This document shows positions 1 to 64,000 of a stretch of 64,000 nucleotides of DNA, in pieces. Positions within the stretch are counted from its first letter, which is position 1. Each line of letters opens with the position of its first letter. The position numbers and the translations under genes were made by a program. Source of the DNA: Leptolyngbya sp. NIES-3755. GTDB lineage: Bacteria; Cyanobacteriota; Cyanobacteriia; Leptolyngbyales; Leptolyngbyaceae. The stretch is taken from assembly GCA_001548435.1 (NCBI GenBank), contig AP017308.1, positions 2,489,030 to 2,553,029 of the forward strand, given 5' to 3'. The notes beneath the pieces were generated by a model, which did no database searches, was not told where the DNA came from, and worked only from the letters and a program-made list of their open reading frames with translations.

Positions 1-389
1 ATGATGCGACTCGATCGTTCTATAGTAAAATGCTGCAAATTGTAGAGAATCCGAATACGATCGCGGATGGTGCAAGAACTCGATCGCTTGGAACTCTAAC
101 ATTCCCATTAGTTCTCGAATACGTTGATGAAATGGTTACAGTGTCCGAAGCTGCAATTTTACGAACATTGTTCTTCGTTTGGGAACGGCTCAAAATTGTG
201 GTCGAACCAACTGGAGTTTTAGCTGCAACTGCATTACTAGAAGGCATTGTTTCTTTTCCCGATGCCAAAGTTGGGGTGATCATCAGTGGTGGAAATGTTG
301 ACCTCAAAGAAGTTGGAAAGCTATTTAGTAAAGCGACTCCACGGGAAAAAGCGTCCAAACGTCTTCCGCTTGCTCCAGAAATGAGTTGA
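1..389 (+). CDS. threonine dehydratase / serine racemase family enzyme (3' part only)
   Basis: The reading frame is open from the first complete codon at position 3, so the gene enters from outside the window and only about 129 C-terminal residues are visible. The segment ENPNTIADGART followed by FPLVLEYVDEMVTVSE, then the EPTGVLAATALL block and ISGGNVDL near the end, are typical of the small fold-type II PLP enzymes that include threonine ammonia-lyase, serine racemase and threo-3-hydroxyaspartate dehydratase. The PLP lysine lies upstream and is not seen. Which substrate is used cannot be told from this fragment. The gene ends about 100 bp before the SPFH gene on the same strand. Confidence 0.85.
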   Translation, partial: DATRSFYSKMLQIVENPNTIADGARTRSLGTLTFPLVLEYVDEMVTVSEAAILRTLFFVWERLKIVVEPTGVLAATALLEGIVSFPDAKVGVIISGGNVDLKEVGKLFSKATPREKASKRLPLAPEMS

Positions 390-491
390 TCTCCGGAACA
401 AATTTATTCTTTGTTGTAGTTGCTCGACAAGAGGAGTGTAAGGATTTACTGGGTACGCTAATTTATCCAACTCAACCAAGGACAAACCTGT

Positions 492-1307
492 ATGCAAGCT
501 TCCTTGAATCGTCGATCGATGATTCCGATGTTCATTGCATTTGCCCTACTCGGATTCGGTGGACTAATCACCTTACTGCGCTCCGTGACTGTGATCCAAA
601 CTGGAGAAATTGGCATTGTTGATCTCTATGGTCAAGTTTCTGATCAACCGCTAACCCCTGGTATTCACCTGAAAAATCCAATGGCTCGAAAGACCACGTT
701 TTCAACCCAAATTCGGGAAGTCAAGGAAACACTAGAGACACCGACCAAGGATGGTTTAATGCTCACGGTGGATGTGAGTGTTCTCTATCGCATTGATCCA
801 AGCAAAGCAAAACAGCTTTATCAAACCGTTGGGACGAACTATGAGGAAGTGATTTTAGTGCCTCAAATCCGATCGATGATTCGGGCTGCAACTGCAACCT
901 ATCAGTTCAACACGATTTACACGAGCGATCGCGAAAAACTGGCTCAACAGCTTCGGGACAATTTGAACAAAACCTTGAACGATCGCGGCATCATCATTGA
1001 AGAAACGCCGCTGCGGAGTGTCACGCTTCCCGACAGCATTAACCAATCGGTGCAAGAACGGCTCAAAGCTGAACAAGAAAGTCAGCGGATGAAATTTGTG
1101 CTGGAGAAAGAGCGACAAGAAGCCGATCGTAAACGCATCGAAGCTCAAGGAAATGCAGATGCTCAGAAGATTCTGGCGCAAGGACTAACGGATCAAACTC
1201 TGCGATTCAAGCAAATTGAAGCCATGCAAGAATTAGCAAAATCCCAGAATTCCAAAGTGATTGTAATGAATGGCAATCAGAATGCACCTGTGATGTTGCA
1301 ACCGTAG
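492..1307 (+). CDS. SPFH/prohibitin-family membrane protein
   Basis: The 271-residue protein starts with a short basic stretch and one hydrophobic segment at about residues 11-30 (MFIAFALLGFGGLITLL). A prohibitin/SPFH (band 7) domain follows, and then a charged helical tail rich in E, K, R and Q (about residues 185-235) that should form a coiled coil. Members of this family assemble into membrane-bound rings and often modulate FtsH-type proteases. The start at 492 is supported by AAGGA at 478-482, nine bases upstream. Length and layout match cyanobacterial prohibitin homologues. The partner is not visible, but ftsH occurs 28 kb away. Confidence 0.9.
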   Translation: MQASLNRRSMIPMFIAFALLGFGGLITLLRSVTVIQTGEIGIVDLYGQVSDQPLTPGIHLKNPMARKTTFSTQIREVKETLETPTKDGLMLTVDVSVLYRIDPSKAKQLYQTVGTNYEEVILVPQIRSMIRAATATYQFNTIYTSDREKLAQQLRDNLNKTLNDRGIIIEETPLRSVTLPDSINQSVQERLKAEQESQRMKFVLEKERQEADRKRIEAQGNADAQKILAQGLTDQTLRFKQIEAMQELAKSQNSKVIVMNGNQNAPVMLQP

Positions 1308-1314
1308 GACTGAA

Positions 1315-1366
1315 GTTCCTGTTAAGGTGAACAGAACTTTTTCATTTGATTCACTTTAACAGGAAC
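1315..1366. terminator. long inverted repeat between convergent gene ends
   Basis: GTTCCTGTTAAGGTGAA at 1315-1331 pairs with TTCACTTTAACAGGAAC at 1350-1366, giving 17 pairs with a single G-U and an 18-base loop. It lies between the stop of the SPFH gene and the end of the minus-strand gene at 1372. It probably acts as a two-way terminator. There is no long T-run directly after either arm, so an mRNA-stabilising hairpin or a small palindromic repeat is also possible. Confidence 0.6.
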
Positions 1367-1371
1367 CAATA

Positions 1372-2196
1372 CTACAGATTACCGAGATATTCCCCTTCAT
1401 CATCAAAGACAGCATCGTTATCGTCTACCCGATCGGCTCCAGGGAATTGGCAACGTGCCTGCGTCACTTCATCTTCAATCGGTTCAAGGTCAAGGGCAGC
1501 ATCATTCCATTTAGATTGTGGTTGTACAGAATTAAGCGCCTTCCATTTCTGAAAACACACATCACAAGATTTGCCTGGTTTTCCATCTGTGATGCGTGTG
1601 ACGTACTTATCTTCTTTGCAAACAAAACATCGAATTGGAAATCGCTTGAAACCCTGGCTTACAATACATTTGCAGTCAAGAAAGTTAGCAATTTTGTCAT
1701 TATCCTCTCTGTATTTCGCAAGCTTCTTCGGATGACGATACAGTGCAGCTACGACTAACTCTTGCAAATCTGACAACAGTGCTGCGTGGCTATAACGATA
1801 AGATTTCTTATCGATCGTATGTCTGTATGCGGTAAATACGTTAGCGCCATCATTTGTTATCAACATCACACGATAGCCATAATGAGGCTTTTTCGTGCTA
1901 CCCAAGCGACCAAAGATCAGGGTAAAGTCTTCGTTGAAGAGAACATTCGCATTGCCGCTTTGCACTCTTCGCGTGTCAACCTCTACAGAGTCAAAGTCAA
2001 AATCCTTGTCTAAGAATTGAGGTAAATCAAAGAAAGCAAAAATCGGGGTCTTGACTGGAGTATGAGGAGGCACTGTGTAGTTCTCAAACAGGCTCCCCAA
2101 ATCATCTGGTAATCCTGTCAAGTTGTAGATCGAAGCTACCTTTCTTAGAAGCAAGATGTAGTTCCGTCGCTGATTTACACTACCATTGTCGTGCAT
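1372..2196 (-). CDS. hypothetical zinc-ribbon protein, 5' end cut by an IS3 element
   Basis: I do not recognise this family. From the methionine at 2196 it runs about 274 residues. The middle is mixed alpha/beta, then a likely zinc-binding part carries CFVC and CDVC pairs (CxxC...CxxC), and the tail is acidic with many D and E. The first available methionine lies one base from the left inverted repeat of the IS3 element at 2198, and further in-frame codons upstream are IS sequence, so the natural 5' end and promoter are most likely lost. The opposite IS flank encodes something unrelated, so the rest of the gene is not across the element. It is probably not functional unless the present ATG is the original one. 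Confidence 0.55.
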   Translation of the reverse strand: MHDNGSVNQRRNYILLLRKVASIYNLTGLPDDLGSLFENYTVPPHTPVKTPIFAFFDLPQFLDKDFDFDSVEVDTRRVQSGNANVLFNEDFTLIFGRLGSTKKPHYGYRVMLITNDGANVFTAYRHTIDKKSYRYSHAALLSDLQELVVAALYRHPKKLAKYREDNDKIANFLDCKCIVSQGFKRFPIRCFVCKEDKYVTRITDGKPGKSCDVCFQKWKALNSVQPQSKWNDAALDLEPIEDEVTQARCQFPGADRVDDNDAVFDDEGEYLGNL

Positions 2197-2267
2197 CTGA
2201 AATGACCCCAAAAATCTAGACCACTCCAAAAGCAACAAAGAACCGTTTAAGGAGTAGGATCAAGTGC

Positions 2268-2573
2268 ATGTCAAATCAAGCGAAGAAATACAGCCCCCAA
2301 TTCAAAGCCAAAGTCGTCCTCGAACTGCTGCGTGGCGAAAAGACGCAAACCGAGATCAGTCGAGCGCATGGCGTGCATCGCAGTGTGTTAACGCGATGGC
2401 AAAACGAATTCGTCGAACGAGCGCCCGTGGTGTTTGGGGAGACTGGACAAGTTTCAGAAACCGAAGCACGCATTGCAGAACTCGAACAAATGGTGGGGAA
2501 ATTGACGATGCAATTAGAAGTCGCAAAAAAAGCATCGAGCATCTCAGCGACGAAGAAAAGCGGTGCATTGTAG
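2268..2573 (+). CDS. IS3-family transposase OrfA (HTH subunit)
   Basis: The 101-residue protein has an N-terminal helix-turn-helix of the Tnp_1 type (KKYSPQFKAKVVLELL, then TEISRAHGVHRSVLTRW) and a leucine-rich heptad segment near the C-terminus (about residues 62-85) used for multimerisation. It binds the element ends. It overlaps orfB. The run of seven A at 2525-2531 followed by GC gives the A-AAA-AAG type -1 frameshift signal that lets ribosomes make the OrfAB fusion transposase. A GGAG sequence lies about 15 bases before the ATG. Confidence 0.92.
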   Translation: MSNQAKKYSPQFKAKVVLELLRGEKTQTEISRAHGVHRSVLTRWQNEFVERAPVVFGETGQVSETEARIAELEQMVGKLTMQLEVAKKASSISATKKSGAL

Positions 2574-3397
2574 CTGAGCTACAACCGAGCTATTCTGTGC
2601 GTTTGGTGTGTGAAGTACTATTGGTGAATCGAAGTAGCTTGTACTATCAGCCCGTTGAGGAAGATTTTGAAGCAGAGACAGAACTGAAATCAGCGATCGA
2701 CAAAATTGCAGGCGAGTTTCCGCGCTATGGCTATCGGCGAATTACTCAGCAATTGAAACGGCAAGGGATTGTCGTCAACCATAAACGGGTTGCTCGATTG
2801 ATGAAAGAAATGGGGCTTGCCGGAAAAGCTCCAAAACGGCGAGTTCGCACGACCAATAGCAATCATAGCTTTGCACGTTATCCGAATCGAGTTGCAGGAC
2901 TGAGGATTGAACGACCGAACCAAGTCTGGGTTGGAGATATCACATACATTCGATTAGGAGAAGGCTTTGTTTATCTGGCTGTCTTGATGGATGTATTTAC
3001 TCGCTGTATTCGGGGGTGGCACTTAGGGCGAGGACTGGATCACAGTCTGACCTTAACCGCATTGAACAAGGCTTTAGAACATTACCAGCCAGAGATTCAT
3101 CATTCTGACCAAGGGGTGCAGTATGCAGCGACAGGCTATGTTGAGGCACTAAAGCAACGAAACATTGAAATCAGCATGGCAGAGGTGGGAGAGCCAACGC
3201 AGAATGGCTATGCGGAACGACTGATGCGAACGATTAAAGAGGAGGAAGTCGATTTATCCGAGTATCGTAACTTTGCGGAAGCGTACATGCAGATCAAAGT
3301 GTTTTTGGAGGATGTGTACATGAGGAAGAGGATACATTCATCAATTGGATATTTAACACCAATTGAATTTGAAAGTGAATGGAGGAACAATCACTAA
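2531..3397 (+). CDS. IS3-family transposase OrfB (DDE catalytic part, made by -1 frameshift)
   Basis: In the -1 frame after the A7 run the product continues SIEHLSDEEKRCIVAEL and includes the IS3 OrfB signature. There is a helix-turn-helix-like region with YGYRRITQQL, then the rve integrase domain. The catalytic triad is visible as D in GDITYI, D in HSDQGVQY and E in NGYAERLMRTIKEEE. There is no stop or frameshift other than the programmed one, so the transposase looks intact. The coordinate given is the first codon after the slip; the true product is the OrfAB fusion of about 380 residues. Confidence 0.9.
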   Translation, partial: SIEHLSDEEKRCIVAELQPSYSVRLVCEVLLVNRSSLYYQPVEEDFEAETELKSAIDKIAGEFPRYGYRRITQQLKRQGIVVNHKRVARLMKEMGLAGKAPKRRVRTTNSNHSFARYPNRVAGLRIERPNQVWVGDITYIRLGEGFVYLAVLMDVFTRCIRGWHLGRGLDHSLTLTALNKALEHYQPEIHHSDQGVQYAATGYVEALKQRNIEISMAEVGEPTQNGYAERLMRTIKEEEVDLSEYRNFAEAYMQIKVFLEDVYMRKRIHSSIGYLTPIEFESEWRNNH

Positions 3398-3496
3398 AAC
3401 AAACATGAAAAAGAATGAGAGATAGCAGTATACTAGCTATGAGCTAATGTTGCTTTTCTCTCGAAGGAAGTGGTCTAGTTTCGAGGGGTCATTTCA

Positions 3497-4103
3497 CTCA
3501 CTGTTGCGACCAATGCCTCATTGTCCTGAAACCAAGCTCGACTTTCTCCCTTGCCATTGATGCGAACGGCTTTGTACTGTCGCCAGTCCGGTTCGTCTTG
3601 AGTGCCACTGGTTAACTTCACATTGCCGCCATCAATACTGATTTCCAGAATCGGCTCTGGCGCTTCGGGTTCAAGTTCTTCCCACGGTTGTCGCTGGACT
3701 AATCGTTGTTGCGTTTTGGCGCTGACGCGCATTCCTGTATACACCGCGATGTCTCGTTCTGCGCGGGCATAGGAAACCGTTGCACTCGCTCTCAAACAGC
3801 ACGCTTCCAAGTAAGGACTCATTTGGCTTCTCGCAGATACCCCTAATCGTGTCGCTTGTTCACTCGTCAATTGCAGTTCTCCTAAGATACTTTTCAACCG
3901 TCGCGGGTAGCCTTCAGTTGTGGCGGTAACTGCTGTGATAAAAAACTCCCTAATCCTGGTGTGACGTGCTGTTGCACTTGAGTTCGCACCATCGCTTCGA
4001 TTTCTGCCAAATTCGTTATCTGGCTTTTGTCAGCATCGTTGTACAAGATTTTTGCAATCGCTTGAACATGGGCATTCAGCGCTTGTTGGTCTTCAGGAGT
4101 CAT
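3497..4103 (-). pseudogene. ISKra4-type transposase remnant, 3' part removed by IS3
   Basis: Two minus-strand reading frames meet at 3894-3897, where TTGA joins the stop of the first to a TTG codon of the second. The first (about 69 residues) is helical. The second (about 133 residues up to the IS3 end) contains the features of ISKra4-family transposases: a cysteine pair region (EACCLRASATVSYARAERD), the VSAKTQQRLV helix, then the first catalytic strand ISIDGGNVKL. The remainder of the DDE core is missing, because the IS3 element follows and the sequence beyond it is unrelated. The split frame is known in this family, but here the truncation alone makes it inactive. Confidence 0.75.
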
Positions 4104-4297
4104 CGCGGGAACCTCTTCAGGAATCGGTTTCCTTTATTCTCATTTTTCTCCTCAGAAGGTGACACGCTCCCGTTGCCATCCACGAAAGTAAGAGTCTGGC
4201 TCCTCAATTCGTAGCAGTCGAACTGTAGACACCTTCTAGATGTATGCCAAGCGATCAGACCGTAACCTAAGTGAATTGCAGTTTCTATCAGTAAACT

Positions 4298-5008
4298 ATG
4301 ATCAGCAAACAGGCTTTGATTCTTTCTTTGCTATTGTCTTCGTTCGTTCCGACTACTGCGATCGCAGCACCCCGCTCTAGTTCTGTTATTAAAGAGATTA
4401 ATTGGAACACAGATGCAACATCACATCGATCGCAAATCGGACAAATTTTTAGCTATCGTTGTCCGCCCAACGGGCGTGTTTCTGTGATTTATGGAAGTGA
4501 CTTCTATTCTACGGGTTCTTCGATTTGCACTGCTGCGGTTCATGCGGGACTCATTACCGTCCCTGCGGGGGGAATAGTTGCAATTCAAATCCAACCCGAA
4601 ACGATTTTGTTTGGTACAACTCAAAGTAGTGTGAGAACTCGCAGTCTTTCCAGTTCACCAAGCTTTTTGTTTGTAAATCCTGCGACTAGCGCTCCGCTCA
4701 CTGACCCAAAAATTCGCATCATTGGCTGGGGAACTGATGCAAATCATCAACGGGGGCGGCTTGACCAAGAATTCAGCTACCGTTGTTTACCAAATGGTGA
4801 GATTTCCACGATTTATGGCACTGACGTTTACAGCATTGGCTCTTCGATCTGTACAGCCGCAGTTCACGCAGGGAAGATTACGGTAAAGGATGGTGGAACA
4901 GTGACAATTCGGATTGGCTCAGAGCAGAACTTTACGGGTACAACTCGAAATGGGGTGAGAACTCGAAATCTACGAGGTTCGGGAGCAAGTTTCACCTTTC
5001 TACTTTGA
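4298..5008 (+). CDS. secreted protein with two LCCL domains
   Basis: The 236-residue protein has a signal peptide (residues 1-23, ending TAIAAP). Two homologous copies of about 95 residues follow, at roughly 30-125 and 140-235. Each holds the LCCL core: YRC-PPNG-or-LPNG, IYGSD or IYGTD, then SSICTAAVHAG. The SSIC..A.VHAG block with its two cysteines defines the LCCL fold known from eukaryotic Limulus factor C and cochlin and from some bacteria. It should be exported to the periplasm or the surface. The ligand is unknown. It stands alone between the ISKra4 remnant and the tRNA-array leader. Confidence 0.85.
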   Translation: MISKQALILSLLLSSFVPTTAIAAPRSSSVIKEINWNTDATSHRSQIGQIFSYRCPPNGRVSVIYGSDFYSTGSSICTAAVHAGLITVPAGGIVAIQIQPETILFGTTQSSVRTRSLSSSPSFLFVNPATSAPLTDPKIRIIGWGTDANHQRGRLDQEFSYRCLPNGEISTIYGTDVYSIGSSICTAAVHAGKITVKDGGTVTIRIGSEQNFTGTTRNGVRTRNLRGSGASFTFLL

Positions 5009-5063
5009 TGCTAGGCAAGTTGTTTGAACGATAGCGTCTTCGTAGAAAATCTTGAAAATGATC

Positions 5064-5110
5064 TGGACAGATTTGTAATATATATGTAGTATAAAACTAG
5101 AGCATACTAC
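5064..5110 (+). promoter_or_regulatory. promoter with overlapping inverted repeat (copy 1)
   Basis: TGGACA at 5064-5069 and TAGTAT at 5087-5092 are 17 bases apart. GTAGTAT (5086-5092) is repeated in inverse as ATACTAC (5104-5110), so a dimeric regulator could sit on the -10 and start. The block TTGTAATA...ATGTAGTAT recurs at the promoter of copy 2 near 5874-5893. Confidence 0.5.
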
Positions 5111-5125
5111 AAGTAATACATCGAG

Positions 5126-5251
5126 ATGATTCACAGTTCTTTTTCTTACCGCAATGATGCCTTTTCCAACTCGACAGTTTCAGGGATGGAAGGCGCGTGT
5201 GCCTTAGAAAACTGGCTGAAAAATCATCAGATAAGCGGGCAAGACAGGTGA
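5126..5251 (+). CDS. small ORF, 41 codons, unknown
   Basis: ATG at 5126 follows the promoter at 5064-5092 by about 30 bases and the frame stays open for 41 codons to TGA. The peptide starts MIHSSFSYRN and ends QISGQDR. The ribosome-binding site is weak. It lies just ahead of the hairpin at 5283-5320, so it could be a leader peptide whose translation affects read-through into the HNH gene. It may also be a chance ORF. Confidence 0.3.
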   Translation: MIHSSFSYRNDAFSNSTVSGMEGACALENWLKNHQISGQDR

Positions 5252-5282
5252 ATCCGAGTCTTTAGCAACATTCTCACGATTT

Positions 5283-5320
5283 CCCCGCTTCGTACCATAC
5301 CCGAAGTGGGGTTCTTTTTT
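5283..5320 (+). terminator. intrinsic terminator or attenuator before the HNH gene
   Basis: CCCCGCTTCG (5283-5292) pairs fully, with one G-U, with CGAAGTGGGG (5302-5311) around a nine-base loop, and is followed by TTCTTTTTT (5312-5320). The HNH ribosome-binding site AGGAGG starts at 5321, immediately after the T-run. A terminator placed between a promoter and the start codon of the next gene suggests attenuation. Confidence 0.75.
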
Positions 5321-5336
5321 AGGAGGCAAAATCGTC

Positions 5337-5855
5337 ATGCAGGCAACCGAACCACATATATTACAGACCTCGATCGTCGTTTTTTCCAGAAACTACCTGC
5401 CGATCGGTCGCATCAACATCAAACGAGCAATCGTCCTGATTATCACCGGACAAGCTGAACCGCTCGATTTTGAAGATACTCGCCAGTGGGAAGTACGATC
5501 GCCCAACATCGTACTACAAGTGTCGGAACACATCCGTTTAACCGGATCAAATCCAGAACGCCATTGGAAAATCCCCGCAGTCAGCCGCCGAGAAATTCTC
5601 CGCCGTGACAATCACACCTGCCAGTACTGCGGCAGCACCAAGCATCTAACGATCGATCACGTGATTCCCCGTTCTAAAGGCGGAACTCACACCTGGGATA
5701 ACGTGGTGACGGCTTGCGCGACTTGTAACTCGAAAAAGAGCGATCGCTTTTTATCCGAACTCGGCATGAAGCTCAAAACCAAGCCAAAACCACCGATTCA
5801 TCCAGCGATCGCGTTCTCCGAACAGTTCTGGCAAGCCTCCGAAAAAAAGTTGTAG
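5337..5855 (+). CDS. HNH endonuclease
   Basis: The 172-residue protein has an N-terminal beta-rich part (about 1-70: VVFSRNYLPIGRINIKRA, a pattern common in cyanobacterial HNH proteins) and an HNH nuclease domain at about 95-145. The metal-binding cysteines are CQYCG and ACATCN, and the catalytic core is TIDHVIPRSKGG followed by WDNVVTAC. The enzyme should cut nucleic acid; the substrate is not known. AGGAGG at 5321-5326 supports the start. It sits directly ahead of the tRNA array, and a second HNH gene lies inside the array, so both may belong to the mobility or maintenance of that array. Confidence 0.88.
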   Translation: MQATEPHILQTSIVVFSRNYLPIGRINIKRAIVLIITGQAEPLDFEDTRQWEVRSPNIVLQVSEHIRLTGSNPERHWKIPAVSRREILRRDNHTCQYCGSTKHLTIDHVIPRSKGGTHTWDNVVTACATCNSKKSDRFLSELGMKLKTKPKPPIHPAIAFSEQFWQASEKKL

Positions 5856-5863
5856 TACACCCC

Positions 5864-5904
5864 TTGACAATCTTGTAATACGTTATGTAGTATTAATGTA
5901 ATAC
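5864..5904 (+). promoter_or_regulatory. promoter of the 53-codon ORF and tRNA array, with palindromes (copy 2)
   Basis: A perfect TTGACA at 5864-5869 is followed after 18 bases by TAGTAT at 5888-5893. The start region holds the palindrome GTATTA-ATG-TAATAC (5890-5904), and another TAATAC lies inside the spacer. The spacer and -10 (TTGTAATAC...TTATGTAGTAT) repeat the sequence of the promoter at 5064-5092, so the two are probably under one regulator. It is the only strong promoter I see ahead of the tRNA array. Confidence 0.65.
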
Positions 5905-5931
5905 GAGATAAGACAAACCGGAGGCGACGAA

Positions 5932-6093
5932 ATGATTCTGTTTCTGAGACATCCGAAATCGGACTCCTGGAACTTTAGCTGGGATCGTCGAAGACAACAA
6001 ACCAGTGCTGAAATTCGATTAGCGCGGAAGCAATCTGAAGCAATTTCAAAAGTACAAAATGAAGGCTTTTTGAAACTGCGATCGATGCTTTAA
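5932..6093 (+). CDS. small basic protein, 53 residues, unknown
   Basis: ATG at 5932 has a good ribosome-binding site (GGAGG at 5921-5925). The peptide begins MILFLRHPKSD and is rich in R, K and Q (WDRRRQQTSAEIRLARKQ). No family is recognised. It is the first gene after the strong promoter at 5864-5893 and lies 89 bases ahead of the first tRNA, so it is probably cotranscribed with the array. Confidence 0.5.
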   Translation: MILFLRHPKSDSWNFSWDRRRQQTSAEIRLARKQSEAISKVQNEGFLKLRSML

Positions 6094-6147
6094 GCAACAC
6101 TCACACCGAACCATGAAAACTGAATAGTTCACCTAATGTGATCCAAA

Positions 6148-6175
6148 GAAGGCAAGACAATCACACCTTGCCTTC
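6148..6175 (+). other. hairpin ahead of the first tRNA
   Basis: GAAGGCAAG (6148-6156) pairs with CTTGCCTTC (6167-6175) around a ten-base loop. There is no T-run after it, so it is more likely an RNA-processing or insulating hairpin than a terminator. Confidence 0.5.
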
Positions 6176-6182
6176 ACTTTAA

Positions 6183-6258
6183 GAGGATGTAGCTCAGTCT
6201 GGTCTAGAGCGTCTGTTTGTCGAACAGAAAGTCGCGAGTTCAAATCTCGTCATCCTCG
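6183..6258 (+). tRNA. tRNA-Asp(GTC)
   Basis: Acceptor GAGGATG pairs with CATCCTC, the D-arm is GCTC/GAGC, and the anticodon arm TCTGT-TTGTCGA-ACAGA gives GTC. The discriminator is G. The next bases are CCT, so no CCA is encoded. First tRNA of the array. Confidence 0.93.
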
Positions 6259-6261
6259 CCT

Positions 6262-6333
6262 GTCCGGGTAGCCAAGTGGGAAGGCGGCAAACTGCAAATC
6301 TGCTCAACGGGGGTTCGATTCCCCTCCCGGACT
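6262..6333 (+). tRNA. tRNA-Cys(GCA)
   Basis: Acceptor GTCCGGG/CCCGGAC, D-arm GCC/GGC, anticodon loop CTGCAAA gives GCA. The anticodon stem GCAAA/TCTGC has one A-C mismatch. Discriminator T is usual for Cys. No CCA is encoded. It starts three bases after tRNA-Asp. Confidence 0.9.
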
Positions 6334-6339
6334 TGAGAA

Positions 6340-6413
6340 GAGGTGCGAGGTGTGGGGTGCGAGGTGCGAGGTTCTGGAAATTCCCTCACACCCCGCACCT
6401 CGCACCTCACACC
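6340..6413. repeat. heptamer repeat island (GAGGTGC units) forming a palindrome
   Basis: GAGGTGC, GAGGTGT and GGGGTGC units run in tandem on the left half and in inverse (GCACCTC, ACACCCC) on the right, around a short A/T centre. They can fold into a long hairpin. The same units occur at 57750-57869. This resembles the short tandemly repeated repetitive sequences of cyanobacterial intergenic DNA. It separates tRNA-Cys from tRNA-Glu. Confidence 0.75.
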
Positions 6414-6419
6414 TTCCTT

Positions 6420-6493
6420 GGTGCTGTAGGCAAATTGGTAAAGCCACAACTCTTTCAAAGTTGCGTTTGCGGGTTCAACTCCCGTCAGCACTG
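6420..6493 (+). tRNA. tRNA-Glu(TTC)
   Basis: Acceptor GGTGCTG/CAGCACT (first pair G-U), D-arm GGC/GCC, anticodon arm CAACT-CTTTCAA-AGTTG gives TTC. T-loop TTCAACT. Discriminator G is followed by an encoded CCA. Confidence 0.92.
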
Positions 6494-6499
6494 CCAAAT

Positions 6500-6584
6500 G
6501 GAGAGGTTGCTATTGGTAGAGCAAATCGTTTGCTAAACGATCGAGGTTTAATCACCTCTGTGGGTTCAACTCCCACTCTCTCCG
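6500..6584 (+). tRNA. tRNA-Ser(GCT)
   Basis: Acceptor GGAGAGG/TCTCTCC, anticodon arm ATCGT-TTGCTAA-ACGAT gives GCT. It has a proper long class II variable arm with GAGGT pairing ACCTC, as expected for Ser. Discriminator G; no CCA encoded. This contrasts with the short variable loops of the Leu tRNAs in the same array. Confidence 0.93.
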
Positions 6585-6599
6585 TCCAAACGTTTTTTG

Positions 6600-6672
6600 G
6601 GGAATGTAGCTGAGTTGGTTCTAGCGTCAGATTGAAGCTCTGAAGAGGCGGGTTCGATTCCTGCCATTCCCA
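6600..6672 (+). tRNA. tRNA-Phe(GAA)
   Basis: Acceptor GGGAATG/CATTCCC, D-arm GCT/AGC, anticodon arm TCAGA-TTGAAGC-TCTGA gives GAA. Discriminator A, followed by TCC rather than CCA. Confidence 0.93.
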
Positions 6673-6696
6673 TCCTGAACAATCAGGAACAAACAT

Positions 6697-6771
6697 TGCC
6701 CTATAGCTCAATTGTGGCAGAGCGCCCGACTGTTAATCGGGTGGTTGTAGGTTCGACTCCTACTGGGGCAG
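6697..6771 (+). tRNA. tRNA-Asn(GTT)
   Basis: Acceptor TGCCCTA/TGGGGCA (one U-G), D-arm GCTC/GAGC, anticodon arm CCCGA-CTGTTAA-TCGGG gives GTT. Discriminator G, followed by an encoded CCA. Confidence 0.93.
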
Positions 6772-6780
6772 CCAAATTAA

Positions 6781-6855
6781 TGCCGAGTGGACGACTTTGG
6801 AAAGTCGCTATCGCTCTGAACGATGGAGATGTTGGTTCAAATCCAACCTCGGCAA
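6781..6855 (+). tRNA. tRNA-Gln(CTG)
   Basis: Acceptor TGCCGAG/CTCGGCA starts with U1-A72, as is usual for Gln. The D-arm is GAC/GTC with a loop of about 11 bases, and the anticodon arm TATCG-CTCTGAA-CGATG gives CTG. Discriminator A plus an encoded CCA. Confidence 0.88.
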
Positions 6856-6864
6856 CCAAAACTT

Positions 6865-6935
6865 TGCCCTGTGGTGTAGCGGTAGCATCTCTCACTTTGA
6901 ATGAGAAGAGTCAGGTTCAAATCCTGGCAGGGCAA
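6865..6935 (+). tRNA. tRNA-Gln(TTG)
   Basis: Acceptor TGCCCTG/CAGGGCA, anticodon arm TCTCA-CTTTGAA-TGAGA gives TTG. Discriminator A, followed by TCG, so no CCA. A second Gln isoacceptor directly after Gln(CTG). The next 51 bases hold no foldable tRNA. Confidence 0.92.
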
Positions 6936-6986
6936 TCGGGGGGCGTGAACTGCTTTTGGGTCAGCAATTCTATCCTCCTGTCATTT

Positions 6987-7062
6987 ACTCCTGTAGCCCA
7001 ATTTGGTAGAGGCAGCTATCTCAAAAATAGTTGATGTGTGAGTTCGACTCTCACCAGGAGTA
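6987..7062 (+). tRNA. tRNA-Leu(CAA) with short variable loop
   Basis: Acceptor ACTCCTG/CAGGAGT, D-arm GCC/GGC, anticodon arm GCTAT-CTCAAAA-ATAGT gives CAA. Only six bases (TGATGT) separate the anticodon stem from the T-stem GTGAG/CTCAC, whereas bacterial Leu tRNAs normally carry a long class II arm. Discriminator A plus an encoded CCA. Confidence 0.85.
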
Positions 7063-7071
7063 CCACTCGAT

Positions 7072-7145
7072 CGGGGTATGGCGCAATTTGGTAGCGCGGC
7101 GGCTTTGGGAGCCGAAGGTTGTAAGTTCAAATCTTACTATCCCGA
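7072..7145 (+). tRNA. tRNA-Pro(TGG)
   Basis: Acceptor CGGGGTA/TATCCCG, D-arm GCGC/GCGC, loop TTTGGGA gives TGG. The anticodon stem GCGGC/GCCGA has an outer G-A mismatch. Discriminator A plus an encoded CCA. The C1-G72 start is usual for Pro. Confidence 0.9.
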
Positions 7146-7151
7146 CCATTT

Positions 7152-7225
7152 GCCCTTGTAGCAGAACTGGAATATGCACTGGTCTTAGGAACCGGGATTT
7201 GTGGGTTCGACTCCCACTAGGGGCA
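7152..7225 (+). tRNA. tRNA-Leu(TAG) with short variable loop
   Basis: Acceptor GCCCTTG/TAGGGGC with two wobble pairs, D-arm GCA/TGC, anticodon arm CTGGT-CTTAGGA-ACCGG gives TAG. The variable loop is five bases (GATTT), class I. Discriminator A; no CCA encoded. Confidence 0.85.
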
Positions 7226-7229
7226 CTGC

Positions 7230-7304
7230 ACTCCCGTGGCGAAAGTGGTAAACGCCTCCGTTTGAGGGACGGAGTTTATGCAGGTTCAAGTCCTGTCGGG
7301 AGTA
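7230..7304 (+). tRNA. tRNA-Leu(GAG) with short variable loop
   Basis: Acceptor ACTCCCG/CGGGAGT, D-arm GCG/CGC, anticodon arm TCCGT-TTGAGGG-ACGGA gives GAG. The variable loop is six bases (GTTTAT). Discriminator A plus an encoded CCA. Confidence 0.87.
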
Positions 7305-7310
7305 CCAAAT

Positions 7311-7385
7311 GCACCGAAGGCGGAAGTGGTCTACGCGCACGCCCGATAAGCGTGTTACTAGCAGGTTCGAGTCCTGCTCGGTGTA
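7311..7385 (+). tRNA. tRNA-Ile(GAT)
   Basis: Acceptor GCACCGA/TCGGTGT (first pair G-U), D-arm GCG/CGC, anticodon arm CACGC-CCGATAA-GCGTG gives GAT. T-arm GCAGG/CCTGC. Discriminator A plus an encoded CCA. Confidence 0.9.
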
Positions 7386-7398
7386 CCAGATTAACAAT

Positions 7399-7470
7399 GG
7401 GCGTTTGGCAGAACGGCTATGCACTTGACTTTTAATCAAGCTCACACAGGTTCGACCCCTGTAGCGCCCA
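7399..7470 (+). tRNA. tRNA-Lys(TTT)
   Basis: Acceptor GGGCGTT/AGCGCCC, D-arm GCA/TGC, anticodon arm CTTGA-CTTTTAA-TCAAG gives TTT. Discriminator A plus an encoded CCA. Confidence 0.92.
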
Positions 7471-7486
7471 CCAAAGATAAAACGAT

Positions 7487-7561
7487 GCCCCTGTGATGCA
7501 ATTGGATAGACATCGCTCGCTTAAAACGAGTGTCTTGCTGGTTCGAGTCCAGTCAGGGGTA
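7487..7561 (+). tRNA. tRNA-Leu(TAA) with short variable loop
   Basis: Acceptor GCCCCTG/CAGGGGT (first pair G-U), D-arm ATG/CAT, anticodon arm GCTCG-CTTAAAA-CGAGT gives TAA. The variable loop is five bases (GTCTT). Discriminator A; no CCA. It ends two bases before the next tRNA. Confidence 0.86.
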
Positions 7562-7562
7562 T

Positions 7563-7639
7563 AGCGGGGATGAAGCAACGGTTAAGGCTGAGCAGTCTCA
7601 TAAGCTGAAGTTCAGTAGGTTCGACTCCTGCCCCCGCGA
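7563..7639 (+). tRNA. tRNA-Met(CAT), initiator-like acceptor stem
   Basis: The anticodon loop CTCATAA gives CAT. The stem GCAGT/GCTGA is weak, with an outer G-A mismatch. Acceptor pairs are GCGGGG/CCCCGC, with A1 facing G72 unpaired, which recalls initiator tRNAs. The three G-C pairs of a bacterial initiator anticodon stem are absent. Discriminator A plus an encoded CCA. An Ile(CAT) identity after lysidine modification cannot be excluded. Confidence 0.7.
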
Positions 7640-7645
7640 CCAACT

Positions 7646-7718
7646 GCTGATGTAGCTCAATTGGCAGAGCGCCTACCTTGTAAGTAGCGGGTTGCAGGTT
7701 CAATTCCTGTCATCAGCC
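7646..7718 (+). tRNA. tRNA-Thr(TGT)
   Basis: Acceptor GCTGATG/CATCAGC, D-arm GCTC/GAGC, loop CTTGTAA gives TGT. Anticodon stem CCTAC/GTAGC has an outer C-C mismatch. The discriminator C is unusual for Thr. An encoded CCA follows at 7719-7721. Confidence 0.88.
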
Positions 7719-7724
7719 CCATTT

Positions 7725-7795
7725 GTGGATATGGTGTAACGGTAGCATGAGAGTCTTCCAAACTCTGGGTGCGAGTTCAAATCTCGCTGTCCATT
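7725..7795 (+). tRNA. tRNA-Gly(TCC)
   Basis: Acceptor GTGGATA/TGTCCAT (two wobble pairs), anticodon arm AGAGT-CTTCCAA-ACTCT gives TCC, T-arm GCGAG/CTCGC. Discriminator T plus CCA at 7796-7798. That CCA overlaps the ribosome-binding region (AAGGAG) of the PARG gene, so the two are packed without a gap. Confidence 0.9.
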
Positions 7796-7812
7796 CCAAG
7801 GAGAAAGTAACA

Positions 7813-8643
7813 ATGAACAGAGTCTCGATCGCACAAAATACTCTAGAAATTCTCGAAGCCGGACATTACACGGCTCCCAGTGGAACACAAGTGAACATTA
7901 CAGCAGAGATTCGAGATTGTGTCGATCGAACACTCTATTACGATCCCGAAACCCTCTCAAATATTCAGCAAGAAATTCTTTCCAGTCCTGCTCAATGCTC
8001 AACGTCTCTTGAAGTTAAGCGCGAAACAACTTTAGAAGGGATTCAACGACTTGCGGGAAAGTTTCAAAAGATTGGTGCTCTCAACTTTGCATCGGCAACA
8101 AATCCGGGTGGGGGCTTTCTCAATGGCGCACAAGCTCAAGAGGAAAGCTTAGCTCGAAGTTCTGCATTGTACAAAAGCTTATTAAAAGGTCGAGAGTACT
8201 ATGACTATCATCGGGCGAATCGATCGACATTTTATAGCGATCGCATGATTTATTCTCCAAACTGTCCTGTGTTCAAAGACGATAATGGCAACCTTTTAGA
8301 CCAGCCTTATTTTGTCGATTTCATTACTAGCCCCGCCCCCAATGCTGGAATGATTGCAAAAGATCGATCGAATGACGTAGACAAAATCGAGGAAACGTTG
8401 CGAGTTCGAGGTAGTAAAGTTCTAAGCTTAGCAGTCCATCAAAACTGTGATGCTTTGATTCTAGGCGCATGGGGATGTGGTGTGTTTAGAAATTCACCTG
8501 TGATGGTTGCTCAAATGTTTGCGGATTTGCTCAAGGGTGACTTTCAAGGAAGGTTTAGGTTTGTCTCTTTCTCAATCTATGACTCTAGTAAAAATCAGAG
8601 TGTCTTCTCTGCATTCAATCAACAATTTGAGAGTGTCGCCTAA
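7813..8643 (+). CDS. bacterial-type poly(ADP-ribose) glycohydrolase, macrodomain (TIGR02452/DUF2263 family)
   Basis: The 276-residue protein carries the PARG signature GGG-x7-QEE at residues 99-111 (NPGGGFLNGAQAQEES), with the two adjacent glutamates 110-111 as the catalytic acid/base in this family. Upstream is the domain in which ADP-ribose phosphates bind (ALNFASATNPGG). Downstream, LGAWGCGVFRNSP (about residues 218-230) is the second conserved loop of the microbial PARG fold. Family members remove ADP-ribose chains or units from targets. The start at 7813 has AAGGAG at 7798-7803; an upstream extension would run through tRNA-Gly and is not real. It lies in the tRNA array, same strand, 18 bases after tRNA-Gly, and tRNA-Arg(TCT) follows 17 bases after its stop, so it is part of the array transcript. 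The substrate is unknown. Confidence 0.9.
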   Translation: MNRVSIAQNTLEILEAGHYTAPSGTQVNITAEIRDCVDRTLYYDPETLSNIQQEILSSPAQCSTSLEVKRETTLEGIQRLAGKFQKIGALNFASATNPGGGFLNGAQAQEESLARSSALYKSLLKGREYYDYHRANRSTFYSDRMIYSPNCPVFKDDNGNLLDQPYFVDFITSPAPNAGMIAKDRSNDVDKIEETLRVRGSKVLSLAVHQNCDALILGAWGCGVFRNSPVMVAQMFADLLKGDFQGRFRFVSFSIYDSSKNQSVFSAFNQQFESVA

Positions 8644-8660
8644 TGGAAGGGTAGCAAATT

Positions 8661-8732
8661 GCCTCTATAGCTCAATGGATAGAGCAGCTTGCTTCTAACA
8701 AGCGGATCTGGGTTCAATTCCTGGTAGAGGCG
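8661..8732 (+). tRNA. tRNA-Arg(TCT)
   Basis: Acceptor GCCTCTA/TAGAGGC, D-arm GCTC/GAGC, anticodon arm GCTTG-CTTCTAA-CAAGC gives TCT. Discriminator G; no CCA. Its 3' half is overlapped on the other strand by the end of the HNH gene. Confidence 0.92.
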
Positions 8733-9267
8733 TTAGAGTTATTAATCCAGAGTGTATCTCTCGATGACAATTGGCGCAAACCAGAACGCATTTATCTAAC
8801 TCTTTCTGGATAGACTCAAATTTCGAGCTTCGATGGTTACTTACTTGAAAATCCTTCTCTTCAGGATTTAGATGATGAAATTCCAAGGCTCCTAAGCACT
8901 TGCTGTAGTCGCAGAGTTGACACTTTCCTCCTTTATACTCAACAGCTTTTCTTTTAAACTCCCTTTGCCTCTCACTAACTTGATCAATAGAACAAGTTTT
9001 GCAGTAGAAAGTGAGACTTCCGTTGCCTTTTTTATAAAACGCAGAAAGAGGTAGTACATGAGTGCATCTTGGACACTGCTTCTTTGTGACTTCAAGCCCG
9101 GTATCCTTTAGGCAGTAGATTGCTGCTGTTTTTGCAAGATTTCTTCTGTTGTTTGATCGAAATGGCGAACACTCTAAGCAGAATTTTCTGTTGGATAGAT
9201 TTCTGGTTTTTCCGTCAATTATTTTTCGATTTGGAAACGAGCTTTGACATTTCAAACAAGCTGGCAT
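8695..9267 (-). CDS. HNH endonuclease embedded in the tRNA array
   Basis: The 190-residue protein has several zinc-binding cysteine pairs in the first half (CLKC, CLEC, CPRC, CKTC) and a C-terminal HNH nuclease domain: CQLC, LEFHHLNPEEKDF, then CVLVCANCHREIH. It runs against all the tRNAs. The last dozen or so residues (PLPGIEPRSAC) are encoded by the antisense of tRNA-Arg(TCT), and the stop lies inside the anticodon arm region. Its start at 9267 touches the degenerate tRNA at 9270-9359. Similar HNH proteins are often free-standing homing-type nucleases. Its position inside an array, bounded by two Arg(TCT)-type sequences, suggests invasion of a tRNA locus. Confidence 0.82.
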   Translation of the reverse strand: MPACLKCQSSFPNRKIIDGKTRNLSNRKFCLECSPFRSNNRRNLAKTAAIYCLKDTGLEVTKKQCPRCTHVLPLSAFYKKGNGSLTFYCKTCSIDQVSERQREFKRKAVEYKGGKCQLCDYSKCLGALEFHHLNPEEKDFQVSNHRSSKFESIQKELDKCVLVCANCHREIHSGLITLTPLPGIEPRSAC

Positions 9268-9269
9268 AA

Positions 9270-9359
9270 GAGAGTGATCGAATTGATAGTTTTAATGTAC
9301 TAAATATTAACATCAATCTTCTAAATCGATCTGTGTAGGTTCGAGTCCTACCACTCTTG
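9270..9359 (+). pseudogene. degenerate tRNA-Arg(TCT)-like gene with enlarged D-arm
   Basis: The 3' half is normal: anticodon loop CTTCTAA (TCT), T-arm GTAGG-TTCGAGT-CCTAC and acceptor strand CACTCTT, which pairs with GAGAGTG at 9270-9276. The 5' half keeps only ATTGATAG of the D-arm and then has about 20 extra A/T-rich bases (TTTTAATGTACTAAATATTA) before the anticodon stem, making it 90 bases long. The anticodon stem TCAAT/ATCGA has a mismatch. It is probably not a working tRNA. The inserted A/T-rich part lies upstream of the HNH start on the minus strand and may be its promoter. Confidence 0.6.
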
Positions 9360-9368
9360 CCGAAGTAT

Positions 9369-9441
9369 AGGAGTGTAGCTCAATTGGAAGAGTACCAGGT
9401 TTCGACCCTGGAAGTTGTAGGTTCGCGTCCTATCACTCCTG
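9369..9441 (+). tRNA. tRNA-Arg(TCG)
   Basis: Acceptor AGGAGTG/CACTCCT, D-arm GCTC/GAGT, anticodon arm CCAGG-TTTCGAC-CCTGG gives TCG. T-loop TTCGCGT. Discriminator G; no CCA. Confidence 0.9.
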
Positions 9442-9446
9442 CTCAT

Positions 9447-9520
9447 GGGTTCGTAGCTCTAATTGGGAGAGCGCTTGTCTTGCACACAAGAGGTTGCGGG
9501 TTCAAATCCCGCCGAATCCA
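9447..9520 (+). tRNA. tRNA-Ala(TGC)
   Basis: Acceptor GGGTTCG/CGAATCC with a wobble at G3-U70, which is the Ala identity element. D-arm GCTC/GAGC, anticodon arm CTTGT-CTTGCAC-ACAAG gives TGC. Discriminator A; no CCA. Confidence 0.93.
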
Positions 9521-9522
9521 CT

Positions 9523-9595
9523 GTGACTGAATCCGAAGTCATCGAGGAGCTAATCCGTGAAATTAGTGTTAGCGAGTGTGAGTCTCGTCAGTCAC
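9523..9595 (+). tRNA. tRNA-His(GTG)
   Basis: GTGACTGA pairs with TCAGTCAC, so the extra G at -1 (9523) facing C73, the His hallmark, is encoded. The anticodon arm CTAAT-CCGTGAA-ATTAG gives GTG. The T-arm is GCGAG-TGTGAGT-CTCGT: the T-loop lacks the usual TTC start. The D-arm is also poor. It may be functional but is partly degenerate. It starts two bases after tRNA-Ala. Confidence 0.8.
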
Positions 9596-9602
9596 CCCAA
9601 AT

Positions 9603-9662
9603 GGAAAGTATCGCTAAAGGGCTGGCAACTCGTCTTGAAAACGAGGACAGGGTAACACCTGG
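9603..9662 (+). pseudogene. tRNA-Ser(TGA), 3' end removed by an ISAs1-family element
   Basis: GGAAAGT is a plausible acceptor 5' strand. The anticodon arm CTCGT-CTTGAAA-ACGAG gives TGA. The start of a long variable arm (GACAGGGTAACACCTG) is present. The IS terminal repeat begins at 9663, so the T-arm and acceptor 3' strand are missing. The sequence beyond the IS (10814 on) has no ACTTTCC partner. This marks the visible end of the array. Confidence 0.75.
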
Positions 9663-10813
9663 CAGGGCTGATTCATTGAAGAAAAGAAAAGAGGTGAGAA
9701 ATGTTGTGAGCCAGATGACGAATGCCTTTCGTGATGGAGGCAAAACCATGCAATCGAAACAAGTTAAGGGCGATTGTGCGGAGGATTGCAAAATTAGCTG
9801 GAGCATAGCCATCACAGAGCGGAGCGATGTCCTCACGCATGACGACATCTTTCGGATAGTGGAGGCGATTCTCAATGTGCCAATGCTCTCGGACACGACG
9901 GCTCAGTTCTTCGGCATCCGTCGCCAAGGAACTAAAGTAGAACATGGTTTCGTGAACTGGCTCAGCGCCACGAATACCCGTGCGCTCGACGCGAATCAAG
10001 CGCTGCACACCTACCCAAGCTGCATCCAATCCAGGCAGGGGTTTCAGAACACTGACCGTGCGCTGCGTGGTGCGGTTTCTCGTATGTTCAATGTCATCTG
10101 CGATGCTATCAGCAGGATGCTGCTCAAACTGGGTTGCAATCCATTCGTAAAGCTTGGGTTGATTCTTCTTGACGGCAATCACGTAGTCATTGCCACGGTC
10201 GATGATTTGCTCAACGGTTTTTTTGGGTGTGCAAGGCATCCATACTGAAACACACCCCTTGAACTTGCAAGACCTCCAACAGGGTTTGCACGGTTGTAAT
10301 CTCGCTTTCACTGCCATTGTGTCTCGCTTGAAGTCCAATCACGACTCCGAGCTGAGTACAAAATGCAGAGACAACTGCGACAAAATCTTGGTAGGCACTA
10401 TCATACTCCTCGACACTGGCTTTGATACTCTTGCCATCTACCGCAATCGCAGTTTGCTCTGGAACGGAAATTGTCTCTTGTGCCCAAGCGTTAAAGGCAT
10501 TCGTTAAGGCAACAAAATCGACCCGCACCATTGTTCGCCGAATCGTCGAGTATGAGGGTAAGCGCTTGTGTGGAAGCTTCATGACGGCAAGAAGCGCGGC
10601 TTGATGTCGCTCCACAAAATCTTCTAATGCGCGGTAGCCCAAACAGCCACTCATCGTGCCCATTAAAATCAAGACCAAAATCACCCATAACGGATACTGA
10701 GGTTGAGTGCGATAATCTCGGATTTGTTTGAGGTGATCAATCAAGCTCATGGTGGGTTAGAGCAAACGCAACTCCTTAATTCTCGCTTTTCTACCACCAA
10801 TGAATCAGCCCTG
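9663..10813 (-). mobile_element. ISAs1-family insertion sequence with frameshifted transposase
   Basis: CAGGGCTGATTCATTG at 9663-9678 is repeated in exact inverse at 10798-10813, giving 16-base ends on a 1.15-kb element. The single gene on the minus strand is of the ISAs1 type. No abutting target duplication is seen. GGGTAAC occurs on both sides (9650-9656 and 10814-10820) but six bases off on the left, which leaves the exact boundary open. Confidence 0.85.
9673..10750 (-). pseudogene. ISAs1-family DDE transposase, frameshifted at a seven-A run
   Basis: The first frame (10750 to about 10215) has the N-terminal part (SLIDHLKQIRDYR) and catalytic D in AVDGKSIK and MDALHTQK. The second frame continues with KTVEQIIDRGNDYVIAVKKNQP and ends with HWHIENRLHYPKDVV, which holds the catalytic E. 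They join at 10218-10224, which is seven T on the plus strand; six would restore one frame of about 355 residues. This needs a +1 shift and does not fit a -1 slippery site, so mutation or transcript slippage is more likely than programmed frameshifting. Confidence 0.8.
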
Positions 10814-10820
10814 GGGTAAC

Positions 10821-10837
10821 GGGGGGCATTTTCCCCC
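10821..10837. other. G5/C5 hairpin downstream of cobN
   Basis: GGGGG and CCCCC flank a six-base loop (CATTTT) between the ISAs1 end and the stop of cobN. There is no T-run on either strand, so it is at best a weak terminator for the minus-strand cobN. Confidence 0.4.
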
Positions 10838-10849
10838 TACCTCTCATCG

Positions 10850-13800
10850 TTATGAAATCTGTCCTTCGATTACGCCTTCAGCTTCAAGCACGATCGCTCT
10901 CAACTGATCTAATGTTGCTTGCTCTGTTTGCTTCCATAGTCCACGCTGGTTTGCTTCGAGCAATCGTTCTGCCATATCTCGCAGTGCCCAAGGATTCTTC
11001 GATCGAATAAATCCCTGTACCGCATCATCGAACAAATAAGCTTCAGCGACACCTTGATACATATAATCCTCAACGCATTGAGCCGTCGCATCATAGGCGA
11101 ATAAGAAGTCGATCGTAGCTGCCATTTCAAATGCGCCTTTGTATCCGTGTCTCATTGCTCCAGCGATCCATTTAGGATTGATCACCCGCGATCGATAAAC
11201 TCTAGCAATTTGTTGTTTGAGCGATCGTACTTTTGGATTTTCGGGCAGGGAATGATCCCCAAAGTAAGTGGTTGGATTTTTGCCTTGTGTCGATCGTACT
11301 GCTGCGGCTAATCCACCTTGAAACTGATAGTAATCATCAGAATCGAGTAAATCATGCTCTTGATTGTCCTGATTCTGCAAAACAATCTGCATTTGGTTTA
11401 GTCGATTCTGGAAAGCTTCAGGAGCAGATTGAGCTGCACCAGAACTACTGTAAGCATAACTACTCCAATTGATGTAAGCACGAGCGAGATCTGCATCTGT
11501 TTCCCAATTCTGAGATTCGATCAAACCTTGCAATCCAGCCCCATAAGCACCCGGTTTAGAACCAAAAATGCGATGACGCGATCGACGATCGGCAATTTCA
11601 ACACTCAGCCCAGAATCAATCCAAGTTTGCGTTTCTTGTTTCACCTGAGCAGCAAGCGGATTTTGATCAGAAGGTTCATCCAATTGAGCGATCGCGGCAA
11701 CAGCTTGATCAAACAAATCAATCAAATTCGGAAACGCATCTCGGAAAAATCCTGAAATTCGTAGTGTGACATCGACACGAGGACGACCTAACACCGATAA
11801 GGGCAGAATCTCAAAATCGACTACACGCCGAGAAATTCCATCCCAAACAGGTTGAACTCCTAACAATGCCAAAGCTTCTGCTAGGTCATCTCCACCTGTT
11901 CTCATCGTGGAAGTTCCCCAGATTGATAGCCCGATCGTGCGAGGATATTCGCCATTCTCCTGGGTGTAACGTTCGATGATCGCTTCTGCGGCTTTTCGTC
12001 CGACTTGCCATGCGCTTTCAGTTGGAATTGATCGAATATCAACCGAATAAAAGTTGCGTCCAGTAGGCAATACTTCTGGTCTTCCACGAGTCGGCGCACC
12101 CGAAGGAGCAGCAGGAACATATCCACCATTCAAGCCATGTAGTAGAAAATCAATCTCTTGATGTGTGTTTTGCAAAGCTGGAAGCAAAAAGCTTTGAATC
12201 CAACTTAATTCAGGCGTGTAAGCGTGTCCTTGAGGAGTGTCACCTTGGAACAATCGATCGACTAAATTTGCAGCTTCAGTTTCGATTGCAGCGATCGCAT
12301 CTCCCACGGTTCTGAATTGATCATTCAATGGTTCAGCCGGATCAGTCGTCAGTGGATCAATATCTAGATTCCAATCTTCTGCGATCGCTCTTGTCAATCC
12401 AATTCGATTCGGTTGTGGATGACGTGCGATCGCAACAATCAAATCTCGTAGCTGTCTATCTTCTGGGCATTTTCCAAAGATATGCAATCCATCTCGAATC
12501 TGAGCTTCTTTGAGTTCACAGAGATATCGATCGGTATTCGTAATCAACTCTAAAATCGAATCTGAATCACTCGGAAGCTCATTTCTAAGATTATCTGTTT
12601 CAACGAGTTCGAGAATGCGATCGCGAACTACATTCAAGCGCGACGGATCAAGATTCTGAGCTTCATAGTATTCATCAATCAAAGCTTCTAATTTCTGCAA
12701 TCCGCCATACAGTTCTGCGCGAGTCATCGGCGGCGTAAGATGATCCAGAATCACAGCTTGAGCGCGTCGTTTCGCTTGAGAACCTTCACCCGGATCATTC
12801 ACAATGAACGGATAGAAATGCGGTAAAGCTGCGATCGCAATTTCAGGAAAACAATTCTCAGACAGTGCAACACTTTTTCCTGGCAACCATTCGAGATTTC
12901 CATGCTTGCCTACATGCACGATCGCTTGTGTTCCAAAAACTTCTCGCACCCAGTAATAGAATGCTAAATAGTCATGCGTTGGCTCTAGATCAGGTGCATG
13001 ATAGTTCAATGAAGGATCTCGATCGTATCCTCGTGCTGGCTGAATTCCAACAAATACATTGCCGAATTGAATACCAGGAATTAAAAAATCTGTAGGCGGA
13101 GTTCCCCAACGATCAATCATTGATTGCTGAACAGGCAAAGTTGAAAAGTAAGTTTCATACTCTAACAAAGGCAGCGATTGATTAACTTTGCGAAGTTCTC
13201 TTGCTTCTGGATCATTCGTCACACCTTCAGTTAGCTTAAAGACCAATTCATCGCCGTTTTCGGGAATGTTCTCGACTGTATATCCTTGTCTTTGTAATGC
13301 TTTGAGAATTTCGATGCAGCTTGCAGGTGTGTCTAGTCCAACACCATTCGCCAAGCGACCATCACGCGAAGGATAGTTCGCCAGAATTAGAGCAACTTTA
13401 CGATCGCTCACCTCACTTCGCCTCAGTTCAACCCAATTCTGAGTGAGATCCGCCACGAATTGAACCCGATCGCTGACCGCTTGATAAGTCACTACTTCAG
13501 TCTGTAATGCTGGATGTTTCGCTTGTACTGCTTTGAAAGAAATCGATCGACTAATAATTCGCCCATCGACTTCTGGAAGTGCCACATTAATCGCTGTATC
13601 ACGCGGCGAAAGTCCTCTTAATTGTTCGCGCCATTGTTCAACGGTTCCACCGCTCAGAATCACTTGCAAGACTGGAACGTTTAAAGTTCTCCACAGTTCA
13701 GGAACATCACCATCTGTAGAACCGAGTGAGAAGCTTGTGGTATTTAAGAGAATGTCGATCGAGCATTGTTCTTTTGGCTGGAAATAGTTCAATAACTCGC

Positions 13801-14536
13801 TTTGAACATCAGGATCGCGGAGTGAAGAGACAAACACTGGAACTGGGCAAAGATTGCGATCGCACAATGCCTGACACAGTTCATCAATCACCGCAGTGTT
13901 ACCCGATAGATAGTGAGCACGATAAAACAGAATTCCAACCTTTCGAGCACTACAAACCGGACTCGATCGATAGCTACAACTTTCCCCAGTCCGGTACAAT
14001 CCCACTCGCGGCACAACTTGAGGATCAGCAACCTCACAGTCAATCTCAAGATAAGTTTTTGCTAGAAACTGTAGTGCATTGCGATAGTTCTCGACTCCTC
14101 CTTCATTGAAGTAGCGCCAAACTCGTTCGACTTGAACAAATGGAACCGTCGAATGGCTCATCAAATCCAAATCCGGTCGATCGTCTCCCGGCAGCACAAT
14201 CAATGTGGCTCCAGATTGCTCAACCGTTTCGCGTACCACTTCCAAACCATACGACCAATATGACCGACCTCCAATAATCCGCAGCACAATCACCTTTGCC
14301 GCTTCTAAAACTTCTTCTGCATAAGTATCGATCGTGAGTTGCTGCTGAAGCTGGAGTAAATTCACTCCTCGAACTTCTGGAAAATCAGTAGGTAATTGAG
14401 CAACCGCAACAGACAACGTTTGAATATCTGTATCCGCAGCCGTAATCGTCACGATCGGGGCAGGAGTTTGCTCAACAAAAACAACGCCTTCGAGATCGGG
14501 AGTCCAACCTCCAGGAGTCGCAGCAATTCGGTGCAT
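10850..14536 (-). CDS. cobN: cobaltochelatase large subunit CobN
   Basis: The 1228-residue protein is of the CobN/ChlH family. The signature HVGKHGNLEWLPGK lies at about residue 545, with SYGLEVVRETV early, RPEVLPTGRNFYSVD past the middle and MRTGGDDLAEAL further on. CobN inserts cobalt into hydrogenobyrinate a,c-diamide in aerobic cobalamin synthesis, with an AAA+ partner pair. In cyanobacteria the partner may be shared with the magnesium chelatase ChlI/ChlD. The N-terminus MHRIAATPGGW favours CobN over ChlH. The length is slightly below that of ChlH. It is monocistronic here; the tRNA array and IS lie downstream. Confidence 0.9.
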   Translation of the reverse strand: MHRIAATPGGWTPDLEGVVFVEQTPAPIVTITAADTDIQTLSVAVAQLPTDFPEVRGVNLLQLQQQLTIDTYAEEVLEAAKVIVLRIIGGRSYWSYGLEVVRETVEQSGATLIVLPGDDRPDLDLMSHSTVPFVQVERVWRYFNEGGVENYRNALQFLAKTYLEIDCEVADPQVVPRVGLYRTGESCSYRSSPVCSARKVGILFYRAHYLSGNTAVIDELCQALCDRNLCPVPVFVSSLRDPDVQSELLNYFQPKEQCSIDILLNTTSFSLGSTDGDVPELWRTLNVPVLQVILSGGTVEQWREQLRGLSPRDTAINVALPEVDGRIISRSISFKAVQAKHPALQTEVVTYQAVSDRVQFVADLTQNWVELRRSEVSDRKVALILANYPSRDGRLANGVGLDTPASCIEILKALQRQGYTVENIPENGDELVFKLTEGVTNDPEARELRKVNQSLPLLEYETYFSTLPVQQSMIDRWGTPPTDFLIPGIQFGNVFVGIQPARGYDRDPSLNYHAPDLEPTHDYLAFYYWVREVFGTQAIVHVGKHGNLEWLPGKSVALSENCFPEIAIAALPHFYPFIVNDPGEGSQAKRRAQAVILDHLTPPMTRAELYGGLQKLEALIDEYYEAQNLDPSRLNVVRDRILELVETDNLRNELPSDSDSILELITNTDRYLCELKEAQIRDGLHIFGKCPEDRQLRDLIVAIARHPQPNRIGLTRAIAEDWNLDIDPLTTDPAEPLNDQFRTVGDAIAAIETEAANLVDRLFQGDTPQGHAYTPELSWIQSFLLPALQNTHQEIDFLLHGLNGGYVPAAPSGAPTRGRPEVLPTGRNFYSVDIRSIPTESAWQVGRKAAEAIIERYTQENGEYPRTIGLSIWGTSTMRTGGDDLAEALALLGVQPVWDGISRRVVDFEILPLSVLGRPRVDVTLRISGFFRDAFPNLIDLFDQAVAAIAQLDEPSDQNPLAAQVKQETQTWIDSGLSVEIADRRSRHRIFGSKPGAYGAGLQGLIESQNWETDADLARAYINWSSYAYSSSGAAQSAPEAFQNRLNQMQIVLQNQDNQEHDLLDSDDYYQFQGGLAAAVRSTQGKNPTTYFGDHSLPENPKVRSLKQQIARVYRSRVINPKWIAGAMRHGYKGAFEMAATIDFLFAYDATAQCVEDYMYQGVAEAYLFDDAVQGFIRSKNPWALRDMAERLLEANQRGLWKQTEQATLDQLRAIVLEAEGVIEGQIS

Positions 14537-14598
14537 AGACGCTTCAAACCGTGAGAGTACAAGTTCCTAATCTATCGTGAATCCAACGAGTGATTCTA

Positions 14599-15024
14599 CT
14601 AACTTGACCAATCTACAAGCTTTAAGCCTGGAACCTGTCCAAAATCGCGCTGATTCCGAGTCACGATCGTGGCATCCTGTGAAAGCGCAATTGCCGCAAT
14701 TCTCATATCTCTTTGCAATCGAGCTTTCCGCAGTGAAGGATTTTGTTGTAAAAGAGATCGAAAACATTGATCAGCGGCTCGATCGAAATTAAGAATTTCT
14801 GTTTGTTTGAGATAATCGATCGTAGTTGTAAAACGACTGTACAACTCAACAAAATCATCGATTGGCTTCGCCTGATTGATTCGTGTGATCCACCCGTTAA
14901 AAATCTCCTGAATCGTAATTACAGTCGTACAAGCTTCGGGATGCTGATTGACTTGTGCTTTGAGACGTTGATCGCCACGCAGAATTAAAGAAACATGGTC
15001 AGTATCTAAAATCAATCGAGTCAT
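14599..15024 (-). CDS. VapC-type PIN-domain toxin (pair 1)
   Basis: The 141-residue protein has the PIN ribonuclease acidic residues: D in LILDTDH at the N-terminus, E in TIQEI at about residue 40, D in MRIAAIAL (residue ~108) and TRNQRDF near the end. VapC toxins cleave RNA, often tRNA or rRNA. The ATG at 15024 overlaps the stop of the upstream antitoxin by one base (TGATG), so the two are translationally coupled. An upstream TTG in the same frame is less likely. Confidence 0.88.
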   Translation of the reverse strand: MTRLILDTDHVSLILRGDQRLKAQVNQHPEACTTVITIQEIFNGWITRINQAKPIDDFVELYSRFTTTIDYLKQTEILNFDRAADQCFRSLLQQNPSLRKARLQRDMRIAAIALSQDATIVTRNQRDFGQVPGLKLVDWSS

Positions 15025-15350
15025 CAATTTTGGGTCATGTAGTAGGTTGGGTCAATGTCTTCATCTCCCAAAGCATCTCGCTCAGATTGAATGATTTCGA
15101 TGACTTCTTTGAAGTAGAGATCGTCCTGAAAGAGTCCGAAAAGCTTTTCCCAAGGATTTCTAGCAAGTGCTGGAATTGGCAAGTTTACCTTCACTGCTTC
15201 TGAATCTTGAACCTGCTCAAGCACCATCCTTTTCAGATCTTCGATCGCGCTTTCTCGTGACTCGGCTTTGACTCGGTAGGAGGGGATTTCAAAGACCGAA
15301 GCTTCAAACTGCCCCGATTCCAGCGATTTAACTAATAAGGTGAGATTCAT
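15024..15350 (-). CDS. antitoxin of the VapC pair (pair 1)
   Basis: The 108-residue protein begins MNLTLLVKSLESGQFEASV and contains YRVKAESRESAIEDLKRMV, a HicB-like small alpha/beta start often seen in cyanobacterial partners of PIN toxins. The C-terminal part is acidic and may bind the toxin. It is directly upstream of vapC with a one-base overlap, which is the main support for the role. Confidence 0.7.
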   Translation of the reverse strand: MNLTLLVKSLESGQFEASVFEIPSYRVKAESRESAIEDLKRMVLEQVQDSEAVKVNLPIPALARNPWEKLFGLFQDDLYFKEVIEIIQSERDALGDEDIDPTYYMTQN

Positions 15351-15471
15351 ATCGAGGATTCACAACGATAGTCTTAGTTTAGCGGCGATCGACATCTCCC
15401 ATCGAATTCAAGGTGTTGAAAATTTTATTCCTCGTTACACTTAAGCGTATTCGTTACTTCACACTGTGGTT

Positions 15472-16503
15472 ATGTTCCGCCTCTTTTTGCTTGCAGCGCT
15501 CAGTTTGGCAACCGTCGGGGCTTGTGTCGCTCCTCAGAAAGTTGCTATCGAACAACGCGCCAATGCTCTCACTCCAACCGAATTGGCGATCGACAATCAA
15601 TTCGATAGTGCTTCCGATTTTGCCGAAGGTGCAGCACTCGTTCAGTTTGGTCAAGAATTTCGCTATATCGATCATTCGGGTCGGCTAACTGTTACGCCAA
15701 AAATGGAGCTAGAAGCCCATGCCCCTTTTTCTGAAGGCTTAGCGCTCGTTCGTCTCAATGGACTATTTGGCTACATGAATCGACAGGGAGATCTTGCGAT
15801 CGAGCCTCGATACGAGCAAGCTTCCAAATTCCAGGAAGGACTCGCAGCAATTCGGGTGAACTATCAATACGGATTCATCAAACCGACTGGGGAAGTCGTG
15901 ATCCCGCCTAAGTACCGGATGACATCGGGATTTTCTCAAGGATTTGCAGCGGTGAAGGTGGGCGAGAAATACGGCTACATTGATCAAACTGGAAGAATGG
16001 CGATCGAGCCACAATTCGAGGATGCTTGGCGATTTGCTTCTGGATTGGCAACGGCTCGGATTGGGAAGAAGTGGGGCTACATCAATCAAAGTGGAAAGTT
16101 TGTGGTTCAGCCGCAGTTTGATGGAGCGTTTAGTTTATCGGATTCAATGGGGCGAGTTCGTGTGGGCAACCAATGGGGCTACGTTGATCCAAGTGGAAAA
16201 ATCGCGATCGCACCTCAATTTTCTTTTGCCTCTGATTTTTCTAACGGATTAGCTTTAGTTCAAAGTAATGAAAAATGGGGCTACATTGATAAATCTGGAA
16301 GGTTTGTGATTCAGCCGAAATATGATTTTGCTGGAAGTTTTTCAGATGGATTAGCGCCTGTCAAAATTGATGATAGATGGGGGTTTATTGATCCGACTGG
16401 AAGAATTGCGATCGCACCCCAGTTTGAGGAGGTTGGTTCATTCAACGAAGGGTTAGCTCGCGTCAAATTAAACGAAAAATGGGGCTATATTCGCAAGCCT
16501 TGA
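15472..16503 (+). CDS. WG-repeat protein with lipoprotein-type signal
   Basis: The 343-residue protein starts MFRLFLLAALSLATVGAC, a hydrophobic leader ending in a lipobox-like cysteine. It is then built of about eight repeats of 34-35 residues with the pattern WGYID-x-SGR-x-IQPQFD...F..GLA.V. The last repeat is partial. WG repeats form beta-rich surfaces. The role is unknown; periplasmic or membrane-anchored placement is inferred. ATG at 15472 is preferred over the GTG six bases upstream because it begins the leader. Confidence 0.85.
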   Translation: MFRLFLLAALSLATVGACVAPQKVAIEQRANALTPTELAIDNQFDSASDFAEGAALVQFGQEFRYIDHSGRLTVTPKMELEAHAPFSEGLALVRLNGLFGYMNRQGDLAIEPRYEQASKFQEGLAAIRVNYQYGFIKPTGEVVIPPKYRMTSGFSQGFAAVKVGEKYGYIDQTGRMAIEPQFEDAWRFASGLATARIGKKWGYINQSGKFVVQPQFDGAFSLSDSMGRVRVGNQWGYVDPSGKIAIAPQFSFASDFSNGLALVQSNEKWGYIDKSGRFVIQPKYDFAGSFSDGLAPVKIDDRWGFIDPTGRIAIAPQFEEVGSFNEGLARVKLNEKWGYIRKP

Positions 16504-16582
16504 GAAAATCTATCAGCAGATCAGTAGATGGACTTGATTCTCCTTATTAGAGTGGATTCGATCGCACTCTAGGAAATCACCT

Positions 16583-17836
16583 GTGGATGTCTACATTCTT
16601 GATCTATTGGTCATTGGATTACTGTTGCTGATGGTCACGCTGGGATCGGGATGGATCGCCCGATTACCTCTTTCTTACGCACTGATTTATCTATTAGTTG
16701 GAATTATTCTAAGCCCTTATGGACTCAATCTAATTCAAGTTCGCCCAGATGCTAATTTTCTAGAACGAGTTGCTGAGATTGTTGTTCTCATTTCTCTATT
16801 TAGTTGTGGACTGAAAATGAGCCGTCCATTGCAATATGGAGCATGGCGATCGACAATCCGATTAATCGGTTTATTGATGCCGATTACCATTTTTGCGGTT
16901 GCCGCGATCGCGCATTATATTGTCCGTCTAGATTGGGGCTTATCGATTCTTTTAGGTGCAATTCTCGCTCCCACCGATCCGGTTTTAGCCTCAGAAGTTC
17001 AGCTAGAAGATCCGCACGATCGTGATGAATTAAGATTCGGAATTACTTCAGAAGGCGGATTAAACGATGCTCTAGCATTTCCATTTGTTTATTTTGGAAT
17101 TCACTGGATTGAAAATGAAAGTTGGCGATCGTGGTTTCACAAATGGATTGCGATCGATCTGATTTGGGCGATTTTTGCTGGAATCGTAGTTGGCTTTCTC
17201 GTGGCAAAAGCCATTAAGCAAATCGATAAAAGACTTGAACGCTTTCGCACTCCAGACGATTTGATGGAAGATTTCGTCGCTCTGAGCGCAATTTTTATCA
17301 CGTATGCCCTAACCGAATTAGTTAACGGCTACGGATTCTTAGCGGTCTTTGTTGCTGGGATTGCGATGCGGCGCAGGCGAAACGCTGAATACACTCAAGA
17401 TCAGTTACACTTCATCGAACGTCTGGAAAAACTCGCAGAAATCGGAACCATTTTGCTGCTCGGATCGATGCTGAGATTTCAACCAATGCTAAGATTTGCG
17501 GGGGATGCCTTCGTGATTGCCTTCAGTCTGATCTTCGTGATTCGACCGATCGGCGCTTGGATTAGTACGATCGGCTTAAAAGTCCATCCCGCGACTCGCT
17601 GGCTCTACGGCTGGTTCGGAATTCGAGGAGTTGGCTCGATCTACTATCTCGCTTACGCTTTCGGGAATGGGCTAAAAGGAAACGACGGAGAGCAAATTGC
17701 CTGGATTACGTTTTGGACGATCGTTCTTTCCGTTCTAATCCACGGTGTCACCTCCACTCCCCTCATGCGCTGGTATGAACGCAATGTGGAACATAACGAA
17801 ACCCTAGAGGAAAATCCGGCTCAACACGAAGCTTAG
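16583..17836 (+). CDS. CPA1/Kef-type cation:proton antiporter
   Basis: The 417-residue protein has 11-12 hydrophobic segments. The conserved core includes LAPTDPVLASEVQ (the TDP motif with a transport aspartate) and GGLNDALAFPFV (the ND pair) as in NhaP/CPA1 exchangers. It would move Na+ or K+ against H+ at the cytoplasmic or thylakoid membrane. The start is GTG at 16583 with AGGAAA upstream; no ATG fits. The gene ends just before a strong terminator at 17843-17879. Confidence 0.87.
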   Translation: MDVYILDLLVIGLLLLMVTLGSGWIARLPLSYALIYLLVGIILSPYGLNLIQVRPDANFLERVAEIVVLISLFSCGLKMSRPLQYGAWRSTIRLIGLLMPITIFAVAAIAHYIVRLDWGLSILLGAILAPTDPVLASEVQLEDPHDRDELRFGITSEGGLNDALAFPFVYFGIHWIENESWRSWFHKWIAIDLIWAIFAGIVVGFLVAKAIKQIDKRLERFRTPDDLMEDFVALSAIFITYALTELVNGYGFLAVFVAGIAMRRRRNAEYTQDQLHFIERLEKLAEIGTILLLGSMLRFQPMLRFAGDAFVIAFSLIFVIRPIGAWISTIGLKVHPATRWLYGWFGIRGVGSIYYLAYAFGNGLKGNDGEQIAWITFWTIVLSVLIHGVTSTPLMRWYERNVEHNETLEENPAQHEA

Positions 17837-17842
17837 ACCCGT

Positions 17843-17879
17843 AAAACCCCTGAAAAATCTAAAAATCAGGGGTTTTTCT
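17843..17879 (+). terminator. intrinsic terminator of the antiporter gene
   Basis: AAAACCCCTGA and TCAGGGGTTTT pair around an A/T-rich loop of 12 bases, followed by TCT. It is seven bases past the stop codon. Confidence 0.85.
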
Positions 17880-17963
17880 GTTGCATCTTGTTACAACCAC
17901 TTTCCGAAATGTGCGTTTTCGTTCACATTGAGGAACTATAACCCTGAGATAAGGAGTTTCAAC

Positions 17964-18059
17964 ATGTCTTTATCCGACACTCAAGTTTTAGTTGCGCTGG
18001 TCGTGGCTCTCATTCCGGGAGTCCTCGCTTTTCGGTTAGCAACTGAGCTTTACAAGTAA
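17964..18059 (+). CDS. psaM: photosystem I reaction centre subunit XII
   Basis: The 31-residue peptide MSLSDTQVLVALVVALIPG... ends FRLATELYK, the standard PsaM sequence: one transmembrane helix with the conserved N-terminal S/T-DTQV and C-terminal ELYK. PsaM lies at the PSI trimer interface in the thylakoid membrane. AAGGAG at 17951-17956 precedes the ATG. It is a separate transcription unit after the antiporter terminator. Confidence 0.96.
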   Translation: MSLSDTQVLVALVVALIPGVLAFRLATELYK

Positions 18060-18530
18060 GGTTCCGACCTGGCAGGAAACAGTTTTAGAAGCAAACGAGC
18101 CGATCGCAGAAAGAAACCTGTAAATTCAGTGATCATTTTGCGATGTAGCAAGTAAACTATCTAGGCAAGTTTCCTGCCTGAATGGGTTCTTTCCGCTCAG
18201 GTAGGCTGCTAAAGCGACAAAACCTTGCAAGAAACACAACAGTTAAGACCTCGAAAAGTGAGATCTTCTCTTTTTTCTCCGTTTTAAGTTTTGTCTTTTT
18301 TGTGACTAGCGCACTTAGTTCACTCGTACTTCTTGATTTTGGGTTCCAGATTTGCAATTTTAGGTAAGCTCTACTAACCAATTAATCAAGTTTTTGATCA
18401 ATTGAAATCGCGATTCTTTGCTTGCAAGAGGTAAAGAGTTCAGTCGAGCGCTTATTCAAATTGCACGTCGTCACAAGAGTGAATTTCTTCGTGCTTGAGT
18501 AGCTTTTTTGCTGTCACGCTATATGAACCC
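18060..18530. other. intergenic region after psaM with inverted repeats, no gene seen
   Basis: There is no convincing coding frame. GGCAGGAAAC at 18071-18080 is complementary to GTTTCCTGCC at 18169-18178, and AGGCA/TGCCT (18163-18179) makes a local hairpin inside the right arm, so the psaM 3' region can fold. T-rich stretches follow at 18261-18300. Nothing else is recognised. Confidence 0.4.
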
Positions 18531-18950
18531 ATGAACGCACTTCCCCTACCACAGCCTCCTGAGTCTCCGAAATCTCGTCGTTCTCGCTCTCCAAAATCGT
18601 CGCGCCGTTCTCATCAACAGCAAGACCGCGTTTTGGCAGCCGAAGTGATCGCGAAACTCAGCGTCAATCTCGTGATTTCTGGAGCCGCGATCGCTGCTCT
18701 CGTACAGTTAATTCCTTATAGTCTCAATCAACAGGCAAAACTAAAAGAAATCCAAGCCGAAGTTCAAACCGCAGATACGAGGGTGTCTCGGTTGAAGACT
18801 AACTTTAATCGTTATTTTGATCCTCAACAGGCGAATGCGATCGTGCAGGAGCAAACGAATCGGGCTGACCCGAATCAGCGTCTAGTCGTCTTAGGAGATT
18901 CGGATTCGCCTGTACAAGTCACTGAACCGACTACGGCGCAAAATCCTTAG
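18531..18950 (+). CDS. conserved cyanobacterial membrane protein with coiled coil
   Basis: The 139-residue protein has a basic S/R/P-rich N-terminus (about 1-38), one hydrophobic helix at about 48-68 (LSVNLVISGAAIAALVQLIPY) and a following helical segment (KLKEIQAEVQTADTRVSRLKTNFNRYFDPQQ). The layout (single TM helix then coiled coil) resembles FtsB/FtsL-like proteins, but the family is known to me only as a conserved cyanobacterial unknown. The start at 18531 is chosen because the conserved part begins there. Confidence 0.7.
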   Translation: MNALPLPQPPESPKSRRSRSPKSSRRSHQQQDRVLAAEVIAKLSVNLVISGAAIAALVQLIPYSLNQQAKLKEIQAEVQTADTRVSRLKTNFNRYFDPQQANAIVQEQTNRADPNQRLVVLGDSDSPVQVTEPTTAQNP

Positions 18951-19048
18951 TTTAAATATGGAAACTGTTGAAGCGTCGGGATGGATTCATCTCGGCGTTT
19001 TTGCATGAAAAAATCGCACTCCATAACAGAATGCGATTTAGGTAGAAT

Positions 19049-19342
19049 TTAGAGTGATTTCACAGACACTTCAGGGTCAGTTTCTACCGTTTCGACCCTG
19101 TAGGTGAATGATTGACCTTCAGGACTTGTGGAAGCGTGTCGAGCAAAAGAGGTTTCGCTGTGCCAAACCGGGATTTTAGGAAATTCCCAATCCGGTTCAA
19201 AAACGGGAGTTGCGAGTGAACACGCTTTCCAGGTGCTCTGGACAGAAACATTGAGTTGGCTACAGTGCCCTCCACGCCGTCCTTCGGGGGAATAAAAACG
19301 GCAATGGCGACAAGTCGAGGTGAAGGCATCGTTACTTTTCAT
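19049..19342 (-). CDS. conserved small cysteine-containing protein
   Basis: The 97-residue protein has the N-terminal pattern TCRHCRFYSPEGRRGGHCSQLN, with three or four cysteines/histidines placed as in a small metal site, followed by CSLATPVF. I recognise it as a conserved type in cyanobacteria without known function. It has a good-length open frame and is isolated on the minus strand. Confidence 0.65.
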   Translation of the reverse strand: MKSNDAFTSTCRHCRFYSPEGRRGGHCSQLNVSVQSTWKACSLATPVFEPDWEFPKIPVWHSETSFARHASTSPEGQSFTYRVETVETDPEVSVKSL

Positions 19343-19981
19343 TTCTCGGACGATTGCGATAATAAGTGTGAAACGGCAGGACTACTTCTTAAGGAAGTCT
19401 TTGGTGTTGTTATGGATTGCTGCGAATTGAGAAACAGTTAGCGAAAAAGTTCACTCATTTCAAAGGGTGTTATGAATGAGCAATAGAAATTTCACGAAGA
19501 GGGCAGTTTCTAATCTCTATTGTGAATTGTGTTTCAAGTGACCTATTGTCATGAAATCCTTGGAAATCGCTGCTAGTTCTCGGTTGTAGAGGCTAGTTTT
19601 GAAAATAGGGTTTCATATTGTTTTTAGAATTCGGGGATCACTCTAAAGGCAGAGGAAGCTATTCTAAAATTCGATCGAAGGCAATTCGAGACGACGAAGA
19701 ACAGAACGGGGATCATAGAGAATACAATTCAATCTCCCTTTCTATCCATTAGGTATTCCCAAATTCGTCTGACAATGAAAACGCTTTTATATTCTGAAAT
19801 CATCCTATTTCCTAATAATCTATATTCATCAGTGTGTTTGATAGGAACAAATTGCCCTTCTGAAAAGAGGAATAATTCTCTCTAGTCATATAGACGGTTT
19901 ACAGATTTCTAAAAGTATGCGGGTCGGCAAATTCTCACAATTTCTTCACTCAAAATCGCAAGTATTCTTCACCAAAAATGG
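19343..19981. other. 640-bp intergenic region, nothing recognised
   Basis: The sequence is A/T-rich with many stops in all frames. I see no tRNA fold, no clear terminator and no repeat. It must contain the promoter of the gene at 19342 and the 3' untranslated end of the cysteine desulfurase gene. Confidence 0.4.
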
Positions 19982-21115
19982 CTAAATTTGTCGGAGTGCC
20001 TGAACGGTCTCTTGTACAGAACGGGCAGCTCGATCGATGTCTGCTTCAGTATTAAATCGTCCAATTCCGAACCGAATCGACGCAAACGCTAAGTTTTTTG
20101 GAACGCCGATCGCGCTCAGCACATGAGACGGTTCAATTTTCGCTGAGGTACAAGCAGACCCAGAGGAAACCGCGATCGACGATTGCAATCCCAGCAATAA
20201 CGCCTGTCCGTCCACCCCTTCGACGCTGATGTTCAAATTTCCTGGTAAGCGCTGAGTTGGATGTCCGTTTAGATGAACGCCTTCAATCTGCAACTGTTCC
20301 CACAAGCGATCGCGCAATTTGCCAATTTGAAGCATTTCCGAAGTTGGATCAGAAATCTCGATCGCTTTCCCCAATCCAACAATTAAAGGCGTGTAGAGCG
20401 TTCCCGATCGCATTCCTCGCTCGTGTCCGCCTCCGTGTAACTGTGCTGAAACTTGAACTCTAGGATTCTTGCGCCGCACGTACAAAGCACCAATGCCTTT
20501 TGGAGCATAAAGCTTGTGCCCGGTGATCGACATCAAATCAATGTTCTTAACTGTGAGGGGAACTTTCCCGATCGCTTGTGCCGCATCGGTGTGAAAAAGA
20601 ATGTTTCGACTGTGGCAAAGTTCGCCAATTTTGTCGATCGGATGAATCACGCCAATTTCATTGTTTGCCACCATGACCGAAACCAAAATCGTATCTTCGC
20701 GCATGGCGTTTTCGAGTTCCGTCAGATTGATTAAACCAAAGCGATCGACTCCCAAGTAAGTCACTTCAAATCCAAGCGATTCCAAATATCGACAAGGATC
20801 TAACACAGCATTATGTTCAGTCTGAACCGTGATAATGTGTCGCCCTTGATTGAAATACGCTTCTGCGACTCCTTTGATTGCTAAGTTATTCGCCTCAGTT
20901 GCACCGCTCGTAAAGATGACTTCTTCGGGTGTGGCGTGAATGGTTTCAGCAATGATTTCTCGTGCTTGTGTCACGGCGGCTTCTGCTTCCCAGCCATAGG
21001 CATGAGTCACACTTGCAGGATTGCCATAATGCTCAGTGAAGAAAGGAAGCATTGCAGCTAAAACGCGATCGTCTACCCGTGTGGTTGAATGATTATCGAG
21101 ATAAATCGGACGCAT
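19982..21115 (-). CDS. iscS: cysteine desulfurase (IscS/NifS family)
   Basis: The 377-residue class V aminotransferase-type PLP enzyme has the PLP lysine in SITGHKLYAPKG (about residue 200) and the catalytic cysteine in SSGSACTSAK (about residue 320), with HTDAAQAIGK before it. It removes sulfur from cysteine for Fe-S clusters and other thio-cofactors. Its length and the short Cys loop fit the IscS/NifS group rather than SufS. No Fe-S scaffold gene is adjacent. Confidence 0.9.
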   Translation of the reverse strand: MRPIYLDNHSTTRVDDRVLAAMLPFFTEHYGNPASVTHAYGWEAEAAVTQAREIIAETIHATPEEVIFTSGATEANNLAIKGVAEAYFNQGRHIITVQTEHNAVLDPCRYLESLGFEVTYLGVDRFGLINLTELENAMREDTILVSVMVANNEIGVIHPIDKIGELCHSRNILFHTDAAQAIGKVPLTVKNIDLMSITGHKLYAPKGIGALYVRRKNPRVQVSAQLHGGGHERGMRSGTLYTPLIVGLGKAIEISDPTSEMLQIGKLRDRLWEQLQIEGVHLNGHPTQRLPGNLNISVEGVDGQALLLGLQSSIAVSSGSACTSAKIEPSHVLSAIGVPKNLAFASIRFGIGRFNTEADIDRAARSVQETVQALRQI

Positions 21116-21137
21116 ATCTTAATCACAGGGCTACTGA

Positions 21138-21449
21138 ATGACCAATCCGTTTGATCTGTATGAGCAAATTCTATTTACAGGCTATACCGAAGATGAAATT
21201 TTGGAGATGGAATTGTTGATGTCAGATTGGAATCAGGCAACCTATCAAACGATCGCTCATAGTATTGTTGACCATGCAGAGCGACATGGATTCTCCGGAG
21301 AGTATCTAAGGTATCTTCGCAAGGCAAAGAATTTCAATAAAAAAGGTGCGAGACAGAAAGTTCTATCCGATGGGGCAATAAGATGGAACAAAGGGTTTGA
21401 ATTTCTAATCGAGCGCTCTGGCAAAATTGTTTCATACGGCGAAAACTAG
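21138..21449 (+). CDS. hypothetical protein, 103 residues
   Basis: Not recognised. The N-terminal half is acidic and helical (DLYEQILFTGYTEDEILEMELLMSDW). The C-terminal half is basic (RYLRKAKNFNKKGARQKV). It is divergent from the desulfurase gene, with only 22 bases between starts, and is followed six bases later by another small gene on the same strand, so the two look like an operon. Confidence 0.55.
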   Translation: MTNPFDLYEQILFTGYTEDEILEMELLMSDWNQATYQTIAHSIVDHAERHGFSGEYLRYLRKAKNFNKKGARQKVLSDGAIRWNKGFEFLIERSGKIVSYGEN

Positions 21450-21455
21450 CGGTCT

Positions 21456-21863
21456 ATGAATAAACGACTTCTTTCACAGCCATCTTCTGATCTAATCCAT
21501 ATTAGTAAATTGGTAGAACAGTTAAATCTGGACTATCAAGCAATGCGATCGCAGCGTCATCAACTAGCGCAATGGGAAGAAGACCAGGATTTTAGTATTT
21601 TGGGTGAGATTGAGCTATTTGCAACGAAGATCCAAGGGTATGCAAGTCAGGTAATGACCCAGAACTTTCAAGAATCGATCGATGAAATGGCTCAACAGCT
21701 TAAACAACTGAAGCTCTTTGAAATTGAATATTTTGCAGACTGGTACTTTACTCAGAGTGCTAAATATTCACAGATAAAAGCATATATCGAGGCGCAAAAT
21801 TATCTAAGGCTTTTGCTCCTAGAGTATCTCAATCAACATTCTTCTTTGCAGTCAGCAGTGTGA
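21456..21863 (+). CDS. hypothetical helical protein, 135 residues
   Basis: Not recognised. Almost wholly alpha-helical, with many Q, E and L (LVEQLNLDYQAMRSQRHQLAQWEEDQDF, then MAQQLKQLKLFEIEYFADWYFTQ). It follows the 103-residue gene by six bases and probably forms a pair with it. A small accessory two-gene unit (for example effector and immunity) is possible, but nothing in the sequence proves it. Confidence 0.5.
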   Translation: MNKRLLSQPSSDLIHISKLVEQLNLDYQAMRSQRHQLAQWEEDQDFSILGEIELFATKIQGYASQVMTQNFQESIDEMAQQLKQLKLFEIEYFADWYFTQSAKYSQIKAYIEAQNYLRLLLLEYLNQHSSLQSAV

Positions 21864-21917
21864 TTCCTCTTTCACAGTCTTTCTCTAGGCTTCAGTTCGG
21901 TTAGAAATCGATCTGCT

Positions 21918-22571
21918 TCAGCTAAATGGCGTGGCTGGCTCTAGAGTGACCTCAAATACGTTAGCAAATGCGATCGCAATTTCTCGTTTGACTTCGTCGA
22001 TCGTGATTCCTGGTACAAATTGCTCAAGACTCCCAACGGCTTTATCTGAAATACCACAGGGAACAATGCGATCGAATCCACTTAAATCGGGATTCACATT
22101 CAGAGCAAATCCGTGCATGGTGATCCAGCGACTGACTTTAATGCCGATCGCAGCTAACTTTCGATCTTTTACCCAAACTCCAGTAAGTCCCGAAATTCGC
22201 GTTCCTGATAGTCCATACACCGCTAAAACTCGAATGATTACTTCCTCTAACTGTCGAAGATACCAATGCAAATCTCGCTGATAGTAGTTCAGATTTAGAA
22301 TCGGATAGCCCACAATCTGACCGGGACAATGATAAGTGACTTCTCCGCCGCGCTCGATGCGATGAAGTTCGTACTCAGAGTGATTTGGATCGAACTTGAG
22401 AAACCCAAGATCAGAGCCTTGTCCTAACGTATAAACCGGGGAATGCTCTAGCAGGATTAAAATATCACTGAGATCCGAATTCTGTTTCCGTGCATCTACC
22501 AGCGATCGCTGCCAATCCCAAGCCGTTTTGTAAGCAGTCAAACCTTCAGAGTAGAGAAGACACGATCGCAT
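21918..22571 (-). CDS. lipB: octanoyltransferase LipB
   Basis: The 217-residue protein (from [11 protein letters not shown]) transfers octanoyl from acyl carrier protein to lipoyl domains. Family motifs are visible: [18 protein letters not shown] (substrate histidine region), [29 protein letters not shown] with the catalytic lysine, and [16 protein letters not shown] with the catalytic cysteine. The frame is open upstream to 22739, but homologues start at MRSC-like sequences. Confidence 0.93.
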
Positions 22572-22768
22572 GAAAGATATTGATCCCAAACACTTCACTC
22601 TGAAACATTTTCGTTTAAAGATCAAGCGAGAAACAGATGAAATTACCGAATACTGCGAATCAAGAATTATCAACAGATGCAAAAGATTTTTAACGGAATG
22701 GTTTGCCAGAATACAAAGTGCTAGTGTGAAGTTAATCACCCACCACTTCAGGGGAGGAAATAGCTTAT

Positions 22769-23401
22769 ATGAAGCTTGTGATCCAGGGAAAGAATATCGA
22801 GATTACGGACGCGATTCGAGAGTACGTTCATCAGAAAATCGAGAAAGCAGTGAGCCATTATCAAACCCTCACAACCGAAGTCGATGTTCATCTCTCTGTT
22901 AGTCGTAACCCCCGTCTTGTCAAACAAATCGCTGAAGTTACGATCTACGCGAATGGCACTGTTGTTCGAGCCGAAGAAGGGAGCGAAAATCTGTATGCAA
23001 GCATCGATTTAGTAGCAGATAAAATTGCTCGTCGCTTGCGGAAATATAAAGAAAAAAGATCAAATCATCGACATGAAAAGAACACGGAAACTTTGAGCGA
23101 TCAGCCTGTGGTTGGAGAGTTGGATCTCAACCGAGAGCCAGAACTTCCCGCACAAGTGGTTCGCACCAAGTATTTCTCAATGCCGCCGATGACCGTGGAA
23201 CAAGCGATCGAGCAGCTTGAACTGGTGGGACATGATTTCTATATGTTCCGCAATGTCGAAACGGGCGAAATCAATGTTGCCTATGAGCGTAATCACGGCG
23301 GATTTGGAGTGATCCAGCCTCGCAACAGCAACGGACACACTCATCATCACAATGGCAACGGGAAAACCACTGCCGACACGGTACATTCGCTCACAAGATA
23401 A
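22769..23401 (+). CDS. hpf: long-form ribosome hibernation promoting factor (light-repressed LrtA type)
   Basis: The 210-residue protein has the N-terminal HPF/YfiA domain (about 1-100: [24 protein letters not shown]...[14 protein letters not shown]), a linker, and the C-terminal dimerisation domain (about 133-190: [19 protein letters not shown]...GHDFYMFRN). Long HPF proteins tie 70S ribosomes into 100S dimers. In cyanobacteria the gene is called lrtA and is expressed in the dark. It is followed by a terminator at 23410-23436. Confidence 0.95.
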
Positions 23402-23409
23402 TGACAACG

Positions 23410-23436
23410 GGGGTGCGGTCAAACGTGCCCCTTTTT
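23410..23436 (+). terminator. intrinsic terminator of hpf/lrtA
   Basis: GGGGTGCG (23410-23417) pairs with CGTGCCCC (23424-23431), with two G-U pairs, and TTTTT follows. Confidence 0.8.
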
Positions 23437-23662
23437 GTTAAGACAATCTGAGGTTTTGAACAGCTAAATCAAAACAGTTTGATAATCCAACATTATCAAT
23501 TCTCAGATTGAAGACTCTACAGTTTCAACGAGATCAAATTGCTTCGATTAATTAATAGGAATTGCTTGATCCTTTGAACTCTGCATTACAAAGAATTAGG
23601 CTGATTTTCTATTACTTGAAATCGGAGACAAATTGTTATTTCTAATATCCAAGGAGGATAGT

Positions 23663-25681
23663 ATGAGCAGTAACTCAACTGGCATCCGAAGTGTGGCGAT
23701 CGTAGGTCCTTATCTCAGCGGCAAAACGACGCTACTTGAAAGCTTGCTCTGGGTCACCAATGCGGTTTCTCGCAAAGGCACAGTGCAAGACAAGAACACG
23801 GTCGGAGATAGCAGCCCTGAATCCCGCGATCGCCAAATGACGGTTGAAATTAACACCGCTTTCACGACTTACGAAGATGTGCGGTTTACGTTCCTTGACT
23901 GTCCTGGCTCGGTTGAATTCGCTCAGGAAACTTTAAATGCACTGATTGGCGTGGATGCCGTAGTCGTTGTGACTGAACCCCTTGTCGATCGAGTTCTGAC
24001 ACTCTCGCCATTGTTCAAATTCCTGGATGATTGGGAAATTCCGCACTTAGTGTTCTTCAACAAAATGGATCGCGCTGATGTGGACTTTATGGAAGTGCTT
24101 CATGCGCTGAAAACCGTGTCGAGTCGTCCATTGATTCCGCATCAATATCCGATCGGGCGTGGAGAATCGCTGACTGGATTTATTGATTTAGTCACGGAGC
24201 AAGCTTATCACTATCATCCGGGCGCACCTGCTGATCCAGTTCCTTTCCCCGAAGACCTCAAGGATCAAGAGCAACTGGCACGAATGGAAATGCTCGAAAC
24301 CTTGGCAAACTGGGACGATCATCTCTTAGAAGAACTGTTAGAAGAGATTGAACCGCCTGAAGATGAAATTGTGCAAGATTTGAAAATGGAACTGGGTGCA
24401 GACTTGATTGTGCCTGTGTTCTTTGGATGTGCCGATCGAGATTTTGGGGTCCGTCCGCTACTCTCTGCATTACTGCGGGAAACACCAGAACCGGATACCA
24501 TTGCAGAACATCGCGGCATCAAACCAGGCAACACCGAAATTGCTCAAGTTCTGAAGACTTACCACACACAGCAGGGCGGAAAGCTTTCACTGGTTCGAGT
24601 TTGGCAAGGAACAATCACCGATGGTATGACGCTCAATAGTGTTCGCATCGGTGGAATGTATCGCCTGATGGGTCAACAGCAACAAAGTGTCAATTCTGCT
24701 CAAGCAGGTGAGATTGTTGCTCTCGCTCGAATGGAAGGAATCAAAACTGGAGAGACATTGTCTACCGGACAAGTCAAAGCACTTCCAAAACCGGAACAAA
24801 TCAGACCTGTATATGCAATGGCAATTCAGGCAGAGAAGCGCAATGACGAAGTAAAACTCACAGGAACATTGGCGAAACTGCTCGAAGAGGATTGTGGTAT
24901 CTGTTGGGAACAACATGGCGATACGCATGAAATCATTCTGTGGGGACAGGGTGAAATTCATTTGCAAGTTGCACTCGATCGATTACGACGCAAGTATAAT
25001 CTGCCCATGTCTACGCATCTCCCGCAAGTTCCCTACAAAGAAACCGTTCGCAAAGCCACTAATTCACACGGACGCTACAAGCACCAAACGGGAGGACATG
25101 GACAGTTCGGAGATGTCTATCTCGACATTCAACCTGTGTCGCGGGGGGACGGCTTCCAATTCGGTGAAAAGATTGTCGGCGGTGTAGTTCCCAAACAGTA
25201 CATTCCGGGTGTCGAAATGGGTGTACGGGAATATCTTTCAACAGGCCCGCTTGGATTCCCAGTGGTTGATGTTGCAGTCACACTGACGAATGGTTCCTAT
25301 CACAGCGTTGATAGTTCGGAGCAAGCCTTTAAGCAAGCGGCTCGAATTGCGATGCAAGAAGGGATGGCGAAATGCGAACCTGTACTGTTAGAGCCGATCG
25401 TGCGAGTCACGGTCTCTGTTCCAACGGATTTCACCTCGAAAGTGCTGCGGCTCTCTAGTGGTCGTCGCGGTCAGGTGATGGGCTATGACAGTAAAGACGG
25501 TTGGGTTGGTTGGGATGATGTGATTGTATTGTTACCACAGGCAGAAATGCACGATTTGATTGTGGAACTGCGATCGCAAACCATGGGGGTCGGATTCTTC
25601 CAATACGAATTCGATCATCTACAAGAAGTCCCCGATAAGTTGGCGGAGCGAGTTCTGGTAACGACGGGCAAATCGAAATAA
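23663..25681 (+). CDS. elongation factor G-like GTPase paralogue
   Basis: The 672-residue protein has all EF-G domains: a G domain at about 1-270, then II, III, IV (GHGQFGDVYLDIQPV, HSVDSSEQAFKQAAR) and V. The start with AAGGAGG at 23651 is clear. The P-loop is GPYLSGKTT in place of AHVDAGKTT. The G3 motif reads DCPGSVEF instead of DTPGHVDF, so the histidine that helps GTP hydrolysis in translation factors is a serine. NKMD is kept. It is therefore a paralogue, probably not the main translocase. True fusA is not in the window. Confidence 0.88.
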   Translation: MSSNSTGIRSVAIVGPYLSGKTTLLESLLWVTNAVSRKGTVQDKNTVGDSSPESRDRQMTVEINTAFTTYEDVRFTFLDCPGSVEFAQETLNALIGVDAVVVVTEPLVDRVLTLSPLFKFLDDWEIPHLVFFNKMDRADVDFMEVLHALKTVSSRPLIPHQYPIGRGESLTGFIDLVTEQAYHYHPGAPADPVPFPEDLKDQEQLARMEMLETLANWDDHLLEELLEEIEPPEDEIVQDLKMELGADLIVPVFFGCADRDFGVRPLLSALLRETPEPDTIAEHRGIKPGNTEIAQVLKTYHTQQGGKLSLVRVWQGTITDGMTLNSVRIGGMYRLMGQQQQSVNSAQAGEIVALARMEGIKTGETLSTGQVKALPKPEQIRPVYAMAIQAEKRNDEVKLTGTLAKLLEEDCGICWEQHGDTHEIILWGQGEIHLQVALDRLRRKYNLPMSTHLPQVPYKETVRKATNSHGRYKHQTGGHGQFGDVYLDIQPVSRGDGFQFGEKIVGGVVPKQYIPGVEMGVREYLSTGPLGFPVVDVAVTLTNGSYHSVDSSEQAFKQAARIAMQEGMAKCEPVLLEPIVRVTVSVPTDFTSKVLRLSSGRRGQVMGYDSKDGWVGWDDVIVLLPQAEMHDLIVELRSQTMGVGFFQYEFDHLQEVPDKLAERVLVTTGKSK

Positions 25682-25759
25682 ACTGCATTGAGCTTGGGAA
25701 CGATAACGAAAGCCTTCTCGAATTTGAGGAGGCTTTACTGTTTCACTCAAGCCTTAACT

Positions 25760-26209
25760 ATGCGAAAAACGGCTCTCACTTTCAGTCTCATTGCAGCAGG
25801 TTTGTTTTCTGGGATTGTTTCATCTGCTGAAGCGACTCCTGTTCAGCTTGCTCAACAGAGACGATTAGAATTTCAAGGCTGGGATTTTTATGCAAGTAAC
25901 ATTAGTTATATTGCTTCACATGGCAAAACCGAAGCAAGAATTACTTTGAATGTTCGGAATCTCACTGGTGGCAGAGCATCTCTCAGAGCTGATGAAATTG
26001 ATCTAATTCGTCGCGTCATGCTAGTTGATGCTCACGGCAATGCCTATTCCAATGATGGGTTTGATGAGGATAGGTTACTCGGCAAGTCCTTTTTCTTTGG
26101 TGAAGCTGTAGCAATTGATCTTTCTTTTAATGCCCCGCCTGCTTTGCATCCTCGGTTTCTGTTAATTGAGCGATCGCAAGGTGATCCAATTCGTCTTCCC
26201 TGTAATTGA
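25760..26209 (+). CDS. secreted hypothetical protein
   Basis: The 149-residue protein has a signal peptide (MRKTALTFSLIAAGLFSGIVSSAEA) and then a single domain rich in beta strands (LEFQGWDFYASNISYIASHGKTEARITLNVRN). It contains no family motif I know. It should be periplasmic. The start at 25760 is chosen because the signal peptide begins there. Confidence 0.6.
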   Translation: MRKTALTFSLIAAGLFSGIVSSAEATPVQLAQQRRLEFQGWDFYASNISYIASHGKTEARITLNVRNLTGGRASLRADEIDLIRRVMLVDAHGNAYSNDGFDEDRLLGKSFFFGEAVAIDLSFNAPPALHPRFLLIERSQGDPIRLPCN

Positions 26210-26220
26210 GAGAATTTTAG

Positions 26221-26255
26221 ACCCGTGGTTTTCACAAGCTGCGGGTTCTTTTTTG
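26221..26255 (+). terminator. intrinsic terminator
   Basis: ACCCGTGG pairs with CTGCGGGT (two G-U) around a ten-base loop and is followed by TCTTTTTTT. It ends the unit of the secreted protein at 25760-26209. Confidence 0.8.
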
Positions 26256-26293
26256 TGTCACATTAATGAATATGTGATCTTATGTGAAGCGCG

Positions 26294-26875
26294 ATGGAAC
26301 TCAAGGTTTTACCGAAACAGGCACTTCTTGCCAAAACGTTTCATTGGATTAATGTGGTTAGTTTATTCGTGATGCTGACCAGCGGATTGCAAATCTACAA
26401 TGCCAATCCGGTGTTTGGAGGTAGAGCAGGAATTCCAATTCCGCCGATTTTTACTTTGGGCGGGTGGTTAGCAGGGGGGCGCGACTGGCACTTTGCAGGA
26501 ATGGGAATCTTTTCGCTCAATTTGCTTTGGTATGGAATTTATATAATTGTGACGCGGCGATGGCAGCATCGATTTGTGGGCGCGAATGATGTGAAGGCGC
26601 TCCAGACCGGGAAGAATCCGAAGCGGAAATATTATGCTTGGCATCGGGTGGCTTATACCGCGATCGTTCCCATTCTTCTCCTCGCGATTCTCAGCGGCAT
26701 CGGTATGTACAAACCCGCTCAATTTCCTTGGATTGTGGATATGTTTGGAGATTGGCAAGCGTTGAGGATTGTCCATTTCTCTAGTGTTCCGACCGTGATT
26801 GGATTCGCGATCGTTCATTCTTTTCTCGCGCTCAAAGTTGGTGGTTCTCGCCTGATTGATTCAATGTTCTGGTAA
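26294..26875 (+). CDS. cytochrome b561-type membrane subunit
   Basis: The 193-residue protein has four hydrophobic segments with histidines suited for two b-type hemes (KTFHWINVVSLF, GGRDWHFAGMGIF, YAWHRVAYTAIVP, VHFSSVPTVIGFAIVHSF). This matches the cytochrome b/b6 module of hydrogenase, formate dehydrogenase or sulfoxide-reductase-like complexes. The molybdopterin enzyme gene follows six bases later, so this is likely its membrane electron partner. Confidence 0.85.
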   Translation: MELKVLPKQALLAKTFHWINVVSLFVMLTSGLQIYNANPVFGGRAGIPIPPIFTLGGWLAGGRDWHFAGMGIFSLNLLWYGIYIIVTRRWQHRFVGANDVKALQTGKNPKRKYYAWHRVAYTAIVPILLLAILSGIGMYKPAQFPWIVDMFGDWQALRIVHFSSVPTVIGFAIVHSFLALKVGGSRLIDSMFW

Positions 26876-26881
26876 GGGTTA

Positions 26882-27583
26882 ATGCAGAATTTTTCGCGAC
26901 GTGACCTTCTTAAAATTGCTGGCGTTTCAGGTTCGGGACTGATTCTAGGTGGCTGTGGTGTTCCGCTTTTTGCAGATGTAGCAGGCGCACTCACAGAACC
27001 ATTCAATCAAAAGATCGAGGAACTATTACTGAAGCCTGAAACGCCCGTTCCTGAATTTGCGGCGAATCAGATCGAGCCAGATAAATTAATCGTGAATACC
27101 TTTGGATTCACACCTGTGATTGATCCAGAGAAATTTCAATTAATCATTGATGGCGAAGTCAATCAGCCGTTGTCGCTCAGTTTGAATGAGATTTACAAAT
27201 TGCCACTCACTTCGATGATTACTCGTCTCGTTTGCGTCGAGGGATGGGCAGCGATCGCACAGTGGGGCGGTGTTCGATTACGAGATTTGATTCAACTCGC
27301 GCAACCGAAACCAGAAGTTCAGTACGTTTATTTTCAATCTGCCGATCGCTATTCCGAGAGTTGGGATATTCGATCGTGCCTCCATCCTCAAACGTTGATG
27401 GCGTATCAGAAGAATGGGGAACCGTTACCGATCGAGAATGGTGCGCCGCTACGATTAGCATCGCCGATCAAGCTGGGATACAAGCAGAGTAAATGGGTGA
27501 CGCGAATTACCTTAGTGAGCAAATTAGGTCGATCGCGGGGCTATTGGGAAGATCAGGGTTACGAATGGTTTGCAGGATTGTAA
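26882..27583 (+). CDS. molybdopterin-dependent oxidoreductase (SUOX/MsrP-like), Tat-exported
   Basis: The 233-residue protein starts MQNFSRRDLLKIAG, a twin-arginine signal, with GGCG as a possible lipobox. The oxidoreductase molybdopterin-binding domain has the molybdenum-ligand cysteine in TRLVCVEGWA (about residue 120), followed by GVRLRDLI and YVYFQSADRYSESWDI. The family includes sulfite oxidase and the methionine sulfoxide reductase catalytic subunit MsrP. With the upstream cytochrome b it forms a two-subunit periplasmic or lumen redox enzyme. The substrate is not known. Confidence 0.87.
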   Translation: MQNFSRRDLLKIAGVSGSGLILGGCGVPLFADVAGALTEPFNQKIEELLLKPETPVPEFAANQIEPDKLIVNTFGFTPVIDPEKFQLIIDGEVNQPLSLSLNEIYKLPLTSMITRLVCVEGWAAIAQWGGVRLRDLIQLAQPKPEVQYVYFQSADRYSESWDIRSCLHPQTLMAYQKNGEPLPIENGAPLRLASPIKLGYKQSKWVTRITLVSKLGRSRGYWEDQGYEWFAGL

Positions 27584-27667
27584 CTTCAAATCTGAAAACA
27601 ATCTGGAATCCACCCGCTTAGTTCCGACAGTGGACGGTATGCTAAATCACAGATTTGAGGAAATTTC

Positions 27668-28402
27668 ATGCCCTGGCAGCGTCCAGACGGTCGGCAACCC
27701 GATCAACTCCGTCCCACGACCTTTACCCGTCGATTTACTAAATTTTCCGCAGGTTCGGTTCTTGCCTGCTGCGGGGATACTCAAGTTCTTTGTACGGTCA
27801 GCGTTCAATCTAAAGTGCCTCGATTTCTTGAAGGCAAAAGACAAGGCTGGCTTACGGCAGAGTACAGAATGCTACCGGGAGCGACACCCGATCGACAAGA
27901 GCGCGAATTACTCAAACTCTCCGGACGCACTCAAGAAATCCAGCGGTTGATTGGACGAAGTTTACGATCGGTGCTCGATATGCAAGCTCTTGGAGAACGC
28001 ACGATTACGATCGATGCTGATGTTCTGCAAGCCGATGCTGGAACGCGAACCACTTCTATTACAGGGGCATTCGTCGCGTTGCACGATGCGATCGAGACCT
28101 TAATTCAAACAGGAGACCTCGATCGATCTCCAATTCGTCATCAAGTTGCAGCCATTTCGGTAGGACTCATTGAGGGCGAGGCATTTCTAGATCTGAACTA
28201 TCCCGAAGATGTCACAGCAGACATTGACTGCAACGTCGTGATGAATGGTGCACTTGAAATCATTGAAATTCAGGGCACAGCCGAACAAGGCAGCTTCACC
28301 CGGCAGCAGTTAGATCAAATTATGAATCTTGCCGAGAAAGGAATTAAGGAACTGCTACAATTGCAGCGAAAAGCGCTAAATATCAATTCCTTGCATCGAT
28401 AA
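27668..28402 (+). CDS. rph: ribonuclease PH
   Basis: The 244-residue phosphorolytic 3'-exonuclease trims tRNA 3' ends. Family features: [12 protein letters not shown] at the start, [31 protein letters not shown], and [23 protein letters not shown] with the catalytic aspartates. Length is as usual. Confidence 0.96.
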
Positions 28403-28552
28403 GAGTCTATGCAAAACCTCTACCAAGTGCCAAATTTTTCAGAGTACTTTGGAAGAAAATACAACGCATCGACGCTGAAAAGACACGTATCATAAATACA
28501 GTTAGAAGTAGAAATCAACCCTAGACCCGCGATCGAGTGAACGAAGCGAAGC

Positions 28553-28987
28553 ATGTTTCAACAAGAGCATCTGTCGGTTAACAGTAACCTCACAGTCTTG
28601 AACCATGTCCAGAAGTGGTTCGAGAGATTCTGGCATCAACATGACCCACACTTTCCCCGGCGTGAGAATCAACTCCACCGTCTCAATCTCGCTTTAGCTG
28701 AAGGATTCACAAACGCTGTCCGCCATGCCCACTCCGGACTTTCAAAGGACACCTCGATCGATATTGAGGTCGCCCTACACGACGATCGGATGGAGATCCA
28801 TATTTGGGATTGGGGGCAACCCTTTGATCCCAACAATATTCGAGAACCCCAGCCAGGAACTCTACAAGAAGGAGGATACGGCTGGTTTTTATTGCGCCGT
28901 CTAGCTGATGAAGTGACTTACGATCGCAAAGGACAGCGCAACTGTCTCAAAATTGTCAAGTACACGCCCGACACTCCACCCGCTTAA
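28553..28987 (+). CDS. anti-sigma-type serine kinase / ATP-binding regulator
   Basis: The 144-residue single-domain GHKL ATPase has the N-box LNLALAEGFTNAVRHAHSG and the G-boxes IWDWGQPFDP and EGGYGWFLLRRLADEV. This is the RsbW/SpoIIAB fold, which phosphorylates STAS-domain antagonists and holds sigma factors or other partners. No partner is adjacent. Confidence 0.88.
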   Translation: MFQQEHLSVNSNLTVLNHVQKWFERFWHQHDPHFPRRENQLHRLNLALAEGFTNAVRHAHSGLSKDTSIDIEVALHDDRMEIHIWDWGQPFDPNNIREPQPGTLQEGGYGWFLLRRLADEVTYDRKGQRNCLKIVKYTPDTPPA

Positions 28988-29085
28988 GTGTCAATTCGTT
29001 TTGAGACGGCTAGACTAAGGAAATAGAATTGCTCTGGTTCTGAGTATCGTCCCTATACTGTCCTACCGACAAAAGGCAACCCACA

Positions 29086-30990
29086 ATGAAAGGCTCACGG
29101 AATTTTGCTCAATCGCTGTCGCTCACAAGGTTTCGATCGAAAGCAGGTAAAGCTACGATCGTGGGCTGGATGCTGCTTCAGAGTCTCTTAATGAGTGCTC
29201 CAGCGATGGCTCAAGCCCGTGAAACCTTGAGCTATACCGGATTACTGAAAAAAATTGATGCGGGTGAAGTTGAGCGCGTCGAAATTGATGAAGCTCAGAA
29301 CATCGCAAGAGTTCGACTGCAAGGAAAGAGTAAGAACGATCCCCCAGTCGAAGTGCAATTACTCGATCGCAATCCAGAACTCATCGATCGACTTCGCAAA
29401 AATAAAGTCACGTTTGAGTCTGACCCGACCGCAGATAATAGCGTTGTCGTTGGACTCATTGCGAATCTGCTTCTATTTATGTTGCTGATTGCTGGATTGT
29501 TGCTGATTCTACGTCGATCGAGCAATTCTCCGGGTGGTCCTGGACAAGCGATGAGCTTCGGAAAATCCCGCGCTCGATTCCAAATGGAAGCCAAAACGGG
29601 TGTGATGTTTGATGACGTGGCAGGCATTGAAGAAGCGAAGGAAGAACTGCAAGAAGTTGTCACATTTTTGAAGAAGCCCGAACGGTTTACCGCAGTTGGA
29701 GCCAGAATTCCAAAGGGCGTTTTATTAGTTGGATCGCCTGGAACAGGTAAGACTTTGTTGGCAAAAGCGATCGCGGGTGAAGCGGGTGTTCCGTTCTTCT
29801 CAATCTCTGGTTCTGAATTCGTCGAAATGTTCGTCGGTGTCGGTGCTTCTCGTGTTCGGGACTTGTTTAAGAAAGCGAAAGAGAACGCTCCTTGTATTGT
29901 CTTTATCGATGAAATTGATGCGGTCGGACGGCAACGGGGTGCAGGAATTGGAGGCGGAAACGATGAACGTGAACAAACCTTGAACCAATTGCTGACTGAA
30001 ATGGACGGGTTTGAAGGCAACACCGGAATCATTATTATTGCTGCAACGAACCGCCCGGATGTGTTGGATTCTGCGTTGTTACGTCCGGGACGATTCGATC
30101 GACAAATCACGGTCGATTTACCCGATCGCAAAGGTCGCCTGAAAATTCTCGAAGTTCATGCTCGAAACAAGAAGCTTTCAGACGAAGTGGATCTAGAAAA
30201 GATTGCTCGTCAAACGCCTGGATTCTCTGGAGCAGAATTATCGAACTTGCTGAATGAAGCGGCAATTCTCACCGCACGTCGTCGGAAAGATGCGATCACG
30301 ATGCTGGAAATTGATGATGCGATCGACCGAGTCTCGATCGGGCTTGCAAAAAATCCGCTACTGGATTCTACTCGCAAGCGAATGACGGCATATCACGAGA
30401 TTGGACACGCTTTGTTAACAACGCTTCTGGAGAATGCTGATCCGCTGAACAAAGTCACGATCATTCCTCGTGCAGGCGGAATCGAGGGCTTCTCGCAGAC
30501 TGTACCAGACGAAGAAACGATCGATAGTGGTCTTTACACTCGTGCTTGGATGCTCGATCGAATTAAAGTAATCCTCGGTGGTCGAGCCGTTGAAGCTGAA
30601 GTATTTGGTGAAGATGCGATCGATGCAGGTGCAGCAAGTGACATTGGCAAAGTAACTCAGATTGCCCGACAAATGGTCACAATGTTTGGCATGTCAGATC
30701 TGGGTCCCGTTGCTTTTGAGAGTGCAGGTGGCGAGGTATTTTTAGGACGTAGCATGATGCCGCAATCCGAATACTCTGAAGAACTCGCAAGTCAAATCGA
30801 TCAGAAAGTGCGCGAGATTGCGAAATTCTGTTACGCCGAAGCGCGTCGATTGTTACGTGAGAATCGTCCGTTAGTCGATCGCTTAGTCGATGTCTTGCTC
30901 GAACAAGAAACGATCGAGGGCGATCAGTTCCGCAAGATCGTTCAGGAATACCGCGATTCCCTTTCTCAAACTGCCACTGTCGCGAACTAA
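29086..30990 (+). CDS. ftsH: ATP-dependent zinc metalloprotease FtsH
   Basis: The 634-residue protein has an N-terminal signal/transmembrane segment (about 26-43), a lumen/periplasm domain, a second TM helix (about 123-142) and the AAA+ domain. Walker A is GSPGTGKT (about 214), Walker B is [12 protein letters not shown], and the second region of homology is [21 protein letters not shown]. The zinc protease motif is HEIGH, with SDIGKVT as the third ligand region. The HEIGHALL variant is like that of cyanobacterial FtsH1/FtsH3. It degrades damaged membrane proteins. Confidence 0.95.
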
Positions 30991-31001
30991 ATCTTTTTCT
31001 C

Positions 31002-31029
31002 AGCCCTTTCGATTCTGAAGGGGCTTTTT
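31002..31029 (+). terminator. intrinsic terminator of ftsH
   Basis: AGCCCTTTC pairs with GAAGGGGCT (one G-U) around GATTCT and is followed by TTTT. Confidence 0.85.
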
Positions 31030-31108
31030 CAGATTCATCTTCTTTACAAATCTCAATACAATCTGTTACAGTTTGTAAAGAAATCAAAGACAAAAGTGAG
31101 AATACTCC

Positions 31109-31318
31109 ATGAAAAGCGGCTCCATTGTGGACGATCAGGGCAAATTGAACAACTTTGCGATCGAGCCTCAAATGTACGTCACGGATCAGCCTCAGTTCGG
31201 ATTCAATACCAAGGCGGAACTCTTAAACGGTCGGCTTGCAATGATTGGCTTCGTTTCGCTCGTGTTGCTCGAAGTCTTTACCGGACACGGCATCGTTGGA
31301 TTTTTTAACAGCCTGTAA
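31109..31318 (+). CDS. high-light-inducible protein (one-helix chlorophyll-binding)
   Basis: The 69-residue protein has the chlorophyll a/b-binding helix signature ELLNGRLAMIGFVSLVLLE near its centre, with E and N/R ligands, and then TGHGIVGF. Hli proteins protect photosystem assembly in the thylakoid. It is monocistronic, with its own terminator, downstream of ftsH. FtsH and Hlip are both linked to photosystem repair. Confidence 0.93.
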   Translation: MKSGSIVDDQGKLNNFAIEPQMYVTDQPQFGFNTKAELLNGRLAMIGFVSLVLLEVFTGHGIVGFFNSL

Positions 31319-31335
31319 ATTTGTCACAATCGGCG

Positions 31336-31375
31336 AAAAGGTGATGTTCCTTCTGAAGTGCATCACCTTTTTTGT
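31336..31375. terminator. two-way terminator between hli and the CGLD27 gene
   Basis: AAAAGGTGATG pairs with CATCACCTTTT and is followed by TTTGTTTT. The A-rich left side gives a T-run on the other strand as well. The two genes converge here. Confidence 0.88.
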
Positions 31376-31376
31376 T

Positions 31377-31868
31377 TTAGAGCACAAGCCAAATTGCAAC
31401 ACCGATCGACACCGTAACTGCGATCGCGCCAAACGTCTTTTTCAACCGCTCTAAAATCGGCTGCACTTGATAATTCACAATCAATCGATCTTGCGCCAAC
31501 ACTTCTGGCGGCTTTTCCCACATTTGCCCGTCATACCAGCCCGACTCTTCATAAAATACCGCTGGGTCAAGCAATCGACGCTGCACATACGCCCATCCCA
31601 GATAAAGCCGCAATAATGCTAGTCCGGGAATCACGAACGCGCCCGCCGATGCAAATAAAAGAAACTGCCCTAAATGCTTTGCAGGTGGAAAACTGACCGC
31701 AGCCACTGGAGCTGAAACCAGCCAACTCATTAGCCAGAGAATGACGATCGGTTTGAGATAGCCAAGCAGTTCGAGGGTCGCCCACCGAAAAAACCAAGAT
31801 TCCTTCAAGTCTTGATATTCATTAATCGGTCGCTGTTCCTCTGGGACGGGACAAATAACAGAGTTCAT
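31377..31868 (-). CDS. CGLD27-family membrane protein
   Basis: The 163-residue protein has hydrophobic segments at about 42-62, 68-92 and 147-162. The conserved part is LLDPAVFYEESGWYDGQMWEKPPEVLAQDRL, followed by VQPILERLKKT. I recognise this as the family conserved in the green lineage and diatoms (CGLD27), present also in cyanobacteria. It is a likely thylakoid membrane protein of unsettled function. Confidence 0.8.
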   Translation of the reverse strand: MNSVICPVPEEQRPINEYQDLKESWFFRWATLELLGYLKPIVILWLMSWLVSAPVAAVSFPPAKHLGQFLLFASAGAFVIPGLALLRLYLGWAYVQRRLLDPAVFYEESGWYDGQMWEKPPEVLAQDRLIVNYQVQPILERLKKTFGAIAVTVSIGVAIWLVL

Positions 31869-32066
31869 GGATTCAAGCCGAGGAAATGAAAAGCTATCGT
31901 TTAGTATAAAAGACTTGGTTAGAGGATGAAAGCAAAGACCTAGATTCTGAAAGGGAAATTTAGAAAGTACGATCGACCTTTTCCGTTAAGACCTTTCGAT
32001 CGCTTGTATAGTTGGAAAACATCTCTCTACATCAGGGCTTTCCGTCCTTCAAGATTTACCGTTCCT

Positions 32067-33686
32067 ATGCTGCTTGCGAATCGATATCAGATTGTACGAA
32101 TGTTGGGCGAAGGCGGGTTTGGACAAACCTTTCTGGCTGAAGATCTCCAGATGCCTTCTAAACGAATCTGTGTGATTAAACAACTCAAGCCAATGGCAAC
32201 AGAGAGTGCTGTTTATCAAATTGTGCAAGAACGGTTCCAGCGAGAAGCAGCAATCTTAGAAAGGTTGGGAGAAGATCATTCACAAATTCCAAAACTCTAT
32301 GCGTATTTCAGCCATGAGGGAAAGTTTTATCTGGTTCAAGAATGGATCGAGGGTGAAACCTTAGAAGAACGAATTGCACACCAAGGCACATTGAGCGAAG
32401 GCGAAGTTCGGAACATTTTGGTCAATCTCTTGCCCGTGTTGGAATTAATGCACAACCAAGGAATGATCCACCGGGACATTAAACCAGAAAATATTATTCT
32501 GCGTCACTTGGATCGTGCACCCGTTTTGATCGATTTCGGAGCGGTTCGGGAAACAATGGGAACGGTTTACAACTCCAGAGGCAATCCGACCAGTTCGATT
32601 GTGATTGGGACTCCAGGGTATATGCCGCCTGAACAAGCCGCAGGCAGACCGATTCCTTCAAGTGATCTCTACAGTTTAGGACTGACTGCGATCTATCTTC
32701 TAACAGGTCGGATGCCCCAAACCTTTGACACCGATCCGCAAACTGGGGAAATCCTCTGGCAACAACATGCACCGCAGTTAAGTCCGGAATTTTCTGCTGT
32801 GCTGAATCAAATGGTGCGATCGCATCCACGAGATCGATTCAGTAGCGCTGCTCAAGTGCGATCGACCTTAGAATCTCCTCTGCAAGCAACCCTCCCACCC
32901 GTTCAACCGTCTGATCAGACCGCCGTAATCGGTTCCCGTCCCTCTACAGTCATGCCTGATATGCCTCCAAACTCCGATCGCACTAGACTAATCATCGCAG
33001 CCGTGGCAGGCGGAGGATTGCTCACAGCCGCGATCGCAGCCACCGCTTTTCTTAATCGCGCCCCTGCTCCGACTCCAATCGTGGCTGAATCTCCCAGTCC
33101 GACTCCTTCTCCCAGTCCATCGGTTCCAGCGAGTCCGACCCCAATTCCTTCTCCAACCGAGACTCCAACCGTTCGCCCTTCTCCGAGTCCTTCTCCCACA
33201 CCCACTCCCACGGCTGACCCTTCGGTGTCTTATCCCGTGATTTTAGAAGGAATTGCAGGCGGACAAGTGAGAGTGTATTCGCAACCGACCACTCGATCGG
33301 ATTCGCCACAGTATGGATTAACGGGCGATCGGGTCACAGTCACACGAGAAATGGAGGGAACAGATGGCGAACTTTGGCTATTTGTTCGGTTTCCGTCTGG
33401 GGCAGAAGGTTGGGTACAAGAAAACCAAGTTCGCCCGACGAATGAGCCACCAAAAGCTGCGGAATTTCCGCGATCGGCTCAGTTAGTGGGTCAGACTCCC
33501 GGCAGTCGAGTCAATCTACGATCGACTCCTTCCACCAGTGCGAGTTCTCCGAGTTATGGCTTAGTCGGTGATCAAGTTGTTGCCCTTCAACAAGCTCGCG
33601 GCGACGATGGAAGAATTTGGTATTTCGTAGAATTTCCATCGAAAGCAACAGGCTGGGTACGAGAGGATTTTATCGATCTCCGCTAA
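32067..33686 (+). CDS. Ser/Thr protein kinase with two C-terminal SH3-like domains
   Basis: The kinase domain (about 1-275) has the glycine loop GEGGFGQTF, VIKQLK, catalytic HRDIKPENIIL, DFGAVRE and GTPGYMPPEQ. A transmembrane helix follows at about 310-332 (RLIIAAVAGGGLLTAAIAATAF), then a P/S/T-rich linker of PTPSPSP repeats (about 340-388) and two SH3b repeats (RVYSQPTTRSDSPQYGLTGD... and VNLRSTPSTSASSPSYGLVGD...). It is thus a receptor-like kinase with an outside SH3 pair that may sense cell wall. ATG at 32067 starts the kinase fold; an upstream in-frame ATG at 32004 is less likely. Confidence 0.92.
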   Translation: MLLANRYQIVRMLGEGGFGQTFLAEDLQMPSKRICVIKQLKPMATESAVYQIVQERFQREAAILERLGEDHSQIPKLYAYFSHEGKFYLVQEWIEGETLEERIAHQGTLSEGEVRNILVNLLPVLELMHNQGMIHRDIKPENIILRHLDRAPVLIDFGAVRETMGTVYNSRGNPTSSIVIGTPGYMPPEQAAGRPIPSSDLYSLGLTAIYLLTGRMPQTFDTDPQTGEILWQQHAPQLSPEFSAVLNQMVRSHPRDRFSSAAQVRSTLESPLQATLPPVQPSDQTAVIGSRPSTVMPDMPPNSDRTRLIIAAVAGGGLLTAAIAATAFLNRAPAPTPIVAESPSPTPSPSPSVPASPTPIPSPTETPTVRPSPSPSPTPTPTADPSVSYPVILEGIAGGQVRVYSQPTTRSDSPQYGLTGDRVTVTREMEGTDGELWLFVRFPSGAEGWVQENQVRPTNEPPKAAEFPRSAQLVGQTPGSRVNLRSTPSTSASSPSYGLVGDQVVALQQARGDDGRIWYFVEFPSKATGWVREDFIDLR

Positions 33687-34165
33687 GTCCAAAAATCGCG
33701 ATGAACTGCAAGAATTTCCTCTGCGACTTCAGGAATTTCGCCCCAGACTCGAATGGGTTTTTGACCTGTGGAAAAGAGCGATCGACAAGGCAAATTCAAG
33801 GTCGGATTTTCTGCATGATTTCCGGTCAGTTCAAGTAATCGCGTCTCTGCTACTCCGTACACTAATTTCCCGATGTTGCCCCAGTAAAGCGTTCCAGCAC
33901 ACATCGCGCAAGGTTCAACCGTTGTGTAGAGCGTACAGTCCCATAAATATTCAGGACTGAGATTTTGATAAGCGGTTCGGATCAAGACCGATTCAGCATG
34001 ATTGACCGAATCGACATTTCCTTGCTCGAATAAAACGGTGTCGTGATCCGGAGCGACTAAGATTGCACCAAATGGATGATGTCCAAACTGTCGCGCTCTA
34101 ATTGCAATCTGATTCGCACGTCGTAAATGTTTGACGATTTTTTCAGGAGTCGGATCAAGCATCAT
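33683..34165 (-). CDS. nucleoside/guanine deaminase family enzyme
   Basis: The 160-residue cytidine-deaminase-like protein has the zinc motif HAE (VNHAESVLI) and PCAMC (TTVEPCAMCAGTLYW), typical of the guanine/tRNA-adenosine deaminase branch. The substrate is uncertain. The ATG at 34165 overlaps the stop of tmk as ATGA, so the two are coupled. Confidence 0.87.
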   Translation of the reverse strand: MMLDPTPEKIVKHLRRANQIAIRARQFGHHPFGAILVAPDHDTVLFEQGNVDSVNHAESVLIRTAYQNLSPEYLWDCTLYTTVEPCAMCAGTLYWGNIGKLVYGVAETRLLELTGNHAENPTLNLPCRSLFSTGQKPIRVWGEIPEVAEEILAVHRDFWT

Positions 34166-34797
34166 TCGTTCCATCGAGCTAACGCTTGACTGATCGCAGC
34201 TTTGACTTGCTCTGCGACGTGTAATTCGCTTCCACTGCCATCAATGCGAACAATTCGATCGACATTCTCTTCTGCCAGTTTCGCAAATCCCAGTCTGACT
34301 CGCTGATGGAATTCGATGCTGGCTTGTTCGATACGATCGCGCTTCCCCCGCTGTTTCATCCGCTCGAATCCAACTTCGACTTCGATATCTAACCAAATTG
34401 TTAGATCACTCTGTAAGCCTCCAGTTGCAACTTGATTCAATTGATCAATCAGAGCACGATCTAATCCGCGTCCGTAGCCTTGGTAAGCGATCGTTGAATC
34501 CGTATAACGATCGCATAAAATCAACGCGCCTCGTTCTAGATGTGGACGAAGAAAATGTTCGACGTGTTGAGCGCGATCGGCAGCATAGAGGAGTAACTCA
34601 GTTCGATCGTAAATCGGCTCCTCATCGTTCTGTAAAAGCAGCTTGCGAATTTCTCCACCGAGTGGGGTTCCGCCGGGTTCGCGAGTGGGGATCACATCAG
34701 CGGCTTGAATTGTCGTTAACCATTGACGCGATCGTTCCAGTTGCGTTGTCTTGCCGCACCCTTCAATTCCCTCGAAGACAATTAATTTACCGTCCAT
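34162..34797 (-). CDS. tmk: thymidylate kinase
   Basis: The 211-residue protein has the P-loop EGIEGCGKTT, TREPGGTPLGGEIR, the DRYTDSTIAYQGYGRGLD block and a lid with arginines (KQRGKRDRIE). It phosphorylates dTMP to dTDP. It forms a two-gene operon with the deaminase through an ATGA overlap. Confidence 0.95.
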   Translation of the reverse strand: MDGKLIVFEGIEGCGKTTQLERSRQWLTTIQAADVIPTREPGGTPLGGEIRKLLLQNDEEPIYDRTELLLYAADRAQHVEHFLRPHLERGALILCDRYTDSTIAYQGYGRGLDRALIDQLNQVATGGLQSDLTIWLDIEVEVGFERMKQRGKRDRIEQASIEFHQRVRLGFAKLAEENVDRIVRIDGSGSELHVAEQVKAAISQALARWNE

Positions 34798-34900
34798 TTC
34801 CTTCTCTAATGTCGCCTTGACCCTATAGAGTATTTCAAATCAGGGATTTTCTATTCGATCTCCGCGAAATAGATCAATTTCGGGGTTATTCGCTATAAAT

Positions 34901-35011
34901 GGGCTAGGGCAAAATGCCACTGAAGCGTCACGCTTGATGAAGACTACGCCTATCGAGTGCTCTGTAACCGTCTGAAACCCAGATTAAGATTTACGGGCGC
35001 TCACCTAGACC
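34901..35011 (+). ncRNA. candidate structured leader RNA upstream of a conserved small gene
   Basis: A -10-like TATAAA (34894-34899) is followed directly by GGGCTAGG (34901-34908), which can close on CCTAGACC (35004-35011) with seven pairs and one mismatch. Inside are hairpins AAGCG-TCA-CGCTT (34923-34935) and CTG/CAG within a CCGT...ACGG stem (34968-34996). It lies about 70 bases before the gene at 35082. I know no family for it. It may be a leader element or a separate small RNA. Confidence 0.35.
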
Positions 35012-35081
35012 AGGGTATCGTTTTAGCGTAGTTTGGAAAGGAAGAAAGTGAGATTCACTTGTCACAAGATTGGGGTTTGCT

Positions 35082-35429
35082 ATGGCTCGTTACACTTGTC
35101 TATTCACTGTTGGAGTCCCCTTGCAGAATCTCCAGCCGCTGTTGAATCAGACGCTGAAATCCTGCAACCTGGATGTGATTTACGCGACTGAGGATTATCT
35201 GATGGCGCGAGAAGTTCCAGGCAATGTGGCATTTCCAAAACTTGTTACGGTTGAGGTGCTGATTGATAAAACAACAGCCACCGAGAAGGAAACTCGGATG
35301 AATTTTGTGATTAAAAACGAGGAGCTTCCCCTTCAAGTCGAGAATCACTGTCGCAAAATGTACAATCTCGTGAATCAAACGATCAGCGAGAATCAAGGCT
35401 GGAACCTAATTGAAACGGTGGCTGGCTGA
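35082..35429 (+). CDS. conserved cyanobacterial protein of unknown function
   Basis: The 115-residue protein (MARYTCLFTVGVPLQNLQ) looks like one compact alpha/beta domain (VIYATEDYLMAREVPG, VTVEVLIDKTTATEKE). There is no signal peptide. I believe similar short proteins occur widely in cyanobacteria, but I cannot name the function. The long leader with possible RNA structure is its main oddity. Confidence 0.65.
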   Translation: MARYTCLFTVGVPLQNLQPLLNQTLKSCNLDVIYATEDYLMAREVPGNVAFPKLVTVEVLIDKTTATEKETRMNFVIKNEELPLQVENHCRKMYNLVNQTISENQGWNLIETVAG

Positions 35430-35481
35430 ATTGATGTTTGAAATGATGAAAACTTCGATCGTGCAAATGGTCGGAGTTTTT

Positions 35482-36231
35482 TTATAACTGTTCGGGATCA
35501 ATGCCTATTTGTCTTAATTTCTCTAAGAGGGCTTGACGCGATCGACGTTCTTCCTCAAGCTGCTGTTCTGCCACTCTAAGTTGCTGTTCGGCTAACTCTG
35601 CTCGGTTGCGTTCTAATGCGATCGCGTCTTCGGGTGCAGGATACCGATTTCCCTGTTCGTCATACCAATACAGCCAATCTTGTGTAATTCCTTCATGCGT
35701 TCCCGATTCCACGCCAATTCCTAATCCAATTTCTGGCATCCAAATCGAATTTCCAGTTTGTCGCACGTATTCGCCATTCGTTAATCGATAGACTTCAAAT
35801 GGTTCATGCCGATCTCGCCTCCAATGATTCGGGTTGTAAACCGTGTAATAGAGAACTCCTAGATTTTCATAATCTTGCATTTTGTCATCGTATTCGCCGC
35901 CATACTTCTGTGAGACGACCTCTAACGCCCACTGCGGCATGACTCCTTCTTCCCAGAGCAAATAACTGAGGCGAAGTTTTCCGCTGGCTCTGACTCGTGG
36001 AACGCCCAAACTTAGGAAGGCATCAGGACCGATCGCGGGTTGCTTCGAGTCGTAATACAGCCCTAAATTGATTCCGAAAAACCAATCATTGCGCTCTGCC
36101 CAAAGTAAAGCGAGGATTGCTCTGAGCAGAATCGGGATAAGAAGTTGTAGCTCGTTGTCCAAAGGCTGATCATCCGAGTCGGGCAGGTCGAATTCGGTGG
36201 GAAGGATTTGCAATGGGTTGTGCTCTAACAT
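35482..36231 (-). CDS. Uma2-family (DUF820) putative endonuclease
   Basis: The 249-residue protein has the PD-(D/E)xK-like core of the family: IGPDAFLSLG (D), then QWALEVVSQKYGGEYDDKMQDYENLGV with E and K. The C-terminal helix is a coiled coil (ERNRAELAEQQLRVAEQQLEEERRS). These genes are very numerous in cyanobacteria. The role is unknown. Confidence 0.88.
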   Translation of the reverse strand: MLEHNPLQILPTEFDLPDSDDQPLDNELQLLIPILLRAILALLWAERNDWFFGINLGLYYDSKQPAIGPDAFLSLGVPRVRASGKLRLSYLLWEEGVMPQWALEVVSQKYGGEYDDKMQDYENLGVLYYTVYNPNHWRRDRHEPFEVYRLTNGEYVRQTGNSIWMPEIGLGIGVESGTHEGITQDWLYWYDEQGNRYPAPEDAIALERNRAELAEQQLRVAEQQLEEERRSRQALLEKLRQIGIDPEQL

Positions 36232-36321
36232 CGCAGACCTCTTGCAGTAGGGTTAGTTTAATTGTATTGGGAATGAGTGCGATCAGATGTAATACTGAGA
36301 GAAAGCGGGCAAGGAAAAAGG

Positions 36322-36624
36322 ATGCAGTATCAGATTTTTGTGCAAAATCGCTCTCAGCAGCATTTCATCGCTTCAGTTCTCGGAATGCCAAATCTCGTTG
36401 CAGAAGGGCGAACTGAAGCAGAAGCAATCGAGAAAGCGAAATCTGCTCTAGAAGAACAATTAGCAACAGGCAAACTGGTCACGATCGATTTACCTTCTAG
36501 AGAAAGCTCAGAAGCGTCGATGAAGTATGCCGGCATTTTTGAGCATGATTCAACCTTTGACGACTTCATGAATCACTTAGCCAAAATTCGCGAAGAAGCG
36601 AACCGAGCAGACGAGATAGAATGA
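36322..36624 (+). CDS. HicB-like antitoxin of the VapC pair (pair 2)
   Basis: The 100-residue protein starts MQYQIFVQNRSQQHFIASVLGMPNLVAEGRTEAEA, a HicB-like fold, and ends in an acidic helix. It overlaps the following PIN toxin gene as ATGA at 36621-36624. The start at 36322 has GGAAAAAGG upstream. The same architecture is seen in pair 1 at 14.6-15.4 kb. Confidence 0.78.
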   Translation: MQYQIFVQNRSQQHFIASVLGMPNLVAEGRTEAEAIEKAKSALEEQLATGKLVTIDLPSRESSEASMKYAGIFEHDSTFDDFMNHLAKIREEANRADEIE

Positions 36625-37037
36625 CCCTTTACGTTTTAGACACTGATCATCTCAGCCTCTACGGGCGCAATCATCCGGTTGTCGTCGCTCGATTGAAGCA
36701 AGTCCAAACCCAACTCACGACAACTGCGATTAATGTTGAAGAGCAGATGAGAGGACGACTGGCGCAAGTTGCTGAGGCAAAAGATGGAACGGCTCGATCG
36801 CTTGCATACGATCGCTTGGTTGAAACACTTCTCCTACTTTCGGAATTTAGAATACTTCCCTATAACGCAGCATCAGAAGAAAGGTATCAAGCACTGAAAG
36901 CTCAGCGTCTTCGTGTTGGTACACAAGATTTGAGAATTGCTTCGATTACACTTGCTCATCGGGGTGTACTTCTAACTCGGAACCTGCAAGATTTTGAGAA
37001 GATTCCAGATCTTCAGATCCAGAATTGGTCGGTTTAA
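36621..37037 (+). CDS. VapC-type PIN-domain toxin (pair 2)
   Basis: The 138-residue protein has PIN acidic residues: D in YVLDTDHLSLY, E in INVEEQ and D in GTQDLRIASITL, then LLTRNLQDFEKIP. It is a predicted RNase, with the antitoxin just upstream and translationally coupled. Its end overlaps by four bases the end of the convergent HAD gene. Confidence 0.88.
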   Translation: MTLYVLDTDHLSLYGRNHPVVVARLKQVQTQLTTTAINVEEQMRGRLAQVAEAKDGTARSLAYDRLVETLLLLSEFRILPYNAASEERYQALKAQRLRVGTQDLRIASITLAHRGVLLTRNLQDFEKIPDLQIQNWSV

Positions 37038-37732
37038 GCGGGAACAGCCGCAAACGTGTTTTGAATTCGATCGATTTCCAAATCAATCAAGTAGTCTACT
37101 GTCCAATTCGCACAGCGTTGCAGCATGTGGAATGGATAACTATTTGCAACGCCTACGACCGGGATTTTGGCAGCTTTGGCAGCTTGGATTCCAGCAAAAG
37201 TATCTTCGATCGCTAAACATTCCGCAGCCGTCAATTGAAGCTCTGGAAATTCTTGATTCAACCGATCAATTGCCAATAAATATCCATCCGGTTCAGGCTT
37301 GCTCACGGTAATATCTTCGCCCGATACGATTACCGAGAAGCGCGATCGCAGATTTGCTCGGTCGAGAACCAGTTCAATCTCGGATCGAAGCGCACCACTG
37401 ACGATCGCGAATTTGCATTGAGGCAATTTGAACATGACATCCTCAATCCCGCTGTAGATGGGCAACTTGTCGATCGTGCTGATTTGTTGCACGTAAGCTT
37501 GAGCTTTCCGACTGACTAAATCATTCAGATACTCAGGCGTGACGACTCGCCCGCGTCGTTCGAGCATTTCTTGGAGACACACTCGATCGCTCCGTCCCAA
37601 ACAGAGTTCTCGGAATTCTCCGGGTTTGGGGCGCAGATTCTCCTCGATCAGAAGTTGCTCTAGGAGTTTGTCGTGAAGTGGCTCATCGTTGATAATGACA
37701 CCGTTGAAATCGAATAAAACAGCTTTCAGCAT
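37034..37732 (-). CDS. HAD-superfamily hydrolase (beta-phosphoglucomutase/phosphatase-like)
   Basis: The 232-residue protein has motif I DFNGVIINDEP (the nucleophile D with the second D replaced by N-G, as in the beta-PGM-like group with DFNG/DFDG), a helical cap, motif II VSGAL, motif III with K in SKPEPDGYL and motif IV IEDTFAG. It acts on a small phosphorylated substrate that is not known. Confidence 0.85.
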   Translation of the reverse strand: MLKAVLFDFNGVIINDEPLHDKLLEQLLIEENLRPKPGEFRELCLGRSDRVCLQEMLERRGRVVTPEYLNDLVSRKAQAYVQQISTIDKLPIYSGIEDVMFKLPQCKFAIVSGALRSEIELVLDRANLRSRFSVIVSGEDITVSKPEPDGYLLAIDRLNQEFPELQLTAAECLAIEDTFAGIQAAKAAKIPVVGVANSYPFHMLQRCANWTVDYLIDLEIDRIQNTFAAVPA

Positions 37733-37780
37733 CAGATAAAGGCGCGATCGTCCCGTCTTTTACCTTACACCCACGGGAGT

Positions 37781-38632
37781 CTAGGACACTGCGAATTCTC
37801 CATCAAACTGATCAAATTCTTCAAAATCAGTGCTAGTCAAGGCTTTTATTCCATGTGTAATTTGATGCAGCCACCAAAATTCCTGATTGTGAATGGCTGA
37901 AAATCCAGCGGCTCCCATCCAAGCCTCGACACATTCATGAGCATACTCAGAAATGTACGGCTCTTCAAAGATTTGAGTTAACCATTCTGTTTGTCTGAGT
38001 GTTTTCTGACTGCCATCGAGAATGATCACTTCGCCACTCGATTGGAGTAATCGATAGCATTCTTGCAAAATTAACTTTGAGATTGATGGCGGCGTTTCGT
38101 GAAATAGTAGCGATGCTGTGACTAAATCGAATGAATGATCTGGAAATTTTACGTGTTCTGCTTTGCCGTGAATCCAGTGAATGTTGAGGTTCGCTTGTCT
38201 CGCTTTACGATCGGCAACCGCTAACATATAGGGCGATAGATCCAATCCAAAGACTTCTGCATTCGGAAAGGCTTGTTTTAGCAATACTGTGGTTGAACCT
38301 GTTCCACACCCAAGATCGAGAATGCGTAGCGGTTGACCTTGAATTGCATCAATCACTTGTTGCCGCACCCAAGTTTCGTTCGGAGGGAGCGCGAGTTGAG
38401 TAATCGGGTCGTAAGAAGTGGCAGCCCCGATCGTTAAATAGCCGCCTTCGATGCCGTGAAAATTCTGCGTTTTGTAGTAGTTCGGATAGGTCAAATTCGG
38501 GTCAGTCAAGCGATCGCATTCTGATGCCCAATCGATACTTTGATGCACTCGGCGCATTTCCTCTTGATCGACTAACAATTGTGCGATCGGAGCTAAGTAC
38601 TGCTCGAAAATTGTATCTTTACGAGTTGCCAT
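37781..38632 (-). CDS. class I SAM-dependent methyltransferase
   Basis: The 283-residue protein has the SAM site [20 protein letters not shown] at about residue 113, [11 protein letters not shown], and [14 protein letters not shown]. It follows the glycosyltransferase gene by 15 bases on the same strand, so it is likely part of the same operon with the two arsenosugar-type enzymes. The cysteines of a true ArsM are not evident, so a role in arsenic methylation is only a guess. Confidence 0.85.
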
Positions 38633-38647
38633 CGGTTCGTCACAACG

Positions 38648-39337
38648 CTACTGAAGCTTAGTGTAACGAATCGATTTGAGTCCGGTACGATACCAGTGAC
38701 GAATTTGGGACGGTGGGACTCCGAGCAAGTACGCCAAAATGACGATTTGATTGACGATCGTGGTTCTCAAAACGCCGTATTTCTGCCAGCGTCGCCCGGA
38801 TGTAATGACCGCATGAGGCACGATCGCAATTCGTCCTGTTTGTCGTAATGTTCTGACAAATTCAAAGTCCTCCATGATCGGCAACTCCGGAAAGCCGCCA
38901 ATTTTATAAAATGTTTCTGTCCGTAGAAATATTGCTTGATCACCGTAAGGCATTTGAAGAAAGCGCGATCGCCAATTCACGCCCCGTTCAATCCAGCGCA
39001 ATCCTGGTAAATCTAAATCAATTTTTAATTCAAATGCACCTGCAATCGAGGTTAATAATGTTTCGCGAATCATGCGATCGAATCCTTTCGGTAACTGGGT
39101 GTCGGCATGAAGAAACAACAGAATTTCTCCGGTTGCAATTTCGGCTCCTGCGTTCATCTGAATTGCTCGCCCAGGATACGAATGCAACACTTTAAAGCCG
39201 CAGGATTTGGCAATTTCAACGGTGTCATCTTGACTGCCTCCATCTACGACAATGATTTCGATATCAGTTGCTTGGATCGAAAGGCTCGAAAGTGACTTCG
39301 CTTCATTCAGGACTGGAATCACGATCGAGATTTTCAT
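38648..39337 (-). CDS. TIGR04283-type arsenosugar biosynthesis glycosyltransferase
   Basis: The 229-residue GT2 enzyme starts MKISIVIPVLNEAKSL and has IIVVDGGSQDDTVEIA, LLFLHADTQLP and GVNWRSRFLQMPYGDQAIF, which fit the TIGR04283 family. It overlaps the TIGR04282-type gene upstream by ATGA. These two are usually paired in genomes that make arsenosugars. Confidence 0.87.
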   Translation of the reverse strand: MKISIVIPVLNEAKSLSSLSIQATDIEIIVVDGGSQDDTVEIAKSCGFKVLHSYPGRAIQMNAGAEIATGEILLFLHADTQLPKGFDRMIRETLLTSIAGAFELKIDLDLPGLRWIERGVNWRSRFLQMPYGDQAIFLRTETFYKIGGFPELPIMEDFEFVRTLRQTGRIAIVPHAVITSGRRWQKYGVLRTTIVNQIVILAYLLGVPPSQIRHWYRTGLKSIRYTKLQ

Positions 39338-39960
39338 CGTAAATACTGCAAATCTTCAGGACGATCGATATCATTCAATTCAGGGAGAAATGCGATCGAT
39401 AAATCCAATCGTTTCACAATCTCTAATGTTTGCTGAAATACGACATCAGTACTCCAAGCAATGTTCTGAAAAATATCTGGAATCAGTTGGTCTAATCCAA
39501 TCAAGTAATATCCACCATCCGTTGCTTCACCGATCGATAGATGATGCGTTTTCAATTGTGTGAATGCAAGTGTTAGTATCTCAGAGGTTAGCTCTGGGCA
39601 ATCCGTTCCAATGGCAATCACTGATCGTGCACCTCGATCGAACATGGTTTGAAAGATATGAATTAATCGATCGCCTAAATCTCCCGAAGGCTGAAGTTGA
39701 TACTCCAAATCATCGCCTAACCAATCTTGCATCTGTTGAATGGTTCCACCTGTGAAGTAAATGCAGATAGAAACATCTTCGAGATGACGAACTTTAGCGA
39801 TCGTCGCTTCAGTCATTTGTCGATGCAATTCGGCAGCACCCACTTCTCCCAAAGCTGGAATTAATCGGGTTTTCGCTTTCCCTGCTTCGGGGTAGCGCGT
39901 GAAAATAATCAATTGCTCTAACACAGACAAAAAATTGGAACTGCGTAGAGGTTCTACCAC
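39334..39960 (-). CDS. TIGR04282-type arsenosugar biosynthesis glycosyltransferase
   Basis: The 208-residue nucleotidyl/glycosyl-transferase-like protein has LIIFTRYPEAGKAKTRL, IAIGTDCPELTSEIL and LSIGEATDGGYYLIGL, typical of TIGR04282. First gene of the operon, with an ATGA overlap to the next. The expected central enzymes of the pathway (ArsM, ArsS) are not in the window. Confidence 0.88.
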   Translation of the reverse strand: MVEPLRSSNFLSVLEQLIIFTRYPEAGKAKTRLIPALGEVGAAELHRQMTEATIAKVRHLEDVSICIYFTGGTIQQMQDWLGDDLEYQLQPSGDLGDRLIHIFQTMFDRGARSVIAIGTDCPELTSEILTLAFTQLKTHHLSIGEATDGGYYLIGLDQLIPDIFQNIAWSTDVVFQQTLEIVKRLDLSIAFLPELNDIDRPEDLQYLR

Positions 39961-39984
39961 AGTTCCAAGCCGAAACGCGATAAG

Positions 39985-40371
39985 TTATTTCTTAATCGCG
40001 CAACCTTCCTTCACGGTGTCCCCTAAGACCAGCGTTGCAGAATAGTTATATTTACGATCGGACATCGTATCGCTACATGCGCCCTTCCGAATCATCAAAG
40101 TTCCGCCCGTCATTCCACGCAGACGATAGACCCGGACAGTATCAGCGGGTCGTCCTTCTGCACTCAGTGGAGCGACATAAGGGAACGAAACTTTTTTCGG
40201 GTCAGGTGTACTGTAAGTGATCCCCGATTGGTTGATCTCAACATTCCAAAACGGCTCGGCTCCTACAACCGTAAACGACTCAACCGGACGAGGTTGGGTT
40301 TGATTAGCGATCGCAGGCACCAAAGCGAACAGACTTGCAGCGAAACCCATCAACAGAACTTGAACTTTCAT
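39985..40371 (-). CDS. secreted COG3650-like protein
   Basis: The 128-residue protein has a signal peptide (MKVQVLLMGFAASLFALVPAIA) and the pattern VVGAEPFWNVEINQSG..Y, then ACSDTMSDRKYNYSATLVL, seen in COG3650-type small secreted proteins. Two cysteines may pair. The start at 40371 is preferred because the signal begins there. Confidence 0.7.
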   Translation of the reverse strand: MKVQVLLMGFAASLFALVPAIANQTQPRPVESFTVVGAEPFWNVEINQSGITYSTPDPKKVSFPYVAPLSAEGRPADTVRVYRLRGMTGGTLMIRKGACSDTMSDRKYNYSATLVLGDTVKEGCAIKK

Positions 40372-40486
40372 TTTCAGAGATAAACTCAATTGTGTATTGA
40401 TTCCTACAATTCTCTAGTCAAAATTCCGGTCAGTTAGTGCGACATTTTCTCTGTCCATACTGATGGCAAAGTATTGGAAAGGCATC

Positions 40487-41398
40487 ATGGATCTCAGTGT
40501 TGTTATCTGTACCTACAACGGAGAAGCCCGAATTGGAAAGGTTCTCGACTGTTTGCGATCGCAATGTCAGACCGACTCGATCGCTTGGGAGGTATTAGTC
40601 GTTGATAACAATAGCCGTGATAATACCAAGCAAGTCATTTCTACCTATCCTGAAGTTCGGTATATTTTCGAGGTAGAACAGGGAGTTGCCTACGCTCGAT
40701 CGAGAGCGGTTCAAGAAGCTCAAGGACGTTGGATTGCTTTTCTCGACGATGATACGTTGCCCGACGAAAATTGGGTTTTTCAAGCCTACCAATTCACTCA
40801 ATCTCATCCTGAAATCGGCGCATTTGGTGGACAAATTCATGCGGAATACGAAGTCGAACCCCCCGCAGAAATTACGCAACTTGCGCCATATTTAGCCATT
40901 ATCGAACGAGGACCAACCGCTCATCGATACGATCGAGTGCTTCCACCCGGTGCAGGGTTAGTGGTACAGCGTCAAGTTTGGCTAGATGCAGTTCCAGAGC
41001 AATTAGTTCTCGTCGGTCGTACTACGACTGAGATGTTGGCAAGCGAAGATATCGAAGCAATTTTGTACATTCAAAAGTCTGGACGTGAAATTTGGTACAA
41101 CCCAGAGATGCACCTCTATCACCAGATTCCAGAGTGGCGAACTGAGCGATCGTATTTACTCAGATTGATCAAAGGCGTTGGACTGGTGCGCCATCACATT
41201 CGGATGTTGCGCTGGAACCCTTGGCAGCGTCCTTTTGTTTTGCCGATCTATCTCTTGAATGACTTGAGAAAAATCGTGGTTCATAAACTCAAGCATCCTG
41301 ATTCAAAGAATTTAGCGATCGCTTGTGAACAACAATTGCTCATTAGTAGTTTGTTCAGTCCATTCTATCTCTGGCATCGCACTTTGTTTTCTAAATAA
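40487..41398 (+). CDS. GT2 glycosyltransferase, HpsE-like (hormogonium polysaccharide)
   Basis: The 303-residue protein begins MDLSVVICTYNGEARI, with VDNNSRDNTKQV, GRWIAFLDDDTLPDENW and a C-terminal part close to the HpsE-type enzymes of filamentous cyanobacteria. It starts a run of three glycosyltransferases on one strand. The ATG at 40487 is preferred to one at 40463 because the GT2 fold starts there. Confidence 0.82.
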   Translation: MDLSVVICTYNGEARIGKVLDCLRSQCQTDSIAWEVLVVDNNSRDNTKQVISTYPEVRYIFEVEQGVAYARSRAVQEAQGRWIAFLDDDTLPDENWVFQAYQFTQSHPEIGAFGGQIHAEYEVEPPAEITQLAPYLAIIERGPTAHRYDRVLPPGAGLVVQRQVWLDAVPEQLVLVGRTTTEMLASEDIEAILYIQKSGREIWYNPEMHLYHQIPEWRTERSYLLRLIKGVGLVRHHIRMLRWNPWQRPFVLPIYLLNDLRKIVVHKLKHPDSKNLAIACEQQLLISSLFSPFYLWHRTLFSK

Positions 41399-41417
41399 CC
41401 AATCACCAAACAAAACA

Positions 41418-43220
41418 ATGACACAGACTATCGAGCCTTCACCTATCATCTCTGTGATTATTCCAGCGTACAATTCTGAGAAAACAATTCGAGAAACGAT
41501 CGGATCAGTTCTCAATCAAACCTTTGGGAACTTTGAAATCGTTGTAGTAGATGATGGTGCGACGGATAGCACTGTGGCAGTTGTTCAAAGCATTCCAGAT
41601 TCACGAATTAAAGTATTTTCTTATTCCAATGGGGGCTTACCGACTGCTCGCAATCGCGGCATTGAAGTCTCGAAAGGCGATTATCTTACTTTTCTTGATG
41701 CGGATGATTTGTGGACACCGGATAAATTAGAACGACAATGGCAAGCACTCGAAGAGCATCCAGAGGCGGATGTTGCCTATAGTTGGACGACTTTTGTGAA
41801 TCAAGACGGTCAGTTCTTGTATCAAGGTTCAAGCTATGGAAATGACAGCAATATTTACCACAAATTGTTAGTCAAGAATTGCTTGGATAGCGGTTCAAAT
41901 CTCTTGGTGCGACGACGTGCGATCGCTCAAATTCCCCATTTCGATCCAGAGTTTCCCAAAGCTGCGGATTGGGACTTCTACATCAGGCTAGCGGCTCAGT
42001 TCAAATTCGTCTGCGTTCCAAAGTATCAGATTCTCTATCGGGTTCATGAAGGCTCTTCTTCGTTCAATATTCCCGCATCGGAAAAGGCATGTTTAACCAT
42101 TATCGATCGAGCTTTCAAACAAGCACCGGATTCTCTGCAACATCTGAAGAAATATACGTTTGGAACCCTTTATACTCTCTACGCGCATCGAGTTTTGGCT
42201 TACCCTTCTAAGCGATCGGATGCGATTTCAGCGTTCCATTATCTACGACTTGCGAATCATCACAATCCCGTTCAGCTTCAAATCAGATTGCGGATCTTGC
42301 TGAAGATAATCATGGTGCTTTTGCTCCCCGTTCCGCTCTCGAAGAGGATCATCAAAAGGTTATCTCAGAGAGATCCTAGACGAAACAGCAAAACGAATAC
42401 TCAGTTAAAAACAGCGATCGACAAAGCTTTGATCATTGCTTATAAAGAATCGACTGAACAATTAGAAGAAGCGCTCACAGCGGAAGGATTTTGCTGTGAA
42501 GTTGTGCGGCAACAAGACAATCCCGACTATCAAAATTTTGCTTCGAGTCATCGTTGTCTGTTGAATCATCAGCAAGCTTGGAAAAAAGCGGCTCAAGCCT
42601 CACATCCGACTTTGATTGTAGAGGCAGACTTTGTTCCTGTAATCGGCATGGGGCGGCTTCCCGTTCCCTTTGACTTAGAGCAAAAAGATGTGGGAATGGC
42701 TTGGATTTATACTTGTGCACCGCAGCTTTATTCTGTGACTCCTGGAGGCTATGGAGAAGGCTTTTCAACCGCATTAGTCGCCTATATTGTGACTCCTGAA
42801 GGTGCAAAAAGCTTGTGTGATTTTGTCGATGAAATCACCGAAAAATATGGCACAGGCTATCATACCTTTGATTCCCAAATCGACAATTACTTGCGGGGAA
42901 AAGGCTTCAAAAACTACATTCCATTTCGCAACTATGGCGAACACGGAGGCAAATCGAATCCTGAACATCGTCGCAATGGCATGAGTGGCATTCATCACGC
43001 CGATTTACTCTATGGTAAACTTGCGTTTCGTCCTCCATTTCTCGTTGATCAATCCAATCCTCAACTTCAATTCATCAGCATTCGACTCAAAGCCAGGCTC
43101 AAAGGCATTGCTCGCTTACTGCTCGGTAAATACTTGCGACCTGCGATCGTTCTGCGATCGAGTACGCCTTTTCGATTAGTTCGCTTTGCCCTCCGCAGAC
43201 AGTTCCGCAGTCACCCATGA
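41418..43220 (+). CDS. two-domain glycosyltransferase, GT2 fused to GT25-like
   Basis: The 600-residue protein has an N-terminal GT2 domain (ISVIIPAYNSEKTIRETI, VVVDDGATDSTV, YLTFLDADDLW; about 1-240). After a helical linker comes a C-terminal domain (about 340-560) with ALIIAYKESTEQLEEAL, CLLNHQQAWKKA, LIVEADFVPV and SQIDNYL, which look like a GT25 (LPS glycosyltransferase family) core. It follows the HpsE-like gene and overlaps the next as ATGA. Confidence 0.82.
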   Translation: MTQTIEPSPIISVIIPAYNSEKTIRETIGSVLNQTFGNFEIVVVDDGATDSTVAVVQSIPDSRIKVFSYSNGGLPTARNRGIEVSKGDYLTFLDADDLWTPDKLERQWQALEEHPEADVAYSWTTFVNQDGQFLYQGSSYGNDSNIYHKLLVKNCLDSGSNLLVRRRAIAQIPHFDPEFPKAADWDFYIRLAAQFKFVCVPKYQILYRVHEGSSSFNIPASEKACLTIIDRAFKQAPDSLQHLKKYTFGTLYTLYAHRVLAYPSKRSDAISAFHYLRLANHHNPVQLQIRLRILLKIIMVLLLPVPLSKRIIKRLSQRDPRRNSKTNTQLKTAIDKALIIAYKESTEQLEEALTAEGFCCEVVRQQDNPDYQNFASSHRCLLNHQQAWKKAAQASHPTLIVEADFVPVIGMGRLPVPFDLEQKDVGMAWIYTCAPQLYSVTPGGYGEGFSTALVAYIVTPEGAKSLCDFVDEITEKYGTGYHTFDSQIDNYLRGKGFKNYIPFRNYGEHGGKSNPEHRRNGMSGIHHADLLYGKLAFRPPFLVDQSNPQLQFISIRLKARLKGIARLLLGKYLRPAIVLRSSTPFRLVRFALRRQFRSHP

Positions 43221-44338
43221 ATCAAACCAAACGAGTTGCTTTTCTTGCAAGAGATTTACGAGGGGGTGGACTAGAACGCATTGTGATCAACCTGCTCACC
43301 AGTTTGTCAGAGCGTGGAATCGAACTCGATCTCGTCTTGGCATCGCTTGAAGGTGCTTTTGTGGATCAATTACCTCGATCTGTGCGGGTGATTCCGCTCA
43401 ATGTTGATCTCGACACTTCCACAAGTGATTCTTTCAAATTACTATTACCGCTGATCCAGTATCTCCAGCAAGAACGTCCGATCGCATTCGTTTCGCATCT
43501 TGTGTTTGTCAACTCGATCGCAGTCCTCGCAAAACAACTATCCGGGATTCGCTGCCAATTGGTTCTGGTGGAACATGTCCCGCTCTTTCAAAGCTCAGCA
43601 ACCGATATTCCTCAAAGCCGTCTGATCAAATCAATGATGCAATGGTTTTATCCTCATGCCGATACGGTGGTTGCTGTGAGTGAAGCGATGGCAATGCACC
43701 TTAGAACGGATCTCAATCTGAAAGACTCGATCGTGCAGGTGATTGAAAATCCGGTGATTGACGAATCCTTTTATCAGCGATCGCTCTTACCGTGTGATCA
43801 TTCTTGGTTCAAACCGGGGCAACCTCCTGTATTTCTCGCTGCTGGACGGTTCACGGCTCAAAAAGATTTTGCAACACTGATTGATGCCTTTGCAAGGGTC
43901 AGAAAAACTCGTGAGGCGTGTTTAGTGATCTTAGGAGATGGACAACTTCGTGCCGCATTCATGCAACAGATTCGAGAGTTGGGCATTGAAGCGGATGTGG
44001 ATTTGCCTGGATTTGAGCCGAATCCTTACCCATTCATGCGACATGCTACCGCGTTTGTTCTATCCTCACGTTGGGAAGCGCTGCCGACCGTTTTGATTGA
44101 AGCAATGGGCTGTGGATGTCAGGTGATTTCGACGGATTGCCCGTTTGGACCGAAAGAGATTTTGGCAGAGGGCAAGTATGGTCGATTAGTTCCGATGCAA
44201 GATGCGATCGCGCTTTCAACTGCAATGCAAGAGAGTCTAGATCACCCGATTCCAAAAACAGAGCTTGAACAACGGGCAGCATTATTTAGTCGCGATCGAG
44301 CGGTCTCGCGTTATCTCAATCTTCTCGGTTTCGCTTAG
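43217..44338 (+). CDS. GT4-family glycosyltransferase
   Basis: The 373-residue GT-B enzyme has RGGGLERIVINLL at the N-terminus, ADTVVAVSEAMA, FLAAGRFTAQKDFATLIDAFA and the donor site SSRWEALPTVLIEAMGCGCQVISTDCPFGPKEIL. It is the last gene of the three-gene run and ends overlapping the convergent nadK. Confidence 0.92.
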   Translation: MNQTKRVAFLARDLRGGGLERIVINLLTSLSERGIELDLVLASLEGAFVDQLPRSVRVIPLNVDLDTSTSDSFKLLLPLIQYLQQERPIAFVSHLVFVNSIAVLAKQLSGIRCQLVLVEHVPLFQSSATDIPQSRLIKSMMQWFYPHADTVVAVSEAMAMHLRTDLNLKDSIVQVIENPVIDESFYQRSLLPCDHSWFKPGQPPVFLAAGRFTAQKDFATLIDAFARVRKTREACLVILGDGQLRAAFMQQIRELGIEADVDLPGFEPNPYPFMRHATAFVLSSRWEALPTVLIEAMGCGCQVISTDCPFGPKEILAEGKYGRLVPMQDAIALSTAMQESLDHPIPKTELEQRAALFSRDRAVSRYLNLLGFA

Positions 44339-45276
44339 TTCCGGTGATTGTTGTTGTAGTGTATCCTTGCGCCTGCCCACTGTAGTTTTTCACGCAGTGT
44401 TTTGTAGTAGGAATAATCTTCTCTCAACACAATAAAATGCGCTTCTTCTTCTGCCATCCGAATATCAACCCGCTGACCGGGCCAAATCGAAGTTGCTAAC
44501 ACTCCATCCATCCAGAGCTTTGTACTCAACTCATAGTCAGCAAGCGGCCAAATGCTCACGACTGATCCTTGAGGAATGATGATCGGGCGACTCGACAAGC
44601 TTAAGGGACAGATTGGCGTAATTGCGATCGCTGCCATTCCCGGATGAATAATCGGACCATTCGCTGCTACGGTGTAACACGTCGATCCAGTAGGAGTCGA
44701 TACAATCAGACCATCGCCTTGATACTGATCCACGATTTCGCCATCGATCTCCATTTCTAGAATTGATGTGATCATGCGATCGGCAGAAGCAGGTTTAATC
44801 GTCATTTCGTTCAGTGCAAGATAGCGATCGCTCATCGGTTCCAAATTTGTCCGATTCCCCTCATGTACGATCGCCTGAAGCATCATCCGTTTCTGTACAG
44901 CGAATCGATCGTTTTCCAACCGATCCCAAATTGTTTCGCTGTTAAAATCGTCCGGCGATTCGGTCAGAAATCCTAAATGCCCGCCCACATTTACCGCCAA
45001 AATGGGAATGCGATCGGCTGCCAAATTTCGAGCGGCAGACAGCGCAGTGCCATCTCCTCCAAGGATTACAGCTAAATCGATCGGAGGTGCGACCGATGCC
45101 AAAAATACGGGATACGGATTATCTTTTGGACCACTTGGACCGAGTAGAACATGACATCCGCGCTTTTCCAGGGCTTGAGCGCAAGTTTCCGCCCATTTTT
45201 TGCTCAATGGGTCGCCAGATTTATGAACGATGAGGACTTGTTTTAGCTGCACAACGATCGAGGTTCTTTCTTGCAA
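44335..45276 (-). CDS. nadK: NAD kinase
   Basis: The 313-residue protein has the GGDGT motif (VILGGDGTALSAARN), VNVGGHLGFLTES and PTGSTCYTVAANGPIIHPG. It makes NADP+. Homologues often begin at VQLKQVLIV; a GTG at 45252 could be the real start, shortening it by eight residues. Confidence 0.95.
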   Translation of the reverse strand: MQERTSIVVQLKQVLIVHKSGDPLSKKWAETCAQALEKRGCHVLLGPSGPKDNPYPVFLASVAPPIDLAVILGGDGTALSAARNLAADRIPILAVNVGGHLGFLTESPDDFNSETIWDRLENDRFAVQKRMMLQAIVHEGNRTNLEPMSDRYLALNEMTIKPASADRMITSILEMEIDGEIVDQYQGDGLIVSTPTGSTCYTVAANGPIIHPGMAAIAITPICPLSLSSRPIIIPQGSVVSIWPLADYELSTKLWMDGVLATSIWPGQRVDIRMAEEEAHFIVLREDYSYYKTLREKLQWAGARIHYNNNHRN

Positions 45277-45437
45277 AACACCCCTAAATGCTAATGCAAA
45301 TAGGAAAACAATTTATCCTGATGACAAAATCTAGAGTAGATTATCTTCTCTTTCTAGTTCCAAACGGTGTATGGAAAGCGTTGCGCCTCAACAAGCGCGA
45401 TAATATTTAGTACACAATTCAGCCCAGTGATTAGCTA

Positions 45438-45629
45438 ATGATTTCTCGTATTGATCAACCAGAAAGCGATCCAGTGCTTGAGCAGTTTTTAGAATTCTTA
45501 GCTGAGGATATACGCCGAAACCCTCAACAGATTCAAGCCGTAAATCCTGAGTTAGTCGATCGTCTTCGCACTTTAACCGCTGATGTAGAAGTCAGTTTAG
45601 ATGCGCCCCTATTAGATCAGAATGAGTAG
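45438..45629 (+). CDS. small acidic protein, 63 residues
   Basis: MISRIDQPESDPVLEQFLEFLAEDI... with ELVDRLRTLTADVEVSLDAPL is a type of short acidic protein common in cyanobacteria, sometimes annotated as an antitoxin. No toxin is adjacent. The frame is supported by the conserved-looking pattern. Confidence 0.55.
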   Translation: MISRIDQPESDPVLEQFLEFLAEDIRRNPQQIQAVNPELVDRLRTLTADVEVSLDAPLLDQNE

Positions 45630-45658
45630 CGTTGTCTTTTGTGCAGGATGAATCACTC

Positions 45659-46261
45659 TTATTCAGATTTCAAAATAAACCCCTGTCGAATTGCATCTTC
45701 AATTAAATCGTTAACAAATTTGCCCAACACCGGAGAACCGATCGACACTGGAGCCATTCTCTTCCTCACCTGCGCCTCAGTCACATTCGCCATTTTCCAA
45801 GTGCCGCCCTGCGTATAGTAATTGTGCAATAACGGCTGAAGTCGATCGAGTGCCGCTGCAAATTGAGCATCTAATGTTTCCTTCGCCTCAAATTCTTCCC
45901 ACAACGATCGCAGTTCTTTCTCTAAATTTTCCGGCAACATTCCAAACAATCGATCGGCGGCTTTTTGTTCTCGATCGCTTTGATCCTGAATTGCGATCGC
46001 ATCGTAGCAAAAAGTATCGCCCGCATCGATCTCAACTAAATCGTGAATCAGCACCATTTTGAGAACGCGCAATAGATTGACTTGCGGATCAGCATATTCG
46101 GAAAGTACGATCGCCATCATTGCCAAGTGCCAGGAATGTTCCGCATCGTTTTCGCGTCTCGATTTATCCATCAATAGTGTCTGCCGAAAAACGTGCTTTA
46201 GCTGATCGATTTCGACAATAAATTGGATCTGTGATTGGAGTCTGGTCGTGGTGAGTTGCAT
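45659..46261 (-). CDS. HD-domain hydrolase, YfbR-like 5'-deoxynucleotidase
   Basis: The 200-residue protein has the HD metal site: H in ENDAEHSWHLAMM and HD in MVLIHDLVEIDAGD, followed by D in the C-terminal helix AALDRL. The family hydrolyses nucleoside monophosphates. The start at 46261 (MQLTTTRLQ) is chosen over an upstream ATG. Confidence 0.87.
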   Translation of the reverse strand: MQLTTTRLQSQIQFIVEIDQLKHVFRQTLLMDKSRRENDAEHSWHLAMMAIVLSEYADPQVNLLRVLKMVLIHDLVEIDAGDTFCYDAIAIQDQSDREQKAADRLFGMLPENLEKELRSLWEEFEAKETLDAQFAAALDRLQPLLHNYYTQGGTWKMANVTEAQVRKRMAPVSIGSPVLGKFVNDLIEDAIRQGFILKSE

Positions 46262-46395
46262 GAAACATTCCTGAGTGTTAAACTTGCTGGACAAACGCTA
46301 GGGATAGCGTAGAATGAACAAACTAAAACCTATTTACAGCGTTTCCAAGAATTTCATTCTCTCGCTAGAATAGGTGTACCAGCCGAAGGTTGATC

Positions 46396-48300
46396 ATGAA
46401 CGTTCCACGCCTGCACCCGGATACGATCGAGCAAGTGAAACAACGTGCAGATATTGTAGACGTTGTTTCGGAACATGTTGTTCTGAAGAAACAGGGCAAA
46501 GATTTTGTCGGCTTGTGTCCGTTTCATGATGACAAGTCTCCCAGCTTCTCGGTCAGTCCGAGCAAACAGTTTTACTACTGTTTTAGTTGTGGTGCAGGCG
46601 GAAACACGATTAAGTTTCTCATGGAGTTGGGCAAACGCAATTTTAGCGAAGTCGTACTCGATTTGGCGAATAAGTACCAAGTGCCCGTTCAAACGCTGCA
46701 AGCTGAGGATCGTCAGGAGTTTCAGCGACAACAATCGGTGAGAGAGCAGCTATACGAAATTCTGGCAATTACCGCGAAGTTCTATGAACACGCTTTGCAA
46801 CAGTCACAGGGCGCGGAAGCATTGGCTTATTTGAAACGCGATCGCAAACTTTCCGCTGCAACGATCCAACAGTTCCAACTCGGTTATGCTCCCGCTGGTT
46901 GGGAAACACTGTCTAAATATCTAGTGGAGCAGAAACGCTATCCAGTTGCATTAGTGGAAAAGGCTGGATTGTTGATTCCGCGTAAATCGGGAGAAGGATA
47001 CTACGATCGATTCCGCAATCGTTTAATGGTTCCAATTCATGATTCGCAAGGTCGCGTGATCGGGTTTGGTGGAAGAACATTAAGCGATGAACAGCCGAAG
47101 TATTTGAACTCTCCTGAAACCGATTTGTTTGATAAAGGAAAGACGCTGTTCGGATTGGACAAAGCGAAAGGTGCGATCGCAAAACAAGATCAAGCCGTAG
47201 TGGTTGAAGGCTATTTCGATGTGATTGCGCTTCATGCTGCTGGAGTTACCAATGCGGTTGCATCTTTGGGAACTGCTCTGAGTGTGGCGCAAGTGAAACA
47301 GCTATTACGCTACACCGAGTCCAAACGAGTGGTGTTTAACTTTGATGCCGATCGTGCTGGAGTACAAGCCGCAGAAAGAGCGATCGGAGAAATTGCAAAT
47401 CTCGCTTATCAAGGAGAAGTTCAGCTTCGGATCTTGAACATTCCTGATGGGAAAGATCCAGATGACTATCTCAAGAATCATCCTGCACAGGACTATCAAA
47501 ATTTGCTCGATCGTTCTCCTCTGTGGCTCGATTGGCAAATTGAACAAGCAATCCTCAATCAAGATCTGAAACAATCCGATCAATTTCAACAAGCAGTTAC
47601 CGCGATCGTATCTTTACTCGGAAACTTACCAAATCCTGCACTTAGGACACATTACATTCACTACTGTGCAGAGCTACTAAGTCAGGGAAATAGTCGCTTA
47701 ACTCAGCAAATTGAAGAGAATTTACGGCTTCAAGTGCGGGGACAGCGCTGGCATGGTCGATCGCAGAAATGGCAAACTCCGAGCGATCGCAATCTTCTCG
47801 AAGAATGTGAATCTCAGCTATTGCGCCTCTACCTTCACGCGCCTGAGTACCGCATCCAAGTGAGAACCGCGATCGATTCCCAAGATCTCGAATTCAGCAT
47901 GTCTCATCACCGCTTTCTCTGGCGGCAAATTCGCGACATTGAGCAAGATAATCTGGACGGTGACTTGTTTGAAGCATTGCGCGATCGAACTCATGACTTT
48001 CCCCGTGAAATGTCTCAGGTCTTCTCGCTCTTTGAACTCGACGAAAAAACCAATCGCGACATTCTTAGAGCACCATTAGTCATTCGATCGGCAACTGCGG
48101 GAATTGAACGAGTGATGTGTGAAAAACGCTATCGGCATTTTCTTGATCTTTGGGAGAAAACGGATTTGAGTACGACCCCGGATCTTGGACAGTTCTATCA
48201 GCAAAAAGCTTATGTTGAGAAGCAGCGAATTGCAGAACTCGATCGGTTACGGCAAGTGAGCTTTGTGGATTTAGTGCAAGCCCCGATCGCGGTTGATTAA
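46396..48300 (+). CDS. dnaG: DNA primase
   Basis: The 634-residue protein has the N-terminal zinc finger (CPFHDDKSPSFS...YYCFSCGAGG; residues ~39-65), the catalytic core with YYDRFRNRLMVPIHD and GFGGR, and the TOPRIM domain (VVEGYFDVIALH, FNFDADRAGVQAAERA). A C-terminal helicase-binding part follows. It makes RNA primers for replication. Confidence 0.96.
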   Translation: MNVPRLHPDTIEQVKQRADIVDVVSEHVVLKKQGKDFVGLCPFHDDKSPSFSVSPSKQFYYCFSCGAGGNTIKFLMELGKRNFSEVVLDLANKYQVPVQTLQAEDRQEFQRQQSVREQLYEILAITAKFYEHALQQSQGAEALAYLKRDRKLSAATIQQFQLGYAPAGWETLSKYLVEQKRYPVALVEKAGLLIPRKSGEGYYDRFRNRLMVPIHDSQGRVIGFGGRTLSDEQPKYLNSPETDLFDKGKTLFGLDKAKGAIAKQDQAVVVEGYFDVIALHAAGVTNAVASLGTALSVAQVKQLLRYTESKRVVFNFDADRAGVQAAERAIGEIANLAYQGEVQLRILNIPDGKDPDDYLKNHPAQDYQNLLDRSPLWLDWQIEQAILNQDLKQSDQFQQAVTAIVSLLGNLPNPALRTHYIHYCAELLSQGNSRLTQQIEENLRLQVRGQRWHGRSQKWQTPSDRNLLEECESQLLRLYLHAPEYRIQVRTAIDSQDLEFSMSHHRFLWRQIRDIEQDNLDGDLFEALRDRTHDFPREMSQVFSLFELDEKTNRDILRAPLVIRSATAGIERVMCEKRYRHFLDLWEKTDLSTTPDLGQFYQQKAYVEKQRIAELDRLRQVSFVDLVQAPIAVD

Positions 48301-48427
48301 AGTTGTTTCTCAATCGCATCACACGCCACTTTCACGCCGTTTTCCGATCGCGCAATTCCAGCGCCAATCCGACCAGCGGATACAAATCTCCCAGCGATCC
48401 ATGTGAAGTAACAACAATTCGACTCAT
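48297..48427 (-). pseudogene. remnant of a UGT-type glycosyltransferase with internal deletion
   Basis: From ATG at 48427 the minus strand reads MSRIVVTSHGSLGDLYPLVG and on to LALELRD, the typical N-terminus of MurG/UGT-like glycosyltransferases. Shortly after, in another frame, ENGVKVACDAIEKQL then stop matches the end of such proteins. The roughly 370 residues between are missing. The stop overlaps the 3' end of dnaG. Confidence 0.7.
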
Positions 48428-48592
48428 AGTGTTTCGAGTGTGGAATCATGAGGGCGGTAACACCTTGGCAAATTATTGCTAAGCGTTACTTAAGCTTTTA
48501 TTGTAATAAGTTCGCTATTCAGAATGAGACCAAAGCAACTCACGGTTTTTGTTGCTGCAATACACTAAAGATCAGTACTTTCTCTCACTGTT

Positions 48593-49261
48593 ATGTCTGA
48601 CTCCAAAATTCGGCTTTTGCTCGTCGATGATCAACAAATTATTCGTCAAGGCTTGAAAAGTTTGCTTGATGTTAAACCGGATTTAGCCGTCGTAGGTGAA
48701 GCAGAAGATGGACAGCAGGCGATCGCTCAAGTGGAATTGTTGCAGCCTGATGTTGTGTTGATGGATGTCCGAATGCCTGTGATGGATGGAGTTGCAGCAA
48801 CGCGATCGATTCATGAGCGGTTTAGTCAAACTAAAGTGCTTGTGCTCACAACTTTTGATGATGATGAGTATGTATCACAAGCAATTCGAGTTGGAGCACG
48901 AGGATATTTGCTGAAAGATACGCATTCGGATGATCTCGCCGCCGCCATTCGAGCCGTCCATCGGGGGTATACGCAAATGGGACCTGGATTAATGGAAAAA
49001 GCGATCGCTTCTCCCGCAGTTTCGCTTCAGCCCACTCATCTTCCGACGGAACTGATGGGATTGACTGCTCGTGAACGGGAAGTTTTGAGATTGATTGTGG
49101 CGGGTGCAAGCAATCGAGAAATTGCAGAAACACTGTATATTTCAGAGCGCACCGTGAAAAATCACATCACGCATATTTTGAGTCAGTTGAAAGTGCGAGA
49201 TCGAACTCAAGCGGCAATGTTTGCCAGTCCGTTTTTACCTCTACTAGAACGATCGAGTTGA
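48593..49261 (+). CDS. NarL/LuxR-type response regulator
   Basis: The 222-residue protein has a receiver domain (LLLVDDQQ, phospho-acceptor D in VVLMDVRMPVMDG, K in GYLLKD) and a C-terminal LuxR helix-turn-helix (LTAREREVLRLIVAGASNREIAETLYISERTVKNHI). It converges with a histidine kinase gene one base away, which is the likely partner. The MacB-type efflux operon next to the kinase is a likely target. Confidence 0.95.
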   Translation: MSDSKIRLLLVDDQQIIRQGLKSLLDVKPDLAVVGEAEDGQQAIAQVELLQPDVVLMDVRMPVMDGVAATRSIHERFSQTKVLVLTTFDDDEYVSQAIRVGARGYLLKDTHSDDLAAAIRAVHRGYTQMGPGLMEKAIASPAVSLQPTHLPTELMGLTAREREVLRLIVAGASNREIAETLYISERTVKNHITHILSQLKVRDRTQAAMFASPFLPLLERSS

Positions 49262-49262
49262 T

Positions 49263-50522
49263 TTATAGGACTGGCTGAGGTAGCGGAATTGAGACAGCAA
49301 CATGACAGCCTTGTCTGGAGTGACTGGTCAGCAGAAATTGTCCACCTAATGCCAGTGTTCGTTCTCGCATTCCTTGGAGTCCAAATCCGGTCGTATTGCG
49401 CTCTGGATCAAAGCCTTGTCCGTTATCATCGATTTTGAGGTAGAGCGTATTGTAACGTTGTTGAAGTTGGATGTTGACTAACGTTGCTGCACTATGTTTG
49501 GCAATGTTGGTGAGGGACTCTTGAACAATGCGGTAGATGGCGGTGCTAATTTCAGTGGGAATGGATTGAGAAAGGTATCGCTGATAGTTTGGAGTAATAC
49601 CCGTTGTCGTTTGAAAATCTGTGATTAAAGTCGCGATCGCATCTTCTAAGGATCGTCCTTGTAAGGGATTCGATCGTAATGTTGCAATCGATCGACGGAC
49701 TTCTTGAAGGGCTTTTGCGCCTAATCGTTGAGATTCTTCTAAAAAAGATTTACTTTTCTCGCTATTGGGTGGCAAAAATAGCACTGCATTTTCGAGTTGG
49801 ATACTTTGAGCCGTGAGCGCATGACCCAGAGCATCATGAATTTCTCGTGCAATTCGATTGCGTTCTTGGAGTGCAGCTTGATCTTCAATTCGGAGTGCAT
49901 AAGAGCGCAGTTGATCATTTGCAACTAACAATTTCTCTCGACTCTCGCGTTCTGCAAGTAAAGCATTGACTAGCAATAGAATAAACAGCAACGTTAATCC
50001 AAAAGTGATAGCAGTATTGATATTCAGTGTCAGAATTGTATTCGCGATCGCATCTGAGGAAAGATCAGGTCTGGGTCTTGGGGGTGGCGGGGCTGATGTT
50101 CCAAGAAATAACAGCAGAGTTGATGAAACGAACACTAATCCAGCGACGATTAATCGCCCGATTTGTCCGAACATGAGACAACTGCGAATCGCAATCACAA
50201 GACCGAGCAGCGGGAAAAATCCAGTTCGTCGATCGAGCCAAAACGTAACAACGAGCAAGCCCAGTTCCAGTGCAGTATAGAGAACTTTATTGCGTGTCCG
50301 GGTGGGAAGACGTAAACCCATCAATCCAAAGCCAATCAAAATCAGAATGACGAGCACTTGGGCAGAGGTATCAATGCCAAATTTAGCGGGTCGAATTTCT
50401 AGAAGAAAAGCGAGTCCAAGAATAATCCACTCTAAATAGAGAATTAGACGATACGAATGATTTGGTAAACGCGATCGCAGACTTCCGCTAAATCGAGATA
50501 CTTCTGGAATTAAACGATCCAT
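49263..50522 (-). CDS. NarX/DesK-type sensor histidine kinase
   Basis: The 419-residue protein has six or so hydrophobic segments in the first 190 residues, then HisKA_3 with QERNRIAREIHDALGHALTAQ (phospho-H) and a GHKL ATPase (DNGQGFDPERNTTGFGLQGMRER). The sensing domain is in the membrane, as in DesK. It pairs with the response regulator at 48593, and its start is divergent from the efflux operon. Confidence 0.92.
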   Translation of the reverse strand: MDRLIPEVSRFSGSLRSRLPNHSYRLILYLEWIILGLAFLLEIRPAKFGIDTSAQVLVILILIGFGLMGLRLPTRTRNKVLYTALELGLLVVTFWLDRRTGFFPLLGLVIAIRSCLMFGQIGRLIVAGLVFVSSTLLLFLGTSAPPPPRPRPDLSSDAIANTILTLNINTAITFGLTLLFILLLVNALLAERESREKLLVANDQLRSYALRIEDQAALQERNRIAREIHDALGHALTAQSIQLENAVLFLPPNSEKSKSFLEESQRLGAKALQEVRRSIATLRSNPLQGRSLEDAIATLITDFQTTTGITPNYQRYLSQSIPTEISTAIYRIVQESLTNIAKHSAATLVNIQLQQRYNTLYLKIDDNGQGFDPERNTTGFGLQGMRERTLALGGQFLLTSHSRQGCHVAVSIPLPQPVL

Positions 50523-50742
50523 AGTTAGAAATTGATTGGGAGGATCTATCCTTCAGTGTATTTCAGCCAAAACTTTTATTCCAAGCTTTTCACCGAATAG
50601 GACTATCACTGGCTCAAAATTGGTACTTTTCTCCCATATCCAGATGGGAATATTGCCTCATGTAATCAACCGAGCATCACTTCTAAGATCTGAAGTATCG
50701 AACAATGAATTGTTTGTTTTGGAAACATCATCAGAAACTTCT

Positions 50743-52323
50743 ATGACCACCCAAATTAATCCGTCACTCTGGTATCAATCGCTTCCAAAGCAATTCCGCT
50801 CTCGTTGGCTGATCGGACTGCTGCTAGCGGGTGGCATTGCTGGCGGCGGATTTAGCCTTTACCGAACTGTTGCATCTTCCCAAAGTAGCGATCGACAAAT
50901 GGTGACTTCGATCGCACAGCAAAAAACACTCCCGATTACGATCTCCGCCAATGGAACGATCAAGCCACAGCGCACAATCAACTTGAGTCCGAAGACTTCA
51001 GGCTATCTCAAACAATTGTTAGTGAAAGAAGGCGATCGAGTTCAAGAAGGTCAGATCGTTGCTTATATGGATGACTCGAACTTACAGGGACAATTAACTC
51101 AATCGCGTGCCCAACTTGCACAACAAGAAGCCAATCTGAATAAACTAATCAATGGCAATCGATCGGAAGACATTGCTCAATCAGAGGCGCAACTGACTGA
51201 AGCTCAAGCGAAATTGCAACAAGTACAAACGGGTAATCGACCGGAAGATATTGCTCAAGCACAAGCACAATTGAGTAAAGCACAAGCAGACTTAAGAGCC
51301 GCAGAAGATGATTTGCAACGGAATCAGAGCTTGGCAACTGCGGGTGCAATTTCAGCGCAAACGGTGGTGCAAAAACGTTCAGCGCGAGATGCCGCTCAAG
51401 CAGCAGTGAATCAAGCTCAATCTGCACTGAGACTTCAACAGAATGGCAGTCGATCCGAAGAAATTGCTCAAGCTCGATCGCAAGTTGAGCAACGTCAGCA
51501 AGCCTTGAATCTACTCAGAGCAGGCTCGCGCCCAGAAGATATTGAAGCGGCTCGTGCCCAAGTTGAAGCGGCTCGTGGAGCACTGCAAACGATTCAAACT
51601 CAGTTAAATGATACGGTGATCAAAGCACCGTTTACAGGAGTTGTGACTAAGAAATACTCTGATCCGGGTTCGTTTGTGACACCGACGACCGCAGGAAGCA
51701 GCGTAGAAGGATCAGCTTCAAATTCGATTCTGACTTTAGCTTCGACTTATCAAGTAGTAGCTTACTTAGATGAATCGAACGTGGCGCAAGTCAAAGTGGG
51801 ACAGCCTGTGAAAATTAAGGCAGATTCTTATCCCGATCGAACTTTCAATGGAACTGTGAGTCAGGTTGCCGCACAAGCTACTACAACCTCTAATGTAACA
51901 AGCTTTGAAGTTCAGGTTGGATTAGAATCGGCTGCACAAGAATTGCTCAAAGTTGGCACAAACGCAGAAGTTGAATTTCAAGTTGGACAACTGAACAATG
52001 CGATTTTTGTTCCTTCGGCTGCGATCGTGCGTCAGCAAAATGGTACAGGAGTCTATGTACTCGGTCAAGATAAGAAGCCTGTGTTGAAACCTGTTGAAAT
52101 TGGAACAACAGTGGACGAACAGACCGAAGTGAAAACCGGACTAAGTCAGAATGATCAAGTGTTAGTCAGTTTTCCACCTGGATCAGAGCCGAAAGCGCAA
52201 GTTCGAGGACCGCTCGGAGATTTGACAGGCGGAAATCGCAACCGCAGTAACTCACAATCTGGTAACTCACAATCTGGTAACTCACAGTCCGGTAATAATG
52301 CTCCTCCGCCTCCAGGACAGTAA
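50743..52323 (+). CDS. efflux membrane-fusion protein (HlyD/MacA type)
   Basis: The 526-residue protein has an N-terminal TM anchor (about 21-44), lipoyl-like half-domains (LVKEGDRVQEGQIVAYMD and APFTGVVTKKYSDPGSFV), and a long helical hairpin. In the hairpin the segments GNRSEDIAQ, GNRPEDIAQ, GSRSEEIAQ and GSRPEDIEA recur about every 35-50 residues. It ends in a repeated SQSGN tail. It links the ABC pump to the outer membrane. It is followed by the permease after two bases. Confidence 0.92.
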   Translation: MTTQINPSLWYQSLPKQFRSRWLIGLLLAGGIAGGGFSLYRTVASSQSSDRQMVTSIAQQKTLPITISANGTIKPQRTINLSPKTSGYLKQLLVKEGDRVQEGQIVAYMDDSNLQGQLTQSRAQLAQQEANLNKLINGNRSEDIAQSEAQLTEAQAKLQQVQTGNRPEDIAQAQAQLSKAQADLRAAEDDLQRNQSLATAGAISAQTVVQKRSARDAAQAAVNQAQSALRLQQNGSRSEEIAQARSQVEQRQQALNLLRAGSRPEDIEAARAQVEAARGALQTIQTQLNDTVIKAPFTGVVTKKYSDPGSFVTPTTAGSSVEGSASNSILTLASTYQVVAYLDESNVAQVKVGQPVKIKADSYPDRTFNGTVSQVAAQATTTSNVTSFEVQVGLESAAQELLKVGTNAEVEFQVGQLNNAIFVPSAAIVRQQNGTGVYVLGQDKKPVLKPVEIGTTVDEQTEVKTGLSQNDQVLVSFPPGSEPKAQVRGPLGDLTGGNRNRSNSQSGNSQSGNSQSGNNAPPPPGQ

Positions 52324-52325
52324 CA

Positions 52326-53588
52326 ATGAAGAAACTAACAAAAAGAGCCACCCAACAAGCAGCCTTCGGAGAAATCGTTGGTATTGCAACCGAAGCACTT
52401 TGGAGCAACAAACTTAGAACTGGGTTAACCATGCTCGGTGTCGTGATCGGGATTGCTTCGGTGACTTCAATTACCTCGATCGGGCAAGGAATTCAGAAGA
52501 ACATTGGACAGCAGATTCAATCTCTCGGAACGGATGTCTTACAAGTAATGCCCGGTGCGGCTCGAAGCGGCAATGTCGTGCAAGGAGCCGGATCGATTAG
52601 TACTTTGACTTGGGAAGATGCGAAAGCGATCGAGAACGGTGCACCTTCCGCCAAAATCGTCTCGGCAACGCTACAGCGATCGACTCAAGTGGTGTATGGC
52701 GGCACAAACACGAACACAACGGTTTACGGGGCAGATGTGAACTATCCCGAAGCTCGAAACACTCATCCTCAAATGGGTCGCTATTTCACTCAACAAGAAC
52801 TCGATCAATCGGCTCAAGTGGCAGTCCTTGGTTCAACCGTTCAGAAAAAACTGTTTGGTAACTCAACTGGATTAAATGAGAAAATTCGGGTTCAAGGTGA
52901 GATCTATCGCGTGATCGGTGTGATGGAATCAAAAGGTAGTCAAGGACCAATGGATCGGGATGATACGGTCTTTATTCCGCTCACTACGATGTCTTCTCGA
53001 ATTGTCGGGAATAATGCGATTCGAGGTGTTTCAGTCAATACCATTTGGATCAAAGGTGCAAATCAAGAAGCGCTGACTGCCGCACAGTTTCAAGTCACGA
53101 ATATCTTACGATTGCGCCACAATATCTACAATCCAGACAATGATGATTTTCGGATTATGAATCAATCCGATTTGATTAGTACCTTCTCGAATGTGATTGG
53201 AGTACTCACCGTTTTAGTCGTTGCGATCGCAAGTATTTCTCTCGTGGTCGGTGGCATTGGAATCGCAAACATTATGCTGGTTTCGGTGGTTGAACGAACT
53301 CGCGAAATTGGTGTCAGAAAAGCTTTAGGTGCAAGTAACTCAGCCATTTTGACACAGTTCATGATTGAAGCCATTTCGATCTCGATGTTAGGCGGTGTTG
53401 TTGGTGCAGGAACAGGCGTGTTAATTGCGTTTGGAAGTTCGCTTGCCTTTAGCTTTCCATTTGTCGTTTCTAGTGCCTCGATCGTAGTTGGATTTGTTCT
53501 TTCAACAGGCGTAGGATTCATCGCAGGTGTGATTCCCGCTCGAAACGCGGCTCGATTAGATCCGATTACAGCACTTCGGAGTGAATAG
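52326..53588 (+). CDS. MacB-type ABC transporter permease
   Basis: The 420-residue protein has an N-terminal TM helix (TMLGVVIGIASVTSITSIG), a periplasmic MacB_PCD domain (about 60-280) and three C-terminal TM helices of the FtsX type with ERTREIGVRKALGASNSAIL. It exports lipophilic compounds or peptides with its ATPase. Operon member. Confidence 0.93.
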   Translation: MKKLTKRATQQAAFGEIVGIATEALWSNKLRTGLTMLGVVIGIASVTSITSIGQGIQKNIGQQIQSLGTDVLQVMPGAARSGNVVQGAGSISTLTWEDAKAIENGAPSAKIVSATLQRSTQVVYGGTNTNTTVYGADVNYPEARNTHPQMGRYFTQQELDQSAQVAVLGSTVQKKLFGNSTGLNEKIRVQGEIYRVIGVMESKGSQGPMDRDDTVFIPLTTMSSRIVGNNAIRGVSVNTIWIKGANQEALTAAQFQVTNILRLRHNIYNPDNDDFRIMNQSDLISTFSNVIGVLTVLVVAIASISLVVGGIGIANIMLVSVVERTREIGVRKALGASNSAILTQFMIEAISISMLGGVVGAGTGVLIAFGSSLAFSFPFVVSSASIVVGFVLSTGVGFIAGVIPARNAARLDPITALRSE

Positions 53589-53590
53589 CG

Positions 53591-54295
53591 ATGAGTACAA
53601 TGATCTCGATGCAAGGAATTACGAAAACTTACCGTCTAGGAGAAGTAGAAGTTCCGATTCTGAAAGGCATTGATTTGTCGATCGGTGAAGGGGAATATGT
53701 TGCCATCATGGGGGCATCCGGTTCAGGAAAATCGACTTTAATGAACATTGTCGGATGTCTCGATCGAGCCACTGAAGGTCATTACGTCTTTGAAGGCGAG
53801 GATCTAACGACTTTTAATGATGATGAGCTTGCTTATGTTCGCAATCAACGAATTGGCTTTGTGTTTCAGCAGTTCAATCTCCTTCCACGCGCAACCGCAC
53901 TCGAAAATGTGATGTTGCCCATGATTTATGCCAATGTACCAAAATCTGAGCGACGCGATCGAGCCACTGAAGCTCTCATTCAAGTTGGACTCGCCGATCG
54001 ACTTGGAAACCGTCCAAATCAGCTATCCGGCGGACAGCAACAAAGAGTCGCGATCGCTCGTGCATTAGTCAATCATCCTGCTCTAGTTCTAGCTGATGAG
54101 CCAACAGGTGCACTTGATACAAAAACCTCACAAGATGTCATGAATTTGCTGACTGAGCTAAATGATCAAGGAATTACGATCGTCTTAGTAACTCACGAAC
54201 CGGATGTTGCTGCACAGACTAAACGCATCATTCGGATTCAGGATGGCTATGTGATGAACCCTTCAGAAGCTTTAGCCTTAAATTTTTCAAGATAG
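53591..54295 (+). CDS. MacB/LolD-type ABC transporter ATP-binding protein
   Basis: The 234-residue ATPase has Walker A GASGSGKST, the Q-loop FVFQQFNLLP, signature LSGGQQQRVAIARAL, Walker B LVLADEPTGALD and the H-loop VTHE. It powers the permease encoded two bases upstream. Confidence 0.96.
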   Translation: MSTMISMQGITKTYRLGEVEVPILKGIDLSIGEGEYVAIMGASGSGKSTLMNIVGCLDRATEGHYVFEGEDLTTFNDDELAYVRNQRIGFVFQQFNLLPRATALENVMLPMIYANVPKSERRDRATEALIQVGLADRLGNRPNQLSGGQQQRVAIARALVNHPALVLADEPTGALDTKTSQDVMNLLTELNDQGITIVLVTHEPDVAAQTKRIIRIQDGYVMNPSEALALNFSR

Positions 54296-54435
54296 CAGCA
54301 CCTTGAAAAAATGCGACTCAATCTTATCCGGATAGTTCTTGCTATCTCGCTCTATTGATAGAGATCTAGCAATCAACTAAACCTCTGCTTTAGTTAAGCT
54401 GTCTAACTTTGTACAATTCAAAAAGGTATTTCACC

Positions 54436-54774
54436 ATGAACTATAAACTTGTTGTTGCAATTGCGATCGCGCTTCCCGTAACGCTCTCTTCCTTGCTGAC
54501 AAAATCTGTTTCAGCAGAGCCAAGACCCACCGCGAATTTATCCTCGATCGTGGCTCAGCGAAATGACAATGATCTCCGGAGACAGCCAAACGATCGTCGA
54601 GACAACATTCGCCAGGAAGACCTTCGCCGCGAACAGATTCGACGTGAGGAAGCTCAACGGAATCAAGATCGTCGTCGCGAAGTTACCAGAAGAGTCTGGA
54701 TTCCAGGACACTACGAACCGGGCTTTTTGGGTATCGGACGCAAGTGGGTCGAAGGTCACTGGGAACAGCGTTAA
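54436..54774 (+). CDS. secreted YXWXPGHW-type small protein
   Basis: The 112-residue protein has a signal peptide (about 1-25), then a very basic R/D/Q-rich segment (RRQPNDRRDNIRQEDLRREQ...) and a C-terminal RRVWIPGHYEPGFLG...KWVEGHWEQR, which has the pattern of YXWXPGHW repeats. Function unknown; likely periplasmic. It follows the efflux operon on the same strand. Confidence 0.72.
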   Translation: MNYKLVVAIAIALPVTLSSLLTKSVSAEPRPTANLSSIVAQRNDNDLRRQPNDRRDNIRQEDLRREQIRREEAQRNQDRRREVTRRVWIPGHYEPGFLGIGRKWVEGHWEQR

Positions 54775-54870
54775 CTGAGATCTTGCACCATTCTCAACAA
54801 CCGATGTTTTGAGCGTTTCGTTCATCGCATTCACCCGCCCCGTTTGCGAGTTTGCATTGTTGCTCCTAAG

Positions 54871-55926
54871 TTACTCAGATTTGAGCGAGGTCAAATCGAT
54901 CGAGAAACGGTACTTCACATCAGATTTGAGTAATCGATCGTAGGCTTCGTTCACCTTCTGAATCGGAATCACTTCGACCTCCGCCGTAATATTGTGTTCT
55001 CCACAAAAATCGAGCATTTCCTGAGTTTCAGCAATCCCTCCAATCATTGAACCAGAGAGATTACGACGACCCATAATTAGACTGAATGCTTCAATACTCA
55101 GCGGTTTCGGAGGGACACCCACAAGGGTCATGTTGCCATCGAGACGGAGCAAGCTGAGATAAGCGTTAATGTCATGATCGGCAGAGACGGTATCGAGAAT
55201 GAAGTGAAAACTGCCCGTGTGCTGCTGCATCTCCTCTGAGTGACGGGAAACCACGACTTCATCCGCACCGAGTTGAAGTGCAGCTTCTTTCTTAGCAGGA
55301 GAGGTGGTAAAGACCACAACGTGCGCTCCCATTGCATGAGCCAACTTCACACCCATGTGTCCCAATCCACCGAGACCGATGATACCGACCTTTTTGCCCT
55401 TTGAGACCTCCCAGTGACGCAACGGAGAGTAAGTCGTGATTCCAGCGCATAAAAGCGGCGCAACGCCCGCCAGATCGAGGTTTGAGGGAACGCGCAGCAC
55501 GAAGCGCTCATTGACGACAATACTATCCGAGTAGCCGCCGTAGGTCACGCCCCCAATGTGCTTCTCAGGCGAGTTGTAGGTAAAGGTGGCGTTCGGACAG
55601 AATTGTTCAAATCCCGCTTCGCACTGCGGGCAAGTTCCATCTGAATCGACCATACAGCCCACTCCTACGAGGTCGCCGGGTTGGAACTTGGAGACGGATG
55701 CGCCGACTTGAGTGACCCGACCAACAATCTCATGCCCTGGTACGATCGGGTAAACGGTGGGCATGGCGCTCCATTCGTTGCGGACTTGGTGCAGGTCAGA
55801 ATGGCAGACTCCACAGAAGAGAATGTCGATCTGGACATCGTTCTCGGTCACATCGCGCCGCTTGATCGTGTCTGAACTGAGGGGTGCGGTGGCGCTGGTT
55901 GCAGAGTAAGCCTTAGCTTGATACAT
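54871..55926 (-). CDS. zinc-dependent alcohol dehydrogenase (cinnamyl-alcohol-dehydrogenase-like)
   Basis: The 351-residue protein has the catalytic zinc site CGVCHSDLHQ and GHEIVG, the structural zinc cysteines CPQCEAGFEQFC, and the nucleotide site GLGGLGHMGVKLA. It matches the NADP-dependent CAD/YahK branch acting on aldehydes. It stands alone. Confidence 0.92.
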   Translation of the reverse strand: MYQAKAYSATSATAPLSSDTIKRRDVTENDVQIDILFCGVCHSDLHQVRNEWSAMPTVYPIVPGHEIVGRVTQVGASVSKFQPGDLVGVGCMVDSDGTCPQCEAGFEQFCPNATFTYNSPEKHIGGVTYGGYSDSIVVNERFVLRVPSNLDLAGVAPLLCAGITTYSPLRHWEVSKGKKVGIIGLGGLGHMGVKLAHAMGAHVVVFTTSPAKKEAALQLGADEVVVSRHSEEMQQHTGSFHFILDTVSADHDINAYLSLLRLDGNMTLVGVPPKPLSIEAFSLIMGRRNLSGSMIGGIAETQEMLDFCGEHNITAEVEVIPIQKVNEAYDRLLKSDVKYRFSIDLTSLKSE

Positions 55927-56218
55927 CGATAAAATGCTCCTATCAATTGCTTCTTGCCCGTGTGGAGGTCAGCGACATCCTTGCTCGATCGTTTGCTCAC
56001 ATCGCTGTTCATCACGGCAGGATCATCAGGCGAGAATGAAACCGTGTTCAATGCCTATGTTGACCTCGATCGACCCAACGGTTAGGCGAATTCTACTGAG
56101 CGATCGATTTTTCTTTCTCCCTCTTCAGGTAGACTACAAAATGAGCGGCGAATATTAGCGAGGAGTAGGGAGTAGAAAACAATGCTCCACACCCCACTTC
56201 ATCGCTAAAGTGTGAGCG

Positions 56219-57682
56219 CTATGCCAGCACCCAGTTCACTAATGTTCTAACTCCGTAACCTGTTGCTCCTGCGCCGTTGTAGCCGTTTTCTTTATCAGCC
56301 CAAACCGGACCTGCTACATCTAAATGCGCCCAAGGCGTTTCCTTCACAAATTGCTTGAGAAACAACGCTGCCGAGATCGCGCCACCTGCACGAGCACCCG
56401 TGTTCTTCATATCCGCAATGCCCGATTTCATACTATCAAAGTACTTCTCTTCCATTGGCATTCGCCAGAGTTTTTCTCCGCTTTGTTCACTCGCTTTGAG
56501 GAGTTGATCCGCAAGTTCATCATTCGGACTCCACAAGCCTGCAATGTTATCGCCCAAAGCAATCACACAAGCTCCGGTGAGCGTTGCAAGATCCACGATC
56601 GCATCAACACCCAACTTTTCGGTATACACCAGCGCATCAGCCAGCGTTAATCGTCCTTCTGCATCGGTGTTATTGATCTCGATCGTTTTTCCATTCGAGG
56701 CGGTGAGAATGTCGCCTGGATGAATGGCTCGACCGCTGATCATGTTCTCGGTCACAGCGCTGATGAAATGCACTTCGACATCGGGTTTCAATTGTGCGAT
56801 CGCTTTGACTGCTCCGAAGGTTGCACCCGCGCCACCCATATCCGTTTTCATCATTTCGATGCCGCTTCCTGCACCTTTGATGTTCAAGCCACCCGAATCG
56901 AAGGTGAGACCCTTGCCAATGATTGCCACTTTCTTGCGGGGAGTGCCTTGTGGTCTGTAAATGATGTGAATAAATTTTGGTGGGAGATCAGAAGCTTGGG
57001 CAACGCCTAAGAACGCTCCCATGCCGAGCTTTTCGCAATCTTCTTTTTCGAGAATTTGAATATCTAAGCCGTATTCGTTCGCGATCGCGAGTGCCGTTTC
57101 CGCCATCGTAATCGGAGTAACATAGTTTGCAGGAGCCGCGACTAATTCACGAGCAAGGAATACTCCAGAACAAATTTGACGCGCTTTCTCGATCTCAGCT
57201 TCTTGACCTGCTAAACCGAGGAGTTCAATTGATTCAATCTTCGCACTGTCATCGGGTTCTGACTTAAAGCGAAGATCTTTGTACAGAGATAATTCAATCC
57301 CTTCGACGATCGCTTGAGTGGTTCCCGCTGAATCGTTCTCGTGAATCGGAAAACTCATGCCTACCGTTTTGCAGCGTTCGCGTTTGGCTAATTTTGCTGC
57401 TGCTGCACTCGATCGACGTAATGTTTCAAGAGTGAAGGCATCTGGCTTACCCAATCCCACGAGTAAGAGTTTCCGAATCGGGCTACCTGCGATCCGAGTG
57501 GATGCCGTACTGCCTGATTTTCCTTTGAATTCTGCATCTGCAATTAGATCTGCGATCGCGCCTGACAATTTTTGATCTAAATCTGCGAGATCGCCTGTTA
57601 ATTCTGCACCTTCAAAGAGTGCGATCGCTAAACCATCGCCTGTCCATTCGAGGAGTGGAGTTCCCGTGACTGTTAAATTCAT
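56219..57682 (-). CDS. pepA: leucyl aminopeptidase
   Basis: The 487-residue M17 enzyme has metal-binding motifs [26 protein letters not shown] and [15 protein letters not shown], with a typical macrodomain-like N-terminal half. It releases N-terminal residues from peptides in the cytoplasm. Upstream lies the heptamer repeat island. Confidence 0.96.
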
Positions 57683-57749
57683 TCCAATCTTGCCCTTTCT
57701 TCGTGGGTTCTAACGTCTGATTTCCAGTATCGATCAAAATGTCGGGGAT

Positions 57750-57869
57750 GAGGTGCGAGGTGTGAGGTGCGAGGTGTGAGATTTGTCGCGATGAGGTGCG
57801 AGGTGCGAGGTGTAAGATTTGCCGCTTTGTCTTCCTCGTACCCCACACCCCGTACCCCGCACCCCTCCC
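57750..57869. repeat. heptamer repeat island (GAGGTGC/GAGGTGT units) between pepA and the transglycosylase gene
   Basis: Tandem GAGGTGC and GAGGTGT units are followed by GATTTG spacers and then the complementary CCCCGCACCC-type units, so the island can fold on itself. The units are the same as at 6340-6413. It lies upstream of the plus-strand gene at 57979 and of the minus-strand pepA. Confidence 0.75.
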
Positions 57870-57978
57870 CTGTACGATTTGAAACTAAGAATCTATTTAT
57901 GTCTCAGAATTATTAAAACTCTGCTATAACTGCTTACAGTTTGCGACAAATTGCCCCTTTCCTCTGGACGTTTCCCTG

Positions 57979-60195
57979 ATGCGAAAGCCACTGTTTAAAG
58001 AACGAAAATTTTGGTTAAGCCTCGCCGCTGGAGCGGGTGCGATCGGATTAATTGCGGGTGCATTATTGCCGATCGAGAAACTCAGAGAGGTGTCGCAAAT
58101 GCCGTCTAATGCGGTGAGTTCGCTTCAGTCGCTCAATCCTCCTCAATCGAGTGGCGTGGGAACTCCTAGCCCAGTGATTAGTCCTTTGGTGACGAAATCT
58201 GCAAATGAACGAGGTGCAGCACTTCAGCAAGTGACTCAACGTGCGACTTCAACTTTGGAGCGCGATCGAGCACGATATTTATTGGCAACAGATTTTATTG
58301 CTCAAGGTCAAGGCGAAAAAGCTCTAGAACAACTGAAAGATTTAGAGAAGAGCTATCCAGTATTAGCGGCACAAATTGGAGTGAGACGTGCTCAAGCTTA
58401 TGAAGTTGCGGGCAAGCAGAAGGAAGCCACTCAGACGCTACAAGAAGTCGTAAAACAGTTTCCTAAAGATCCTGCTACGGCTGAAGCATTGTTTAATTTA
58501 GGGCGAAAGGATGCAAAATTTTGGGATCAAGCTCTACAACAATTTCCGTCGCATCCCCGATCCGTTGAGATTGCCACAACTCGTTTAAAGCAAAATCCGA
58601 AACAGTTACCGTTACTGCTTCTGGTTGCTCGATACGGCATGGATTCGCAAGGGTATACCGACTTGCTCGATCGATTAGTTTCACAGTTCGGCAATCAGCT
58701 AAAACCGGACGATTGGGAAGCGATCGCGTTTGGCTATTGGGAGAATCAAGTCTATGACAAGGGCGCGATCGCGTATTCTCGTGCGCCTCAAACGCCGTTA
58801 ACCGCTTATCGATCGGCTCGTGGATTGCATCTGAGCGGGAAGCCTGGAGCAACTGAGCGCTATCGTCAAATGGTGCAACAGTTTCCACAATCACAAGAGG
58901 CAGGATTGGCTCTAACTCGATTGGCAGACATCGCAGAGACACCACAAACTGCGATCGCGTATCTTGATCAAGTGATTCAGAATTTTCCCGATCGTGCTCC
59001 CGCTGCCTTAGTTGAAAAGTCGAAAATGCTCGACAAGATGAACAGCGGCAAAACGGCGGCACAAATGCGTCAGTTAGTGTTGACTCAGTACGCGAATTCG
59101 GATGCTGCGGCAGAAATGCGCTGGGAATATGCTCAAAAAAGTGCCCAAGCTGGAAATCTCAAACTCGCTCGACAGTGGGCAGAGCCGATTCTAACGAACA
59201 ATCCTACGAGTGAAATTGCAGCCGAAGCGGGATTCTGGACGGGCAAATGGGCGCAAACGATCGGCAACAATGATCAAGCCGCGAAACTGTTCCAAAAAGT
59301 CCTGAGCGATCATCCTGAATCGTATTACGCTTGGCGATCGGCATCGATTCTCGGCTGGAATGTGGGCGACTTTAATACGGTTCGATCGATGAATCCTCAA
59401 GTGCAAAAACCGCTCTCTCGTCCGGAGTTACCTGCGGGATCTGTTGCACTCAAAGAACTATTCCAACTCGGTCAAGATCGTGATGCTTGGTCACACTGGC
59501 AAATCGAATTTCAGAATCGGGTGAAACCGTCGATCGCTGAGCAGTTTACCGATGGGGTGATGCGGTTAGGCGTGGGCGATAATCTCGATGGTATCTTTAT
59601 GGTGGGAAGTTTACGCGATCGGGACACCGCTGAAGACAAAGCTCAATACCAACAATTAAAAAAGAACATTGGATATTGGCAAGCGCTCTATCCATTCCCG
59701 TATGTTGAGCAGATCGAGAATTGGTCACAGCAACGACAGCTTAATCCGATGTTGGTTACGGCTTTGATTCGACAAGAATCGCGGTTTGAGCCAAATATTC
59801 GATCGAGTGTCGGTGCGGTTGGACTCATGCAAGTGATGCCCGAAACGGGTCAATATATTGCTAACAACATCAAAGTCAAAGAGTTCAAGCTGGCTGATCC
59901 TGAAACGAATATCAAGTTTGGAACCTGGTATTTGGACTATACCCATGCCCAGTACAGTAATAATTCCTTGTTAGCTGTTGCCAGCTATAATGCCGGACCT
60001 GGAGCAGTTTCAGGCTGGTTAAGCAAAGCAAAAACGCAAGATCCAGACGAATTTGTTGAATCGATTCCGTATTCTGAAACTAGAGGCTACGTGAAATCGG
60101 TGTTAGGTAACTATTGGAATTATCTGAGATTGTACAATCCAGAGATTTCTCAGCGGGTTGCCCAAGTCGCGGCGAATCATCCAAGGGGCAATTAA
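57979..60195 (+). CDS. soluble lytic transglycosylase with TPR-like domain
   Basis: The 738-residue protein has an N-terminal TM/signal anchor (about 10-32), a long helical region of tetratricopeptide-like repeats (about 75-470) and a C-terminal SLT domain (about 585-720). In the SLT domain the catalytic glutamate is in TALIRQESRFEP, followed by GAVGLMQVMPETGQYIA and ASYNAGPGAVSGW. It cleaves peptidoglycan. Confidence 0.94.
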   Translation: MRKPLFKERKFWLSLAAGAGAIGLIAGALLPIEKLREVSQMPSNAVSSLQSLNPPQSSGVGTPSPVISPLVTKSANERGAALQQVTQRATSTLERDRARYLLATDFIAQGQGEKALEQLKDLEKSYPVLAAQIGVRRAQAYEVAGKQKEATQTLQEVVKQFPKDPATAEALFNLGRKDAKFWDQALQQFPSHPRSVEIATTRLKQNPKQLPLLLLVARYGMDSQGYTDLLDRLVSQFGNQLKPDDWEAIAFGYWENQVYDKGAIAYSRAPQTPLTAYRSARGLHLSGKPGATERYRQMVQQFPQSQEAGLALTRLADIAETPQTAIAYLDQVIQNFPDRAPAALVEKSKMLDKMNSGKTAAQMRQLVLTQYANSDAAAEMRWEYAQKSAQAGNLKLARQWAEPILTNNPTSEIAAEAGFWTGKWAQTIGNNDQAAKLFQKVLSDHPESYYAWRSASILGWNVGDFNTVRSMNPQVQKPLSRPELPAGSVALKELFQLGQDRDAWSHWQIEFQNRVKPSIAEQFTDGVMRLGVGDNLDGIFMVGSLRDRDTAEDKAQYQQLKKNIGYWQALYPFPYVEQIENWSQQRQLNPMLVTALIRQESRFEPNIRSSVGAVGLMQVMPETGQYIANNIKVKEFKLADPETNIKFGTWYLDYTHAQYSNNSLLAVASYNAGPGAVSGWLSKAKTQDPDEFVESIPYSETRGYVKSVLGNYWNYLRLYNPEISQRVAQVAANHPRGN

Positions 60196-60196
60196 C

Positions 60197-60223
60197 AAAA
60201 AACCCCTGACGAATTGCCAGGGG
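60197..60223 (-). terminator. terminator of the minus-strand genes downstream of 60313
   Basis: On the minus strand CCCCTG pairs with CAGGGG and is followed by TTTTTTG. It lies just after the stop of the plus-strand transglycosylase and would serve the minus-strand unit. An overlapping pairing CCCTGA/TCAGGG exists on the plus strand without a T-run. Confidence 0.7.
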
Positions 60224-60312
60224 TGAATCATCAGGGTGCATCTACCAATTCCGTATACGGAAATCTCAGTTCTTGTCCGGAAAAATCTGAGAAATTTCTT
60301 GCTCATGCCGTT

Positions 60313-60498
60313 CTAAGCCTGCTGTGCGGAGTCATTAAGTTGCTGTTGGAGTTGTTGAACTTCCTCGATCGATAATCCAGTTCCACAAGCAATAGAGTCG
60401 ATCGGAAAACCTTCTCGAAGCAAGTTGATTGTGATTTCTCGTTTCGTTTTCTCCTGAGCCTCTTTTTGAATCGCTTGGTAGATTACGGATTCTTCCAC
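60313..60498 (-). CDS. short protein like the C-terminus of Rpn/PD-(D/E)xK transposase-related proteins
   Basis: The 61-residue peptide (MEESVIYQAIQKEAQEKTKREITINLLREGFPIDSIACGTGLSIEEVQQL) resembles the tail found on Rpn/DUF4351-type nuclease-related proteins in cyanobacteria, with a degenerate helix-turn-helix-like end. The catalytic part is absent, so it is either a free-standing tail or a remnant. It follows the PHP gene by 44 bases. Confidence 0.5.
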   Translation of the reverse strand: MEESVIYQAIQKEAQEKTKREITINLLREGFPIDSIACGTGLSIEEVQQLQQQLNDSAQQA

Positions 60499-60542
60499 AG
60501 TGTTTTCTCGTTAATTCATCGTACAAAGACTGTACATCTGAA

Positions 60543-61379
60543 CTAGCCGATCGCTGTTTTGAGATCACTTGCAGCTTGCTTAATCGGATCTAAAAGGTCG
60601 ATCGACACTTTCAAACTATTCAGCGATCGATATTCATCTGGCTTGCTATCTGCTGGAATTCCATGAAAATCGCTACCACCGCTGATCAACAATCCATAGT
60701 GAGCGCACATTTCTTTCAATCGTTCTGCTTGCCAAAGGGTGTGGCTTGGATGATAGACTTCGATTCCCATCAGTCCAGCTTCCACCAGTTCTGGTAAGAC
60801 CTGTTTCACAGGTGCGCCCCTGAATAGAAATGGATGTGCCCAGATTGGAACGGCTCCACAATCGCGCAACAATCGAACGCCATCTGCGGCACTAAATTTC
60901 TCGTATTGCACAAAGGCAGGTCTGTCATCGGCAAGAAAGCGATCGAAGGCTTCTCTCGATGATTCCACGTGACCTGCTCTCACCAGTGCCGAGGCGATAT
61001 GCGGACGACCGGGAGCCATGCCTTCACCCATTTGTGGCAGTTCGATTTCGTAGCCGAGTGCTGCAAGTTTATCAATCATTTCTTGAGCGCGGCGTTTTCG
61101 TCCTTCGAGGCGTTCGGTGAGCGGCGGAATTAAACGATCGCGATCGGGATAAAAGCCCAAAATATGGAGAGAGCGATCGCGAAAAACGGTACTTAATTCT
61201 AGACCAGGAACGATTTCGAGTTCGGGAGGAGCGGCAGAAATGGCTTCATCCCAACCAGAAACGGTATCGTGATCGGTAATCGCAAGCGCACGAACACCGG
61301 ACTCGATCGCGGCATTCACGAGTTCGGTCGGACTCAGCATCCCATCTGAGTAAGTTGTGTGGCAATGTAGTTCTAACAT
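60543..61379 (-). CDS. PHP-domain phosphoesterase (RNase AM / nucleoside bisphosphatase type)
   Basis: The 278-residue protein has the metal sites ELHCHTTYSDG, ALAITDHDTV, VPGLELST, GRPHIASAL, IWAHPFL and GGSDFHG. The family hydrolyses nucleoside 3',5'-bisphosphates and 5' ends of short RNA. It starts 26 bases from the divergent nei gene. Confidence 0.92.
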   Translation of the reverse strand: MLELHCHTTYSDGMLSPTELVNAAIESGVRALAITDHDTVSGWDEAISAAPPELEIVPGLELSTVFRDRSLHILGFYPDRDRLIPPLTERLEGRKRRAQEMIDKLAALGYEIELPQMGEGMAPGRPHIASALVRAGHVESSREAFDRFLADDRPAFVQYEKFSAADGVRLLRDCGAVPIWAHPFLFRGAPVKQVLPELVEAGLMGIEVYHPSHTLWQAERLKEMCAHYGLLISGGSDFHGIPADSKPDEYRSLNSLKVSIDLLDPIKQAASDLKTAIG

Positions 61380-61404
61380 GCTTTTAATTTAGCGTATTTG
61401 CCCA

Positions 61405-62235
61405 ATGCCTGAAGGTCCTGAAATCCGCTCCTCAGCCGATCAAATTGCTGCCGCGTTAGTCGATCGACGAGTGACGGAGATGTTTTTTGCGTTCGATCGA
61501 TTAAAGCCTTATGAATCTGAGTTTATTGGACATTGTGTGACGGCTGTTCGGACTCGTGGAAAAGGCATGGTGATTTGTTTTAGCAATCAGCTTTATATCT
61601 ACAGTCACAATCAGCTTTATGGTCGCTGGTATGTTCGCAAAGCACAGTCCTATCCAGAGACAAATCGACAGTTACGATTGGCGATTCATAATGCGAAAAA
61701 GTCAGCGTTGCTCTACAGTGCTTCTGATATTGAAGTGCTACAAGAATCACAGTTAGCAACTCATCCGTTTCTGAGTCGAATCGAATTAGATGTGTTGGAT
61801 GAAGCGGTCACGGTGGAACAGATTGAAGCTCGGTTTCGAGATAAACGATTTTATCGAAGACAGTTACCTATTTTGTTATTGGATCAACATTTTCTAGGAG
61901 GCTTAGGAAACTATCTTCGCAGCGAGATTTTATTTGTGGCGCGAGTGTTTCCAAGCTTACGTCCGATCGATTGTTCAGATGAGCAAATTCATGCCCTGGC
62001 GCAAGCCGTTTTAATGGTTACTCATCGATCGTATGCGACGAAAGGAATTACCAATGATCTAGAACTCGCAATGCAACTTAAAGCGCAGGGCTATCGAAGA
62101 GGTGAGTATCGGCATTATGTGTTTAATCGCGAGAATCGTCCTTGTTTTGTTTGTGGGAATGCGATCGTTAAAGAAATTCTCGCAGGACGAAGATTATACT
62201 ACTGTCCGCATTGTCAAGCCAGAACTGACATTTGA
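61405..62235 (+). CDS. nei: endonuclease VIII (Fpg/Nei DNA glycosylase)
   Basis: The 276-residue protein starts MPEGPEIRSSADQIA, with the P2-E3 catalytic pair after methionine removal. It has a helix-two-turn-helix (LDQHFLGGLGNYLRSEILF) and a C-terminal zinc finger with CFVCGN and YYCPHCQ. It removes oxidised pyrimidines and nicks DNA. Confidence 0.93.
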   Translation: MPEGPEIRSSADQIAAALVDRRVTEMFFAFDRLKPYESEFIGHCVTAVRTRGKGMVICFSNQLYIYSHNQLYGRWYVRKAQSYPETNRQLRLAIHNAKKSALLYSASDIEVLQESQLATHPFLSRIELDVLDEAVTVEQIEARFRDKRFYRRQLPILLLDQHFLGGLGNYLRSEILFVARVFPSLRPIDCSDEQIHALAQAVLMVTHRSYATKGITNDLELAMQLKAQGYRRGEYRHYVFNRENRPCFVCGNAIVKEILAGRRLYYCPHCQARTDI

Positions 62236-62270
62236 ACTGTGACTGAAACTTCAATCGATGCGGTTGTTCA

Positions 62271-62570
62271 TTAGGTATCAGTTGGTAACACTTCAACGCG
62301 AACTTTCATGCCTGCATTTGTCAGCATCGAAACAAGTCGCTCGATCGAGAATTGCTCAATTTCTCCATTAATCAAATCCCCGATTTGAGATTCGGATGTT
62401 TTGAACTGTTGGGCGGCTTGTCCAATCGACCAATGATGCACTTCAATCAAATGTCTCAGAGACAACATCAGATCTGCTCGAATTCTCAAAACCTCAGCTT
62501 CTTCAGCAGAAAAGCCTAAGTCAGCAAAAATATTTTCATTCGATCGACTAATTTGGTGTTTACTGGTCAT
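62271..62570 (-). CDS. XRE/HigA-like antitoxin-type regulator, orphan
   Basis: The 99-residue protein has a helix-turn-helix at about 45-75 (HWSIGQAAQQFKTSESQIGDLINGEIEQF). It matches the COG5606-type XRE proteins that usually follow a HigB-like toxin gene. No toxin gene is adjacent: upstream is the start of a membrane protein gene, downstream the end of nei. ATG at 62570 is preferred. Confidence 0.75.
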   Translation of the reverse strand: MTSKHQISRSNENIFADLGFSAEEAEVLRIRADLMLSLRHLIEVHHWSIGQAAQQFKTSESQIGDLINGEIEQFSIERLVSMLTNAGMKVRVEVLPTDT

Positions 62571-62665
62571 CGTTTCTTCCTGTTTCAAACTTTTTTCTAA
62601 TTTAGTACGCTGGTACTAAAAATCTGTGTTATCCTCTTTTTCGTGATTAGAGTATCAGAGGCGGC

Positions 62666-63187
62666 ATGAGTATAGACGATCCAACACAATTGATTCAACT
62701 CATTCTCAATTCGGTGCTGATGTTGCTTGCCTGTGCCTTTGTGCTCGGTGGGCTACTGCTGCGACGAAGCGTGATTGAAAATCGCCTGCAAATTACCAAT
62801 GTCGAATATTTTCAGATCTTAGACCGATTTGATCAATCGAATCGATCGCTAATGCTACAAAAGCAGATTCGTCATCTTCAACAGCGAGTGAAGTCTGCGA
62901 ATAACGGCATTTTAGTGATGTATTACGCACTAGGATTGTTTGTTTCAAGCACATTTATTTTGTCAATTCGCACTGTGTTGAGCGTGGAATGGCTTGTCAC
63001 TGGATCGATGGCGCTATTTGTCGCGGGCACTGCGATTTTGCTGTTTAGTGTCGCGATCGTACTGGTCGATTTACATCACAGCGATCGACCTTTTTGGCAA
63101 GAAATGAGAGATATTCTCGCCTCGGATTTGCCGAAAAAACGCCGGATCAAAAAGATTCGGACTCGTCGGAAAGTGGTGATTCGTTAG
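62666..63187 (+). CDS. membrane protein, possibly DUF2721-like
   Basis: The 173-residue protein has a TM helix at about 10-28, a long charged helix (about 38-80), two more TM helices (about 87-106 and 110-136) and a very basic tail (KKRRIKKIRTRRKVVIR). The layout fits DUF2721-type proteins but I am not certain. It overlaps the convergent gene at 63184. Confidence 0.55.
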   Translation: MSIDDPTQLIQLILNSVLMLLACAFVLGGLLLRRSVIENRLQITNVEYFQILDRFDQSNRSLMLQKQIRHLQQRVKSANNGILVMYYALGLFVSSTFILSIRTVLSVEWLVTGSMALFVAGTAILLFSVAIVLVDLHHSDRPFWQEMRDILASDLPKKRRIKKIRTRRKVVIR

Positions 63188-63459
63188 GATTCGGGGGCGA
63201 TGACTCTGGCTTGTTTCCCGGAAGCATCGACCACGATCCAACCTGTTTTGGTGTCACTTGGCTCGGATTGTGTGACCCGGAATGCGGTCTTTTCGCCTTT
63301 CGTACTAATGGCAAAATCGGCATTTTGGGCGGATTGCACCATGAAACCTCGATCGCGTAAACAAAACATTGCCCAGCCTTTCAAGGTTTGATTGGCGGGA
63401 TTGTATGGGACAGGAGGACGATCGAAAACACTTTGCATCACTTGGATTAACTGCGACAT
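63184..63459 (-). CDS. hypothetical protein, 91 residues
   Basis: MSQLIQVMQSVFDRPPVPYNPANQTLKGWAMFCL and then a basic alpha/beta part. No family is recognised. It lies between the membrane-protein gene (convergent) and the start of dnaE (divergent, with about 220 bases between). The ATG at 63459 is preferred over 63468. Confidence 0.55.
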   Translation of the reverse strand: MSQLIQVMQSVFDRPPVPYNPANQTLKGWAMFCLRDRGFMVQSAQNADFAISTKGEKTAFRVTQSEPSDTKTGWIVVDASGKQARVIAPES

Positions 63460-63682
63460 ATTCCCCAATTGATCTCACTCGTTTCAGCGTAAACCGAATG
63501 GGCATACACCGTCAGTTTTCGGCTGAATTTGGTACATTGGTATTGGGGTGTGAAATTGGAGTGCGAATTTAACCTGGCTCTATATCTGGGGACGATTGGG
63601 AAAAATCTTTCAAAAAATTTGTAGATATAGCGCTCAGGATCGGTTACTCTTAGACTCATTCCTTCGCGTGAGTTGAGTGATT

Positions 63683-64000
63683 ATGTCTTTCGTCGGTCTG
63701 CATATTCACAGTGATTACAGTTTGTTGGACGGAGCGGGACAGCTATCGAAATTAGTCGATCGCGCCGTTGAACTCGAAATGCCCGCGATCGCACTCACGG
63801 ATCACGGGGTGATGTATGGCGCGATCGAACTGATTAAAACCTGCCAAGGGAAAGGAATCAAGCCGATCATCGGGAATGAAATGTATGTGATCAACGGCGA
63901 CATCACGAAGCAGGAACGCCGCCCGAAGTATCACCAGGTTGTTTTGGCGAAGAACAATCAAGGCTATAAGAATTTAGTCAAACTGACGACAATTTCACAC
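63683..64000 (+). CDS. dnaE: DNA polymerase III alpha subunit, 5' part
   Basis: 106 codons are visible before the window ends. [34 protein letters not shown] and [11 protein letters not shown] are the N-terminal PHP domain of DnaE. In cyanobacteria dnaE is often split by an intein in its later part, which cannot be seen here. Confidence 0.95.

Follow-up and report, generated by a model that had tools for sequence, protein, structure and literature searches.

Leucine-anticodon tRNAs with class I variable loops in a cyanobacterial tRNA array: probable LeuRS substrates that have shed the long arm

A tRNA array in the 64,000-nt stretch of Leptolyngbya sp. NIES-3755 DNA analysed here (the window) encodes four tRNAs with leucine anticodons and short variable loops. 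In bacteria the long arm is regarded as a constant hallmark of tRNALeu. We consider it likely that the four genes encode true tRNALeu that are charged by LeuRS and belong to an inducible array of the TrcR type, and that these tRNAs have shed an arm that LeuRS does not require.

Four class I tRNALeu in the window array

ARAGORN detected 21 + strand tRNA genes at 6183-9521 of the window (Table 1). The first-pass annotation, made from the sequence alone, had reported short variable loops in all four leucine-anticodon tRNAs and a retained long arm in the Ser(GCT) tRNA of the same array; both observations are confirmed, at 5-6 nt (ARAGORN, Infernal) and 18 nt, respectively. Structure scoring, which it had proposed, gave an independent Infernal fit for the CAA, TAG, GAG and TAA tRNAs (53.7, 53.6, 48.5 and 43.0 bits; gathering score 29), with each spanning positions 1-71 of the 71-position tRNA model and no hidden arm. 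An overlooked long arm is ruled out because 5-6 nt alone separate the anticodon stem from the T stem, and the four are therefore class I-shaped tRNALeu, not class II tRNAs. U8-A14 is present in all four. The T stem is 5 bp in each and an 8/4 or 9/3 acceptor/T-stem geometry is absent; the 5-bp T stems rule out an allo-tRNA or other non-canonical cloverleaf for these four. Leu(TAA) is the only one for which ARAGORN draws an eighth acceptor pair, between base -1 and A73. Pro, Ile and Lys tRNAs likewise lie within 6987-7561. The Rfam match of Ser(GCT) to tRNA-Sec (47.6 bits; gathering score 47) was taken as class II resemblance, and a tRNA-Sec assignment was rejected.

Table 1. Positions of the array features in the window
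Feature	Position	Strand	Details	Basis
TrcR-box-like pair upstream of HNH gene	5085..5111	.	TGTAGTAT 5085-5092; inverted copy ATACTACA 5104-5111	exact match scan; box from PMC10272220
HNH endonuclease gene	5337..5855	+	172 aa	Pfam PF14279 1.9e-17, PF01844 2.5e-17
Predicted array promoter	5864..5893	+	TTGACA 5864-5869, 18-nt spacer, TAGTAT 5888-5893; TrcR-like box TGTAGTAT 5886-5893	
53-aa ORF	5932..6093			
Main tRNA array, Asp(GTC) to Gly(TCC)	6183..7798	+	18 tRNA genes	ARAGORN, Rfam
tRNA-Ser(GCT)	6499..6588	+	long variable arm retained, 18 nt	ARAGORN
tRNA-Leu(CAA), class I	6987..7065	+	variable loop TGATGT (6 nt); A73, C2-G71, A15-U48, G18G19, A20a	ARAGORN, Infernal
tRNA-Leu(TAG), class I	7152..7226	+	variable loop GATTT (5 nt); A73, C2-G71, A15-U48, G18G19, A20a	ARAGORN, Infernal
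tRNA-Leu(GAG), class I	7230..7307	+	variable loop GTTTAT (6 nt); A73, C2-G71, A15-U48, G18G19, A20a	ARAGORN, Infernal
tRNA-Ile(GAT)	7311..7388			
tRNA-Leu(TAA), class I	7486..7562	+	variable loop GTCTT (5 nt); A73, C2-G71, A15-U48, G18G19	ARAGORN, Infernal
PARG-type gene	7813..8643			PF10021, 8.9e-53
Array tail	8660..9521	+	tRNA-Arg(TCT), tRNA-Arg(TCG), tRNA-Ala(TGC)	ARAGORN

Housekeeping bacterial tRNALeu are class II, and were compared here in one genome. The scattered chromosomal tRNAs of the host lie elsewhere in the genome, beside the clustered array set, and the chromosomal tRNALeu with anticodons TAG, CAA, GAG and CAG (all called by ARAGORN) have arms of 12-15 nt with stems. The chromosomal tRNALeu(UAA) is probably intron-split, and a weak 123-nt match at C1:3769140-3769262 may correspond to it. 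One LeuRS scores above the family cut-off in the genome (C1:2113424-2115970, 1177 bits), ruling out a second, array-specific LeuRS at that cut-off. Two chromosomal tRNA pairs were seen in passing, at C1:533717-533963 and C1:3530125-3530375 (L093 and L108, matched to the positions in the order in which they were reported): Phe with a tRNA that has a short, unassigned anticodon loop, and Ala/Glu with similar acceptor stems.

The array element and its predicted regulation

The window holds two features of an L-array, namely tRNAs clustered beside a scattered chromosomal set and an HNH gene upstream. Relatives of the HNH gene were found by tblastn in 33 of 40 cyanobacterial array loci (described below), and HNH genes lie directly upstream of the array on two Nostoc plasmids and one Tolypothrix plasmid. 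Of the 34 array loci that contain 10 or more tRNAs, 30 have TGTAGTAT in the 450 nt preceding the first tRNA; among 2000 windows of that length drawn at random from the same loci, 155 contain it.

The trn operon of Anabaena sp. PCC 7120 (an L-array on the delta plasmid) is likewise a long tRNA cluster beside a housekeeping set, with an adjacent HNH gene (all8564, an HNH-type homing endonuclease; PMC9938897) and a promoter whose -10 element, TAGTAT, is overlapped by the same box, TGTAGTAT (PMC10272220). TrcR represses that operon and translation inhibitors induce it (PMC10272220). It differs in having 26 genes on a megaplasmid, whereas the window array has 21 on a 6.2-Mb contig and a PARG-type gene inside. 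From Anabaena 7120 we infer TrcR-type regulation of the window array.

The gene inside the window array is of the microbial PARG type. Relatives with 57-59% identity occur in tRNA-array loci of Symploca, Microcoleus, Lyngbya and Hormoscilla (L205, L153, L262, L226), and none was found in array loci L031-L070; a link between ADP-ribose removal and the array tRNAs is possible. A 53-aa ORF separates the predicted promoter from the first tRNA gene; it has counterparts with 68-83% identity in four array loci (L039, L034, L033 and L031, from genomes of the same genus), and the other loci searched gave none.

Short-arm tRNALeu in other cyanobacterial arrays

We examined 40 array loci, drawn from 34 other cyanobacterial genomes; they are a non-random set from the best matches of a scan that covered 388 genomes of the class and gave many similar arrays. 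These loci contain 933 tRNAs, of which 144, in 37 of the 40 loci, have leucine anticodons (CAA 31, TAG 32, CAG 21, GAG 26, TAA 34). The variable loop is 5-6 nt in 143 of the 144; the sole exception is a disrupted-looking GAG gene in L054. All 60 tRNASer are long (12-21 nt), as are 16 of the 19 tRNAs with a Tyr anticodon (12-14 nt). The other three have 5 nt and are copies of a tRNA with a nearly constant body and a changing anticodon (see below), not ordinary tRNATyr. The first-pass annotation had argued that four cases of four made an accident unlikely and had suggested comparison with array tRNAs of other cyanobacteria; that comparison returns the same short form and bears the argument out far beyond the window array. 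Across distinct genome-array tRNALeu, loop lengths peak sharply at 5-6 nt (328 of 351).

Short-arm tRNALeu in other phyla and in viruses

A pattern combining a Leu-type D arm with a Leu-type anticodon (pattern 1) was run on genome contigs (at least 116 stretches) and on IMG/VR, and the tRNAs that it selected were counted separately from unselected ones. In the wider-locus, identity-set and nearest-neighbour counts, "short" means a variable loop of no more than 9 nt. Among the matches listed, pattern 1 reached Actinomycetota, Bacteroidota, Acidobacteriota, Planctomycetota, Chloroflexota, Elusimicrobiota, Myxococcota, Bdellovibrionota and Verrucomicrobiota, with phyla assigned by us from record titles and several of the records being MAGs. 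Short tRNALeu were present in 27 of 28 non-cyanobacterial loci among the matches listed, and viral contigs in IMG/VR also carry them. Not all of these loci are arrays, because some hold as few as 1 or 2 tRNAs (2 to 30 per non-cyanobacterial locus, 1 to 29 per viral locus).

The tRNALeu that pattern 1 had not selected were short in 25 of 29 cases in 30 viral loci and, among the matches listed, in 26 of 28 cases in 28 non-cyanobacterial loci and 106 of 113 in 88 cyanobacterial loci. The last group comes partly from the same genomes as the 40 loci; 85 of the 113 lie outside them, and 78 of these 85 are short (among the matches listed). In the viral, non-cyanobacterial and cyanobacterial pattern loci, respectively, long arms were seen in 10/11, 16/16 and 81/81 tRNASer and in 8/8, 12/12 and 38/40 tRNATyr, with the genome loci again among the matches listed.

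The short form is widespread in tRNA clusters, and it is not universal. A Mycolicibacterium plasmid array, found without the pattern, combines short Leu(CAG) and Leu(TAA) with a long Leu(CAA), and class II tRNALeu are retained in some arrays (GAG and TAA in L252, AAG in L169). A second pattern, aimed at more class I tRNALeu(UAA), returned mainly class II tRNAs. Universality in tRNA arrays is ruled out by the class II tRNALeu of pMPPla107 (2/2 in the stretch read), phage Atuin (1/1) and the viral pattern-2 loci (45 of 49 tRNALeu).

LeuRS identity elements

Leucine identity in E. coli depends crucially on A73 and not on the anticodon or the long arm; A15-U48, G18G19 and A20a are essential, and tRNALeu variants without the anticodon arm and variable arm stay active (PMC9976931). 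All four elements are present in 113 of the 126 distinct short tRNALeu of the 40 loci, and none of the 558 other array tRNAs of class I has them all; the set is that of E. coli LeuRS, borrowed here for the cyanobacterial enzyme. Position numbering covered all but 31 of the 933 array tRNAs (15 Ser-TGA and 2 Leu are among the 31), and 28 distinct sequences fall outside the identity-set count. Singly, A73 is present in 124 of the 126, A15-U48 in 124, G18G19 in 125, A20a in 116 and C2-G71 in 122; G3-U70 is present in none. In the window the full set is found in the CAA, TAG and GAG tRNAs, and Leu(TAA) has all but A20a, one extra D-loop base placing an A at 20b. Among short tRNALeu that pattern 1 had not selected, the full set is present in 24 of 25 viral cases and, among the matches listed, in 24 of 26 non-cyanobacterial and 95 of 106 cyanobacterial cases; the figures for other isotypes of the wider loci are 7/211, 4/240 and 2/982 (presumably in the same order; among the matches listed).

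Two known systems bear comparison. In the arm-less E. coli constructs, as proposed here for the array tRNAs, A73 and tertiary contacts between the D and T loops suffice for leucylation (PMC9976931), although those constructs are laboratory deletions, whereas the array tRNALeu are natural and have complete class I cloverleaves. Animal mitochondrial tRNALeu also have a short variable loop and are leucylated, with A73 and A14 being important there (PMC9976931). They differ in belonging to an organelle system with its own LeuRS. We know of no link between them and mobile arrays.

The first acceptor pair contains U72 in 115 of the 126 short tRNALeu, mostly as G1-U72 or A1-U72; it is G1-C72 in the four chromosomal tRNALeu and in Leu(TAG) of the window array.

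Fold constraint and loss of the arm

Across 20 stem pairs in the 126 short tRNALeu, 2470 of 2520 cells are standard pairs; a shuffle control, in which shared ancestry remains, gave a mean fraction of 0.763 and a maximum of 0.781. Several stem pairs have changed on both sides.

In Microcoleus, Lyngbya, Symploca, Hydrocoleum, Hormoscilla and related records the variable arms of tRNALeu(UAA) form a graded series, from 13 nt with a stem through 12, 11, 10, 9 and 8 to 6 nt. Its members are TCTATTTTAGATT (4-bp stem, L192), TCTATTTTGATT (L262, L153, L187), TTTTTATTTTT (L205), TTTCTTTGTT (L247), TTTAATTTT (L237), TTTTTTTT (L226) and a 6-nt loop in L163. In the best 12 short/long pairs listed, a loop of 9, 8 or 6 nt is set beside one of 10-13 nt, and the compared positions show 94-97% identity; a GAG pair (9 and 11 nt) is among them, and the visible series is otherwise UAA. 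The series shows that the arm was lost stepwise in at least one lineage. A 3-bp stem is possible in 4 of the 16 genome-array Leu loops of at least 8 nt, compared with 113 of 124 for Ser and 41 of 62 for Tyr.

Nearest-neighbour comparisons are equivocal on the origin of the short form. The closest relative of 394 short tRNALeu was a class II tRNALeu in 162 cases and another isotype in 194 (these being mostly CAA and TAG tRNALeu), with 38 ties, from pools in which other isotypes are 33 times as numerous (2139 against 64 class II tRNALeu). Omitting the pattern-selected class II tRNALeu gave 128, 226 and 40, respectively. For the 3' half alone the corresponding numbers were 107, 229 and 58, and without the pattern-selected class II tRNALeu 89, 258 and 47. 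When matched to the housekeeping tRNAs of the genome that holds the window array, the short tRNALeu of the 40 loci were nearest to Leu in 60 of 126 cases, to Thr in 37 and to Arg in 14.

A model for the short-arm tRNALeu

The window tRNALeu would be part of an HNH-associated tRNA array ('L-array') that has spread horizontally. Because its promoter carries a TrcR-like box, the array would probably be silent during normal growth and induced by translational stress, as in Anabaena 7120. The single bacterial LeuRS of the host would charge the four tRNAs with leucine, because it would, as shown for the E. coli enzyme, read the conserved A73 and D-loop/hinge set and not the arm or the anticodon. The charged tRNAs may then decode leucine codons when damage or shortage affects the housekeeping class II tRNALeu.

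The arm would have been lost by decay inside arrays, a loss that may be tolerated for Leu and not for Ser and Tyr. For TyrRS, a need for the long arm is assumed by likeness to SerRS. Loss in Leu and retention in Ser fit the arm dependence of SerRS (PMC7609411) and the arm independence of E. coli LeuRS (PMC9976931). Arm loss might be either simply tolerated or favoured as the removal of a handle for nucleases or SerRS, and escape from arm-targeting nucleases or from SerRS is possible. More broadly, and as a tentative suggestion that we consider less likely than not, mobile arrays and phages across phyla may have had the Leu arm selectively deleted, giving broad-host, attack-resistant, chargeable backup tRNAs for stress; the deletion would fall in Leu as the one class II family whose synthetase ignores the arm, itself a possible nuclease target and SerRS handle.

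The arrays resemble a natural experiment in which the arm is dispensable in Leu and kept in Ser and Tyr, a split that matches what is known of LeuRS and SerRS. Array tRNALeu are ready substrates for asking what the arm is for, whether mobile tRNAs evolve to evade tRNA-cutting defences and how array tRNAs remain chargeable across many hosts. For annotators, a missing arm in an array tRNA is no proof of a pseudogene.

Alternative explanations

The first-pass annotation had suggested that the tRNAs might carry another amino acid, be poorly charged, or serve as nuclease decoys. On such a reading the class I bodies would be charged by another synthetase or left uncharged, so that leucine codons are misread or the RNAs serve as decoys; 194 of 394 short tRNALeu do have bodies nearest to other isotypes, and the arrays do contain odd members, for instance a tRNA body found with six anticodons. 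We regard this reading as improbable, since the LeuRS identity set is kept jointly in most of the short tRNALeu and in none of the other class I array tRNAs while E. coli LeuRS needs no arm; G3-U70 is also absent and the stems are conserved. The annotation had further named normal leucylation of same-type tRNAs as evidence against itself, and the active arm-less E. coli tRNALeu (PMC9976931) come close to this, as a result on E. coli variants and short of direct charging of array tRNAs. Still less credible, and in our judgement very improbable, is degeneration, by which the genes would be pseudogenes in a decaying array. The window array is indeed broken by other genes and has no counterpart of some members that its relatives have, such as Trp and Tyr, but the near-complete stem pairing and the sharp loop-length peak make pseudogenes unlikely, and the promoter box is conserved.

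Two selective accounts share with the preferred reading, of genuine LeuRS-charged tRNALeu, the premise that the tRNAs are chargeable. In one, which is possible though we lean against it, selection by nucleases that cut or grip the arm would have removed it, so that the array supplies uncleavable, chargeable tRNALeu; Ser could not follow because SerRS needs the arm (PMC7609411). Variable loops are genuine nuclease targets (PMC11555353): Septu and retron-Eco7 cleave that of tRNATyr, and a variable loop that differs makes the T5 tRNATyr resistant (PMC13096335), while phage tRNAs with anticodon-loop changes are predicted to evade tRNases (PMC10264068). Short tRNALeu occur in arrays and viral contigs, and the C33 of some G34 array tRNAs might represent another escape change of this sort. 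Yet the variable-loop nucleases just named act on tRNATyr, whose arm stays in the arrays, none of the literature matches listed gave a bacterial nuclease specific for the tRNALeu arm, and the inducer of the Anabaena array is translation-blocking antibiotics (PMC10272220). Passive decay accounts for the same data, and the comparison outside arrays consists of the four chromosomal tRNALeu of one genome. Selection by nucleases on the Leu arm is plausible, and the earlier suggestion of a nuclease link may hold in the opposite sense: the tRNAs would be cleavage-resistant replacements, not decoys or bait. The other account, which we think unlikely, holds that a mobile tRNALeu, having to function in many hosts, drops its arm so that no host SerRS mis-serylates it. 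Leu and Ser identities are interconvertible and SerRS uses the long arm (PMC9976931, PMC7609411), and the short tRNALeu nearly always have C2-G71, which in E. coli tRNALeu serves as an antideterminant against SerRS; however, A73 and C2-G71 could already shield an arm-bearing tRNALeu, and class II tRNALeu are also mobile, as the viral pattern-2 loci show.

Relation to earlier descriptions

We found one earlier mention of a short Leu loop, and the cyanobacterial case may be described already. In a Mycobacterium mucogenicum/phocaicum tRNA cluster, which has an HNH gene within it as the window array has one upstream, one tRNALeu(TAG) reportedly has a short variable loop, and the housekeeping copy has the normal larger one (PMC6582537). 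The mention is one sentence on one isoacceptor, and the available portion of that article does not discuss identity elements, charging or generality. In a Mycobacterium avium array unit, differences in variable arms are noted in general, with their role left open there; they are illustrated for tRNA-Tyr, and the main text, as available, contains neither 'leucine' nor 'Leu' (PMC12803027). The accessible part of another Mycobacterium array article (PMC5966550) does not mention a short Leu loop.

Other unusual array tRNAs

A tRNA with a nearly constant body ('tacatactcgcctaatgg...' in most copies) carries six different anticodons, CUA (amber), CAA, GUA, CUU, CAU and GCA, in 23 loci, with at least 90% identity to the L042 copy over the compared positions; it is an anticodon wild-card tRNA. 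The gene has CTA in L035, L054, L177, L209, L211, L213, L227, L240 and L248; CAA in L042, L044, L214, L233 and L256; GTA in L057, L064, L066, L178 and L193; CTT in L166 and L251; CAT in L047; and GCA in L036. At least four of the 23 loci are the same record seen twice (L214/L042, L233/L044, L178/L064, L193/L057). The gene adjoins tRNA-Trp in 20 of the 23 loci and lies between Met and Glu in three.

The array tRNA-Ile(GAT), present in the window and in 18 array loci, is strongly conserved, with 9 distinct numbered sequences in the 18. It is nevertheless odd, with C33 in 17 of 18, A15-A48 and, in most copies, G1-U72; U8-A14 is missing and the D arm resembles that of Leu. Within L031-L070, C takes the place of the expected U33 in 23 of 25 Leu-GAG, 17 of 18 Ile-GAT, all 10 Pro-GGG and 9 of 20 Gly-GCC tRNAs, and one further Gly-GCC copy has A33. 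The anticodons of the C33 tRNAs all begin with G, and Leu-GAG of the window retains U33.
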